Virus record (IMG/VR): IMGVR_UViG_3300000477_000004
Location: 1 to 33,394 of that record
Source: a virus
Strand: one strand, 5' to 3'
Length of the DNA stretch: 33,394 nt
Shown: positions 1 through 33,394 of the stretch, piece after piece
Layout of the letters: each line of letters starts with the position of its first letter
Numbering within the stretch: the stretch's first letter is position 1
Program-made: the position numbers and the translations under genes
Notes under the pieces: generated by a model
Seen by the model: the letters and a program-made list of their open reading frames with translations, nothing else
What the model was told of the DNA's origin: nothing
Database searches by the model: none

Positions 1-2
1 TC

Positions 3-158
3 ACAGCCGTAAATAAATCATCTTCATTACCAGCGCTTGTGCTTTCTTATGAATTATACGGTACAATTGATAAAGAGCAGGATATTATCGATAGAAATTC
101 GGTTGAGCACCCAGGATTCTTACCGAGTAATACTGATCTGGAGGTGACAATTGAATAA
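3..158 (+). CDS. C-terminal end of a tail protein, partial
   Basis: Only one frame stays open from the left edge. It gives 51 residues ending in LEVTIE and stops at 156-158, overlapping the next gene's TTG start by 8 bases. The gene begins outside the window. In Mu-like tail operons the gene just before the gp44 homologue is the DNA-circularisation/tail protein (Mu gp43, N), so this is probably its C-terminus. The visible residues alone are too few to identify a family; the assignment is positional. Confidence 0.55.
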   Translation, partial: TAVNKSSSLPALVLSYELYGTIDKEQDIIDRNSVEHPGFLPSNTDLEVTIE

Positions 159-1230
159 CGAAATCCGAATAATTCAAAATAATAAGGAGATAGTTGGTTG
201 GAAAGCTGTTCAGGTTCAGAGATCATTGGATTCGCTTGCTCATGGATTTAGCTTTCATCAAGTGCCTGATAAGAATGGGAAGATAGTTTCGATAAATGAG
301 TATGATCCTATAGCAATATTTTTAGGTGACGTTAGAATACTAACTGGTTATGTTGATTCCTTAAGCTTGTCAAGAAGTGAGAACGGTTTAAGTTACTCCT
401 TTCAAGGAAGAACTAAAACAAGTGACCTTATAGATTGCTCTGTGGAAATGAAGCCTACCTCTTGGAAAAATATTCCCCTTGCCGCTCTTATCAGTGAGCT
501 AATAAAGCCTTACGGGTTATCTGTATCTATACAAGAGGGAATAGAGGTTACTGAAAAGTTTTATAGGTTTACTGTGGAATTAGGTGAATCTGTCAATGAG
601 GCAATTCAAAGAGCCTGCGGTTTAAGAAATATCATACCTACAGTAGATGCGTTTGGTAACGTATTACTTACAAGGGTAACTAAAGATGATTACTTGCACA
701 CTTTACAGGCTAAACATAACTTTACAGAACTAACACAAAATTTGGAACTCAAATTACGGTACTCAAATTATACCGTTATAGGGGCAAACGATTCTTCTGG
801 TAGTCAAGTAAGTGATAATGATTTAAGGTCTCAGGGAACCGCTAAAGATGAAGCTTTCGGTAGATACAGATTTTTATGTGTAAATCATACTGATAGGATT
901 ACAAATGCGTCGGCTAAAAGTTTAGCTCTTTGGGAATCAAGAATTAGATACGGTAAGTCTATTAATATTAGTATATCGGTACCGTATTGGACTTTTTCTG
1001 ATAAGTTAATCTGGCATCCGAATCAGATTCATTATATAATTGATAAGGAGCTTAATATTGATAACACCTTTCTACTTAACGGTGTTGACTTTATCTATTC
1101 AGAACAACAAGGAAAGCAAAGTAGGTTGCATTTTGTAGATACGCTGGCTTATGATCTGCAACCAGAAATTATCAAAAAGCAGCCTATCCCTAAAACTAAG
1201 AAGCGGAGCAATACTGGAGGGTGGTCGTGA
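151..1230 (+). CDS. Baseplate hub protein, Mu gp44 (P) / gpD-like
   Basis: The 359-residue product matches the Mu gp44 baseplate hub family in length (Mu gp44 is about 380 residues) and in pattern. It has an N-terminal beta-rich section ending in ILTGYVD, a central section with the LISELIKPYGLSV type of segment typical of phage late control D/gp44 proteins, and a Lys/Arg-rich C-terminus. Gp44 trimers form the central hub of the contractile-tail baseplate, around the tube tip and above the spike. The start is TTG at 151, preceded by GGAGGTGA at 140-147. It is followed by the gp45, 46, 47 and 48 homologues in Mu order, which strongly supports the call. Its stop overlaps the next GTG start. Confidence 0.85.
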   Translation: MNNEIRIIQNNKEIVGWKAVQVQRSLDSLAHGFSFHQVPDKNGKIVSINEYDPIAIFLGDVRILTGYVDSLSLSRSENGLSYSFQGRTKTSDLIDCSVEMKPTSWKNIPLAALISELIKPYGLSVSIQEGIEVTEKFYRFTVELGESVNEAIQRACGLRNIIPTVDAFGNVLLTRVTKDDYLHTLQAKHNFTELTQNLELKLRYSNYTVIGANDSSGSQVSDNDLRSQGTAKDEAFGRYRFLCVNHTDRITNASAKSLALWESRIRYGKSINISISVPYWTFSDKLIWHPNQIHYIIDKELNIDNTFLLNGVDFIYSEQQGKQSRLHFVDTLAYDLQPEIIKKQPIPKTKKRSNTGGWS

Positions 1231-1640
1231 AATTATCAGATGTATATACCCTACTTAAACCTATAAAGCGGAGAATAAACGCTATTGTGTGCAAGGCTAT
1301 TTTAGCCGAATTGAAAACTGATTCTGATTTTCCTTTATGTAAAGTAAAACTTTCCAAAGAGGAATCGCTTGAGGACGTGGAGTTGTTGATGCCTTACGGG
1401 TTCTTTTCGCTTCCGTCAAATGATGCGCAATTACTAATTTTAAATAAGAACGGCGACAAAGCGCAATCTGCGATAATCATTGCCAGTGATGTGCAGGGAA
1501 AACCTGAAAATATTGACGTAGAAGATTCTGGTTTGTATAATAGAAATGGTACGCATATATTATTAAAAGGCAGTGATGTATTTATTAAGTGTTCTGGTAC
1601 GGTAAACGTAAATGATGGTAATTTAACTGTGGAGAATTGA
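1227..1640 (+). CDS. Baseplate spike protein, Mu gp45 / gpV family
   Basis: The 137-residue product resembles Mu gp45, the membrane-piercing tail spike (baseplate assembly protein V). It has an OB-like N-terminal part, then the segment MPYGFFSLP and the turn LILNKNGDKAQ typical of the family, and a beta-helix-like C-terminus with short alternating repeats (HILLKGSDVFIK, then SGTVNVND). It is shorter than Mu gp45 (about 197 residues). A GTG at 1221 is also in frame, but GGAGG lies at 1216-1220, directly abutting it, so the GTG at 1227 (6-base spacing, GTGA overlap with the upstream stop) is the better start. Confidence 0.8.
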   Translation: MKLSDVYTLLKPIKRRINAIVCKAILAELKTDSDFPLCKVKLSKEESLEDVELLMPYGFFSLPSNDAQLLILNKNGDKAQSAIIIASDVQGKPENIDVEDSGLYNRNGTHILLKGSDVFIKCSGTVNVNDGNLTVEN

Positions 1641-2024
1641 GTGGGAAATCTTCTTTGTGTGAAAGGATTGACTCTCGGATATGTAGTAGATCCACAAATT
1701 ATTTCCGTAGAAATTACTGTAAATAATTTGTTAAGTGATATTTCTACTGTGGTTGCTTCACAAAGCGCATACGGCTATCATAGGGTTAACTTCTCTATTC
1801 TTGCGCTCTCTACTACTACAGGGTTTGTCCAAGACCCTGTAGAAGCTCCTGGAAGCATTCAGGGAAATTCGTTAAAAGTCAAGAGTATTGGAAAACCTTT
1901 TGTTCTTGACAATGCACAAAGTGAGGTAATTATAGTTTCAGGTCTTATCGGTTCGTCTCCAGCTACATATCCGATAGTTGTTAATATACAAAACGCAGGT
2001 CAATCGGTTGTGAGGATGCTATGA
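1641..2024 (+). CDS. Small beta-rich protein inserted between the gp45 and gp46 homologues
   Basis: I do not recognise a family. The 127-residue product is rich in V, I, S and T, with short alternating hydrophobic stretches that suggest beta structure, and no transmembrane segment. The start is GTG at 1641 with GGAG at 1631-1634. The gene abuts the gp45 stop and overlaps the gp46 homologue by 4 bases (ATGA), so it is translated with the baseplate genes. Position suggests a baseplate or spike-tip component, possibly compensating for the short gp45 homologue; this is inference only. Mu has no gene here. Confidence 0.7.
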   Translation: MGNLLCVKGLTLGYVVDPQIISVEITVNNLLSDISTVVASQSAYGYHRVNFSILALSTTTGFVQDPVEAPGSIQGNSLKVKSIGKPFVLDNAQSEVIIVSGLIGSSPATYPIVVNIQNAGQSVVRML

Positions 2025-2479
2025 GTAGATTTTTTGGCGATCTTAAATTGTTTATGGGTATAAACTCTGCGGATATTGACGTTGAAGATAGGGATGCTTT
2101 ACAAGATGCAGGGTTTGAAACTGCCATAATTATTTCATTATTTACGGATGCAAGAGTTTTTCCAGAAGAGCTTCCTGAAGGTTTAGAAGATTTAGGAGGA
2201 TTTTGGGGTGATCTTATTTTAGAGGAGTCTGTGGGTTCAAAATTATGGACTTTGCATAGGAAAAAACTCAATAACACCTTTTTAAACAATTTTGAGGAGT
2301 TTGCAGTACAAGCACTATCCTGGATGATTGAGGAGCAAATTGCCTCAAGTATTGAGGTTGACGTTAATTATATCGGCGATACTGTTAATTTTGAGATTCG
2401 GATAAAACGACCTGAAAAAGATTTGCTTAACTTTAGGTATTCCTTGAATTGGGAAAAGCAGATATTAAGGAGAAATTAA
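2021..2479 (+). CDS. Baseplate wedge protein, Mu gp46 (GP46 family)
   Basis: The 152-residue product fits the GP46 family (about 145 residues in Mu). It has an N-terminal segment with alternating D residues, then 'TDARVFPEELP' and 'GFWGD', the family hallmark in which a short tail of acquired-data-like residues precedes G-[WF]-W-G-D. It continues with 'SKLWTLHRKK' and a C-terminal alpha/beta domain (DVNYIGDTVNFEIRIKRP). Gp46 is the T4 gp25-like wedge protein that links the baseplate to the sheath. The ATG at 2021 overlaps the upstream stop (ATGA), and the next gene starts directly after its stop at 2480. Confidence 0.85.
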   Translation: MSRFFGDLKLFMGINSADIDVEDRDALQDAGFETAIIISLFTDARVFPEELPEGLEDLGGFWGDLILEESVGSKLWTLHRKKLNNTFLNNFEEFAVQALSWMIEEQIASSIEVDVNYIGDTVNFEIRIKRPEKDLLNFRYSLNWEKQILRRN

Positions 2480-3565
2480 ATGTTTGAAAAACCTTCTATA
2501 CAAACTATAAGAAGCAGGATGAAAGCGGATTTAGAGGTTAGATTAACTGGTTCTACCTCTTTACTTCCAAGAGGACTTCTTGACATATTAATTTTAGTTT
2601 GTGCTGGCGCTTTCTACATAATGTACGGAGTAATCCAAAAGTTAAGTAGGGACATATTACCAGATCAAGCTTCTAACGATTGGGTGGATAGGCACGGAAG
2701 AGTTTGGGGTTTAGAACGTCGGCAAGCTACTTTCGCAACAGGTAACGTTACATTTACAGGTGAAAGCGGTACAAGCATTCCTGAAGGAACGGTTATTCAA
2801 CATCCTGAAACTGGATCCGAGTATGCTACAGATGAGGAAGTTCATTTTATTGGCGTTGGTGTGTTGAGTCAATCGGTAAGTGTAACAGCTAACGAGCCAG
2901 GAATTGAGAGTAACATTCCAGCGGATTCTGTTTTACTTTTAGTATCTCCGATATCTGGTGTTGAAAGTGAGGCAGTAACTTTACAAGGCATAGCTGGAGG
3001 TACCTCAACCGAAACAGATGATGCTTACCGAGAAAGAATACTTGAGAGAATAAGGTTACCTGTTTCGGGTGGTAATAAATTCGATTATATACGATGGGCT
3101 AAAGAGGTTCCCGGCGTCATTAAAGCTTGGGTATTTCCTTCTTTTCTCGGTGCAGGTACTGTCGGTGTTGTTATTAAAAGTGAATCAGAGGAATTGGCTT
3201 CACAAGTACAAGACCACATTTCTGAGAAAATGCCTGTTACTGCTAACGTAAATATAGGACAGTTTGTTTTCCCGTATAAGTCTTCAAATTTACAGTATTC
3301 AATAAGTATAAACCCGTATACTACGGCAATGCAAGATTCAATAAATACCGAGCTTGACAGGCTTCACAAAGAGCAAGGCGAGCCGGGCGGAATTTTAAGA
3401 ATAGCTCATATCCGTTCAGCAATAATGGCTTCTGGCGTTTTCGATTACCAGTTATTAAATATTATTAAGGACGGTGTTTCATTAAACGTAAATGAAAATA
3501 TTCATTTCGATTCGGATACGTTTGAATTTCCTGTTCTACTTAGCACTACCTTTACGGAGTTATGA
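2480..3565 (+). CDS. Baseplate wedge protein, Mu gp47 / gpJ family
   Basis: The 361-residue product is a baseplate J-like protein (Mu gp47, P2 gpJ). An N-terminal helical segment is followed by the typical 'DRHGRVWGLERRQATFATGNVTF' region (split here as DRHGRVWGLERR then ATFATGNVTF). Next come the beta domain with IPEGTVIQ, the GIESNIPAD segment, and the hallmark GGTSTETDDAYRERIL followed by GGNKFDYIRWAKEVPGV. J proteins form the wedge together with gp46 and gp48. RBS AAGGAG lies at 2467-2472. The length is close to Mu gp47. Its last codons overlap the gp48 homologue. Confidence 0.9.
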   Translation: MFEKPSIQTIRSRMKADLEVRLTGSTSLLPRGLLDILILVCAGAFYIMYGVIQKLSRDILPDQASNDWVDRHGRVWGLERRQATFATGNVTFTGESGTSIPEGTVIQHPETGSEYATDEEVHFIGVGVLSQSVSVTANEPGIESNIPADSVLLLVSPISGVESEAVTLQGIAGGTSTETDDAYRERILERIRLPVSGGNKFDYIRWAKEVPGVIKAWVFPSFLGAGTVGVVIKSESEELASQVQDHISEKMPVTANVNIGQFVFPYKSSNLQYSISINPYTTAMQDSINTELDRLHKEQGEPGGILRIAHIRSAIMASGVFDYQLLNIIKDGVSLNVNENIHFDSDTFEFPVLLSTTFTEL

Positions 3566-4242
3566 TGCAAAGTTTAAGGTTTTACACAAAGTATACGGCT
3601 AAAAGTTATTTCAATATGTTAAGGAATTTACTTCCGAAAGGATTTATTTGGCGGATTCTTATGGGTAAAGTTCCTACTATGATTGAGGATCAGCCCCCAG
3701 GAAGTCCTCTTCATTTAGATACTATTGACTTAGGTGAAGCTTGGGAAGATGTGCCGTATGCTTCACTTGAACACACCGGCTCCAAGCTTGCCCTTTTACT
3801 GTTTGTAATAGCTTTAGAATTTAGTAGGTTACACCAGAGAATTGTGGATCTTAAAAATGAAAGTATTCCAGGATTAAGTCAAGAAATGCTTGATGCGTGG
3901 ATAAAAACCTTAGGACTTGATACGGGATTAATACCCATCCCAACCGATCTTGAAGAGAGGCAAAGATTTGTACAAACGGAATTCACTTCTGGTAAGAGCA
4001 ATCCTTTACTTTTGGATCCTGATATGTCAAAGGGATACTATATCAAGTATGCTTCGGAATTAGGACATATTATTAGCATATCCTATAGCCAAACCGCATT
4101 TCGAGTCGGAGATAGGATAGGTAACAGACTGGGGGGAGTAGGAGCGAACTTTACATGGATAGTTTCAGGTTCTTATTCCAAAACTTTACAGGAAATATTT
4201 GAGTTAATAAAGCCAGCGCATACTATTATCGTTTGGCAATAA
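3565..4242 (+). CDS. Baseplate protein, Mu gp48 / YmfQ (DUF2313) family
   Basis: The 225-residue product fits the gp48/YmfQ wedge family, with N-terminal 'NMLRNLLPKGFIWR', a family signature (LLPxGxAW), followed by a helical region and a C-terminal alpha/beta part ending in 'IKPAHTIIVW', also a family signature (KPAHT). It completes the Mu-type set gp44-48. Two ATG codons exist, at 3562 and 3565. GGAG at 3556-3559 is only 2 bases from the first, so the second start is chosen, 5 bases away. It overlaps the end of the gp47 homologue. Confidence 0.85.
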   Translation: MQSLRFYTKYTAKSYFNMLRNLLPKGFIWRILMGKVPTMIEDQPPGSPLHLDTIDLGEAWEDVPYASLEHTGSKLALLLFVIALEFSRLHQRIVDLKNESIPGLSQEMLDAWIKTLGLDTGLIPIPTDLEERQRFVQTEFTSGKSNPLLLDPDMSKGYYIKYASELGHIISISYSQTAFRVGDRIGNRLGGVGANFTWIVSGSYSKTLQEIFELIKPAHTIIVWQ

Positions 4243-4251
4243 GGAGGCGTT

Positions 4252-5514
4252 ATGTCGAAAGTAATTACCTTAAGTAGAATATCAGCGGCTATCAGTTCTA
4301 TAGGTTTACGTCAGGTAGCGGTCGAGCCTAATCCAGACCCACATTTGGGTTTTAGAATGTGGGGAGGAAAAGATTCTCACGGCGTTTCTGTGAAGTTTTT
4401 GGCTAAAGATAGGAAAGCAAGAATTACAGAGCTTCAGGTTACATCTTTAGGAACTGGGTTCCTTAGGTCAAATGCCGAGGGTTTTGTATCTTCTTCTCCG
4501 TTAAGTGAAAATGATTTACCTATGCATAATAAATTGAACGGGCTACAAGGCGGTGATTCCACAGAAAGATACCACCTAACCTTAAGCCAACTTAATACAA
4601 TACATTCTCCAGCAACGGTTAGTGCTCCTTTAGCAATTGATACCCAACATATAACGTTAAAGTATTCTTCTGATTTTTCGCTTAATGCCCAAAACGAATT
4701 AAGACTTTCGGCGAACGTTGTAAAAGCAGACGGCACCGTACCGTTTGTTGCACCAGTGATGGGTGTTGCTCCTATTGCTGGTTCACATTTGACAACTAAG
4801 GATTATGTTAAAGGATTAATACAGGGTATTGAATGGCTTAACAGTGTTAATGGTTTTTATGATCCGTCAAATGTATTACCTGAAAACCCAGATACTGGCG
4901 ATAGATGGATATCAAGTGCAACTGCTAATGGCTGGAACAAAGATTACATTTACGAATATACAGGCACGGCTTGGGCAGAAGTTCCTGTAAGTGGTGTTGC
5001 TGTTACCGTTAATAAAGATACTGGGAATATTCTAATTTACAATCAAAACGAATGGGATACCCTTTCTCCTATAGGGGATCATAATCAACTTACTGGTTTA
5101 CAAGGTGGTACTGCAAATGAAAGGTATCATTTAACCGAAGCGGAGTTAATAGCTTTACAGAGTTTAAGTGCGATTCCTTACACAAAGTCTATATACCTTG
5201 AAAGTCCAGTTTCTGGTGATTCAGTAATCGCTTTGTTTACTGATAAAGAACTAACAATTAAAAGGGTGAGTTATGTACTGCAAGAAGGTACATATAGTAC
5301 GCCCAGCATGCAGGTTGAATTAGGTTTTACTTCTGATATTACTGGTAGTTTAAATAATATACATAGTCCGCTTACAGTAGATAATAAAACGACAGGACAA
5401 TTTGTTACTACAGGGTTAACTAATGTGAGTGCTGGCAATTGGATAATTTTAAGGATAGCCTCAAGTAGTGGTGATGCGCAAAGTTTAACCTGTACCATTG
5501 AGTATGAGAAATAG
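4252..5514 (+). CDS. Tail fibre protein with GLQGG...ERYHLT repeats
   Basis: The 420-residue product is a tail fibre or fibre-base protein. Two copies of a phage fibre motif are visible: LNGLQGGDSTERYHLT at residues 95-110 and LTGLQGGTANERYHLT at 280-295. Between them are the 'PLAIDTQHITLKYSSDF' type of fibre shaft pattern, a TTKDYVKG segment and a 'YIYEYTGTAWAEVP' segment seen in other virion proteins. The C-terminal 110 residues look like a beta-rich tip. RBS AAGGAGG lies at 4242-4248. It follows the gp48 homologue, where Mu encodes its fibre gene S. The receptor cannot be inferred. Confidence 0.8.
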   Translation: MSKVITLSRISAAISSIGLRQVAVEPNPDPHLGFRMWGGKDSHGVSVKFLAKDRKARITELQVTSLGTGFLRSNAEGFVSSSPLSENDLPMHNKLNGLQGGDSTERYHLTLSQLNTIHSPATVSAPLAIDTQHITLKYSSDFSLNAQNELRLSANVVKADGTVPFVAPVMGVAPIAGSHLTTKDYVKGLIQGIEWLNSVNGFYDPSNVLPENPDTGDRWISSATANGWNKDYIYEYTGTAWAEVPVSGVAVTVNKDTGNILIYNQNEWDTLSPIGDHNQLTGLQGGTANERYHLTEAELIALQSLSAIPYTKSIYLESPVSGDSVIALFTDKELTIKRVSYVLQEGTYSTPSMQVELGFTSDITGSLNNIHSPLTVDNKTTGQFVTTGLTNVSAGNWIILRIASSSGDAQSLTCTIEYEK

Positions 5515-5525
5515 GAGCTTGATAA

Positions 5526-7229
5526 ATGAGTATAATAGTTTATACCAGTTATGAAGATACGCAAACCCATTATAACTTTTATTTTAAGATTACAGATCCT
5601 GAAAATATCTCTATTGAGGGTCAAGTGCTTTCATTCGATATATACTGGCCTTATGCTTTATCAACTTTACAGAATCAAATTTGGTATATTCAACCTAATG
5701 GCGTTGGATTTATTAACTATGAAAATTTAGGAAGTAATCTTGTCAGGATACGGCTATCTTTCGGACCTGAGTGTTTACTGGATTTTTATGATCATAATTT
5801 GAATAGGTATTTCTTAGAAGTATCTATCGGATTATGGCATGAGACCTTTGAGGCGCTTGATAAGTCACAATCACCTGCTATTTGGAATGAAAACGAAGAG
5901 GTGATACCTCCAAATACTTTACAAGTATTTCCAAATATATTTATGGGTACAGCCGCTCCTTTAGTTGATGTTGACGGAAATCCTTATAATACAATTAATG
6001 TCGGTCCTTATGAGTTTATAGTGGAGAATTTTCGTCCGTCAAGAATGGGAGATGGAACTGAAATTCCTCTTGTAGGAGAGCCAGGTTCTGAGGGCTTTAC
6101 TGATAATCACGAAAGTGGAAGTCTTGACGGATGGGATACAGTAGGCGATAGAAATTGGAATGAATCGGGAGGATACGCTCTTCCACAATCAGATCAAGCT
6201 TTAAGCGGCTTTCTGATTAATCAATTTGATTGTGAAAACGACGGTTCTTTTGAGGTAGTTTACACATGGGCTGATGATAATCCGTATAATATGAAGTATG
6301 GCGGTATTGTATTTAGATTTACGGATTCAAATAATTACTATGCTCTCGGAATACGTATCGGGTGGCTTGATGGGGTATCGTCTGATAATCAGATACGATT
6401 TTTTAAAAATCAAATGTGGTCTGATGCTGGTGGAGAGTTAGTGGTTAACAATTTAAACTTTTCAGGGATAACAAACTTTAAGCTCAGGGTTGATCTTAAC
6501 GGCAATATATTCAGTATATATCTTAACGATTCTTTGGTCGGCAGCGTTAATGATTCTGACCACGCAAGCGGTAAGGTGGGCTACTTTTACTTACCAGAAA
6601 ATAACGTATATACGCGGTTCAATAGTGCTGAATGGATGCAAGACTCTTCCAGTGAGACTTGGGATGAACTTTCTGGTCCAGCAAGATGCGTATATGACAA
6701 TGATCCAGAAAATTTTGAAGATTTAGGATATCTTTATAATTGGTTTACGGTTGCGAATCCAGAATTTGCTAAATTATTTAGGGATGGTGTGGAAGACCCA
6801 GGATGGAAAATATTTACAAAAGCTGAAATGGATGAATTCCGTGATTATCTTATATTTAACGGTTTTAACTGGGACAGCACTTTTTCCGGAAATAAAGCGG
6901 CTAAATCTTTAGCCTCTTCTGGTGGAGAGTGGAATGCATCCGCTACTGCGGGGCATGTGGGAAATGATCAGTCAAGTAATAACACTACTGGCTTTACTGC
7001 TTTGCCTGGGGGTTTTAGAAGTCATGGAACTGGAAGTGGTTTCTTTAGTAAAGGGGCTCACGCCCATTTTTGGGCTTCTACGGAAGATGGTCAAGAAGCT
7101 TTTGGTTTAACTTTGCACCATGATAGTCCTTTAATTATGACAGGTAAGGTAGACAAAAGAACAGGTAGATCAATAAGACTTTTTAGGAAACACGAAAGTT
7201 TACAAAAACGTAGGATAATTGTAATGTAA
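5526..7229 (+). CDS. Receptor-binding protein: LamG-like domain plus Fib_succ_major domain
   Basis: The 567-residue product appears to have three parts. Residues 1 to about 185 form an N-terminal region rich in aromatic and beta residues. Residues about 190-372 look like a concanavalin/LamG-type carbohydrate-binding sandwich (DGWDTVGDRNW, then GGIVFRFTDSNNYYALGIR, FKLRVDLNGN and ASGKVGYF). Residues about 378-555 match the Fibrobacter succinogenes major paralogous domain, a C-type-lectin/FGE-like fold (GYLYNWFTV, PGWKIFTKAEMDEF, TGFTALPGGFR, AHFWASTE, SIRLFRKH). Such a combination fits host surface or glycan binding at the fibre tip. It lies between the fibre gene and the endolysin. The Fib_succ domain is common in proteins of fibre-degrading gut bacteria and is unusual in a baseplate operon. 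The domain calls rest on motif recognition by eye. Confidence 0.75.
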   Translation: MSIIVYTSYEDTQTHYNFYFKITDPENISIEGQVLSFDIYWPYALSTLQNQIWYIQPNGVGFINYENLGSNLVRIRLSFGPECLLDFYDHNLNRYFLEVSIGLWHETFEALDKSQSPAIWNENEEVIPPNTLQVFPNIFMGTAAPLVDVDGNPYNTINVGPYEFIVENFRPSRMGDGTEIPLVGEPGSEGFTDNHESGSLDGWDTVGDRNWNESGGYALPQSDQALSGFLINQFDCENDGSFEVVYTWADDNPYNMKYGGIVFRFTDSNNYYALGIRIGWLDGVSSDNQIRFFKNQMWSDAGGELVVNNLNFSGITNFKLRVDLNGNIFSIYLNDSLVGSVNDSDHASGKVGYFYLPENNVYTRFNSAEWMQDSSSETWDELSGPARCVYDNDPENFEDLGYLYNWFTVANPEFAKLFRDGVEDPGWKIFTKAEMDEFRDYLIFNGFNWDSTFSGNKAAKSLASSGGEWNASATAGHVGNDQSSNNTTGFTALPGGFRSHGTGSGFFSKGAHAHFWASTEDGQEAFGLTLHHDSPLIMTGKVDKRTGRSIRLFRKHESLQKRRIIVM

Positions 7230-7240
7230 AGGAGGAGTTT

Positions 7241-7714
7241 ATGGGAAATCTATTTCAAATTAGGAATAATTTTCAAGATCACGGGATAATCAACTTTACT
7301 CCTCAAGAAGTAATCAATACTGGCGCCGATTTACGGGATGTTAAGCTAACCACAATGTATTGCTTACAGCAAGTACGAACAGGATTAAACAGAAGGATTC
7401 ACTTGCTAAGAAACGGCTTAACTACTGGTAATCATGTTTCACCAGAGCATCCTAATGGAGAAGCTGTGGATTTTCATCTTGACTTTAAAGATGGACCTGT
7501 AACTCCAGACACTATACGATTACTGAGGGTTCTTGCAATCAGGGCTGAATTTAATGGCTTAGGCTTTTACTTCAACGGAGTAGCCTATTCATTTCATCTT
7601 GATTTACGTCCGATAGAAAGATACGCGGAATGGAAAGGTACAAAAGATAGTCCCGGTGCTGGGTCTTGGAAAATACAAACTATAATCGGAAATACCGCTA
7701 ACATATTCGCATAA
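7241..7714 (+). CDS. Endolysin-type peptidase, M15 family (zinc DD- or LD-carboxypeptidase fold)
   Basis: The 157-residue product carries the M15 zinc-peptidase signature. It has 'SPEHPNGEAVDFHL' (zinc ligands H70 and D77, equivalent to SxHxxGxAxD) and 'GLGFYFNGVAYSFHLDLRP' (third ligand H119, followed by D121). These enzymes cut peptide cross-links or stems in peptidoglycan. At this size, in a phage, it is most likely the endolysin. There is no signal peptide, so it would need a holin for release, consistent with the small membrane protein encoded next. RBS AAAGGAGGAG lies just upstream of the ATG at 7241. Confidence 0.85.
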   Translation: MGNLFQIRNNFQDHGIINFTPQEVINTGADLRDVKLTTMYCLQQVRTGLNRRIHLLRNGLTTGNHVSPEHPNGEAVDFHLDFKDGPVTPDTIRLLRVLAIRAEFNGLGFYFNGVAYSFHLDLRPIERYAEWKGTKDSPGAGSWKIQTIIGNTANIFA

Positions 7715-7729
7715 GGGAGCTAAAAGAAA

Positions 7730-8005
7730 ATGACGGAAATTGGAGTTGTTGCGGCAGCATTTACATTAGGTGGTGGACTTGTTACACTTGGATTCTTTTT
7801 TGGTAATATCAAATCCTGTCTTATTAGCAAAGAGGATTGTAAAAGTAAGATGCTGGATCTTGAGACCAGAAGTAAAGAATCAGATGTTCTTCTTTTCAAT
7901 AAATATGATACACTTTCGGAAAACTTTACGAATATGGAAAAAGTTATTCTTAAGGAAATAAATAAAATTCACATATCTTTGGAAAAGCTTTCCAAAGATT
8001 ATTAA
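7730..8005 (+). CDS. Small membrane protein, candidate holin or spanin
   Basis: The 91-residue product has one clear hydrophobic segment at residues about 4-25 (VVAAAFTLGGGLVTLGFFFG), then two cysteines (C30, C37) and a charged, helical, coiled-coil-like C-terminal half. It follows the endolysin gene directly, RBS GGGAG at 7714-7718. A single N-terminal membrane anchor with an amphipathic tail suits a pinholin-type holin, an inner-membrane spanin-like subunit or a virion-associated membrane protein. The sequence alone does not decide between these. Lysis function is inferred from position. Confidence 0.6.
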   Translation: MTEIGVVAAAFTLGGGLVTLGFFFGNIKSCLISKEDCKSKMLDLETRSKESDVLLFNKYDTLSENFTNMEKVILKEINKIHISLEKLSKDY

Positions 8006-8030
8006 TAACCTAAGCTATTGGAGGTAGCTA

Positions 8031-8534
8031 ATGTCAAAGAAAAAGGAAGTTTTAAACGGTGACGTTCTTTTCGGTTTGAGAACTCTGGAGTCAATTAGAG
8101 AGAGTAAGGTTGGTGAATTTAGCGCCAAGTTTAAGTATGCACAAATAAAGAATATAAAGAAATTTAGATCTTCACTTATGGACGTATACAAGACCGCTGA
8201 GGCGATCTTTAAAGATTACAGAGTAGAGTATATGCAGATAAGAGAAGAGCTCCACAATGGTACCGAGAATGCGTCAAGAAACGCCTATGTGATTGGTGAG
8301 TTGCTTGTTTTACCAGAGATTGTGCCGTATGAATCGCAAAAAGAAATTCTGGACAAAAAGCTTTCGGAACTTAATGTAAAGTATAAGGTATGCTTCGATG
8401 AACTGGAAAAACTATACGCAAAGGAATCGGATGTGGAATTGTTTATGATACGTATAGAGGATATACCAAATACGTTGGATGTCGAAGCGTTGGAAACTAT
8501 TGATTTTTTAATTTACGGAGGATACTATGCATAG
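8031..8534 (+). CDS. Helical protein, DUF1617-like
   Basis: The 167-residue product opens with 'KKEVLNGDVLFGLRTLESI' and continues as a long charged helical region (IKKFRSSLMDVYKTAEAI), then a second helical hairpin and a C-terminal section EALETIDFLIYGGY. This pattern resembles DUF1617 proteins of unknown function in tailed phages, a weak assignment by eye. There is no membrane segment. The start at 8031 is preceded by GGAGG at 8020-8024, which sits in the loop of a 5-bp hairpin (see separate entry). The 3' end overlaps the next gene by 8 bases. Confidence 0.55.
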   Translation: MSKKKEVLNGDVLFGLRTLESIRESKVGEFSAKFKYAQIKNIKKFRSSLMDVYKTAEAIFKDYRVEYMQIREELHNGTENASRNAYVIGELLVLPEIVPYESQKEILDKKLSELNVKYKVCFDELEKLYAKESDVELFMIRIEDIPNTLDVEALETIDFLIYGGYYA

Positions 8535-9714
8535 AGTAGACAGTCCAGATTTTGTTGTCATTGATGGTAAGCGTTATTATAAGGAAACTCCTACACCTGC
8601 CACAGTTTTTGGGTATCATCAAGCAAATGCTATACAGGAGGAGATAGCGGATGTTATCGAATCTGAAGGTTTAACTTTGCGATCCTCAGGATCAGTTGAT
8701 GCCGCGAATAATTACAAAGGGCAATTGAATTCCGCAATCAATAAAAAGATTACCGATGCTTATAATTTGTCCAGAAACCTAAACATTTTACCGACATCTT
8801 ATCCTATATTTCCTGTAGAGCCATTTCACCTTAAAGATAAGTTTTTTATCGGTGTTACAAAAGGAATAGGTTTACTTAAAGGGGTCGGCTCTAATTCTGA
8901 TTATTTTGAGGAATTCGATGGGATATACCCGGGCGGTATTGGCTATCCTGGTGTGATTAACTTTAGTCGTGTTTTTACTGATGAAGGAGAAAATACATGG
9001 GCTCAGTATAATCCAGCAAATCCAGATCCTGACGTAGGCTGCGTACCTTCACAAGCTTCAGGTTGGGCTGGATTTCCTCCGCAACTTGGTCGTGTATTGC
9101 ACGTTTACTTGGTAAAATCACCTAACTTTTCAAGTCATACAAATCGTTTAATGGTGGTGGTTGACAGAACGTATCCAGCACCTAACAATATCCTAAGTAT
9201 CGATCCGTCAATTACACATTATATGTATGCTGGTATGGCTCTTGTGGATAATCCTGGCGAAGCTCCTTTTCAAATAGCTCCTTTCATACGTCAAAGATAC
9301 TACCATTTATGGAATCGGGAGTTTTGGTTTACAAGGCTTAATTTTGCCCAAAATATTGTAGGAACTGGTACTTCGTTTAGTCAAGAACACACGGTAGAAG
9401 TTGATTGCATATCCTATGGCCCAGTAATGGTTGATCTTGAGGTTACACTTGACTATGTTGCAGGAGCTCCGTTACTGGATAATGTATCTGAAAAGGTTGC
9501 AGTGGAGATTAGTCCTATCGGAGATTTATCAGGAGTAAATAAGATAAATCGTGTTATACAAACCAATACCAAATCTGTATGGAACGTGCGTTTAGGCTTG
9601 GTAAATACAAAACATATTCTTGTAAAGATGAATGGTGTAGGTACATTAGACCATAATCATATTTGCGAAATAAGAACTATCGGTTTCACTATTGCAGAAA
9701 GGGGTATGGGATGA
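8527..9714 (+). CDS. Putative tail fibre or appendage protein
   Basis: The 395-residue product has an N-terminal segment common in phage fibre and neck-appendage proteins: PTPATVFGYHQANAIQEEI followed by ADVIESEGLTLRSSG and QLNSAINKKI. This corresponds to the 'evNalqeEianvIeaaGi.ls....qL..AI' type of sequence. The remainder is rich in aromatic residues, Pro and Gly with alternating beta pattern, consistent with a receptor-binding or capping domain, which I cannot identify further. The ATG at 8527 lies inside the end of the DUF1617-like gene, RBS ACGGAGG at 8515-8521. Function is inferred from the N-terminal motif and the neighbourhood. Confidence 0.6.
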   Translation: MHRVDSPDFVVIDGKRYYKETPTPATVFGYHQANAIQEEIADVIESEGLTLRSSGSVDAANNYKGQLNSAINKKITDAYNLSRNLNILPTSYPIFPVEPFHLKDKFFIGVTKGIGLLKGVGSNSDYFEEFDGIYPGGIGYPGVINFSRVFTDEGENTWAQYNPANPDPDVGCVPSQASGWAGFPPQLGRVLHVYLVKSPNFSSHTNRLMVVVDRTYPAPNNILSIDPSITHYMYAGMALVDNPGEAPFQIAPFIRQRYYHLWNREFWFTRLNFAQNIVGTGTSFSQEHTVEVDCISYGPVMVDLEVTLDYVAGAPLLDNVSEKVAVEISPIGDLSGVNKINRVIQTNTKSVWNVRLGLVNTKHILVKMNGVGTLDHNHICEIRTIGFTIAERGMG

Positions 9715-10073
9715 TTCGTCAATTACTAATCAACATCGGTGTCGGGATTCTTCAACGTCTTGGAAAAAGAATTTACGTAGCACTCTGGCAACATATATTT
9801 TCGGTTGTCGTTAAGGCAGAAGAGATATGGAAAGAAGAATGGAAAGCAGGAAAGGCTAAAAAGAAATATGTACTAAAGAAAGTGGAGGAGTATCTCCGAG
9901 AAAAGGGGATTGTCAAATGGTATAACAAACGTCCTCTTATGTTTCTTATAGAGCATACCTTGGGCCAATTGATTTTTGAATTTAATAAAGGATACTCACA
10001 CGATTGGTTAACAAAAGCTAAAGAGATTAAGGAAAGATTTTGGGGAAATATATTTCTTGGATTTTTAAATTGA
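9711..10073 (+). CDS. Small protein, possibly holin-like (LLH/superfamily 6 resemblance)
   Basis: The 120-residue product begins with a moderately hydrophobic N-terminal region (MIRQLLINIGVGILQRL...YVALWQHIFSVVV) followed by 'KAEEIWKEEWKAGKAKKKYVLKK' (read as KAEEIWKEEWKAG then KAKKKYVLKK). That AE...G.AKK.YVL arrangement is reminiscent of the LLH holin family, where a membrane anchor precedes a conserved A-E...G..KK.Y pattern. The match is weak because the hydrophobic segment is interrupted by charges. A longer reading starting at 9663 is possible, but GAAAGGGG at 9697-9704 and the ATGA-type overlap favour 9711. It is the last gene before the long non-coding junction. Confidence 0.5.
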   Translation: MIRQLLINIGVGILQRLGKRIYVALWQHIFSVVVKAEEIWKEEWKAGKAKKKYVLKKVEEYLREKGIVKWYNKRPLMFLIEHTLGQLIFEFNKGYSHDWLTKAKEIKERFWGNIFLGFLN

Positions 10074-10105
10074 CAATTAGTATTAAATAATCTGGCTATC
10101 TACTT

Positions 10106-10128
10106 AAAACGCAATATAAACGCAATAC
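10106..10128 (+). repeat. Junction element A1 (+ orientation)
   Basis: This is a 23-base element whose core is CGCAATATAAACGCAATAC. It holds two CGCAATA units at 10110-10116 and 10121-10127, an 11-base period, so both would face the same side of the helix. It is the exact reverse complement of 10247-10269 and recurs near 31 kb. After the core comes AGAATATAGTATATAG, a weaker version of the extension seen in the other copies. It could be an operator or iteron-like protein-binding site; no function is known. Confidence 0.85.
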
Positions 10129-10146
10129 AGAATATAGTATATAGGT

Positions 10147-10163
10147 GTTTATATTGCGTTTTT
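10147..10163 (-). repeat. Half element between A1 and A2
   Basis: GTTTATATTGCGTTTTT on the + strand is the reverse complement of the first 16 bases of A1, carrying one CGCAATA unit. A1 and this half element could form a 16-bp stem with a 25-base loop followed by a T run, so in RNA it may act as a weak, AT-rich terminator after the gene ending at 10073. Confidence 0.7.
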
Positions 10164-10232
10164 TCTTCATTTTACTGCTATTTTAACATAACATATTGAT
10201 TTATATATATTTACTTAGTTCAATACATATAT

Positions 10233-10270
10233 ACACTATATATTTTGTATTGCGTTTATATTGCGTTTTT
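10233..10270 (-). repeat. Junction element A2 (- orientation)
   Basis: The 23-base core at 10247-10269 is a perfect inverted copy of A1. Read on the - strand, the core is followed by AAAATATATAGTGT, the extension also found in the copy at 30855. The gap between the A1 and A2 cores is 118 bases. Confidence 0.85.
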
Positions 10271-10354
10271 AATTGCTGCTTATAATGTATGTATAAAAAT
10301 TGTTCTGTAAGTCATTGATTTATATAGACTTGCATATTTTGATATAAAATACTA

Positions 10355-10382
10355 TTGACTATTTGAGCGCATAAATTATATT
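10355..10382 (+). promoter_or_regulatory. Promoter-like site, TTGACT-16-TATATT
   Basis: TTGACT at 10355-10360 and TATATT at 10377-10382 are 16 bases apart and resemble a housekeeping-sigma promoter reading towards the early genes. The surrounding sequence is very AT-rich, so chance matches are likely. Confidence 0.4.
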
Positions 10383-10527
10383 CTATAGTATACTTTTATT
10401 ATGCTCTTTTACATTCTCAAACTGCTTTAATGAAGCTTCCATACAGAAAATACAAACTATTTTCAAAAAATTTGGCTCTCTAACTGGTTGATTTTATTAG
10501 ACTTGAGATTTTTGACCAAAAAAGTTG

Positions 10528-10556
10528 TTGCATTTCTTCCAACTTGAGTGTATATT
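10528..10556 (+). promoter_or_regulatory. Promoter-like site, TTGCAT-17-TATATT
   Basis: TTGCAT at 10528-10533 and TATATT at 10551-10556 have 17-base spacing. Transcription would begin near 10563, about 65 bases before the first early gene, leaving the hairpin leader at 10595-10608 in the RNA. Confidence 0.45.
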
Positions 10557-10594
10557 TACCACAGATGATTGATTGAAAGCACAACAAACAAACC

Positions 10595-10622
10595 GCTCCT
10601 GAAGGGGCATAATAGAAAGGGG
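10595..10622 (+). promoter_or_regulatory. Leader hairpin plus RBS, copy 1
   Basis: GCTCC-TGAA-GGGGC (10595-10608) forms a 5-bp stem with a 4-base loop and is followed by ATAATAGAAAGGGG, the RBS of the gene at 10629. The same hairpin, spacing and ATAGAAAGG RBS recur before the gene at 11012. Confidence 0.6.
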
Positions 10623-10628
10623 TTTCAA

Positions 10629-10931
10629 ATGAAAACCACAAACAAAATAACTTACCGTCGCCTTACCGCTAATAGCTCATCCCATGAACTATCAGATATG
10701 GTAAGCAGAATGATGTTTCACGTGAAACGGAATTCTATACCAGAGAAGGTTAGAATGGACAAAAGACGGGTACGTATTCTTTATAGGGCTTTAGTTGCTG
10801 GTATAGTTAAGTCCGTGCGCATAAGTAAAGATGGCGAGGCTGAATATTTTTTCAACGGTGTGAGGAAACACTTTCGTGGTCTTGAATGCGATACCCGCAC
10901 CTTTAAAGCAATCTTGAGAAGAGGTTATTAA
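10629..10931 (+). CDS. Small basic protein; the gene contains a parS-like site
   Basis: I do not recognise the family. The 100-residue product is strongly basic (many R and K), with a central helical region (VRILYRALVAGIVKSVRI) followed by SKDGEAEYFFNGVRKHFRG, suggesting a small nucleic-acid-binding protein. This is inference from charge only. The open frame extends upstream to 10569, but AAAGGGG at 10617-10623 and the duplicated leader place the start at ATG 10629. Codons 29-34 (MFHVKR) are encoded by the parS-like palindrome described separately. A strong terminator follows, so this first early gene may be transcribed on its own. Confidence 0.7.
   Translation: MKTTNKITYRRLTANSSSHELSDMVSRMMFHVKRNSIPEKVRMDKRRVRILYRALVAGIVKSVRISKDGEAEYFFNGVRKHFRGLECDTRTFKAILRRGY
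10714..10729 (+). promoter_or_regulatory. parS-like site
   Basis: TGTTTCACGTGAAACG matches the bacterial ParB-binding site consensus TGTTTCACGTGAAACA at 15 of 16 positions. The central 14 bases form a perfect palindrome. By simple base counting, a 15/16 match is expected about 0.0004 times in a window this size. It lies inside a small early gene near the non-coding junction. Chromosomal parS sites are also often inside genes. Confidence 0.8.
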
Positions 10932-10945
10932 TTGTAAATCCACTT

Positions 10946-10974
10946 TCCCCTGCTATGGTGGCAGGGGATTTTTT
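10946..10974 (+). terminator. Rho-independent terminator after the gene at 10629
   Basis: TCCCCTGC (10946-10953) pairs with GCAGGGGA (10961-10968) around a 7-base loop, followed by six T (10969-10974). Confidence 0.9.
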
Positions 10975-10979
10975 AAACA

Positions 10980-11006
10980 GCCCGAAAGGGCACAATAGAA
11001 AGGAGC
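10980..11006 (+). promoter_or_regulatory. Leader hairpin plus RBS, copy 2
   Basis: GCCC-GAAA-GGGC (10980-10991) forms a 4-bp stem with a GNRA tetraloop and is followed by ACAATAGAAAGGAG. The arrangement matches the copy at 10595. It begins 6 bases after the terminator T run, so it may be the 5' end of a processed or newly started transcript. Confidence 0.6.
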
Positions 11007-11011
11007 CTAAA

Positions 11012-11452
11012 ATGGCTAAAACAAACAAAACAACCCGTATCAACAAAGAAGGTCAGAAAGTGGATCAGGAGAAAAAGGTCGATAATGTTGATATTAAGAA
11101 AGTGGATCAGGAAAAAAAGGTCGACAATGTTGATATTAAGAAAGTGGTTAAGCTCAGTCCTGCCGCAGAATCATTGCAGACCATTGTTCGTGAAGAGCTG
11201 GCTAAATCAAAACAGCGGTTTGTTGATCTTGCAAAGGCTCAGGGGTATTCAGAGGACGATTCTGAAAAAATCTCTACAAAGATTCTCGGGCAGTTTACAG
11301 CCAATAAGTGGTCAAGTCTTGCGTGGTCAAGGTCTACCCGTAGTGTGCGGTCAAAAAGTCAAGCTATAAAGGATCTGCTGGCAGGTAAGAACGTTGAGGG
11401 GGCTCCTCAGGAAGTGCTTGACGCGGTAGAAAAATTAAAAGCATATCTCTAA
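11012..11452 (+). CDS. Unknown protein with a tandem 14-residue repeat
   Basis: I do not recognise the family. The 146-residue product has a charged N-terminus with two tandem copies of KVDQEKKVDNVDIK (residues 16-43), then a helical region (AAESLQTIVREELAKSKQRF), a region containing TANKWSSLAWSRSTRSVRSKSQ and a helical C-terminus. The repeat is exact at protein level, with two silent or near-silent base differences between copies. The open frame extends to 10955, but that would start inside the terminator; ATG 11012 with AAAGGAG at 10999-11005 is right. A terminator follows. Confidence 0.7.
   Translation: MAKTNKTTRINKEGQKVDQEKKVDNVDIKKVDQEKKVDNVDIKKVVKLSPAAESLQTIVREELAKSKQRFVDLAKAQGYSEDDSEKISTKILGQFTANKWSSLAWSRSTRSVRSKSQAIKDLLAGKNVEGAPQEVLDAVEKLKAYL
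11057..11140 (+). repeat. Tandem 42-base repeat, two copies
   Basis: Copies at 11057-11098 and 11099-11140 each encode KVDQEKKVDNVDIK in frame and differ at only two positions (GAG/GAA and GAT/GAC). A third copy begins (AAAGTGG) and then diverges. The repeat looks like a recent in-frame duplication, or a length-variable linker. Confidence 0.9.
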
Positions 11453-11474
11453 TAGTTCCAGATCAAAGTAGTTC

Positions 11475-11508
11475 GGGTGTAGCTCTTATAAGAGAGCTAC
11501 CCCTTTTT
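11475..11508 (+). terminator. Rho-independent terminator
   Basis: GGG-T-GTAGCTCT (11475-11486) pairs with AGAGCTAC-CCC (11493-11503), with one bulged T and a 6-base loop, followed by five T. The remaining 200 bases up to 11709 hold no gene that I can support. Confidence 0.85.
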
Positions 11509-11691
11509 GTGGTTTATAGTTTGCAGTATTGCTCTTTTACACTATTCCAAATATTCATTTTAAGCTATCCAGGAACGCTTCCAGGCTACTTTCTACAATT
11601 CAACGTATAAAGCATAGTCTCAATATAAAAAGCGATTAGAGAGCTTCCTGGAGCTGTTTAAATTGAAATGCATTTTTAGCAGTACACAAAC

Positions 11692-11706
11692 GCTAAGGAG
11701 GTTAGC
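11692..11706 (+). promoter_or_regulatory. RBS displayed in a hairpin loop
   Basis: GCTAA-GGAGG-TTAGC forms a 5-bp stem whose 5-base loop is the Shine-Dalgarno sequence of the gene at 11710. Similar arrangements precede the genes at 8031, 13145 and 21424. Confidence 0.6.
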
Positions 11707-11709
11707 ATA

Positions 11710-12036
11710 ATGGGTAAAGTAAATACAGAGGTTTTCATCAAATATAAACTAAGCACTTGCAAAGCTTGGGCACAAAAAGCACTTGTGGTCGTATACAACA
11801 ATCAAACGGCAGATGAAAAGACTGCGGAGCATACTAAGTATTTAAACGGGAAGGGCTTCTCTGGGTGTGACTCTGAAATCCTGAGCAAACTTGCAAAGTG
11901 GTATCTTGATAAAGGATTCCTGACATATAGACAATTAAGGATAGTACAAAAGAGAATCCCTAAATATTGGAAGCAGGTTCTCGAAGTTAGCGATATGGAA
12001 AAGCTTAAGGCTTCAATGCAGATGTGGGGTGTATAA
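11710..12036 (+). CDS. Conserved phage protein of unknown function
   Basis: The 108-residue product has a pattern I have seen in many phage hypothetical proteins: 'NNQTADEKTAEHTKYLNGKGF' (split here as NNQTADEKTAEHT and KYLNGKGF), then 'DSEILSKLAKWYLDKGFLT' and 'RQLRIVQKRIPKYWKQ'. No named domain or catalytic motif is visible. It is compact and helical with a basic C-terminus. Its last codon overlaps the next start (TAATG), so it heads a coupled group of small early genes. Confidence 0.7.
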   Translation: MGKVNTEVFIKYKLSTCKAWAQKALVVVYNNQTADEKTAEHTKYLNGKGFSGCDSEILSKLAKWYLDKGFLTYRQLRIVQKRIPKYWKQVLEVSDMEKLKASMQMWGV

Positions 12037-12446
12037 TGCTATTAACACATAATAACACTATAACAGACTGCGGAAGCTTCAAATGGCGGGGTCGTGACGG
12101 TCAGTATGTTAAATTAAGGAATGTTCATACTAAGAGGCTTTTCTATATTGCGAAGATGATCTGGAATCATTCTGCTCCACCCCATCAAAGAATTTGGGAT
12201 GACCATAGATACACTTTCGATAAGGAAATATATACAGAGGCCTACATGACGGAAGCTTTCAAACATTGCGTTATGGAACTCTCTTTAAGAGATGATCTTG
12301 GTCCAAAAATGCGTGGTGTTCTTGTTAAGATGGCTGAGTATTCAAAGATACTTAAGGACTTAGGGGATGCTGGTCGTAGAGGGGCAGAAGCTGGCAACAA
12401 GTTGAAAAGGTCAATTAACCGTTTGAGACTGGAGGCTGATAAATGA
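12036..12446 (+). CDS. Unknown early protein
   Basis: I do not recognise the family. The 136-residue product has an N-terminal beta-like part (FKWRGRDGQYVKLRNVHTKR), a His-rich middle (NHSAPPHQRIWDDHRYTF) and a helical, basic C-terminus (RRGAEAGNKLKRSINRLRLE). A GTG at 12024 is in frame, but ATG 12036 overlaps the upstream stop (TAATG) and fits the coupling seen elsewhere. It overlaps the next gene by 4 bases (ATGA). Confidence 0.6.
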   Translation: MLLTHNNTITDCGSFKWRGRDGQYVKLRNVHTKRLFYIAKMIWNHSAPPHQRIWDDHRYTFDKEIYTEAYMTEAFKHCVMELSLRDDLGPKMRGVLVKMAEYSKILKDLGDAGRRGAEAGNKLKRSINRLRLEADK

Positions 12447-12901
12447 GAGGCATAGTAGAAAACACTTGCAAAAATTGTGGGTATGACAGAGCCGTATTCA
12501 TTGCAGATCCTACCACTAAGAATAAAATTTCCAAACTTTCTTATGATCATAAGGTTGATCCCACATTAGCGGTTGTCATTTGCGTTAATTGTGGCTACCC
12601 TGATAATCCTCATAAAGGTAAATCAGTCTTAGAGGATGTGGCAAAAAATCTATCTGAGGTAACTGAGAGATTAAAAAGCGATCCACAAAAGAAAGTTGGT
12701 CCTGTCGTTGAAGGTGATCAATGCGAATGTGGTGGCTTCTATTTTGAAACGTCAAGAAATACCTTTCGGTGCAGTAGATGTCCAGCAGTTTACATCCAGC
12801 GACGTCCTCAAGGAAAAGTTATCACTGAAAAGACGGTTCGTAAAATTTCCAAAATGCTTGAAAGTGTAAATACGGTTGAGGACTTTAACGTTATATTTTA
12901 A
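12443..12901 (+). CDS. Protein with two zinc-ribbon-like cysteine clusters
   Basis: The 152-residue product carries two clusters. The first is CKNC near the N-terminus paired with CVNC about 35 residues on (CKNCGYDRAVF ... VICVNCGYPDNP). The second is CEC paired with CSRC near residues 94-112 (QCECGGFYFE ... FRCSRCPAVY), a compact ribbon. Between them is a helical linker. Zinc ribbons of this sort bind nucleic acid or protein partners, and no enzyme motif is visible. The ATG overlaps the upstream stop (ATGA). Confidence 0.65.
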   Translation: MRGIVENTCKNCGYDRAVFIADPTTKNKISKLSYDHKVDPTLAVVICVNCGYPDNPHKGKSVLEDVAKNLSEVTERLKSDPQKKVGPVVEGDQCECGGFYFETSRNTFRCSRCPAVYIQRRPQGKVITEKTVRKISKMLESVNTVEDFNVIF

Positions 12902-12914
12902 CAATGGGGTTATT

Positions 12915-13121
12915 ATGCAAAATCAGTGTATTCGTAGACGTAAAGCTGGTAAGTGTCGAATCTGCGGTAGAGTCTTAAAGAGAGCGGATCGCACTCACAA
13001 ATGGAAAGAGTTTATTTTTGAAGGTGAGAAGGAATCCTCTTTTATTTGTAATTCTCACGTGGTGTCGGCATCTTGCCATGAAATTGTTCTATCTAATGAA
13101 TACATTATGGTCAATGGTTAA
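12915..13121 (+). CDS. Small zinc-finger-like protein
   Basis: The 68-residue, basic product has CRICGRVLKRADRTHKW followed by ICNSH and CHEI, a possible C-x2-C ... C-x2-H type zinc site. The open frame extends upstream to 12876, but the GGGG at 12906-12909 places the start at ATG 12915. Possible regulator or nuclease accessory; function not inferable. Confidence 0.55.
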   Translation: MQNQCIRRRKAGKCRICGRVLKRADRTHKWKEFIFEGEKESSFICNSHVVSASCHEIVLSNEYIMVNG

Positions 13122-13144
13122 ACTTAAACGCTATGGAGGTAGCT

Positions 13145-14077
13145 ATGAGTCTGGTTTACAAAGATTTAGGAAAAGACGTTCAAGGAACTCTTACATGGAA
13201 AGAAGCAATCAAAAAAGCGGATCTCGATTGGGAAACGTCTAAAGAACCTCTTTACGATTGCGATGGCAATAAAGTTCCTCACTTCGGCATCTTTCGTAAA
13301 GATACACGCCAGTGTCTTGGGGCTGTAGGATCTAATTATACACCAGTTCAAAATCACGAAACCTTTTCGTTTCTTGATAGCTTGACAGGAGCTGGAATGG
13401 GACTTGAATATTCTACTGCTGGTGCTATTGACGGAGGCAAGCGAATATGGACTTTAGTAAAGCTTCCGCATAGGATTACAGTAGGAAGTTCTGAGCAATT
13501 AATGCCTTATTTGCTTGCGGCAAACTCAAATGACGGTAGTTCACGGTTGACGTTTAAGCTTACTACTGTAAGGCCTGTTTGTTCCAATACGTTCAATCTT
13601 GCGCTTAAAGAGAAAGCCCAGACACTTGCGCTTCGGCATACTGCTAAAGTAAAGGCACGTATGGATGATGCACAAAAAGTGCTTGCGGCTATTGGGGATC
13701 AGATTGACAACATCGGTTTATTATTGAACGGTCTTTCTAAAACTCAGTTAAGTGGCAATAAGATGAAGGAATTTTTAGAGGCTACTTTCGATTTGTCAAA
13801 GGAAAATGATCAAATTAAGGCCGCCGAAATTCTCTCCATTTTTGAGCATAATGATGGTGACGTTTACAAGGAACAGAGAGGGACTGCATTCAATATGCTT
13901 TCCGCAGTTACTAACTTTGTAGACCACCGAAGTGAGGTTCGTCCGCAGTTAAGTGAGACTGAGGCGCAAGCAAGGGCGAGAGGTGCTATGTTCGGTGTTG
14001 GGGAGGCTTTCAAGTTTGCCGCAATAAGTAATCTTGTGCAAGTAGTTTTTAATAAAAGTTACATGGAGCTCATATAA
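13145..14077 (+). CDS. DUF932 (phage/plasmid-like) protein
   Basis: The 310-residue product fits the DUF932 family (also named phage/plasmid-like protein TIGR03299). It has 'LGAVGSNYTPVQNHETFSFLD' (seen as LGAVGSNYTPVQNHE then TFSFLD), the ALIDGGKRIWTLVKLP-like segment AIDGGKRIWTLVKLP, the 'LLAANSNDGSSRLTFKLTTVRPVCSNT' block (LLAANSNDGSS, then TTVRPVCSNT) and a long helical C-terminal half. The family is widespread on phages and plasmids, often near recombination or replication genes. Its molecular role is unknown. ATG 13133 is in frame, but GGAGG at 13135-13139 makes 13145 the start. Confidence 0.85.
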   Translation: MSLVYKDLGKDVQGTLTWKEAIKKADLDWETSKEPLYDCDGNKVPHFGIFRKDTRQCLGAVGSNYTPVQNHETFSFLDSLTGAGMGLEYSTAGAIDGGKRIWTLVKLPHRITVGSSEQLMPYLLAANSNDGSSRLTFKLTTVRPVCSNTFNLALKEKAQTLALRHTAKVKARMDDAQKVLAAIGDQIDNIGLLLNGLSKTQLSGNKMKEFLEATFDLSKENDQIKAAEILSIFEHNDGDVYKEQRGTAFNMLSAVTNFVDHRSEVRPQLSETEAQARARGAMFGVGEAFKFAAISNLVQVVFNKSYMELI

Positions 14078-14445
14078 TGCCGTACAATTTACGGATGAAT
14101 CGTTTACGTGCCGAGCATGATATATTTATGTGGATGATGAAATCCGCAGTATATCCTAAGTCAGTAGGTTACGTTTCGGAAGTATTGACTGATGGATGGC
14201 AATCAGCATTCGGTAACGAAAATTATCCAGAAAATACTACAGTAGTTAAGTGGTTTGAATTGATAAGAACCCAGCTTCTTATCAACGGTTTTCATAAGAT
14301 TGGGGTAGCAGTACCCCAGTCTTTGAAAGATTATTTACAGGAGGTATTTGACACTCCTGATGATGAAGTTGAGGTAGGGATTTCTATGCTTGAAGAGGAT
14401 CCTTATTTTCAATATGTTGCTTACCAGAAGGTAAGTGTTTCTTAA
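14077..14445 (+). CDS. Unknown early protein
   Basis: I do not recognise the family. The 122-residue product is mostly helical with many aromatic residues (HDIFMWMMKSAVYPKS, then VVKWFELIRTQLLINGFH) and an acidic C-terminal part (DTPDDEVEVGISMLEED). Its ATG overlaps the DUF932 stop (TAATG), so the two are translationally coupled and may act together. Confidence 0.6.
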   Translation: MPYNLRMNRLRAEHDIFMWMMKSAVYPKSVGYVSEVLTDGWQSAFGNENYPENTTVVKWFELIRTQLLINGFHKIGVAVPQSLKDYLQEVFDTPDDEVEVGISMLEEDPYFQYVAYQKVSVS

Positions 14446-14472
14446 TAACCCTATATTTTTAAGGAGGCCAAT

Positions 14473-15048
14473 ATGGCTGGTGTTAAAAAGGTAGTGAAAC
14501 CTGAAGCGGAAGAACTTGACGTTCAGGAAACAGAAGAAGTCGGAACAGTGGAGAACGACGACAAAGCTCCGAAAAAGGAGAAGAAGGAGAAAAAGACGAA
14601 AGAGGAGAAGGGTTTTACTTGCTCTTCCAAACGCCGTGTTCCTGTTGTCAAATTGCTTTGTGAGCAAAAGTATACCGATGCTCAGATTGCGGAGATGGCA
14701 ATCAAAGAACTTGCCGAAGCTGGAATCTCCAGAACTATCCCGATTCGCTTTGTAGCAAACAACCGTAAAGCAATCAATAACGGCACTCGGGATGAAATGA
14801 TTGCCGCATTGAAGTTTAACGTTCCTACAAAACCGCTTGAGGAGCTTGTCGAGTATGATGGCAAAGTTGTTCCCGATTCGGAAGTTCCTGAAAAAGTAAA
14901 AAAGGAAAAAGCTGCCGCGAAGGAGAAGAAATCGACTGCCGAGAAAACTGAGGAAAAACTCAAAAGTCACGGCGTTGAAATCAAGGAGGACATTGACGAG
15001 GCTGAACTTCCTATACCAAAGAAGAAAAAGAGAGTCAAAAAGTCCTAA
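14473..15048 (+). CDS. Lys/Glu-rich protein with a small folded core
   Basis: The 191-residue product has low-complexity charged flanks. Residues 1-45 are acidic then Lys-rich; residues 125-191 alternate K, E and A and end in KKKKRVKKS. Between them, residues about 48-105 form a likely folded core (VVKLLCEQKYTDAQIAEMAI then SRTIPIRFVANNRKAIN) with a helix-turn-helix feel. It could be a histone-like or DNA-binding protein; this is inferred from charge. RBS AAGGAGG lies at 14460-14466. Long opposite-strand open frames here are shadows of the biased composition. Confidence 0.65.
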   Translation: MAGVKKVVKPEAEELDVQETEEVGTVENDDKAPKKEKKEKKTKEEKGFTCSSKRRVPVVKLLCEQKYTDAQIAEMAIKELAEAGISRTIPIRFVANNRKAINNGTRDEMIAALKFNVPTKPLEELVEYDGKVVPDSEVPEKVKKEKAAAKEKKSTAEKTEEKLKSHGVEIKEDIDEAELPIPKKKKRVKKS

Positions 15049-15073
15049 CAACCTTTACCTTTTGCATACTTAC

Positions 15074-15115
15074 GGGAGAGCCGATCTGTTCTTTCGATCG
15101 GCATTCTCCTGTTTT
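15074..15115 (+). terminator. Terminator-like hairpin before the ligase gene
   Basis: GGAGA-GCCGATC (15075-15086) pairs with GATCGGC-AT-TCTCC (15096-15109), with a 2-base bulge and a 9-base loop, followed by TGTTTT. It likely separates transcription of the ligase from the upstream gene, with the ligase RBS GAAAGGAG directly after. Confidence 0.7.
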
Positions 15116-15129
15116 GAAAGGAGTTTACT

Positions 15130-16128
15130 TTGGAAAATACGTTAATATCATGGCCTATGAATATACTTACTAAGGATGCTGGAGATAGTCGAAAGTTGAC
15201 TTGTCATCCGAGAAGGGCGCTCTCTAACTCTGGTTTTGTTTTTGAGAACGGTTCACTTGTGAGCATAAAGCGAAAAGCCATTAAGATTCCTAACGGTACT
15301 TACCATATTGAAGTTAAAGAGCAGGGTCACAGGTATTTCTATTCCAGAGATCATAGAGGAGTTTATCGTATGAATAGCCGTCGTGTTGGTGTTGACGGAA
15401 CATACGGAAATCTTTTCGATAAAGTAGATCGGCAAAAAATGGTTCTTCCTGAAATTGAGCCTGGCACTGTTCTTGATTGTGAATTGACATACCCAGGGCA
15501 TCCTGATTCTGAAGTGCCTACAGCAATTAAAGAGTTTCCAGAAAAATTGAAGCTTAAAGTTTTTGCGGCACCTTTTGTAAATGGCAAAGATAATAGAGGG
15601 TTGTCATATGAAGATGGTAATTCAGTCCTGCTAAAGTTGATTTATGATTCCACTAATCTTGTCGAGTACAAAGGGAAAATAGTTTTTGATGGTGACCCTA
15701 CGATTCTTTGTAATCTACTAAAACTTGCTAAGGAACAAGGTATCGAAGGACTTGTATTGAAAAGCAATCATTACTCTGGCTGGTGGAAATTAAAAACGTT
15801 AAAAGAAGCGGATGTTTTCGTTACTGGTTTTAAGGTGTCGCAATCTGCTACTTTATACGGTCTTGTTTCTTCTGTAAATGTTAGCGTTATGGGCGTTAAT
15901 GGGAGAATACCTATGGGTAGCGTTTCAGGCTTTGACAGGCAAGAAATGATAAATATGTCCAGCGCTTTGCAAGAGCACGGCGATAATGAAACCAATCCTT
16001 ATGTAAATAAGGTTATGCGTGTAATATATCAGGAAATGGCTTCTAAAGGGAAACTGAAGCACGCCTTTTTTGACTGCTGGCGTGAGGATAAAAACTATAA
16101 TGATTGCAACCGTAAACAATTTGATTGA
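15130..16128 (+). CDS. ATP-dependent DNA ligase, divergent
   Basis: The 332-residue product shows the nucleotidyltransferase motifs in order. Motif I is EVKEQGHR with the likely adenylated lysine K63 (canonical KxDGxR, here Q for D). Motif III is TVLDCELTYPG (E118), IIIa-like is LKVFAAPFVNG, IV is EGLVLKS (206-212) and V is WWKLKTLKEADVFVTGF. About 100 residues follow as a probable OB domain. It would seal nicks in phage DNA. The start is TTG at 15130 with GAAAGGAG at 15116-15123. The Asp-to-Gln change in motif I is uncommon. Its position among replication genes agrees. Confidence 0.85.
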   Translation: MENTLISWPMNILTKDAGDSRKLTCHPRRALSNSGFVFENGSLVSIKRKAIKIPNGTYHIEVKEQGHRYFYSRDHRGVYRMNSRRVGVDGTYGNLFDKVDRQKMVLPEIEPGTVLDCELTYPGHPDSEVPTAIKEFPEKLKLKVFAAPFVNGKDNRGLSYEDGNSVLLKLIYDSTNLVEYKGKIVFDGDPTILCNLLKLAKEQGIEGLVLKSNHYSGWWKLKTLKEADVFVTGFKVSQSATLYGLVSSVNVSVMGVNGRIPMGSVSGFDRQEMINMSSALQEHGDNETNPYVNKVMRVIYQEMASKGKLKHAFFDCWREDKNYNDCNRKQFD

Positions 16129-16136
16129 GGTGCACA

Positions 16137-16319
16137 ATGAGTAAGGAACGTGAGCGCATTACGGCACATCGGGACAAGAAAACTGGAACGCATTTTAAGA
16201 CTAAGGATGATACTCAATTGCATTCGACAACCTTAAAGGATCTTGCGGAACTAAGAATGAGTAAGTTTCCGAGTGAGAAGAGAACCTATTTTGAATCTAC
16301 ACCCGGGAGAAAGTATTAA
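16137..16319 (+). CDS. Small basic protein
   Basis: I do not recognise the family. The 60-residue product is highly charged (MSKERERITAHRDKKTGTHF at the N-terminus; SEKRTYFESTPGRKY at the C-terminus) and probably poorly folded alone. The frame is open from a TTG at 16125, but GAGG at 16127-16130 favours ATG 16137. Its stop overlaps the helicase start (TAATG), so it is co-translated with it. Confidence 0.55.
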   Translation: MSKERERITAHRDKKTGTHFKTKDDTQLHSTTLKDLAELRMSKFPSEKRTYFESTPGRKY

Positions 16320-17701
16320 TGAAAAAGTTAAGGTCCTATCAAAAGGTTGCTTTACGGTACGCTAATAGCCAAGCGCATCCTGCTTTATTTATGGAGATGC
16401 GTTTAGGGAAAACCTTAGTTACCATAAGGTCTATTAAATGTGGTGGATTTAGTAGAATACTAATTGTAGGACCTTATAGTGTTTTTGGAAGTTGGCTTGA
16501 TGAATTAGAATCGGAAAGAGAAAGTAAAAACGGTATTGTGATTCTTGACAGTTCAGGCCCTATCAGGAGTCAATTACTTGAAGATTCGTGGGACTCTGGT
16601 AATAAGTGGTTTCTTTTATCAAAAGAGGGCCATTTAGTTGTACCAGAGATTTGTAAATTTCCTTGGGATTGCGTTGTTCTTGATGAAAGCACATTTATTA
16701 AGGCACCTCCTGGGGTTAGTGGAAGAACTAAAAGGTTTAACGTTTCAAAGTATTATACCGAAAAATTCCGTGACGTTTCTAAACGATACATATTGACTGG
16801 TACACCTGCACCAGAATCATCATTAAATTATTATATGCAATTAAGATTTTTGGATGCGTCTATACTAAAGGTAGATTCTTACTGGAAATTTAGGCATACG
16901 TATTTTAAGCGTGCCGGGTATAAGTGGGTGCTTAGTAAAAAAGGAAGTGCAATGTTAACCCGTAAACTTGCGGAAAATTGCTTCTTTCTTAAAAGATCGG
17001 AAGTCAATCTTGGTGGTGAAAAGATTTATGAGGTGCGTAAAGTAAAGATGTGTCCGCAAGCTGATAAGATATATAAAACTTTAGAGGACGAATTTATTCT
17101 TGAGGTTGATAATGTAGAAGTTGATGCCACGATCTATAAAACTACTCAGTATATTTGGTTGAGAAGATTGTGTGGAGGTATGCCAGATACTGACGGTTTT
17201 AGATTTAATCATAAGGTAAAGGAAATATATTCGCTATTGATTTCCGAACTTCAAGGGCAACAAGTAGTTATCTGGTGTAAATTTGTAGATGAAATTAAGG
17301 CTCTATCTAAATTTCTGATTAAAAAGAAATATAGGATCGGCATAATTCATGGCGATGTCCCGCAGGTAGAGAGAAGAGCTATACAAAAGAAATTCCAAAA
17401 AGGGGAATTAGATCTTATCGTAGGTCAACCTGAGTGCTATAAATACGGCACCAATCTTTCGGCTTCTGATACCGTAATTTACTTTTCAACTCCTGATGGA
17501 AGTGAAACACGGCAACAAAGTGAGGATAGGGTTATAGATACCGCAAGTCAAGATGCCTCACTCATTATAGATTTAGTGGTCGAAGATTCTTTAGAGGAGG
17601 ATATAATCGAGTCCTTAAAGTTGAAAGAATCTAATGAGGCACGGATAAGAAGAATTTCACAAGGTATACAAAGGAGAAGAGGCTATGGAAACACTATCTG
17701 A
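16319..17701 (+). CDS. SNF2/DEAD-type DNA helicase
   Basis: The 460-residue product is a superfamily 2 helicase of SNF2 type. It has Q-like motif RSYQKVALRYA, motif I (Walker A) MRLGKTLVT (GKT at 30-32), II LDES (121-124), III LTGTPAP (159-165), a C-terminal RecA domain with QVVIWCKFVDEI and IIHGDVPQVERR, motif V-like GTNLSASDTVIYFS and VI RQQSEDRVIDTAS. Phage SNF2 helicases act in replication or recombination. This one sits between ligase and RuvC-like genes and overlaps the latter. In motif VI, Q-S-E-D-R replaces the usual Q..GR.xR, a small deviation. Confidence 0.9.
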   Translation: MKKLRSYQKVALRYANSQAHPALFMEMRLGKTLVTIRSIKCGGFSRILIVGPYSVFGSWLDELESERESKNGIVILDSSGPIRSQLLEDSWDSGNKWFLLSKEGHLVVPEICKFPWDCVVLDESTFIKAPPGVSGRTKRFNVSKYYTEKFRDVSKRYILTGTPAPESSLNYYMQLRFLDASILKVDSYWKFRHTYFKRAGYKWVLSKKGSAMLTRKLAENCFFLKRSEVNLGGEKIYEVRKVKMCPQADKIYKTLEDEFILEVDNVEVDATIYKTTQYIWLRRLCGGMPDTDGFRFNHKVKEIYSLLISELQGQQVVIWCKFVDEIKALSKFLIKKKYRIGIIHGDVPQVERRAIQKKFQKGELDLIVGQPECYKYGTNLSASDTVIYFSTPDGSETRQQSEDRVIDTASQDASLIIDLVVEDSLEEDIIESLKLKESNEARIRRISQGIQRRRGYGNTI

Positions 17702-18170
17702 CGTTTTAACGGTAGATCCAGGATGGAATACAGGATATGCGTTTTGGAAAGCAAATAAAAGGTTACCAGATGTTGGAATGTTTAAAGTTTCCAAATCGAA
17801 ATCGATTGCCTCAACGGAAGCAAGATTATCCGATCTCTGGTGTAAATTTGAGGATCTTCTTGATAAGTGCATACCGAAGTTGGAATTATGCGTTATCGAA
17901 TCGGTTCAACTATGGGAAGGTTCTTTAACGTCAATGACGGCAGCGAGGCGTGGGGATATTTTTAAATTGTCAATGCTTATTGGAGGCTATGCGAAAGCTT
18001 GTATGGATAGAGGAGTTGACTTTGAATTACTAACCGCTCAACAGTGGAAAGGGCAGTTGACAAAAAAAGCTGTGGAATTGAGAGTAAAGAGAAGAATAGG
18101 TCAAGTATATGCGGCAGATCATATTACAGATGCAGTTGGTATTGGTTTGTCATTAATTAATAATCTTTAA
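17685..18170 (+). CDS. RuvC-like Holliday junction resolvase
   Basis: The 161-residue product has the RNase H/RuvC fold signature: 'LTVDPGWNTGYAF' with catalytic D11, 'CVIESVQLW' with E72, and the C-terminal 'AADHITDAVGIGLSL' with D145 and D149. Length is close to RuvC (about 170 residues). It would cleave branched DNA during recombination or before packaging. ATG 17685 lies inside the helicase gene's 3' end with GGAGAAGAGG upstream, so it is translated with the helicase. Confidence 0.85.
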   Translation: METLSDVLTVDPGWNTGYAFWKANKRLPDVGMFKVSKSKSIASTEARLSDLWCKFEDLLDKCIPKLELCVIESVQLWEGSLTSMTAARRGDIFKLSMLIGGYAKACMDRGVDFELLTAQQWKGQLTKKAVELRVKRRIGQVYAADHITDAVGIGLSLINNL

Positions 18171-18188
18171 CACTAAATGGAGGTGCTT

Positions 18189-18401
18189 ATGTCAAAGCAA
18201 AATGGAGAATGCGATCCCACTAACTGTCAAGATTGTCCTATTGTTGCGTCAACGGAACAAATGCTTATTGACAGGATTCCACATGATGCAATCGTCAAAT
18301 TTACGTCTGAAATTGACGCTAATGGCTCTGTAACTTTTGACCATTATTCTTCAATATATCGGGATTTTGTTGCGTATATTGAAGCTGAAAAGGCGAGGTA
18401 A
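18189..18401 (+). CDS. Small cysteine-containing protein
   Basis: I do not recognise the family. The 70-residue product has an N-terminal cluster CDPTNCQDC (three Cys) that may bind metal, then an acidic body. ATG 18177 is in frame, but GGAGG at 18179-18183 makes 18189 the start. It sits between the resolvase and another small gene. Confidence 0.6.
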   Translation: MSKQNGECDPTNCQDCPIVASTEQMLIDRIPHDAIVKFTSEIDANGSVTFDHYSSIYRDFVAYIEAEKAR

Positions 18402-18403
18402 CT

Positions 18404-18634
18404 ATGGCTGCTAAAACTGTTATCCGTAAGCGTGGAATGACTTTCGGCTTGTTTGAAAAGTCAATTCAGGTTAAATGTGAGACTGGAGTTACGTTTATAT
18501 TTTACGGAAGAACTCCGACGAATAAAGATGTGGAGGATCTTTACGAAATATATAAACTTGGTCGTAAACAGTATAAGGACGATTTTGAAAGGTTGTCTAA
18601 AAAGACTCAGGCGCAATTGGAAAATTTAAAATAA
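18404..18634 (+). CDS. Small unknown protein
   Basis: I do not recognise the family. The 76-residue product has a basic beta-rich N-terminus (KTVIRKRGMTFGLFEKSIQV then ETGVTFIFYGRTPT) and a helical C-terminus (DVEDLYEIYKLGRKQYKDD), a compact two-part arrangement. It follows the previous gene with a 2-base gap, RBS GCGAGG. Confidence 0.55.
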   Translation: MAAKTVIRKRGMTFGLFEKSIQVKCETGVTFIFYGRTPTNKDVEDLYEIYKLGRKQYKDDFERLSKKTQAQLENLK

Positions 18635-18635
18635 A

Positions 18636-18714
18636 TGGGGACGGTCGAGTGACTGAAGGAGTTAAGCAGTTGGTGTGGTGGATGACAATTGCGAAACTCC
18701 TTCCCCCAAATTTT
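18636..18714 (+). terminator. Long structured hairpin, terminator-like
   Basis: In the 95-base gap before the TTG-start gene, TGGGG (18636-18640) can pair with CCCCA (18704-18708). GAAGGAGTT (18655-18663) pairs with AACTCCTTC (18695-18703). GCAGTTG (18666-18672) pairs with CAATTGC (18686-18692, one G-T). The apical loop is 13 bases and the structure is followed by a T run. It is larger than a plain terminator and could be a structured leader. Confidence 0.6.
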
Positions 18715-18729
18715 TGAAAGGAGTTACTG

Positions 18730-19485
18730 TTGGGTATAAAATCATTATTACATAAAACGAAGCTTTCCGACTTTACGGATTTTATGCATAGTTCTGGGTT
18801 TATGTTACTTCCGAAAAGAGAATTTGGTTATCCGAATAAAACTATTTGCTTTGTTGATATCCGTAACAATAGAGGTAAGGTTTACATTTATGATGATAAC
18901 GGTAAGGAACACTTTTCTGTTCCTGACGGATTGTCTTCACAAATGGTTTTAGAGTACGTAGAACAGGTTCGTACTGTCCGTGAAAATTATAAAAATTTTA
19001 CCTGTACTAATTGTAAATTACACAAGTTTTCTAACCGATACGTTCTTGGCGATAAAGTCAAACCTGTTGATATGGTATTCCTTGATGAAACACCGACTCT
19101 TTCTGCAAATAGCTTCGGCTCAGAACGGCACACTCTCGGATATAAAGTGATTGACAGGATGCTTTACACTATATCGAATAACCTCACTTTTGAACTCCTG
19201 TCAATGACATTTTGTACCGCCAGAGACGGAGCTAATTCAGATGTTAGGGAACCTAAAGCTGAGGAAGTTCTTGCTTGTCTGTCAAACGTGGTGAATAGGA
19301 TTAATGACTTGAAGCCGAAGTTTATTGTTTACTTATCAAGAAACGTGCGGCACTACTACGGTTGTAAACTTGATATACCGAGTACTTTAATAGTTAATCC
19401 GCAAATTATTGCAAATCAAGGTGGGCCTATTAGTAAGTGGTGGTTGCCTACTGTTCGTAAACTAAGGGATCTTATCGATTCTTAA
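18730..19485 (+). CDS. Family 4 uracil-DNA glycosylase-like protein, atypical
   Basis: The 251-residue product resembles family 4 UDG in its cysteine framework: 'FTCTNCKLHKFSNRYVLGD' (C92, C95), 'MTFCTARDG' (C162) and 'VREPKAEEVLACL' (C183), the probable 4Fe-4S ligands. 'INDLKPKFIVYLS' also fits the family. The normal active-site segment GEAPG..ED is replaced by LDETPTLSANSFG, so glycosylase activity is doubtful. It has an extra N-terminal domain of about 85 residues. The start is TTG at 18730 with GAAAGGAG at 18716-18723. It could be a repurposed base-recognition protein. Confidence 0.65.
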   Translation: MGIKSLLHKTKLSDFTDFMHSSGFMLLPKREFGYPNKTICFVDIRNNRGKVYIYDDNGKEHFSVPDGLSSQMVLEYVEQVRTVRENYKNFTCTNCKLHKFSNRYVLGDKVKPVDMVFLDETPTLSANSFGSERHTLGYKVIDRMLYTISNNLTFELLSMTFCTARDGANSDVREPKAEEVLACLSNVVNRINDLKPKFIVYLSRNVRHYYGCKLDIPSTLIVNPQIIANQGGPISKWWLPTVRKLRDLIDS

Positions 19486-19516
19486 CCTATAACTTAATTT
19501 AAGGAGGTAATGTAAA

Positions 19517-20503
19517 ATGCCGAAGCGCAAAAAGGGTAGTGTGAATAGTCCATACGATTTAGACTTTAAGAACTATTCTTTACAAAAAGATGGTATAACT
19601 CAAAGTATGATTACGGCTTTTCTTAACTGCCGTATGAAGTTTCTTTTGGTTGCTAATAGATGGACTTCTGATAGTAAGCAAAAGACTACCTCTTTTGGTT
19701 CTATGTTCCATGATATGCTTGATAAAACATATACCTTATGGATAGAGGATAGCAGAATAGTTTCTTCGGAAGAGTTGAGTCTATGGCTTGACGAATATAT
19801 TGAGGAGGTAGCTGTTAAATCTTACGATAAGGTAAGTAGGGCTGATCTGGAAACTCAGGCCACCTTGTGTCAAGTAATTATCGAGGAATATTTAATATTC
19901 TATGAAGAGGATTTTGAGGAAAAGAGGTTTGCATGGGCTGAAAGGACTTTTGATTTTGTTGATGAACACGGAATCCGTAGAAGAGGAAAAATTGACGGAA
20001 AGTATTATTCAAATAAGAACGGTAAGCCTTGGCTTATGGAGCATAAAACAAAGTCAAGAATTACTGAGGATACTTTGATGCTAAAGTTGGCGTTTGACTT
20101 CCAGAATCTTTACTATATAGAGGCTGAGGAGAATGACACTGGTGAGAAGATTCAAGGTATGCTTTACAATATAATACGGAACCCTGGACATAAACGTAAA
20201 GGCGGTGAATCCCTTTATCAATACGGGGAGCGTATTCGTGAAGATATAAAGAAACGCCCTGACCACTTTTTCAAACGTTATGAGGTACCGTACACTAATA
20301 AAGATAAGTTGCGGTTTAAGCTTGAGCTGGGACATTTACTTAAGGAAATCAAAGACCTTGTTTCTGGTAAGTCTTTTCCTTATAAGAATCAATCGTCCTG
20401 CATAACCTCATGGTCTTGCTCTTTTTTACAAGCCTGTTCATCAGGAACGTTAAATTCTTATAAGCAGAAGGAAACATTATTTACCGAACTTCAGGAAAGT
20501 TAA
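19517..20503 (+). CDS. PD-(D/E)XK nuclease, Cas4/RecB-like, with an Fe-S cluster
   Basis: The 328-residue product has the RecB/Cas4-type nuclease core: an N-terminal 'ITAFLNCRMKF' (C38), 'GSMFHDML' (H65), 'RGKIDGKYY' with D160 and 'PWLMEHKTKS' with E175 and K177. The C-terminal CITSWSCSFLQAC (C295, C301, C307), together with C38, would complete a 4Fe-4S cluster as in Cas4 and AddB. It is probably a 5'-3' exonuclease that resects ends for the neighbouring RecA-fold annealing ATPase. RBS AAGGAGG lies at 19501-19507. No CRISPR array is present, so this is a phage recombination nuclease. Confidence 0.85.
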   Translation: MPKRKKGSVNSPYDLDFKNYSLQKDGITQSMITAFLNCRMKFLLVANRWTSDSKQKTTSFGSMFHDMLDKTYTLWIEDSRIVSSEELSLWLDEYIEEVAVKSYDKVSRADLETQATLCQVIIEEYLIFYEEDFEEKRFAWAERTFDFVDEHGIRRRGKIDGKYYSNKNGKPWLMEHKTKSRITEDTLMLKLAFDFQNLYYIEAEENDTGEKIQGMLYNIIRNPGHKRKGGESLYQYGERIREDIKKRPDHFFKRYEVPYTNKDKLRFKLELGHLLKEIKDLVSGKSFPYKNQSSCITSWSCSFLQACSSGTLNSYKQKETLFTELQES

Positions 20504-20533
20504 TTACATTTACACTTTAGAATGGGAGGCAAG

Positions 20534-21397
20534 ATGCCTGTAAAAAAAGTATCAAAAAAATCAAAGACAGTCGGAACAGCAGTTGAGGTTGATCTTTCAT
20601 TACCGAATGAAAAAAGCGTTCCCTCTTCGCATATAGGAGATTATACTTGGTTGATCTATGGGGAAAAGAAAATCGGTAAGTCCTCGCTGACCGCTGAATT
20701 TGACCAAAACTTTTGTATGATGTTTGAGCCAGGTGGTAAAGCTCTAACTGCTTACCAGCGACCTGTTCCTGTTTGGGAACACGCCAGAAAGTATATCGAT
20801 TTACTTATAAAAGAAGGTCAGGGTAATTTTCGTTCGGTAAGTGTTGATACAGGACAATTAGCCTATGATAGGTGTCTTGAATACGTATGCAAAGTAAACG
20901 GTATGCAACATCCTGGGGGTCAGAACGATTATGGGTTGTCATGGAATAAAGTGAAGTCGGAATTTGAAAAACAGCACACAAAGCTATTATCTGCTGGCTT
21001 CGGTTTGATAGTTGTTGCCCACGCTAAAGCTTCCAAATTAGAGACACGTTCTGGCTTTACTTATGATGTTTTGCGTCCGGCAATTAGTGGTCAGGCTGCT
21101 GATTATTATACAGGTGTTATTGACAATATCGCTTTTTACCATTTTGAAGGAGGTGAACGATTTTTACAAATACGTGGTGATGATTATGTTACAGCAGGTA
21201 CCAGGTGTCAAGGAAATTTTTTAACAACCAACGGTGAGCCCGTGTGTAGAATACCTATGGGAAACAGCTCAAAGGAGGCTTATGAAAACTTAATAAAGGC
21301 GTTTGAAAATAAGCAAGAGGATCCATTTATTCCGACGTATTTAACAAAAAAGAAAACCGCTTTAAAACGGTCAACTAAAAAGGTTGCCAAATCTTAA
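20534..21397 (+). CDS. RecA-fold ATPase, Sak4-like single-strand annealing protein
   Basis: The 287-residue product is a phage AAA/RecA-fold NTPase. Walker A is GEKKIGKSS (43-51), Walker B-like is SVSVDTG (D105), and a 'LIVVAHAKASKL' segment is typical of Sak4-type proteins. The C-terminus is Lys-rich. Sak4 proteins bind single-stranded DNA and promote annealing, usually with an exonuclease and SSB, which flank it here. ATG 20522 is in frame, but GGGAGG at 20524-20529 makes 20534 the start. Confidence 0.8.
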   Translation: MPVKKVSKKSKTVGTAVEVDLSLPNEKSVPSSHIGDYTWLIYGEKKIGKSSLTAEFDQNFCMMFEPGGKALTAYQRPVPVWEHARKYIDLLIKEGQGNFRSVSVDTGQLAYDRCLEYVCKVNGMQHPGGQNDYGLSWNKVKSEFEKQHTKLLSAGFGLIVVAHAKASKLETRSGFTYDVLRPAISGQAADYYTGVIDNIAFYHFEGGERFLQIRGDDYVTAGTRCQGNFLTTNGEPVCRIPMGNSSKEAYENLIKAFENKQEDPFIPTYLTKKKTALKRSTKKVAKS

Positions 21398-21423
21398 ACC
21401 AATTTACTACTTAGGAGGTAGTT

Positions 21424-22233
21424 ATGAGTGAGTACCAAAAGCAGTTGGCTTCAATGAAGAAAACATGGAAATCTTCAAAGAAGGTATATGATACTATGTT
21501 TGCAGGTGCGAAAGTTCCTGAAGGTGTTTACATTGCGCAGGTTCAGAAATGCGCTTTGAAGGAATCAAAATCTTCTGGTAATTTGATGATTGCACGCCAG
21601 CATCTGATACTTGAAGGCGAGTACAAAGGTACCATGCTGTTTGACAATATGCAGTTGGAAACTGAGTACGGTCCTGTATTTGCACGTAAATGGATTGAGA
21701 CTGTTGGTTATGAAACGCCTGAGGATATTGAAGAACTTCCAGAACTTCTTGAAGCAATTGCTTCTGAGGGTCCTGTTTGTAAAGTTGCCGTAAAGCACTC
21801 TGGTGACTTTGTGAATGTAAACGTTTCCGAGATGCTTGATTCAGGTATTCTTGATGAACTCGGAATCTCCACTACTGTCGATCCTGATGAGGAAGATTCT
21901 ACTTCCGATGAAGGTGATGATGGTGATGATGATGATGATGATGGGTCTGCTGAACAGGAAGAGGATGTTGAGGTTGTCGAGGAAGAAAAGCCTAAAGCGA
22001 AAGCGAAAGCAAAAGCGAAAGCGAAGCCTAAGGCAAAGTCTAAAAAGGAATCTCTTTCCGAAAAAGACCTGAAGGAATTTTGCGTTTCCCAGGATATTGA
22101 CTTTGAAGATTCCGACGATTTCGATACCTTGAAGGAGCTTATTTCCGAATTCACATATAACAGGAGTGAGCTTGACGCAAAAGAGGTCAAACTTCTCGAA
22201 GCTCTCGGTCTCGGAGATGATATCGAGGACTAA
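21424..22233 (+). CDS. Single-stranded DNA-binding protein-like (DUF669-like)
   Basis: The 269-residue product has an N-terminal OB-like domain with 'VPEGVYIAQVQKCALKES' and 'ILEGEYKGTMLFDNMQLE', as in DUF669/phage SSB-like proteins. Next come an acidic run (DDGDDDDDDG), a KAKAKAKAKAK linker, then a C-terminal helical segment ending with an acidic tail (LGDDIED). An acidic C-terminal tail is the usual protein-interaction tail of SSBs. It follows the Sak4-like gene, fitting the Sak4/SSB pairing. RBS TAGGAGG lies at 21412-21418 in a hairpin context. The extra folded C-terminal segment is unusual. Confidence 0.75.
   Translation: MSEYQKQLASMKKTWKSSKKVYDTMFAGAKVPEGVYIAQVQKCALKESKSSGNLMIARQHLILEGEYKGTMLFDNMQLETEYGPVFARKWIETVGYETPEDIEELPELLEAIASEGPVCKVAVKHSGDFVNVNVSEMLDSGILDELGISTTVDPDEEDSTSDEGDDGDDDDDDGSAEQEEDVEVVEEEKPKAKAKAKAKAKPKAKSKKESLSEKDLKEFCVSQDIDFEDSDDFDTLKELISEFTYNRSELDAKEVKLLEALGLGDDIED
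21914..21943 (+). repeat. GAT trinucleotide run in the SSB-like gene
   Basis: GATGATGGTGATGATGATGA and the following GATGATG code for an Asp run, in frame, in the linker of the SSB-like protein. A second low-complexity run of AAAGCG units (about 21991-22025) codes for the KA repeat. Slippage would change linker length without a frameshift. Confidence 0.8.
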
Positions 22234-22244
22234 TTCACCTTAAT

Positions 22245-22278
22245 CTTGGCGGTGCTTAAATAAGCGCCGTCAAGTTTT
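22245..22278 (+). terminator. Rho-independent terminator before the polymerase gene
   Basis: CTTGGCGGTGCTT (22245-22257) pairs over 13 positions, with two G-U pairs, to AAGCGCCGTCAAG (22262-22274). The loop is 4 bases and TTTT follows. Confidence 0.85.
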
Positions 22279-22295
22279 ATATAGAAGGGGTTATT

Positions 22296-24167
22296 ATGCC
22301 GCAAGTAAAGATACCTGATAGCAGGAGTATAGATTTTGAAACAACAGGACTTAACGTATATGATGGAGTAAAAATTTTTAGTTATTCTATCGGATATCCT
22401 GACGGGGAGGTTGAGGTTTGTCGGGTTGATAGGGACGCAAAAACGAATAGGAAGAACTGGCAAAAGTTGGGTGATTTTTTTGAGGATACTTCCACACGTA
22501 AAATTGCGCATAATTGTAAATATGAAATAGGTATGACAGTAGTTGAGGATATTCACGTACCGAAAGAAACTATTTGGGAAGATACAATTATAATGAGCCA
22601 CATGATGCAAAATCTGGCACCAAGCCATGCTTTACATAATGTTGCCCATGACTTATGTGGATATCCGTTAGATATAGATGTAAAAGTAAAGGCATTATTT
22701 AAGGTAACTAAGTCTTATCAGACAATTCCAGAACCTATTATGTATGATTACCAAGTGGCAGATGCTCAGAGGTCTATGCTGTTATATCAGCTATGGTATC
22801 CTGAGATCCGTCAAGATCCTAAGCTGTTTAAAGATTACCGAATTGAGATTGCCATGCAACAGGTAACACAAAGAATGGAACAGTTCGGAATTACACTTGA
22901 TAAATGGAACACTAATAAGCTTCTTGGGTATTTAGAGGAGGAGCTTAAAAAGATTGAAAAGGAAAGCTATGAGCTTTTTGGGCGCCATGTAAATCTATTA
23001 AGCAATAAGCAGATAGGCCAAATTCTATACTCAGAATTAAAGTTGCCGGTAGTGAAGAAAACAAAATCTGGACGTCCTGCCGCTGATAAAGAAGCAATCG
23101 AAATTCTTTCCGAACAATATGACCATCCTGTATTCGACTTAATTTCACGCCAGAGAGCGTATAATAAAGGTTTCGCTATTGTTTCATCATATAAGAAGTT
23201 TGCGGGTGATAGTGGAATAATACATCCTAATATCAATACTAACGGTGCAGTTACTGGACGTCAATCATCCGATAATCCTAATGTTCAAAACGTAGCTAAA
23301 GAAGCGGCACTTAAAAATAAATATACGGTTGCGGCAAGGAAGTGCTTTAAGCCACGACCAAAATCTGTTTTGTTTCTTGTCGATTATTCTGGTATAGAGA
23401 TGCGGCTTATCATTGACGCAACAAAACAACCGTATATGATGAAGCTTTTAAAAGAGGGTGGGGATCCTCATGCCGAAGCGGCTAAAACTTTCTTAGGGAG
23501 AATATATACCGATCCTGTCACCTGTATTAAATATGGTTTAGATAAAAATCCCTCCAATCGTAAAGAATACGTACAAGATGTTGAGGAGTTAGGTAGAGAG
23601 CAAGCCCGAGAAAAATGGTATCCGATATTCAGAAAGTTACTTAGAGGAGCTTCAAAGAATGGACACTTTGCGCTTGCTTATGGAGGAGGTTTACATAGGG
23701 TAGCATTGACTGTAGGAATGTCTCAGGAAGATTTTAAGCCTGGATTTGATTCGTATAAAAGAAGGTTTCCTCAGATTGCAAACTTCACCTATAATATGAT
23801 TAAACAAGTAAAGAAGGACGGGTTTATAATAACGCCTTTCGGACGTAAACTTTACGTTCCTATGGATACTGCCTACATGGCTTCTAACTACTTGATTCAA
23901 GGCACTGCCGCTGGAATACTGAAAAGGGCACAGGTTGCACTTGACAAGTATTTAAAGGAAAAATGGAATGATGAAATCAGGTTGGTGATACCTATCCATG
24001 ATGAATTGATTATTGATTTTCCGAGAAAGTTCTTGCCTTATAGAAATGAGATTCTTTCGGATATGGCTTACCACATGACATATATGCCAGAGATTGAGGT
24101 ACCTTTAGAGGTAGAATGGAAAATGACTACAAAGACTTGGAATGATGCAGAGCCAGTTGAGTTTTGA
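22296..24167 (+). CDS. DNA polymerase I family (family A) with 3'-5' exonuclease
   Basis: The 623-residue product has an exonuclease domain with motif I SIDFETTGL (D13, E15), II AHNCKYEIG (N73; Glu at the usual Asp) and III YQVADAQ (Y152, D156). The polymerase domain has motif A LVDYSGIEMR (D363), B RGASKNGHFALAYGGG (K454, F458 at the position that favours deoxynucleotides with normal discrimination, Y462) and C IPIHDELIID (H568, D569). There is no 5'-3' exonuclease domain. It is the likely replicative polymerase. RBS AAGGGG. It follows a terminator and precedes the primase-helicase. Confidence 0.95.
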   Translation: MPQVKIPDSRSIDFETTGLNVYDGVKIFSYSIGYPDGEVEVCRVDRDAKTNRKNWQKLGDFFEDTSTRKIAHNCKYEIGMTVVEDIHVPKETIWEDTIIMSHMMQNLAPSHALHNVAHDLCGYPLDIDVKVKALFKVTKSYQTIPEPIMYDYQVADAQRSMLLYQLWYPEIRQDPKLFKDYRIEIAMQQVTQRMEQFGITLDKWNTNKLLGYLEEELKKIEKESYELFGRHVNLLSNKQIGQILYSELKLPVVKKTKSGRPAADKEAIEILSEQYDHPVFDLISRQRAYNKGFAIVSSYKKFAGDSGIIHPNINTNGAVTGRQSSDNPNVQNVAKEAALKNKYTVAARKCFKPRPKSVLFLVDYSGIEMRLIIDATKQPYMMKLLKEGGDPHAEAAKTFLGRIYTDPVTCIKYGLDKNPSNRKEYVQDVEELGREQAREKWYPIFRKLLRGASKNGHFALAYGGGLHRVALTVGMSQEDFKPGFDSYKRRFPQIANFTYNMIKQVKKDGFIITPFGRKLYVPMDTAYMASNYLIQGTAAGILKRAQVALDKYLKEKWNDEIRLVIPIHDELIIDFPRKFLPYRNEILSDMAYHMTYMPEIEVPLEVEWKMTTKTWNDAEPVEF

Positions 24168-24181
24168 GAGAGGAGGTGAGT

Positions 24182-24340
24182 ATGAACAGAATTGACCTTA
24201 TTAAGAAAATATGTATCCTTATTGGATTGTCATATAGCAAAAGCCAGAAATTTTATTTTACCAAAAAGCAATTGCAGGAATTGTATTTGTATTTACTTGA
24301 GGTTAACGCTACAAATAAAAAGGATCCTAACAATGACTAA
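24182..24340 (+). CDS. Short protein between polymerase and primase-helicase
   Basis: I do not recognise the family. The 52-residue product begins MNRIDLIKKICILIGLS and has a helical C-terminal half (KQLQELYLYLLEVN). It has one of the best RBS in the window (AGGAGGTGA, 24171-24179) and its last codons overlap the start of the next gene. It is probably real and translated with the primase-helicase. Confidence 0.65.
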   Translation: MNRIDLIKKICILIGLSYSKSQKFYFTKKQLQELYLYLLEVNATNKKDPNND

Positions 24341-26330
24341 CGGAATTGAAGCGTTTTATCAGCATGGCTTTACAAAAACGGGTTCGATAACGGGTCATAT
24401 CGTAGGCGATTGTCCTTTCTGTGGCGAACCTAAGATGTTTATAAATGAGAAATCCCATAATTGGGATTGTAAGAAGTGTATGCGAGAAGGCGGATTTATA
24501 GGCTTCTTAGAGCAAATTTCCAAGCATTGTCAAGATAATTTTCGTGGTAACGTAGCGGTAGCTTTGCGAAAGAAAAGAGGTTTAAGACTTAGCACTTTTA
24601 GAGAGTTTGGTGTAGGCTACAATGAAGTTACTGGAAAATATACATTACCTATTAATAATGTGCTTTCTGGAAGGTTGCAGGACCTCCGAATGTATTCTAA
24701 TAAGCTACTATCAACAAAAACTTGTAAAGTGGGAATGCTTGGTTGGGATAAGTTAGTTGAAGATTCCGATGTGATATGGCTTTGCGAAGGAGAGTGGGAC
24801 GGAATGGCTATGTGGGAAATACTTTCATTGATAGATGAAAAAGCCACTGTATTGGCAGTTCCTGGTAGCGGTACGTTAAAGACTGAATGGCTTTCTTTAT
24901 TCCAGAATAAACAAGTTCGTGTGGTTTATGATAACGATTCTGCTGGTTTTGCTGGCGCTAAAAAGGTTTACAAGAAGTTAGGCGTTATTGTAAACGATAT
25001 TAGGTTTGTGCATTGGCCCGATAAGTATGCAAAGGGTTTTGACTTGAGAGATTTATACTTAAAGTCTGGTGATGCAAATAAAACCTATAAAACATTACTT
25101 TCTTTTTTGCGAGATGTTCCTTACGGCTTGAATGAAGAGGATGAGGAGATAAGCACAAAAGTAAAGGTAACTTCATTTGAGGGTGAAGGCCTTGCGCATA
25201 AGGAAATCTACAATGCGTACCGATCATTTCTTCACATGCCAAATACCGACATATTAGACGTAGTGTTCGGAACGATAATAGCGAACAGGCTTGAAGGAGA
25301 TCCTTTATGGCTTTTTGTAGTTGCTCCCTCTGGTGGTATGAAGTCTGAGGTGTTAATGTCCTTGTCGCAATGTCCGAATATAATGACTACCACTTCATTG
25401 ACACCTCACAGCCTTGTTAGCGGCGCTAATTTTGGTGGCGGTGATCCCTCTCTTATTCCCATCTTAAACGGTAAGATACTAATAATAAAAGACTTTACAA
25501 CAATCCTTAATTCTAATGCTGCCGCCAGAGATGAAACTTTCGGAATACTACGTGATGCCTATGATGGTAAAACTGAAAAAAGATTTGGGAACGGGGTGTT
25601 CCGTTCTTACGAATCTAAGTTCGGTATTATTGCAGGTGTAACTCCCGCTGTGGAATTGTTTACAGATAATCAGACCGCTTTGGGTGAAAGGTTCTTGAGG
25701 TTTAATATTGATATTGCAGATTCTATTTCGGAACGTGAAGTTTACTTATTGCGGGCTCTGAGCAATACAACAAAAGAAACGCAAGCACGCCAGGAGCTTC
25801 TCTCGGCAGCCAAGAAGGCTCTATCATATAATTTTAATACTGATATACATATAAGCGAGAACGTAGCCAGGAAAGTCGTTGGAATCGCTCAGTGGACTGC
25901 TACAATGCGTGGTACAATCAATAGAGATAAATTTACAAAAGAGATTACACATAAACCGTTTATGGAGCTTGGTACTCGATTAGCCAAGCAGTATGTCAAG
26001 TTGGCTATGGGTATTGCTATGTTTAAGAGAAAGGAGGCTATTGATGATGAGGAATTGAACATTATCCGAACTATGGCTAAGAGTACCGTTCCGTCAAAAC
26101 AGGAATCATTAATACAAAGTATAATGGTTAATGATCCTGAAGGAGCTTATACAAATGGCGATATTTCGGAAATGTTAAGTCTACCTACTATAACTTCACA
26201 GAGGGTAGCTGAAAATTTAGCAATGCTCGGTGTATTAAAGAAAGTAAAAATTTCACCTATGAAATATGAATGGGTGCTTACTAATGAGTATTATGATCTT
26301 ATGGAAAGGTCTGGTATATACACAATCTAA
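24333..26330 (+). CDS. Primase-helicase with zinc finger, TOPRIM and AAA-like domains
   Basis: The 665-residue product has three parts. The N-terminal zinc site is CPFC (27-30) with C46 and C49 (WDCKKC). A TOPRIM region has CEGEWDG (E152), VLAVPGSG and VVYDNDSAG (D200, D202). A C-terminal ATPase has a Walker A variant APSGGMKSE (331-339) and Walker B-like KILIIKDF (D387), reminiscent of DUF3987/RepA-like helicases. It would prime and unwind for the family A polymerase. A longer in-frame reading from 24192 lies over the short gene at 24182; ATG 24333 with AAGGA upstream is preferred. The Walker A lacks the usual GKS/T, having MKS. Confidence 0.9.
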   Translation: MTNGIEAFYQHGFTKTGSITGHIVGDCPFCGEPKMFINEKSHNWDCKKCMREGGFIGFLEQISKHCQDNFRGNVAVALRKKRGLRLSTFREFGVGYNEVTGKYTLPINNVLSGRLQDLRMYSNKLLSTKTCKVGMLGWDKLVEDSDVIWLCEGEWDGMAMWEILSLIDEKATVLAVPGSGTLKTEWLSLFQNKQVRVVYDNDSAGFAGAKKVYKKLGVIVNDIRFVHWPDKYAKGFDLRDLYLKSGDANKTYKTLLSFLRDVPYGLNEEDEEISTKVKVTSFEGEGLAHKEIYNAYRSFLHMPNTDILDVVFGTIIANRLEGDPLWLFVVAPSGGMKSEVLMSLSQCPNIMTTTSLTPHSLVSGANFGGGDPSLIPILNGKILIIKDFTTILNSNAAARDETFGILRDAYDGKTEKRFGNGVFRSYESKFGIIAGVTPAVELFTDNQTALGERFLRFNIDIADSISEREVYLLRALSNTTKETQARQELLSAAKKALSYNFNTDIHISENVARKVVGIAQWTATMRGTINRDKFTKEITHKPFMELGTRLAKQYVKLAMGIAMFKRKEAIDDEELNIIRTMAKSTVPSKQESLIQSIMVNDPEGAYTNGDISEMLSLPTITSQRVAENLAMLGVLKKVKISPMKYEWVLTNEYYDLMERSGIYTI

Positions 26331-26351
26331 CTTTAACGAAGGAGTTATGCA

Positions 26352-26939
26352 ATGCCAGTAAAAAAAGTAAAGAAGGTGGATAAATTTTTGTCTAAGGCAG
26401 CTAAGCAAAGTCAAGCGGTTTCCAATGTGTCAATGAAGTCCTTGATTGATAATTTAGAGCTGGTTGACATTAACAAGGTTAATCTTTGGGAAGATAATCC
26501 CAGAAAGAACGACCAGAATGTTGACAATGTTGCCAGATCGATAAGTGAGCATGGTTTTCGTTCTCCGCTTGTTGTGTGGAGAAAGAATGGTGTTGTTTAC
26601 AAAGGTAATACTACCTTGAAGGCCGCATTGAAGCTCGGCTTGAATAAGGTTCCTGTATCGTATCAAGATTTCCCTTCCGAGACTGCCGCTACTGCTTACG
26701 GTATTTCGGATAATAAAACAAGTGAAGGATCAAAATGGGATGAGGAGATTTTGTCAAGATTGATGAAGGCTCCTGAGTTTACGGAAGATATTGAGCGCAC
26801 AAAGAGGTTGACAGGTCTGAAAGATAAGGAGCTTAATGTTCTTCTGGAAAAGATGGAAGCTCCTGAAGAATTTCCTACCTATAAGGAAACTTTGAAAACG
26901 CAACATATCTGCCCTAAGTGTGGCTATGAGTGGGATTGA
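26352..26939 (+). CDS. ParB/sulfiredoxin-fold protein with zinc-ribbon tail
   Basis: The 195-residue product has a ParB/Srx N-domain: 'DNPRKNDQNVDNVARSISEH' then 'GFRSPLVV' and 'KGNTTLKAALKLGLNKVPV', matching the ParB-type G-x-x-R-x-x-AA-x-x-LG element but with Thr where the Arg would be. It ends with CPKCGYEW, a half zinc-ribbon. It has no DNA-binding HTH or dimerisation domain, so it is not a segregation ParB. In phages this fold is often next to or fused with DNA methyltransferases, and other Srx/ParB folds are kinases. Here it heads the presumed modification operon. RBS AAGGAG at 26339-26344. Confidence 0.75.
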   Translation: MPVKKVKKVDKFLSKAAKQSQAVSNVSMKSLIDNLELVDINKVNLWEDNPRKNDQNVDNVARSISEHGFRSPLVVWRKNGVVYKGNTTLKAALKLGLNKVPVSYQDFPSETAATAYGISDNKTSEGSKWDEEILSRLMKAPEFTEDIERTKRLTGLKDKELNVLLEKMEAPEEFPTYKETLKTQHICPKCGYEWD

Positions 26940-26951
26940 TTCTTGTTTGTC

Positions 26952-26983
26952 GTAGGTCGATCTTGGTTAGGTCGACCTACTTT
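26952..26983 (+). terminator. Terminator-like hairpin after the ParB-like gene
   Basis: GTAGGTCGA (26952-26960) pairs with TCGACCTAC (26972-26980) around an 11-base loop, followed by TTTA. The T run is short, so termination may be partial. Confidence 0.65.
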
Positions 26984-27001
26984 ATGCTAAGGTGGTAACA
27001 A

Positions 27002-27205
27002 ATGGAAGTTTTAAGTAGGGCTAAATGTGGATGTAAGTGGTATGCGGATGCGAAGTTGGGTATTGTCTTTTGTAAAAGGCATAATAAAAAGTGGCTTAAC
27101 TATTTGAAAGGGTTGCGTAATGAGAAAGAAACAGGATCGAAATCTTCGGGATCTTCTCAAATGCATAATAAGAACAAAAGTGCCGTTAAACGAAGGAAAG
27201 GTTGA
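27002..27205 (+). CDS. Small Cys/His protein overlapping the first PP-loop gene
   Basis: I do not recognise the family. The 67-residue basic product begins with a compact 'CGCKWYADAKLGIVFCKRHNK' region (read as CGCKW then FCKRHNK), a possible C-x-C...C-x2-H zinc site, then a Ser/Lys-rich tail. RBS AAGGTGG at 26990-26996. It overlaps the next gene by 86 bases in another frame, more than any other pair in the window. Either it is a short accessory protein or one of the two starts is misplaced. Confidence 0.5.
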   Translation: MEVLSRAKCGCKWYADAKLGIVFCKRHNKKWLNYLKGLRNEKETGSKSSGSSQMHNKNKSAVKRRKG

Positions 27206-27959
27206 CGGAGTAGCTTTGTATCTATCTGGCGGAGTTGACTCAATGACACTCGGCTTCTTATGCAATGAAATGGGTTTTAAAGTAACCGCTTATTGTTTTG
27301 AGATTGATAATAATGTTACCGCTGATAGTTCATCGGCACGGAGGGCTTGCAATATGTTCGGTTGGGGTTTAAAAATCATAAACGTCCCATCTGAAAACGT
27401 GTATGATGATTTTAAGCGATTGACAAAATTGGGTTGCAGAAAGAAAACCCATTATGAGTGTACTTGGCCTATGCTTTATCTCTTTCCAGCGACAAAGGAG
27501 AAGTATATCTTTGGTGGCTATGGTGCTGATATACTTTACGGACTTTCAAAGCAAGCCTGTATGCATTATAAGTATACTATTGAATTATTAAACGACTATA
27601 GGGCAAAGCGATTTGCGGATGACAATCCGAATGGCGTGCGTCAAAGAGAGAATCTTGCCAAACGATATAATAAGGTTTTAGTTGAGCCGTACATGGATCC
27701 TATTATGCCTGATTATTTTAAAGATAAGACTTGGGACGATTGTAACCAGCCCGTACAAAAGGCAATCGTTCTTAGAGAATTTCCAGAGTTTAAAGAGTTC
27801 GGAAGACGTCCGCATATTAATTATCAATTGCTGGCAAAAATTCCCGAACACTTTGAAACGCTATTGGCTGGTGATTTAAACTTTAACAAACGGACAAGGA
27901 TTATTGATCTATGTAGGGATCATTATGAATTGGCAAAAAATAAAGGGGATGCAAAATGA
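27120..27959 (+). CDS. Asparagine-synthetase-like PP-loop ATPase, copy 1
   Basis: The 279-residue product is an adenylating PP-loop enzyme like the synthetase domain of AsnB. It has 'ALYLSGGVDSMTLGFL' (SGGVDS at 36-41 binds ATP), 'FGGYGADILYG' (131-141, the family GEGADELFGG) and the C-terminal block 'PVQKAIVLREFPEFKEFGRRPH' (read as PVQKAIVLREF then GRRPH, with K214 and R219). There is no N-terminal glutaminase domain, so it would use ammonia or another amine, as beta-lactam synthetase relatives do. These enzymes activate a carboxylate as acyl-AMP, then form an amide. It overlaps the second copy by 4 bases (ATGA). Confidence 0.85.
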   Translation: MRKKQDRNLRDLLKCIIRTKVPLNEGKVDGVALYLSGGVDSMTLGFLCNEMGFKVTAYCFEIDNNVTADSSSARRACNMFGWGLKIINVPSENVYDDFKRLTKLGCRKKTHYECTWPMLYLFPATKEKYIFGGYGADILYGLSKQACMHYKYTIELLNDYRAKRFADDNPNGVRQRENLAKRYNKVLVEPYMDPIMPDYFKDKTWDDCNQPVQKAIVLREFPEFKEFGRRPHINYQLLAKIPEHFETLLAGDLNFNKRTRIIDLCRDHYELAKNKGDAK

Positions 27960-28810
27960 GAGAATTAGAGGCAAAGTTTTTTAATGATCTTTGCAAAGCA
28001 GTTGAGGAACTCCTTGACGGAAAAGAAGCTGAAAGGAAGTTTATGCTTAGCGGTGGTATCGATTCGATTCTTTTACTTACGGCATACGATAAAGTTTTCG
28101 GTGCTAAGGATTTGAAAACTTACACCATGATAGGTACTAATCTAAAAGAGATCGGATATTCTCGGTTGTACGGTCAGCAATATTTTAAAACAGATCATAC
28201 CGAGATTAAAGTGACCTTAGATGATTTTCTTGACAGATTGCCTTTAATTCAGAATATGGGTTTTACCACAGTTTTCCAAACTATGTTCTATATTCTTATG
28301 TGGATAAGCATAGAGAAAGCAGATTTGGTAGGGACTACGATAATTCATGGTGGAGGTGCTGATCCTTTGCAAGGGTCAAGTAATGTATTTATGTATACCG
28401 CAACCAATCAGATAGCGGAATCTCGAAACGTTTCGGTTGATGTAGCCAGAGATATTATCAAAAAGGAAAATTACCAAAAGAGAGTTTCTTTTGAGGTAAA
28501 TAGTTCTGCATGGTTAAGGTCGTATGCTTACAAAAAGGTTGACGGAACTGAAATAGCTCCCTACTATAGTAAACACGTTTCATGGTTAGCATACGAACCA
28601 TTCTCCGTAACGCAACCTAAATCAAAAGGATTTTTTAAGTCCGTTATGAAGTATGCAGGTGTAAAGGGTGTAGATAAGATTCAAAGAGTGGGGTTGCAAT
28701 TGGGTACAGGTCTTTACTATCTACTTCGGAAAGAGCTTGAACAAGCTCATGGAATGGACGCTAACAAGATAATCAAGAAACTTTCCAAAAAGGATGAAAA
28801 ATGCGAATAG
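27956..28810 (+). CDS. Asparagine-synthetase-like PP-loop ATPase, copy 2
   Basis: The 284-residue product is a second, diverged AsnB-synthetase-like protein. It has 'KFMLSGGIDSILLLTAY' (SGGIDS at 32-37), 'TTIIHGGGADPLQG' (131-140, matching the GEGADELFGG position) and a C-terminal 'YSKHVSWLAYEPF' ... 'KIQRVGLQLGTGLYYL'. The C-terminal half is weaker than in copy 1, so the two may form a heteromer or have different acceptors. No glutaminase domain. It is translationally coupled to copy 1 and to the zinc protein that follows. The substrate is unknown; see findings. Confidence 0.8.
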   Translation: MRELEAKFFNDLCKAVEELLDGKEAERKFMLSGGIDSILLLTAYDKVFGAKDLKTYTMIGTNLKEIGYSRLYGQQYFKTDHTEIKVTLDDFLDRLPLIQNMGFTTVFQTMFYILMWISIEKADLVGTTIIHGGGADPLQGSSNVFMYTATNQIAESRNVSVDVARDIIKKENYQKRVSFEVNSSAWLRSYAYKKVDGTEIAPYYSKHVSWLAYEPFSVTQPKSKGFFKSVMKYAGVKGVDKIQRVGLQLGTGLYYLLRKELEQAHGMDANKIIKKLSKKDEKCE

Positions 28811-28995
28811 TAGAGAACAAAAATGAGGATAGGCGCAATAAACTTTGTAAATGTTGCGTATGCGGTAAGATTGCAAGGTGTACGATTACCAATGACTTTT
28901 ACGATACCCAAGATCACGGTGATGGGTTAGTTTGTGAAAGTTGCCTCTTAGGATATTTATCTAAAAAGGGTAGAGAGCAAAATGGAAAAGCCTAA
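28801..28995 (+). CDS. Small zinc-ribbon-like protein in the modification operon
   Basis: The 64-residue product has 'LCKCCVCGKIARC' and 'GLVCESCLLGYL', which together make a possible four-Cys zinc site. The ATG at 28801 lies inside the end of the PP-loop gene, and its own 3' end overlaps the methyltransferase start. This tight coupling on both sides suggests a subunit of the modification machinery, perhaps for DNA or partner binding. Inferred from context. Confidence 0.6.
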   Translation: MRIVENKNEDRRNKLCKCCVCGKIARCTITNDFYDTQDHGDGLVCESCLLGYLSKKGREQNGKA

Positions 28996-30004
28996 ATACA
29001 AAGTAATGCGGATGAAGAATATACGAAGATTAAAGCCTAATGGGTATTCTTTAGTGTCAACATTCTCAGGATGTGGCGGGAGCTGTCTTGGTTTCCGTAT
29101 GAAAGGATTTAGCGTTTTATACGCTAATGAGTTTATACCAGAAGCTCAAAAGGTTTACAAGGCGAATATGCACCCAGAGACCAAATTAGATTGTCGGGAT
29201 GTTCGTAAAGTTAAAGTTGAGGATATCTTGACAAGTACTGGTTTAAAAGTTGGAGAACTTGACGTATTCGAAGGCTCACCACCTTGCGCTTCCTTCTCTA
29301 CTGCGGGAAGTAGAGAGAAAGGATGGGGAGTTGTTAAGCAATACTCCTCAGTTGAGCAGAGAGTGGATGATCTATTCTTTGAATACGCTCGGTTGTTAAA
29401 TGGTTTACAGCCGAAGATGTTTATTGCGGAGAATGTATCTGGCTTGCGAAAAGGTAAAGCTAAGGGTTTCTTTAATCAGATTGTTCGGATACTTGAAGAT
29501 TGCGGTTATATAGTACGTTCGGCAGAACTTGATGCAATGTGGCTTGGCGTACCTCAATCAAGAAAGAGGCTTATTTTTATCGGAGTGCGAAAGGATTTCG
29601 ATATGCTTCCTATGTTTCCTCAACCCTTACCTTATTACTATACTGTTAAAGATGCGCTGCCGCATATTACAGAAGTTAAGTTTGGAGGTTTACCTGACAA
29701 CTGGAAAGGTAGTTTACGACCGAGTCCTACTATAGTTCAATCGGGAGCGATAAGAAGCGAAACGGCTTACTTCTCTGGTGCTACTTATTGTAAAGAAGCC
29801 GATAACGTGGTTCGAAAGTTTAGAATAGAAGAGATTCAGAGGCTGTGTGGGTTTCCTGATGATTTTGAACTTTACGGATCTTATGAAGAGCAATGGGAAC
29901 GCTTAGGGCGTGCAGTACCGCCAGTGATGATGTCACATATAGCAAGCTCAATTAAAGAATCTTTGGACTTCATTAACTCAGAGGACAGGCCGCCATGGCT
30001 ATGA
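28982..30004 (+). CDS. C5-cytosine DNA methyltransferase with unusual motif X (candidate carboxymethyltransferase)
   Basis: The 340-residue product is a Dcm-family enzyme. Motif I is FSGCGGSCLGF (28-38), II YANE (E50), IV EGSPPCASF (catalytic C102), VI AENVSG (E150), VIII QSRKRLIFIG (192-201), IX-like RIEEIQRLCGFP and X LGRAVPP (308-314). The target-recognition section between VIII and IX is short (about 75 residues). Motif X normally reads GNAVPP or GNSVPP. Here Arg (R310, codon 29909-29911) replaces that nearly invariant Asn, which contacts the SAM site. In engineered M.MpeI a Lys or Arg at the motif X Asn permits carboxy-SAM use, as I recall. The downstream CmoA-like gene fits this. No restriction partner is visible. 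Confidence 0.9.
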   Translation: MEKPKYKVMRMKNIRRLKPNGYSLVSTFSGCGGSCLGFRMKGFSVLYANEFIPEAQKVYKANMHPETKLDCRDVRKVKVEDILTSTGLKVGELDVFEGSPPCASFSTAGSREKGWGVVKQYSSVEQRVDDLFFEYARLLNGLQPKMFIAENVSGLRKGKAKGFFNQIVRILEDCGYIVRSAELDAMWLGVPQSRKRLIFIGVRKDFDMLPMFPQPLPYYYTVKDALPHITEVKFGGLPDNWKGSLRPSPTIVQSGAIRSETAYFSGATYCKEADNVVRKFRIEEIQRLCGFPDDFELYGSYEEQWERLGRAVPPVMMSHIASSIKESLDFINSEDRPPWL

Positions 30005-30111
30005 GTACGATAATAAAAATCTTAGTTGTATCGGGTACGCTTGTGGCTCCAATCTTATTGCTAATTGGAACTATACTGAATTTGTTGGTTTTACTTTTAC
30101 TACTGTTTTAA
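29995..30111 (+). CDS. 38-residue hydrophobic membrane peptide
   Basis: The product MAMSTIIKILVVSGTLVAPI, continuing as a Leu/Ile-rich run, is almost wholly hydrophobic and should span the membrane once or as a hairpin. It overlaps the methyltransferase stop. An alternative ATG at 30001 overlaps it as ATGA. It lies between the methyltransferase and CmoA-like genes. I cannot assign a function. Confidence 0.5.
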   Translation: MAMSTIIKILVVSGTLVAPILLLIGTILNLLVLLLLLF

Positions 30112-30121
30112 GGAGGCATAT

Positions 30122-30856
30122 ATGAATATTAAACATCCAACAGTTAAAGGCTTTTCCTTTGCAAGTATTGACTATGCGAAATTTGAAGAACATATCGCGG
30201 CGAGTATACCGGGCTACAATGAGGTAGAAAACATTATTCTCGGTCTGTCGGAATACTTTATTCAAGATCATTCAAACGTTTATGATCTTGGTTGTTCTAC
30301 AGGTCGATTGGTTTCTTTACTTGGTGATAAGCATAAGGGAAAGAGCAAAGCAAACTTTATTGGTGCGGAGATTGAGCCGAATTTTTATTACGGAATAGCA
30401 AAAAAGTTTGGGTATGAGATTGAAGATATTGGATGGGAATTCTACTTTGAGAATATGACTTTCAGCCGTGCCGATATTTGTTCCGATAAGTTTGTGATTG
30501 AGAATGCCAGCTTTGTTACGTCTGTTTTTACTTTTCAGTTTTTGCCTTTGCAGAAGAGAGAAGAACTTTTTAAGAAAATTTATGATGGCCTCAACTCTGG
30601 TGGTTGTTTAATGTTGACCGAAAAAGTTTACGCTTGCAATGCAAAATTTCAGGACTTCCTGACCTTTTTATATTACGACCACAAGAAAAAGAGCTTTACA
30701 GAGCAAGAAATTTTGGCTAAAGAACGTGATTTGAGGAATATGATGTATCCAGTGACGCTTGTCAAGTTGGAGAGTTTACTTAAGGAAGCTGGGTTTGCGC
30801 ATATTGAGACCGTATGGCGCAATTTGAACTTTGTTGGAGTTATTGCCGAAAAGTAA
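30122..30856 (+). CDS. CmoA-like SAM enzyme, candidate carboxy-SAM synthase
   Basis: The 244-residue product matches E. coli CmoA (247 residues) across its length. It has IPGYNEVENIIL (CmoA PGYSNII), VYDLGCSTG (YDLGCSLG), IENASFVTSVFTFQFL (IENASMVVLNFTLQFL), KIYDGLNSGGCLMLTEK (KIYQGLNPGGALVLSEK), a 'YYDHKKKSFTEQEI' block (HHDFKRANGYSELEI) and 'NLNFVGVIA'. CmoA converts SAM and prephenate to carboxy-SAM and phenylpyruvate. By my alignment, CmoA Arg199, a carboxylate contact, corresponds to E201 with Arg at 202, so the substrate should be tested. CmoB, the usual tRNA-modifying partner, is not present. RBS AAGGAGG at 30110-30116. Confidence 0.85.
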   Translation: MNIKHPTVKGFSFASIDYAKFEEHIAASIPGYNEVENIILGLSEYFIQDHSNVYDLGCSTGRLVSLLGDKHKGKSKANFIGAEIEPNFYYGIAKKFGYEIEDIGWEFYFENMTFSRADICSDKFVIENASFVTSVFTFQFLPLQKREELFKKIYDGLNSGGCLMLTEKVYACNAKFQDFLTFLYYDHKKKSFTEQEILAKERDLRNMMYPVTLVKLESLLKEAGFAHIETVWRNLNFVGVIAEK

Positions 30857-30892
30857 AACGCAATATAAATGCAATACAAGATATATAGTGTG
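30855..30892 (+). repeat. Junction element B1 (+ orientation)
   Basis: The 23-base core at 30855-30877 differs from A1 at one position (AAATGC instead of AAACGC) and is followed by AAGATATATAGTGTG, the same extension as A2. It starts on the CmoA-like gene's stop codon. The gap to the B2 core is 160 bases. Confidence 0.85.
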
Positions 30893-30973
30893 AGTAGAGT
30901 ATTTTTATAGTGTTTTACACCGTCCAATTTTTTTCCTTTACCCTCACGCATATATGTACATGTATATGTAAAG

Positions 30974-30979
30974 TATAAT
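30974..30979 (+). promoter_or_regulatory. Possible -10 box between B1 and B2
   Basis: A perfect TATAAT lies 25 bases before the small gene at 31004, but I see no good -35 at 16-18 bases. With the flanking paired elements it could be a regulated promoter. Confidence 0.35.
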
Positions 30980-31003
30980 TAATAAATAGGAAGGAGTAGA
31001 AAG

Positions 31004-31096
31004 ATGAAAAACTTTAATGATGTACACACTTTATCTTGTATTGCGTTTATATTGCGTTTTGGTGAATCTACTTGGAAGGAGATTACTGATGAATGA
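31004..31096 (+). CDS. 30-residue leader-type peptide encoding element B2
   Basis: An ATG with a perfect RBS (AAGGAG, 7-base spacing) opens a 30-codon frame (MKNFNDVHTLSCIAFILRFG and ten more residues, ending TDE). It overlaps the start of the next gene by 8 bases. Codons 8-19 are read through element B2, so the repeat is translated as HTLSCIAFILRF. It may be a leader peptide coupling translation to the next gene, or a small protein. No homologue is recognised. Confidence 0.5.
   Translation: MKNFNDVHTLSCIAFILRFGESTWKEITDE
31025..31060 (-). repeat. Junction element B2 (- orientation)
   Basis: The core at 31038-31060 is identical to A2 and the exact reverse complement of A1. On the - strand the extension reads AAGATAAAGTGTG, like B1 but two bases shorter. 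It lies inside the small gene at 31004. Confidence 0.85.
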
Positions 31097-31379
31097 AAAG
31101 TATTTGCTTTATTTTGAGGAAGAGGTGATAGCTTTAAAATTTAATCATAAGAAGAAACGTATGGTTATCGGAAGTTATGCAAAATTTCGGACTACGATTG
31201 AAGAGGTTATTGTAAACTATTTTAGGGAAAGTGTTCCACGCATTAAGTGGACGCAGGCAAATAAAGTGAGATATGATTTTCCGTTGTCATTGGAGAAGTT
31301 TACTTCTGGTGTTAAGGAGTTGAAGTCTCATGGAATGATGATTGAGCAGGTTAGTTCACATGGGAGGTTAATGAGATGA
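31089..31379 (+). CDS. Unknown small protein
   Basis: I do not recognise the family. The 96-residue product is basic with a probable alpha/beta fold: 'YLLYFEEEVIALKFNHKKKR' then 'RTTIEEVIVNYFRESV' and 'KFTSGVKELKSHGMMIEQV'. The frame is open upstream to 31017, but GGAAGGAG at 31073-31080 and the overlap with the leader peptide set the start at 31089. Coupled by ATGA to the next gene. Confidence 0.6.
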   Translation: MNEKYLLYFEEEVIALKFNHKKKRMVIGSYAKFRTTIEEVIVNYFRESVPRIKWTQANKVRYDFPLSLEKFTSGVKELKSHGMMIEQVSSHGRLMR

Positions 31380-32077
31380 TTCTTGGAAAAAATAATTTGC
31401 AGATCATTGACATGGTTAAGAGTGACATTCCAGCCCTTAATAATTTATTTATTGATATTGACGGCAGCACTTGTGCGGTTAATAATAAAGCTTTAATTGT
31501 TGTTGAGCCTGTCAAGGAAGAAGTGAAGGAGATTATTCCTCTTAAAGAGTCTAATGGAGCTAAGGAAAGATTGGTGATTGCTTCCGATTCTGTTAAAGAA
31601 GTGATTAAGAATATTCCGAAGGATACTACGTTTAAAGGTCTCCTTGAATACGTCAATGCTGAGGTTTATAAAGATAGTGGTGGGGGAGAGAATATTAATT
31701 TTACTCTTACTGACGGGAAACGAAGGAAGCAGATTTCCACAAGAAAGGGAAATAACGATTTTGTAAAGTACAAGGATACTTTACGTTCCGCGTTTAAAAA
31801 GCGCAACGGTGTTCGTTTGGTTTTGAATAGGAAGGTATTGATGAAAATGCTTTCTGTTATTGATAAGGTTTGTCCTGACGGATCAGGATATTCTCCTGTC
31901 TATATAGAATTTACAGAGGACAATGATTTAATTGTGAGGAGTGAGCGTTTATCTACGGGACAAAGAGTAATAGGTTTGATTGCATCAGTGGAACAAGAAA
32001 GTGGGGGATGGTTAAAGCTTAACAGATGGGAACGTATGTTATTAAAAATTAAAAAAAGGAGAAAGAAGAATGGTTAG
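31376..32077 (+). CDS. Unknown protein, perhaps sliding-clamp-like
   Basis: The 233-residue product has an N-terminal unstructured acidic part and a folded C-terminal half with 'LNRKVLMKMLSVIDKVCP', 'SPVYIEFTEDNDLIVRSE' and 'STGQRVIGLIAS', then a KKRRKKNG tail. The C-terminal pattern (helix, then a beta strand with 'vyiefted.dlivr') is reminiscent of DNA-clamp-like domains, a weak resemblance. It could also be an unrelated phage regulator. It overlaps the next gene by 8 bases. Confidence 0.5.
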   Translation: MILGKNNLQIIDMVKSDIPALNNLFIDIDGSTCAVNNKALIVVEPVKEEVKEIIPLKESNGAKERLVIASDSVKEVIKNIPKDTTFKGLLEYVNAEVYKDSGGGENINFTLTDGKRRKQISTRKGNNDFVKYKDTLRSAFKKRNGVRLVLNRKVLMKMLSVIDKVCPDGSGYSPVYIEFTEDNDLIVRSERLSTGQRVIGLIASVEQESGGWLKLNRWERMLLKIKKRRKKNG

Positions 32078-32411
32078 GATCTTGGTTCTTGCAGGAAATT
32101 TTGAGCAGTTTAAGCACTATGTAGCGGAGCATAAAAAAACTGGATATGATTATCGTTATGTTTCTGGCGCGCATTCCGCACATGGTGCTTACTTTGATAA
32201 TTACGCTATTTGCGGATCTTTTTGGAAAAGAAAGGATGCTGGAGAACTTTTTGATGAGGTTTCTAAACGGCATGAAATTTTTATGGAAATGAGACGTAAT
32301 TTCATAAAAAATTATTATCGAGGAAGGAAATTCTATAAGCTTTTAATGAAACTATTTTGGGCACTGTTATCGTGGGCATTAATAATTTTAATCTGGAGAT
32401 TGTTTATATGA
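32070..32411 (+). CDS. Small protein with a C-terminal membrane anchor
   Basis: I do not recognise the family. The 113-residue product starts 'MVRILVLAGNFEQFKHYV', a Rossmann-like beginning, continues 'SGAHSAHGAYFDNYAICGSFWKR', then has a basic helix and ends with a hydrophobic segment (LLMKLFWALLSWALIILIWR) that looks like a tail anchor. Membrane location is likely, role unknown. RBS AAAGGAG at 32055-32061. Confidence 0.6.
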   Translation: MVRILVLAGNFEQFKHYVAEHKKTGYDYRYVSGAHSAHGAYFDNYAICGSFWKRKDAGELFDEVSKRHEIFMEMRRNFIKNYYRGRKFYKLLMKLFWALLSWALIILIWRLFI

Positions 32412-32638
32412 CTGATGAGGAAGTTTTACAATTGCGTAGGCTCAGGAGACGCGGTTATTCTTTTAGAGAGCTTTACAGGATGTTTAAGGGAAAGTATAGC
32501 AAAATGGCAATTCGCATGGCTTGTGGCGTAAATGCTGAGGCTATACGTGAGGCGAAAAGATTTAATCGACGGAATTATTTTGTTGAGTCGGTAAAGAAAA
32601 GGTTGTATATTGAAAAGAAAGATCAGTTTAAGGACTGA
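32408..32638 (+). CDS. Helix-turn-helix-like small protein
   Basis: The 76-residue basic product opens 'MTDEEVLQLRRLRRRGYSFRE' (read as DEEVLQLRRLRRRGYSFREL) followed by 'YRMFKGKYSKMAIRMACGV', a typical helix-turn-helix of the resolvase/Hin or MarR-like kind. It could be a small DNA-binding regulator. The frame is open upstream to 32357, but GGAG at 32395-32398 and the ATGA overlap favour 32408. Confidence 0.65.
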   Translation: MTDEEVLQLRRLRRRGYSFRELYRMFKGKYSKMAIRMACGVNAEAIREAKRFNRRNYFVESVKKRLYIEKKDQFKD

Positions 32639-32657
32639 TGGAACTTGGGGGTGACAG

Positions 32658-33320
32658 ATGGCAATGATTAGCGTAAATACGGAAGAGGTCGAACGGGATA
32701 TTAAGTGGTTTATGCGTAAAGAGTATCCGTGGGCTTTAAAGAAAACTCTGGATGTAATGGCTAAAGAAGGACAGAAAGCCGTTCAGATTCAGACCCGTAA
32801 GGAATTTAATTTACATACGGATTTTGTTCCAAAAGGTGTCTGGGCTCAAGTTGCGAAAAAGAAGGACATAATTGATAAAGGAGAGGGGCAGAGTGCGGTG
32901 TTTACTGCGCCCCGTATAAGTGGCTTTATGCCCATACACGAAACGGGTGGGACTCGAAGACCACAGCAAGCGAGGTCAATAGCAATGCCCGCGCAAGATT
33001 TGAAGCAATTGAATTTCCGCACGTCAACGGGTAAGATTAAACAGCGATACAAGCCAAAGACCTTACTCGAAGCCTTCAATCGTGGGACGTCAAGCAGTGG
33101 GTCAAGGACTAAAGATGCCTTCTTGATACGAGGCAAGGGAGGAACTCCGCTAATTGTGAGACGCAAAACTAAGGCTCGATATCCTCTGAAGGTTCTTTAT
33201 AATCTAAGCCGTTCAGCTTCCTATGAAGAGAGATGGGATTTTGAAGATACCGTACGTCAAGTTGTCAGAAGGGATTTTGCGAAAGTGTTTTCAAGGGAGA
33301 TGGAAAATGCTTTACGATAA
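32658..33320 (+). CDS. Tail-completion/minor structural protein (HK97 gp10-like)
   Basis: The 220-residue product resembles phage virion morphogenesis or HK97 gp10-type proteins. It has an N-terminal basic helix with 'YPWALKKTLDVMAKEGQKA', the 'MPIHETGGTRRPQQARSIAMPA' segment (read as MPIHETGGTRR, then PQQARSIAMPA), 'GTPLIVRRKT' and a final 'LYNLSRSASYEERWDF' block. These proteins sit at the head-tail joining or tail-end region. RBS GGGGGTGA at 32646-32653. It suggests the structural module continues beyond the right edge. Confidence 0.65.
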   Translation: MAMISVNTEEVERDIKWFMRKEYPWALKKTLDVMAKEGQKAVQIQTRKEFNLHTDFVPKGVWAQVAKKKDIIDKGEGQSAVFTAPRISGFMPIHETGGTRRPQQARSIAMPAQDLKQLNFRTSTGKIKQRYKPKTLLEAFNRGTSSSGSRTKDAFLIRGKGGTPLIVRRKTKARYPLKVLYNLSRSASYEERWDFEDTVRQVVRRDFAKVFSREMENALR

Positions 33321-33394
33321 GTCAAGCATAGAGAAAAAGGGTTCGTGAGCCAAAAGTTACTTTCACGGTTCTCTGTATGCGGGTAAAGCAGAGC
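33321..33394 (+). other. Right edge, no gene supported
   Basis: Only short frames occur here. CGTGA (33345-33349) can pair with TCACG (33364-33368), and the flanking AGAGAA and TTCTCT also complement each other, so a hairpin is possible. I cannot call more. Confidence 0.4.

Follow-up and report, generated by a model that had tools for sequence, protein, structure and literature searches.

Why would a bacteriophage encode two asparagine-synthetase-like ligases in one run of genes with a cytosine methyltransferase and a homologue of CmoA? The genes lie in a stretch of 33,394 nt, referred to here as the window (IMG/VR virus record IMGVR_UViG_3300000477_000004, positions 1 to 33,394). A sequence-only reading had listed them as an operon and proposed a pathway from carboxy-SAM through 5-carboxymethylcytosine in DNA to an amide. 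Every listed gene was found at 27120-30856, all on the + strand and most overlapping their neighbours by ORF coordinates; 117 bases lie between the stop codon of P0004 and the start of P0005. The operon and its upstream neighbours are as follows.

26352..26939, + strand: ParB-like protein, 195 aa, probable module accessory (PHROG, Pfam and recurrence)
27002-27205: ORF of 67 aa (ORF coordinates)
27120..27959, + strand: P0001, 279 aa, predicted CmoY-type AMP-forming amide ligase (Pfam Asn_synthase, CmoY identity, tree and model)
27956..28810, + strand: P0002, 284 aa, second, predicted AMP-forming ligase of a family distinct from CmoY (Pfam, profile homology, model and context)
28801..28995, + strand: P0003, 64 aa, small CxxC/CxxC protein, likely zinc-binding (sequence)
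28982..30004, + strand: P0004, 340 aa, predicted CmoX-type DNA cytosine C5-carboxymethyltransferase (PDB match, SPPC and Arg310)
30001..30111, + strand: hydrophobic peptide ORF, 36 residues (ORF coordinates)
30122..30856, + strand: P0005, 244 aa, predicted phage-type carboxy-SAM synthase, a CmoA homologue (NCBIfam TIGR00740, S-B43 CmoA identity)

A known core pathway, predicted by homology

The CmoA–CmoX–CmoY pathway of Synechococcus phage S-B43, which yields 5-glycylcarboxymethylcytosine, was shown biochemically in late 2025 (PMC12783734; PDB 8YF3), in the sole paper on this pathway found by our literature search, whose scope did not extend to bioRxiv. The proposed route was therefore right but is no longer new: a natural cytosine carboxymethylation–amidation pathway has already been published for homologous genes, and the window enzymes keep the defining residues. 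Both systems cluster the same three enzyme types, with an SPPC motif and a motif X Arg in the methyltransferase, a CmoA that lacks the Arg199 of Escherichia coli and a stand-alone AsnB-type ligase. The window differs from S-B43 in its gene order, ParB-Y-P0002-(CxxC)-X-(peptide)-A, in a methyltransferase closer to the ParB-linked CmoX group than to the S-B43 enzyme (SpCmoX), and in its second ligase family.

Pseudomonas phage PaBG, Erwinia jumbo phages and Staphylococcus phage vB-SscS-F1 likewise carry CmoA and a C5 methyltransferase, along with a ligase resembling CmoY. The three genes lie within a few genes of each other in PaBG and F1, whereas in the Erwinia phages examined the methyltransferase match is about 17-21 kb away. 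None of these phages had a P0002 match in the phage collection or a P0002-family gene on the stretches examined. Unlike the window, PaBG and the Erwinia phages have a CmoA of the E. coli Arg199 type, and the F1 methyltransferase, unlike P0004, lacks the motif X Arg.

P0005 had been described as a full-length CmoA-like protein, and is 40.2% identical over 96% to the S-B43 CmoA locus. It matches NCBIfam CmoA (TIGR00740; E 8.8e-36, residues 20-244) at 123.8 bits, below the curated cut-off of 193.3, as does the S-B43 enzyme (SpCmoA; 113.8 bits), which was proven active in PMC12783734. In E. coli CmoA, Arg199 forms a salt bridge with the cofactor carboxylate (PMC3663124); P0005 has a glutamate (E201) at that column and an arginine (R205) four residues on. 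We dropped the missing Arg199 as an argument against CmoA identity, because the active SpCmoA lacks it too and has the same residues. With its full-length homology, P0005 fits the SpCmoA-type Glu/Arg pattern at E. coli positions 199/203, which occurs in 73 of 150 aligned CmoA rows (window and SpCmoA included), and is predicted from its sequence to be a phage-type carboxy-SAM synthase. As a separate observation, the carboxylate-binding Arg of CmoA occupies one of three positions, each one helical turn apart; a strict Arg199/Arg203 charge swap, seen with rows scoring >60 only, was rejected when lower-scoring rows revealed the third class.

The recognition of P0004 as a C5-cytosine methyltransferase with a motif X Arg also held: it matches that family in Pfam (E 8.5e-53), and its Arg310 aligns with R350 of CmoX, the motif X arginine that contacts the cofactor carboxylate. 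Its best PDB match is CmoX itself (8YF3, E 1.9e-57). CmoX enzymes are defined in PMC12783734 by the SPPC catalytic motif and an Arg at the R350 position; P0004 has both (S99, P100, P101, C102 and R310, all identical in SpCmoX), and a CmoA gene, P0005, adjoins it. P0004 is thus very likely, as judged from these residues, a CmoX-type cytosine carboxymethyltransferase that would use carboxy-SAM. The top-listed phage match was Streptomyces phage TurkishDelight (43.9%), with SpCmoX at 35.2%.

CmoA is classically a tRNA-modification enzyme, and C5 methyltransferases are common in phages (P0004 has matches in 614 phage records), so that P0004 could be an ordinary methyltransferase with the CmoA homologue serving tRNA. 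We regard this as highly improbable. Arg310 at the motif X site and CmoX as the closest solved relative argue against it, as does the genome content: CmoB, already noted as absent, was not found in the record by a PF08003 search (0/1) that was positive in 6/14 control genomes, and no tRNA genes were found in the window. By its own terms, the sequence-only reading would have been refuted had CmoA and the methyltransferase not recurred together. They do so strongly, with a CmoX-type gene on the examined stretch in 64/67 non-identical CmoA-seeded loci and CmoA in 70/74 non-identical CmoX-seeded loci, counts in which related contigs are not independent. Furthermore, the motif X Arg tracks the presence of CmoA (Fisher p 1.4e-5): among CmoX-like proteins scoring >200 on bacterial or archaeal genome contigs, counted where each flank spans 1.5 kb or more, Arg occurred with CmoA in 31 loci and without it in 1, and Asn in 0 and 5, respectively, leaving out two loci without an aligned residue (one with CmoA, one without).

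P0001 resembles CmoY in sequence, structure and context. It exceeds the gathering score of Pfam Asn_synthase (31.8 bits against 21), is 41.1% identical over 92% to the S-B43 CmoY locus, falls on the same side of the ligase tree as SpCmoY and is a stand-alone AsnB-type synthetase domain beside CmoX and CmoA. Its model (pLDDT 92.2; VIA Z-score 23.3 to human asparagine synthetase) aligns solely to residues 222-529 of the human enzyme (9b6c), the synthetase half. From this similarity, P0001 probably joins an alpha-amino acid, glycine being the likeliest, to 5-carboxymethylcytosine.

The neighbourhood extends upstream to a gene that the initial list had missed. The ParB-like protein directly before the operon matches PHROG 620 (ParB-like, E 3.3e-33) and scores 26.2 bits against Pfam ParB_N, marginally below the 26.3 cut-off. 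It is part of a recurring neighbourhood: a ParB-like gene lies on the examined stretch in 67/74 non-identical CmoX-seeded loci, and the association of ParB with CmoX systems is described in PMC12783734. The small zinc protein and membrane peptide of the initial list correspond to P0003, whose two CxxC pairs make zinc binding likely, and to the 36-residue hydrophobic ORF. P0003 had no Pfam match above cut-off and zero NCBIfam matches, and neither it nor the 67-aa ORF had relatives among the ORFs of the retrieved module loci; these two and the hydrophobic peptide are only candidate members of the modification system.

A second ligase family

Both ligases had been read as AsnB-like enzymes without a glutaminase domain, in an operon that amidates or conjugates the carboxylate. 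The first part stands, because both models cover the synthetase half only: P0002 scores 39.6 bits against Asn_synthase, above the same gathering score, and its model (pLDDT 79.7; VIA Z-score 23.4) aligns solely to residues 227-526 of 9b6c. The two share their fold and PP-loop columns with the synthetase domain of asparagine synthetase B and beta-lactam synthetase, from which they differ in lacking a glutaminase or other N-terminal domain, in their DNA-modification context and in sequence (12-19% identity in structural matches). Amidation itself suits P0001 as a CmoY-type enzyme, but the ligases are not equivalent. P0002 is related to CmoY at the profile level (17% identity, E 5.9e-10) and belongs to a separate family with the asparagine-synthetase fold, which we label the Z family.

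The two families have in common the ATP and catalytic columns (SGG-D-S, G133, D137, P211 and K214). Beyond these, CmoY K109, E113 and K144 are not conserved in the P0002 family, and the CmoY-invariant P117, R161 and H232 are replaced by equally invariant Y112, K169 and R244, so P0002 does not carry the further columns that are invariant in CmoY and likely uses a different amine. Its PP-loop (S32, G33, G34, D36, S37), D136 and K224 are all invariant in the family, so P0002 looks catalytic in its own right.

Members of this family are divergent, P0002 being only 25-29% identical to its own relatives. Neither P0001 nor P0002 alone as query found relatives in the viral contig collection, and we therefore searched with alignments, which recovered P0002-family relatives in 19 viral records besides the window; three partial loci (L206-L208) were left out of the analysis. 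Against 50,697 phage records, P0002 gave zero matches and another family member none. With a T4-like member as query, the only hits were four short contigs of Listeria phages, at 26.4% across 45% of its length; we did not count these weak partial matches as members. Among 84,980 species genomes, 303 matches to short peptide patterns, which members can escape, yielded 0 relatives. The isolates nearest one CmoA-less contig of the family are T4-like Pelagibacter phages and cyanophages.

CmoA was present in 9 of the 19 records, and each of these nine also carries CmoX and CmoY. One further record has CmoY, which thus accompanies the family in 10/10 records with any other module gene. The remaining nine, fragments of 4.2-16.8 kb, show no CmoA, CmoX or separate CmoY; this enzyme family may therefore have uses outside the pathway as well. 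The presence of CmoY beside the P0002 family is weaker evidence than it appears, because, among CmoA-seeded loci without the family whose flanks each reach 3 kb or more, 12/20 also had CmoY. Across all 64 non-identical CmoA-seeded loci without the family, 25 had a CmoY-size ligase, and 3 more had a longer, glutaminase-size ligase (>400 residues) not counted as CmoY. One pair of loci offers a clean empty site: L137 and L133 have flanks about 85% identical and differ by the P0002-family gene alone, between CmoX and CmoY. A 384-residue ORF lying in the region that distinguishes L123 from L112 was rejected as a second ligase on sequence inspection.

Possible roles for P0002

P0002 could act in parallel with P0001, putting a different amine on 5-carboxymethylcytosine so that two modified bases arise. 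Its retained catalytic columns and its own invariant residues in place of those of CmoY suit such a role, as do the ligase clusters with other active-site residues mentioned in PMC12783734. A parallel enzyme would be expected sometimes to accompany CmoA and CmoX in the absence of CmoY, however, and this was seen in 0/9 records; we consider the idea rather doubtful. P0002-type proteins may be among those unnamed clusters; a term search of the main text of that paper found no second or sequential ligase.

The genes for P0002 and CmoY overlap or lie a few bases apart in the window and in the L112, L137, L176 and L185/L186 types, as would suit a single hetero-oligomeric ligase, or a P0002 that shapes the substrate choice of P0001, with one amide bond formed. 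This we judge unlikely, given the invariant catalytic residues of P0002, the gap of about 3.8 kb between the two genes in L175 and the nine records without CmoY on the fragment.

We instead favour a sequence in which ligation by P0001 is followed by ligation by P0002, within an operon that probably hypermodifies cytosine in DNA after replication. P0005 would convert SAM and prephenate into carboxy-SAM, and P0004 would form 5-carboxymethylcytosine by moving the carboxymethyl group onto C5 of cytosines in the phage DNA. P0001 would use ATP to adenylate the carboxylate of this base and join the amino acid, exposing a new free carboxylate. We hold these first three steps with considerable confidence, by homology to the enzymes proven in S-B43. 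P0002 would then act, most likely on the new carboxylate, adding a further amine, either ammonia or another amino acid, to form a longer amide arm. From genome context and active-site comparison, we put this last step forward tentatively, and infer that P0002 lengthens the arm of 5-glycylcarboxymethylcytosine in a later, optional step. More speculatively, such phages might grow a short chain, amide or peptide-like, on cytosine unit by unit, CmoX adding the handle, CmoY an amino acid and P0002 the next unit, as a small optional assembly line. The modification would probably shield phage DNA from host nucleases.

If P0002 extends the arm, the modified nucleoside should be heavier than 5-glycylcarboxymethyl-dC, and because near relatives exist with and without the P0002-family gene, the step is testable by comparison. 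The core genes represent carboxy-SAM-based DNA modification in yet another phage lineage. P0002 is suggested as a new enzyme family attaching amines to DNA, and its addition hints that the carboxyl handle can be tailored more than once.

Operon layout and the published pathway

The window spans an entire IMG/VR virus record of 33,394 bases, which may itself be incomplete. It is a tailed-phage fragment that encodes baseplate proteins along with replication functions of its own (family A DNA polymerase, primase/helicase, DNA helicase, ligase, Sak4-like annealing protein and RuvC-like resolvase). The genes that the sequence-only reading had assigned to a DNA carboxymethylation and amidation operon are present at 27120–30856 in one continuous run, with overlaps from P0001 through P0004, and a ParB-like gene precedes them:

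26352–26939, ParB-like gene, preceding the operon genes
27120–27959, P0001, predicted CmoY-type ligase, overlapping P0002
27956–28810, P0002, predicted second ligase, overlapping P0001 and P0003
28801–28995, P0003, small CxxC/CxxC protein, overlapping P0002 and P0004
28982–30004, P0004, predicted CmoX-type cytosine carboxymethyltransferase, overlapping P0003
30001–30111, 36-residue hydrophobic ORF, after P0004
30122–30856, P0005, phage-type CmoA homologue, after the hydrophobic ORF

According to a report published in Nat Commun in December 2025 (PMC12783734), CmoA of Synechococcus phage S-B43 makes carboxy-SAM, CmoX generates 5-carboxymethylcytosine within GC motifs and CmoY couples glycine to this base, with 5-glycylcarboxymethyl-dC present in S-B43 virion DNA. 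The same paper describes 5,615 candidate CmoX sequences, an association with ParB-like genes, and clusters of ligases whose active-site residues differ. The predicted route from carboxy-SAM through cytosine carboxymethylation to an amide is therefore right in kind, the same pathway having been established for S-B43, and, with that pathway in print, it is not new. Recurrent pairing of CmoA with a methyltransferase, set as a test of that prediction, was observed: on the stretches examined, a CmoX-type gene was present in 64 of the 67 loci with a non-identical CmoA, and CmoA in 70 of the 74 non-identical CmoX-seeded loci. Both sets lean towards the window's own kin, since each was drawn from the 80 loci closest to its alignment out of over 500 relatives.

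Cofactor-binding residues in CmoA and CmoX

P0005 matches CmoA models across most of its length with scores under the cut-offs, as does SpCmoA, the S-B43 enzyme. In E. coli CmoA, Arg199 holds the cofactor carboxylate (PMC3663124); in P0005 and SpCmoA this residue is replaced by Glu, and an Arg lies four residues downstream. Our alignment comprised 187 rows, namely ORFs from phages, viruses, genome contigs and the window together with a fragment from E. coli; five short viral or phage ORFs and genome ORFs of at most 190 residues were left out. In 186 rows an Arg occupies position 199, 203 or 207 (E. coli numbering), and one row has none there. Exactly one Arg occurs in 180 rows (199, n = 20; 203, n = 83; 207, n = 77), and both 203 and 207 in six. 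The alignment contains gaps across 190–212, with Lys198 aligned in 187 rows and Pro208 in 185, and the spacing fits successive turns of a single helix. P0005 (residues 201–209) belongs to the 203 class, as does SpCmoA, which is proven active. We know of no assay of a 207-class CmoA.

The top solved relative of P0004 by PDB match is CmoX (8YF3; E = 1.9e-57), followed by the HaeIII methylase (1.4e-27), and P0004 carries SPPC together with R310, the Arg in contact with the carboxylate of the cofactor. Among 171 CmoX-labelled ORFs from the window, phage and viral loci (score >150, duplicates kept), 170 have SPPC and, by a simple pattern, at least 160 have the motif X Arg (GRAVPP, 66; GRMVPP, 54; GRMVAP, 25; GRSVPP, 11; GRAVAP, 4); five fall outside the pattern and six have single odd variants. 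The motif X residue tracks the CmoA neighbour in CmoX-like loci taken from genome contigs of bacteria and archaea, a set collected without regard to CmoA (non-identical proteins, score >200): Arg was found with CmoA in 36 loci and without it in three, Asn with CmoA in none and without it in eight, and three further proteins had no residue aligned at the site. When only loci flanked by 1.5 kb or more on each side were counted, these four classes numbered 31, 1, 0 and 5 (Fisher p = 1.4e-5, a generous value because within-genome copies are related), two loci without an aligned residue standing outside the test.

Several related loci were unusual. In Staphylococcus phages PhiSepi-HH3 and vB-SscS-F1, the latter also carrying a CmoY-like ligase, CmoA adjoins a C5 methyltransferase with GSPC and a motif X Gly in place of SPPC and Arg, which places it outside the published CmoX criteria; either carboxy-SAM is held in an alternative way or it is put to a different use. 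One Verrucomicrobia assembly has several diverged copies of the CmoX-type-gene region, in seven loci (L224, L231, L236, L237, L238, L259 and L260), with stretches mostly 72–94% identical and up to about 12 kb in pairs; CmoA adjoins the CmoX-type gene in five of the seven, the CmoX reading frame is broken into pieces in L259 and L260, and the whole resembles a prophage or mobile element present in multiple copies. On a Brasilonema contig (L209) and a Scytonema plasmid (L210), a CmoX-type gene with Arg is overlapped by CmoA, and no ligase match was found on the stretch examined, so that the first two pathway steps may occur alone on this cyanobacterial contig and plasmid.

A second ligase family

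P0001 is 41.1% identical to S-B43 CmoY and falls on the SpCmoY side of a midpoint-rooted tree of 51 ligases; the top VIA-align match of its model (pLDDT 92.2) is human asparagine synthetase (Z-score 23.3, 262 residues, rmsd 3.0). We assign it to the CmoY type. P0002 (pLDDT 79.7; same match, Z-score 23.4, 258 residues, rmsd 2.8) has the same fold, yet is a separate family, homologous to CmoY by profile comparison (17% identity, E = 5.9e-10). When CmoY-invariant columns were mapped to P0002 (26 rows of the CmoY type against 11 of the P0002 type, with local and global alignments in agreement), the PP-loop residues, G133, D137, P211 and K214 (CmoY numbering) were invariant in both families. CmoY K109, E113 and K144 are not conserved across the P0002 family, and P117, R161 and H232 align with its invariant Tyr112, Lys169 and Arg244. 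P0002 therefore has the look of a working ligase, with a pocket predicted to be basic at the same places as that of CmoY and otherwise built differently. A ligase acting in parallel with CmoY is a rather unlikely reading of P0002.

In Erwinia phage pEa_SNUABM_17 (L010, 9941–14818), the interval between CmoA and a CmoY-like ligase holds genes for proteins with DUF1611 and alanine-racemase domains, together with one for a 420-residue protein with no Pfam match at E 0.01. This arrangement hints that the ligase may be provided with a D-amino acid or some other unusual amino acid.

The P0002 query had no match among 50,697 phage records, two other family members matched only four weak partial Listeria contigs there, and no family member emerged when genome contigs were scanned by pattern. 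Alignment-based scans placed the family in 19 further viral records beyond the window itself, with 15 non-identical proteins among them (three additional partial loci left out). Nine records carry CmoA, and the same nine carry CmoX and CmoY; in a tenth, where CmoA and CmoX were not found, the family gene directly precedes CmoY. The other nine are fragments between 4.2 and 16.8 kb long, a few of them bearing structural genes of T4-like type, and yielded no CmoA, CmoX or CmoY, the CmoX search having no positive control of its own; weak CmoY-profile matches in four of them are the P0002-family gene itself.

Among CmoA-bearing records, we saw no family member without CmoY. CmoY itself is common without the family: it occurs in 25 of 64 non-identical CmoA-seeded loci devoid of the family, and in 12 of 20 when 3 kb or more is required on each side. 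For the five non-identical members on CmoA-bearing records, six with the window, the chance of CmoY in all six would, if independent, be about 0.004 under the 25-of-64 rate and 0.05 under the 12-of-20 rate; as the loci are not independent, the constant company of CmoY is suggestive only. That P0002 is a partner of CmoY is slightly less likely than a parallel ligase.

The CmoY partners are scattered across the SpCmoY side of the tree, so the P0002-family gene has apparently been both gained and lost. Loci L137 and L133 have flanks about 85% identical, with the gene present between CmoX and CmoY in the former and absent in the latter; L114 likewise lacks it, and when L112 is compared with L123, a different ORF of 384 residues takes its place.

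The best fit, which we favour tentatively, is that P0002 performs a later step on the CmoY product, because wherever the module could be seen the family was found together with CmoY, because CmoY can do without the family gene, which mostly adjoins it, and because that gene encodes a ligase of the same chemistry with a different pocket. The CmoY product would offer a fresh carboxylate on its glycine, and P0002 would act there.

Follow-up and report, generated by a model that had tools for sequence, protein, structure and literature searches.

The window analysed here, a 33,394-nucleotide stretch of viral DNA (IMG/VR record IMGVR_UViG_3300000477_000004, positions 1 to 33,394), encodes a protein of the DNA cytosine C5-methyltransferase family (28982-30004, + strand, 340 aa; PF00145, E 8.5e-53), which we name CmoX after its best solved relative, the DNA cytosine C5-carboxymethyltransferase of PDB entry 8YF3 (8yf3). 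Upstream of it on the same strand lie the gene for a ParB_N-domain protein (26352-26939, 195 aa; Pfam PF02195, E 8e-6; PHROG 620, E 3e-33) and two genes, overlapping by 4 bases, for asparagine-synthase-type ATP ligases: ligase 1 (27120-27959, 279 aa; PF00733, E 1.5e-7), an amide ligase of the CmoY type, and ligase 2 (27956-28810, 284 aa; PF00733, E 6.5e-10). A gene for CmoA, the carboxy-SAM (Cx-SAM) synthase, follows CmoX (30122-30856, + strand, 244 aa). Two small open reading frames flank CmoX, one with CxxC pairs and zinc-ribbon-like in appearance, between ligase 2 and CmoX (28801-28995, + strand, 64 aa), the other short and strongly hydrophobic (30001-30111); neither has a Pfam match. ParB genes precede CmoX in many of the loci that we surveyed, and ParB is also described as a CmoX companion in PMC12783734. 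A megablast search against phages, with 25 kb of the window as query, returned no match, and the dinucleotide bias of the window shows no avoidance clear enough to point to a target motif.

The initial annotation drew attention to motif X of the methyltransferase, which reads LGRAVPP (29903-29923, + strand, inside the span 29897-29925 singled out there), with Arg in place of the usual Asn. The residue is indeed Arg310 (codon CGT, 29909-29911, + strand), and the proposed correspondence to the motif X Asn of ordinary C5 methyltransferases is confirmed: in phmmer alignments Arg310 falls, ungapped, on the Asn of ‘GNAVP’ in M.HaeIII (1dct), on that of ‘GNSV’ in M.HhaI, and on Arg350 (‘GRMVPP’) of SpCmoX from Synechococcus phage S-B43 (PDB 8YF3), the sequence of which was also taken from its own genome record for comparison. 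8YF3 is the strongest solved match by sequence (phmmer, E 1.9e-57) and by fold: the predicted structure of the window CmoX (mean pLDDT 87) places it at rank 1 (Z 33.7 over 289 residues, 37% identity), with M.HaeIII behind it (Z 31.1). The catalytic motifs are intact, with SPPC at residues 99-102, ENV at 150 and QSRKR (QxRxR) at 192; in the alignment, the catalytic C98 of SpCmoX corresponds to C102, and its Cx-SAM contacts F25, E47, F48 and D69 (as given in PMC12783734) correspond to F28, E50, F51 and D73. Since Arg is kept in essentially the whole CmoX clade, Arg310 is no chance substitution.

The probable role of this residue follows by homology from a phage DNA cytosine carboxymethylation system described by Yang et al. 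(Nat Commun 2025, December 2025; PMC12783734). In Synechococcus phage S-B43, SpCmoA makes Cx-SAM, SpCmoX uses it to place a carboxymethyl group on cytosine at GC motifs, yielding 5-carboxymethylcytosine (5cxmC), and SpCmoY couples glycine to the SpCmoX product (PMC12783734). Arg350 of SpCmoX contacts the Cx-SAM carboxylate; the wild-type enzyme accepts Cx-SAM only, while the R350N variant uses neither SAM nor Cx-SAM (PMC12783734), so that the Arg-to-Asn reversion of the window enzyme proposed in the initial annotation should not bring methylation back. It is for homologues, and by others, that Cx-SAM synthesis, 5cxmC formation, glycine ligation and resistance to HhaI have been shown. That a basic side chain at this position would pair with the extra carboxylate of the cofactor, as the initial annotation supposed, agrees with what Arg350 does in SpCmoX; given the published Arg/Cx-SAM chemistry, the idea was right, but not new. 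We consider it very probable, judging from the sequences, that the window methyltransferase is likewise an enzyme of the carboxy-SAM type and that its gene cluster is to be read as CmoA, CmoX and CmoY.

The CmoA-like neighbour on which this reading depends is real and akin to the proven phage enzyme: the protein is 40% identical to SpCmoA, and it matches E. coli CmoA structures (4gek/4iwn, E 1e-24) and, as its best family, TIGR00740 (E 8.8e-36). While its score of 123.8 bits lies below the NCBIfam cut-off of 193.3 for that family, so does the score of the proven SpCmoA (115.6 bits). In E. coli CmoA, Arg199 forms a salt bridge to the Cx-SAM carboxylate (PMC3663124). We numbered the alignment on an E. 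coli CmoA sequence, on which the residues named in PMC3663124 fall as expected (Y39, D62, G64, S66, D89, N90, D117, N132, E164 and R199); the column of Arg199 holds Glu201 in the window protein, with Arg205 four residues later. This Glu/Arg-shifted pattern is also found in SpCmoA and in 88 of the 181 CmoA homologues surveyed, and the E. coli pattern is retained in 16 of the 181. As SpCmoA is active, the pattern need not count against activity of the window CmoA, in which the shifted Arg205 may take over the role of Arg199. Most phage CmoA proteins have Glu at the position of E. coli Arg199, many of them with Arg four residues, or about one helical turn, later.

We surveyed the association between Arg and CmoA by scanning IMG/VR contigs with CmoX, CmoA, CmoY, a generic C5 alignment and an FpV9-type enzyme, calling open reading frames (ORFs) and reading the residue at the Arg310 column off the HMM alignment. 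Arg occupies this column in 212 of 363 surveyed ORFs, in the contexts GRAVPP, GRMVPP and GRMVAP. Restricting the count to scans not selected by CmoA or ligase, with near-duplicates removed, CmoA lies within 4 kb of 66 of the 71 Arg-type ORFs and of none of the 144 non-Arg ORFs (76 Asn, 65 Met, 3 other), these being counts among the best 80 matches per scan and not population frequencies. These counts take in the scan with a Staphylococcus-type enzyme, the Gly-type ORFs of which are unaligned at this column and were left out; they are the exceptions treated below. As the sequences are related, the very small Fisher values for this linkage overstate the independent evidence. Among bacterial genome contigs, CmoA is present at 25 of 28 Arg-type loci. 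At least one apparent exception among Arg-type enzymes outside these counts, that of Erwinia phage pEa_SNUABM_45, is due to distance: its CmoA gene lies ~18 kb from CmoX. The same CmoX (L252:18636-20771) is interrupted at the catalytic PPC motif itself by an intein-like insert, with matches to Intein_splicing (E 1e-7), Hint_2 and a C-terminal splicing region, so that splicing would restore the active-site cysteine. Verrucomicrobia metagenome-assembled genomes (contigs L452-L461 and L463-L465) hold multiple copies per genome of a ParB-CmoX-divergent CmoA arrangement, found on at least six contigs of JAKQDD01, four of JAOSKK01 and three of JABTUJ01; none of the ligase families covered by our searches turned up at these loci.

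Because the surveyed sequences are related, more weight falls on the tree than on the linkage count. In an IQ-TREE tree of 46 enzymes, two rows with Asn (L083 and L087) and one with Leu (L053) are nested inside the CmoX clade, and no CmoA is found near any of the three in the fetched flanks, beyond which one could lie. In the opposite direction, a methyltransferase within an Asn lineage has Arg in the context AGRTVFIP and adjoins CmoA and a CmoY-like gene (L431:4274-5161, followed by a Gly-type enzyme at L431:5165-6184). A single clade of all Arg rows is rejected (p-AU 1.7e-5), as is a tree in which the main Arg rows stand apart from the nested Asn and Leu rows (p-AU 0.019); the sign test on independent tree pairs falls short of significance, with too few pairs (3 on starred branches). 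On the sequence evidence, we read L083, L087 and L053 as close CmoX relatives that have reverted to Asn or Leu, and the L431 lineage as one that has gained Arg independently. Such events test the published rule in nature: where relatives have lost Arg, no CmoA is found in the neighbourhood, and where an unrelated enzyme has gained it, CmoA and CmoY lie alongside. The expected linkage of Arg-type enzymes to CmoA-like genes is therefore borne out both by the counts and by the gains and losses on the tree.

Arg is not the only residue that departs from Asn at motif X, and calling the Asn near-invariant, as the initial annotation did, was too strong: Met occurs in 83 surveyed ORFs, and Gly, Leu, Glu and Gln are also found. 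The Met-type enzymes include a large phage family of FpV9-type SPPC C5 methyltransferases (L247, L248 and L334-L413) without CmoA. No conserved neighbour that might supply another cofactor stood out near the Met-type enzymes: their commonest neighbour family, which has no assigned function, is present at 34 loci of the 83 ORFs, and the next commonest resemble ordinary phage genes, e.g. terminase. Gly-type enzymes, by comparison, do pair with CmoA. Staphylococcus phage vB-SscS-F1 encodes CmoA, a CmoY-like protein and a C5 enzyme with Gly at the Arg310 column (VGGVINQL), and a Staphylococcus SPbeta-like phage encodes CmoA and a C5 enzyme with the same Gly context (VGGVINQL; residue checked in L006:7461-8468 and L007:6651-7649); the other motifs of these enzymes are intact. 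The SPbeta-like arrangement recurs in three IMG/VR loci (L429, L430 and L432), the enzymes of which are 98-100% identical to that of L007. Arg is thus not strictly needed beside CmoA, and Gly-type enzymes may either bind Cx-SAM in another way or have a different partner. As a specificity marker, then, Arg is strong and CmoA-linked, as the initial annotation had it, but not the sole route; the published search rule (SPPC plus Arg), by which 5,615 candidate CmoX proteins were listed (PMC12783734), would miss the Gly-type enzymes beside CmoA.

In the pathway that we propose for the window phage, CmoA would make Cx-SAM from SAM and prephenate, and Arg310 of CmoX would pair with the Cx-SAM carboxylate, so that a carboxymethyl group is transferred onto cytosine in the phage DNA. 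Ligase 1 would then activate the carboxylate with ATP and join glycine to it, and ligase 2 would probably follow with another ATP-dependent amide-forming step, most likely at the glycine carboxylate. Cytosine hypermodified in this way would protect the phage DNA against nucleases of the host. We infer that the proteins of the window act like their homologues; the role given to ligase 2 is our proposal throughout.

Could the enzyme instead be an ordinary 5-methylcytosine methyltransferase, with a neutral Arg and CmoA as an accidental neighbour? In its favour, other phage enzymes have Met, Leu, Glu or Gln at motif X and lack CmoA, but the Arg is conserved across a diverse clade in which it co-occurs with CmoA, was gained independently beside CmoA in L431, and in SpCmoX goes with exclusive use of Cx-SAM (PMC12783734); we regard this explanation as very improbable. 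Even harder to credit is that CmoA serves tRNA modification (cmo5U at the wobble position) and is unrelated to the DNA methyltransferase. While tRNA modification is the classical role of CmoA, and several records annotate the protein as a tRNA methyltransferase, the window has no tRNA genes, no CmoB was found among the ORFs examined near CmoA, and the linkage of CmoA is specific to Arg-type C5 enzymes.

Ligase 1 is readily placed as an orthologue of CmoY. It is 41% identical to SpCmoY of S-B43 over 92% of the query and has the ATP loop SGGVDS and the CmoY signature (C106, K108-K109-T110-H111 and E113-C114), which is conserved in 60 CmoY homologues; we predict from its sequence that it couples glycine to 5cxmC. 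Ligase 2 is much more divergent. It has no match by tblastn in 50,697 phage records, and a scan of viral contigs with the single protein found no relative; with an alignment built from matches of other scans, 19 ligase 2 loci were recovered, the homologues being 25-29% identical. Asparagine and beta-lactam synthetases are the fold matches of its predicted structure (mean pLDDT 78.5), at Z 17-21, with Z 21 for asparagine synthetase and Z 19.6 for beta-lactam synthetase. SGGxDS, GxGAD and the Lys at the catalytic position are kept in all 16 homologues compared. In place of the CmoY acceptor signature, however, it has M101, F103, T104-T105, V106, Q108 and T109, which is why we do not file it as CmoY. 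With the ATP-binding and catalytic core kept and the CmoY signature absent, ligase 2 is probably, as far as its sequence indicates, an active ligase for another substrate.

Five other lineages have a ligase 2 homologue in the neighbourhood of CmoY, usually together with CmoX and CmoA, and gene order varies among them. In three of these the homologue is directly beside CmoY (L108/L113/L418/L419, L133/L137/L414/L427 and L180/L225/L226/L227); the same holds for L417, where CmoX and CmoA are absent from the fetched stretch, and in L169/L416 the two genes are 3.7 kb apart. On the short contigs L415, L420-L426 and L428, no CmoY, CmoX or CmoA is visible near the ligase 2 homologue. The companionship with CmoY is thus common, without being shown to be strict.

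What ligase 2 does in the pathway admits several answers. The glycine joined by CmoY offers a new carboxylate, and the simplest sequential model has a second ligase act there: CmoY would add glycine to 5-carboxymethylcytosine, and ligase 2 would link that glycine, through its carboxylate, to a further amine or amino acid. We put this forward as a possibility that is, taken by itself, on the unlikely side; if true, the cytosine of some phages bears a short chain resembling a peptide. We lean a little less sceptically towards the main rival, in which ligase 2 attaches another amine to 5cxmC itself, so that a mix of amides results, or towards a complex of ligase 2 with ligase 1, although this too is tentative. 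A conserved ATP-binding and catalytic core with a different acceptor region would suit any other amine, and the overlapping genes are probably expressed together; nothing decisive speaks against it, the companionship with CmoY near CmoX fitting a sequential step slightly better. It seems doubtful that ligase 2 is a paralogue in decay, or an unrelated one, that plays no part in base modification. Homologues located away from the cluster, on short marine contigs, would be in line with this, but the invariance of SGGxDS, GxGAD and the catalytic-position Lys in all 16 homologues, and the position next to CmoY, CmoX and CmoA in several lineages, argue against decay. The tandem ligases suggest that the carboxymethyl handle undergoes further chemistry.

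With the Arg already explained, the window mainly adds a divergent CmoA-CmoX-CmoY member in an otherwise unmatched phage, and the survey adds the tandem ligases, the Arg gain and loss events and the Gly-type exceptions. Compared with known systems, the window CmoX shares its fold and catalytic motifs with M.HhaI and M.HaeIII, which differ in having Asn at motif X, SAM as cofactor and no pairing with CmoA. M.MpeI N374K, cited in PMC12783734, is alike in that a basic residue in place of the motif X Asn leads to Cx-SAM use; it is engineered, has Lys rather than Arg, and is specific for CG. The initial annotation gave this change as Lys or Arg; the variant named in PMC12783734 is the Lys one. Among annotated phages, the best match to the window CmoX (55% identity) is that of Streptomyces phage TurkishDelight (NC_073473), which likewise encodes ParB, an Arg-type CmoX, a ligase and CmoA; its ligase, however, has a glutamine amidotransferase domain, and the pair of CmoY and a second ligase is absent. 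The closest parallel remains the S-B43 system, with which the window shares a CmoX with the motif X Arg and SPPC, a phage CmoA and a CmoY-type ATP ligase, all encoded by adjacent genes, as well as the ParB companion (seen in related contigs). The proteins of the two phages are about 40% identical, and gene order differs, being ParB-CmoY-ligase 2-CmoX-CmoA in the window and CmoA-CmoY-CmoX in S-B43. The S-B43 neighbourhood has no second ligase, and the main text of PMC12783734 describes one ligase per pathway and does not mention tandem ligases; the window phage, in contrast, encodes ligase 2 directly after its CmoY.
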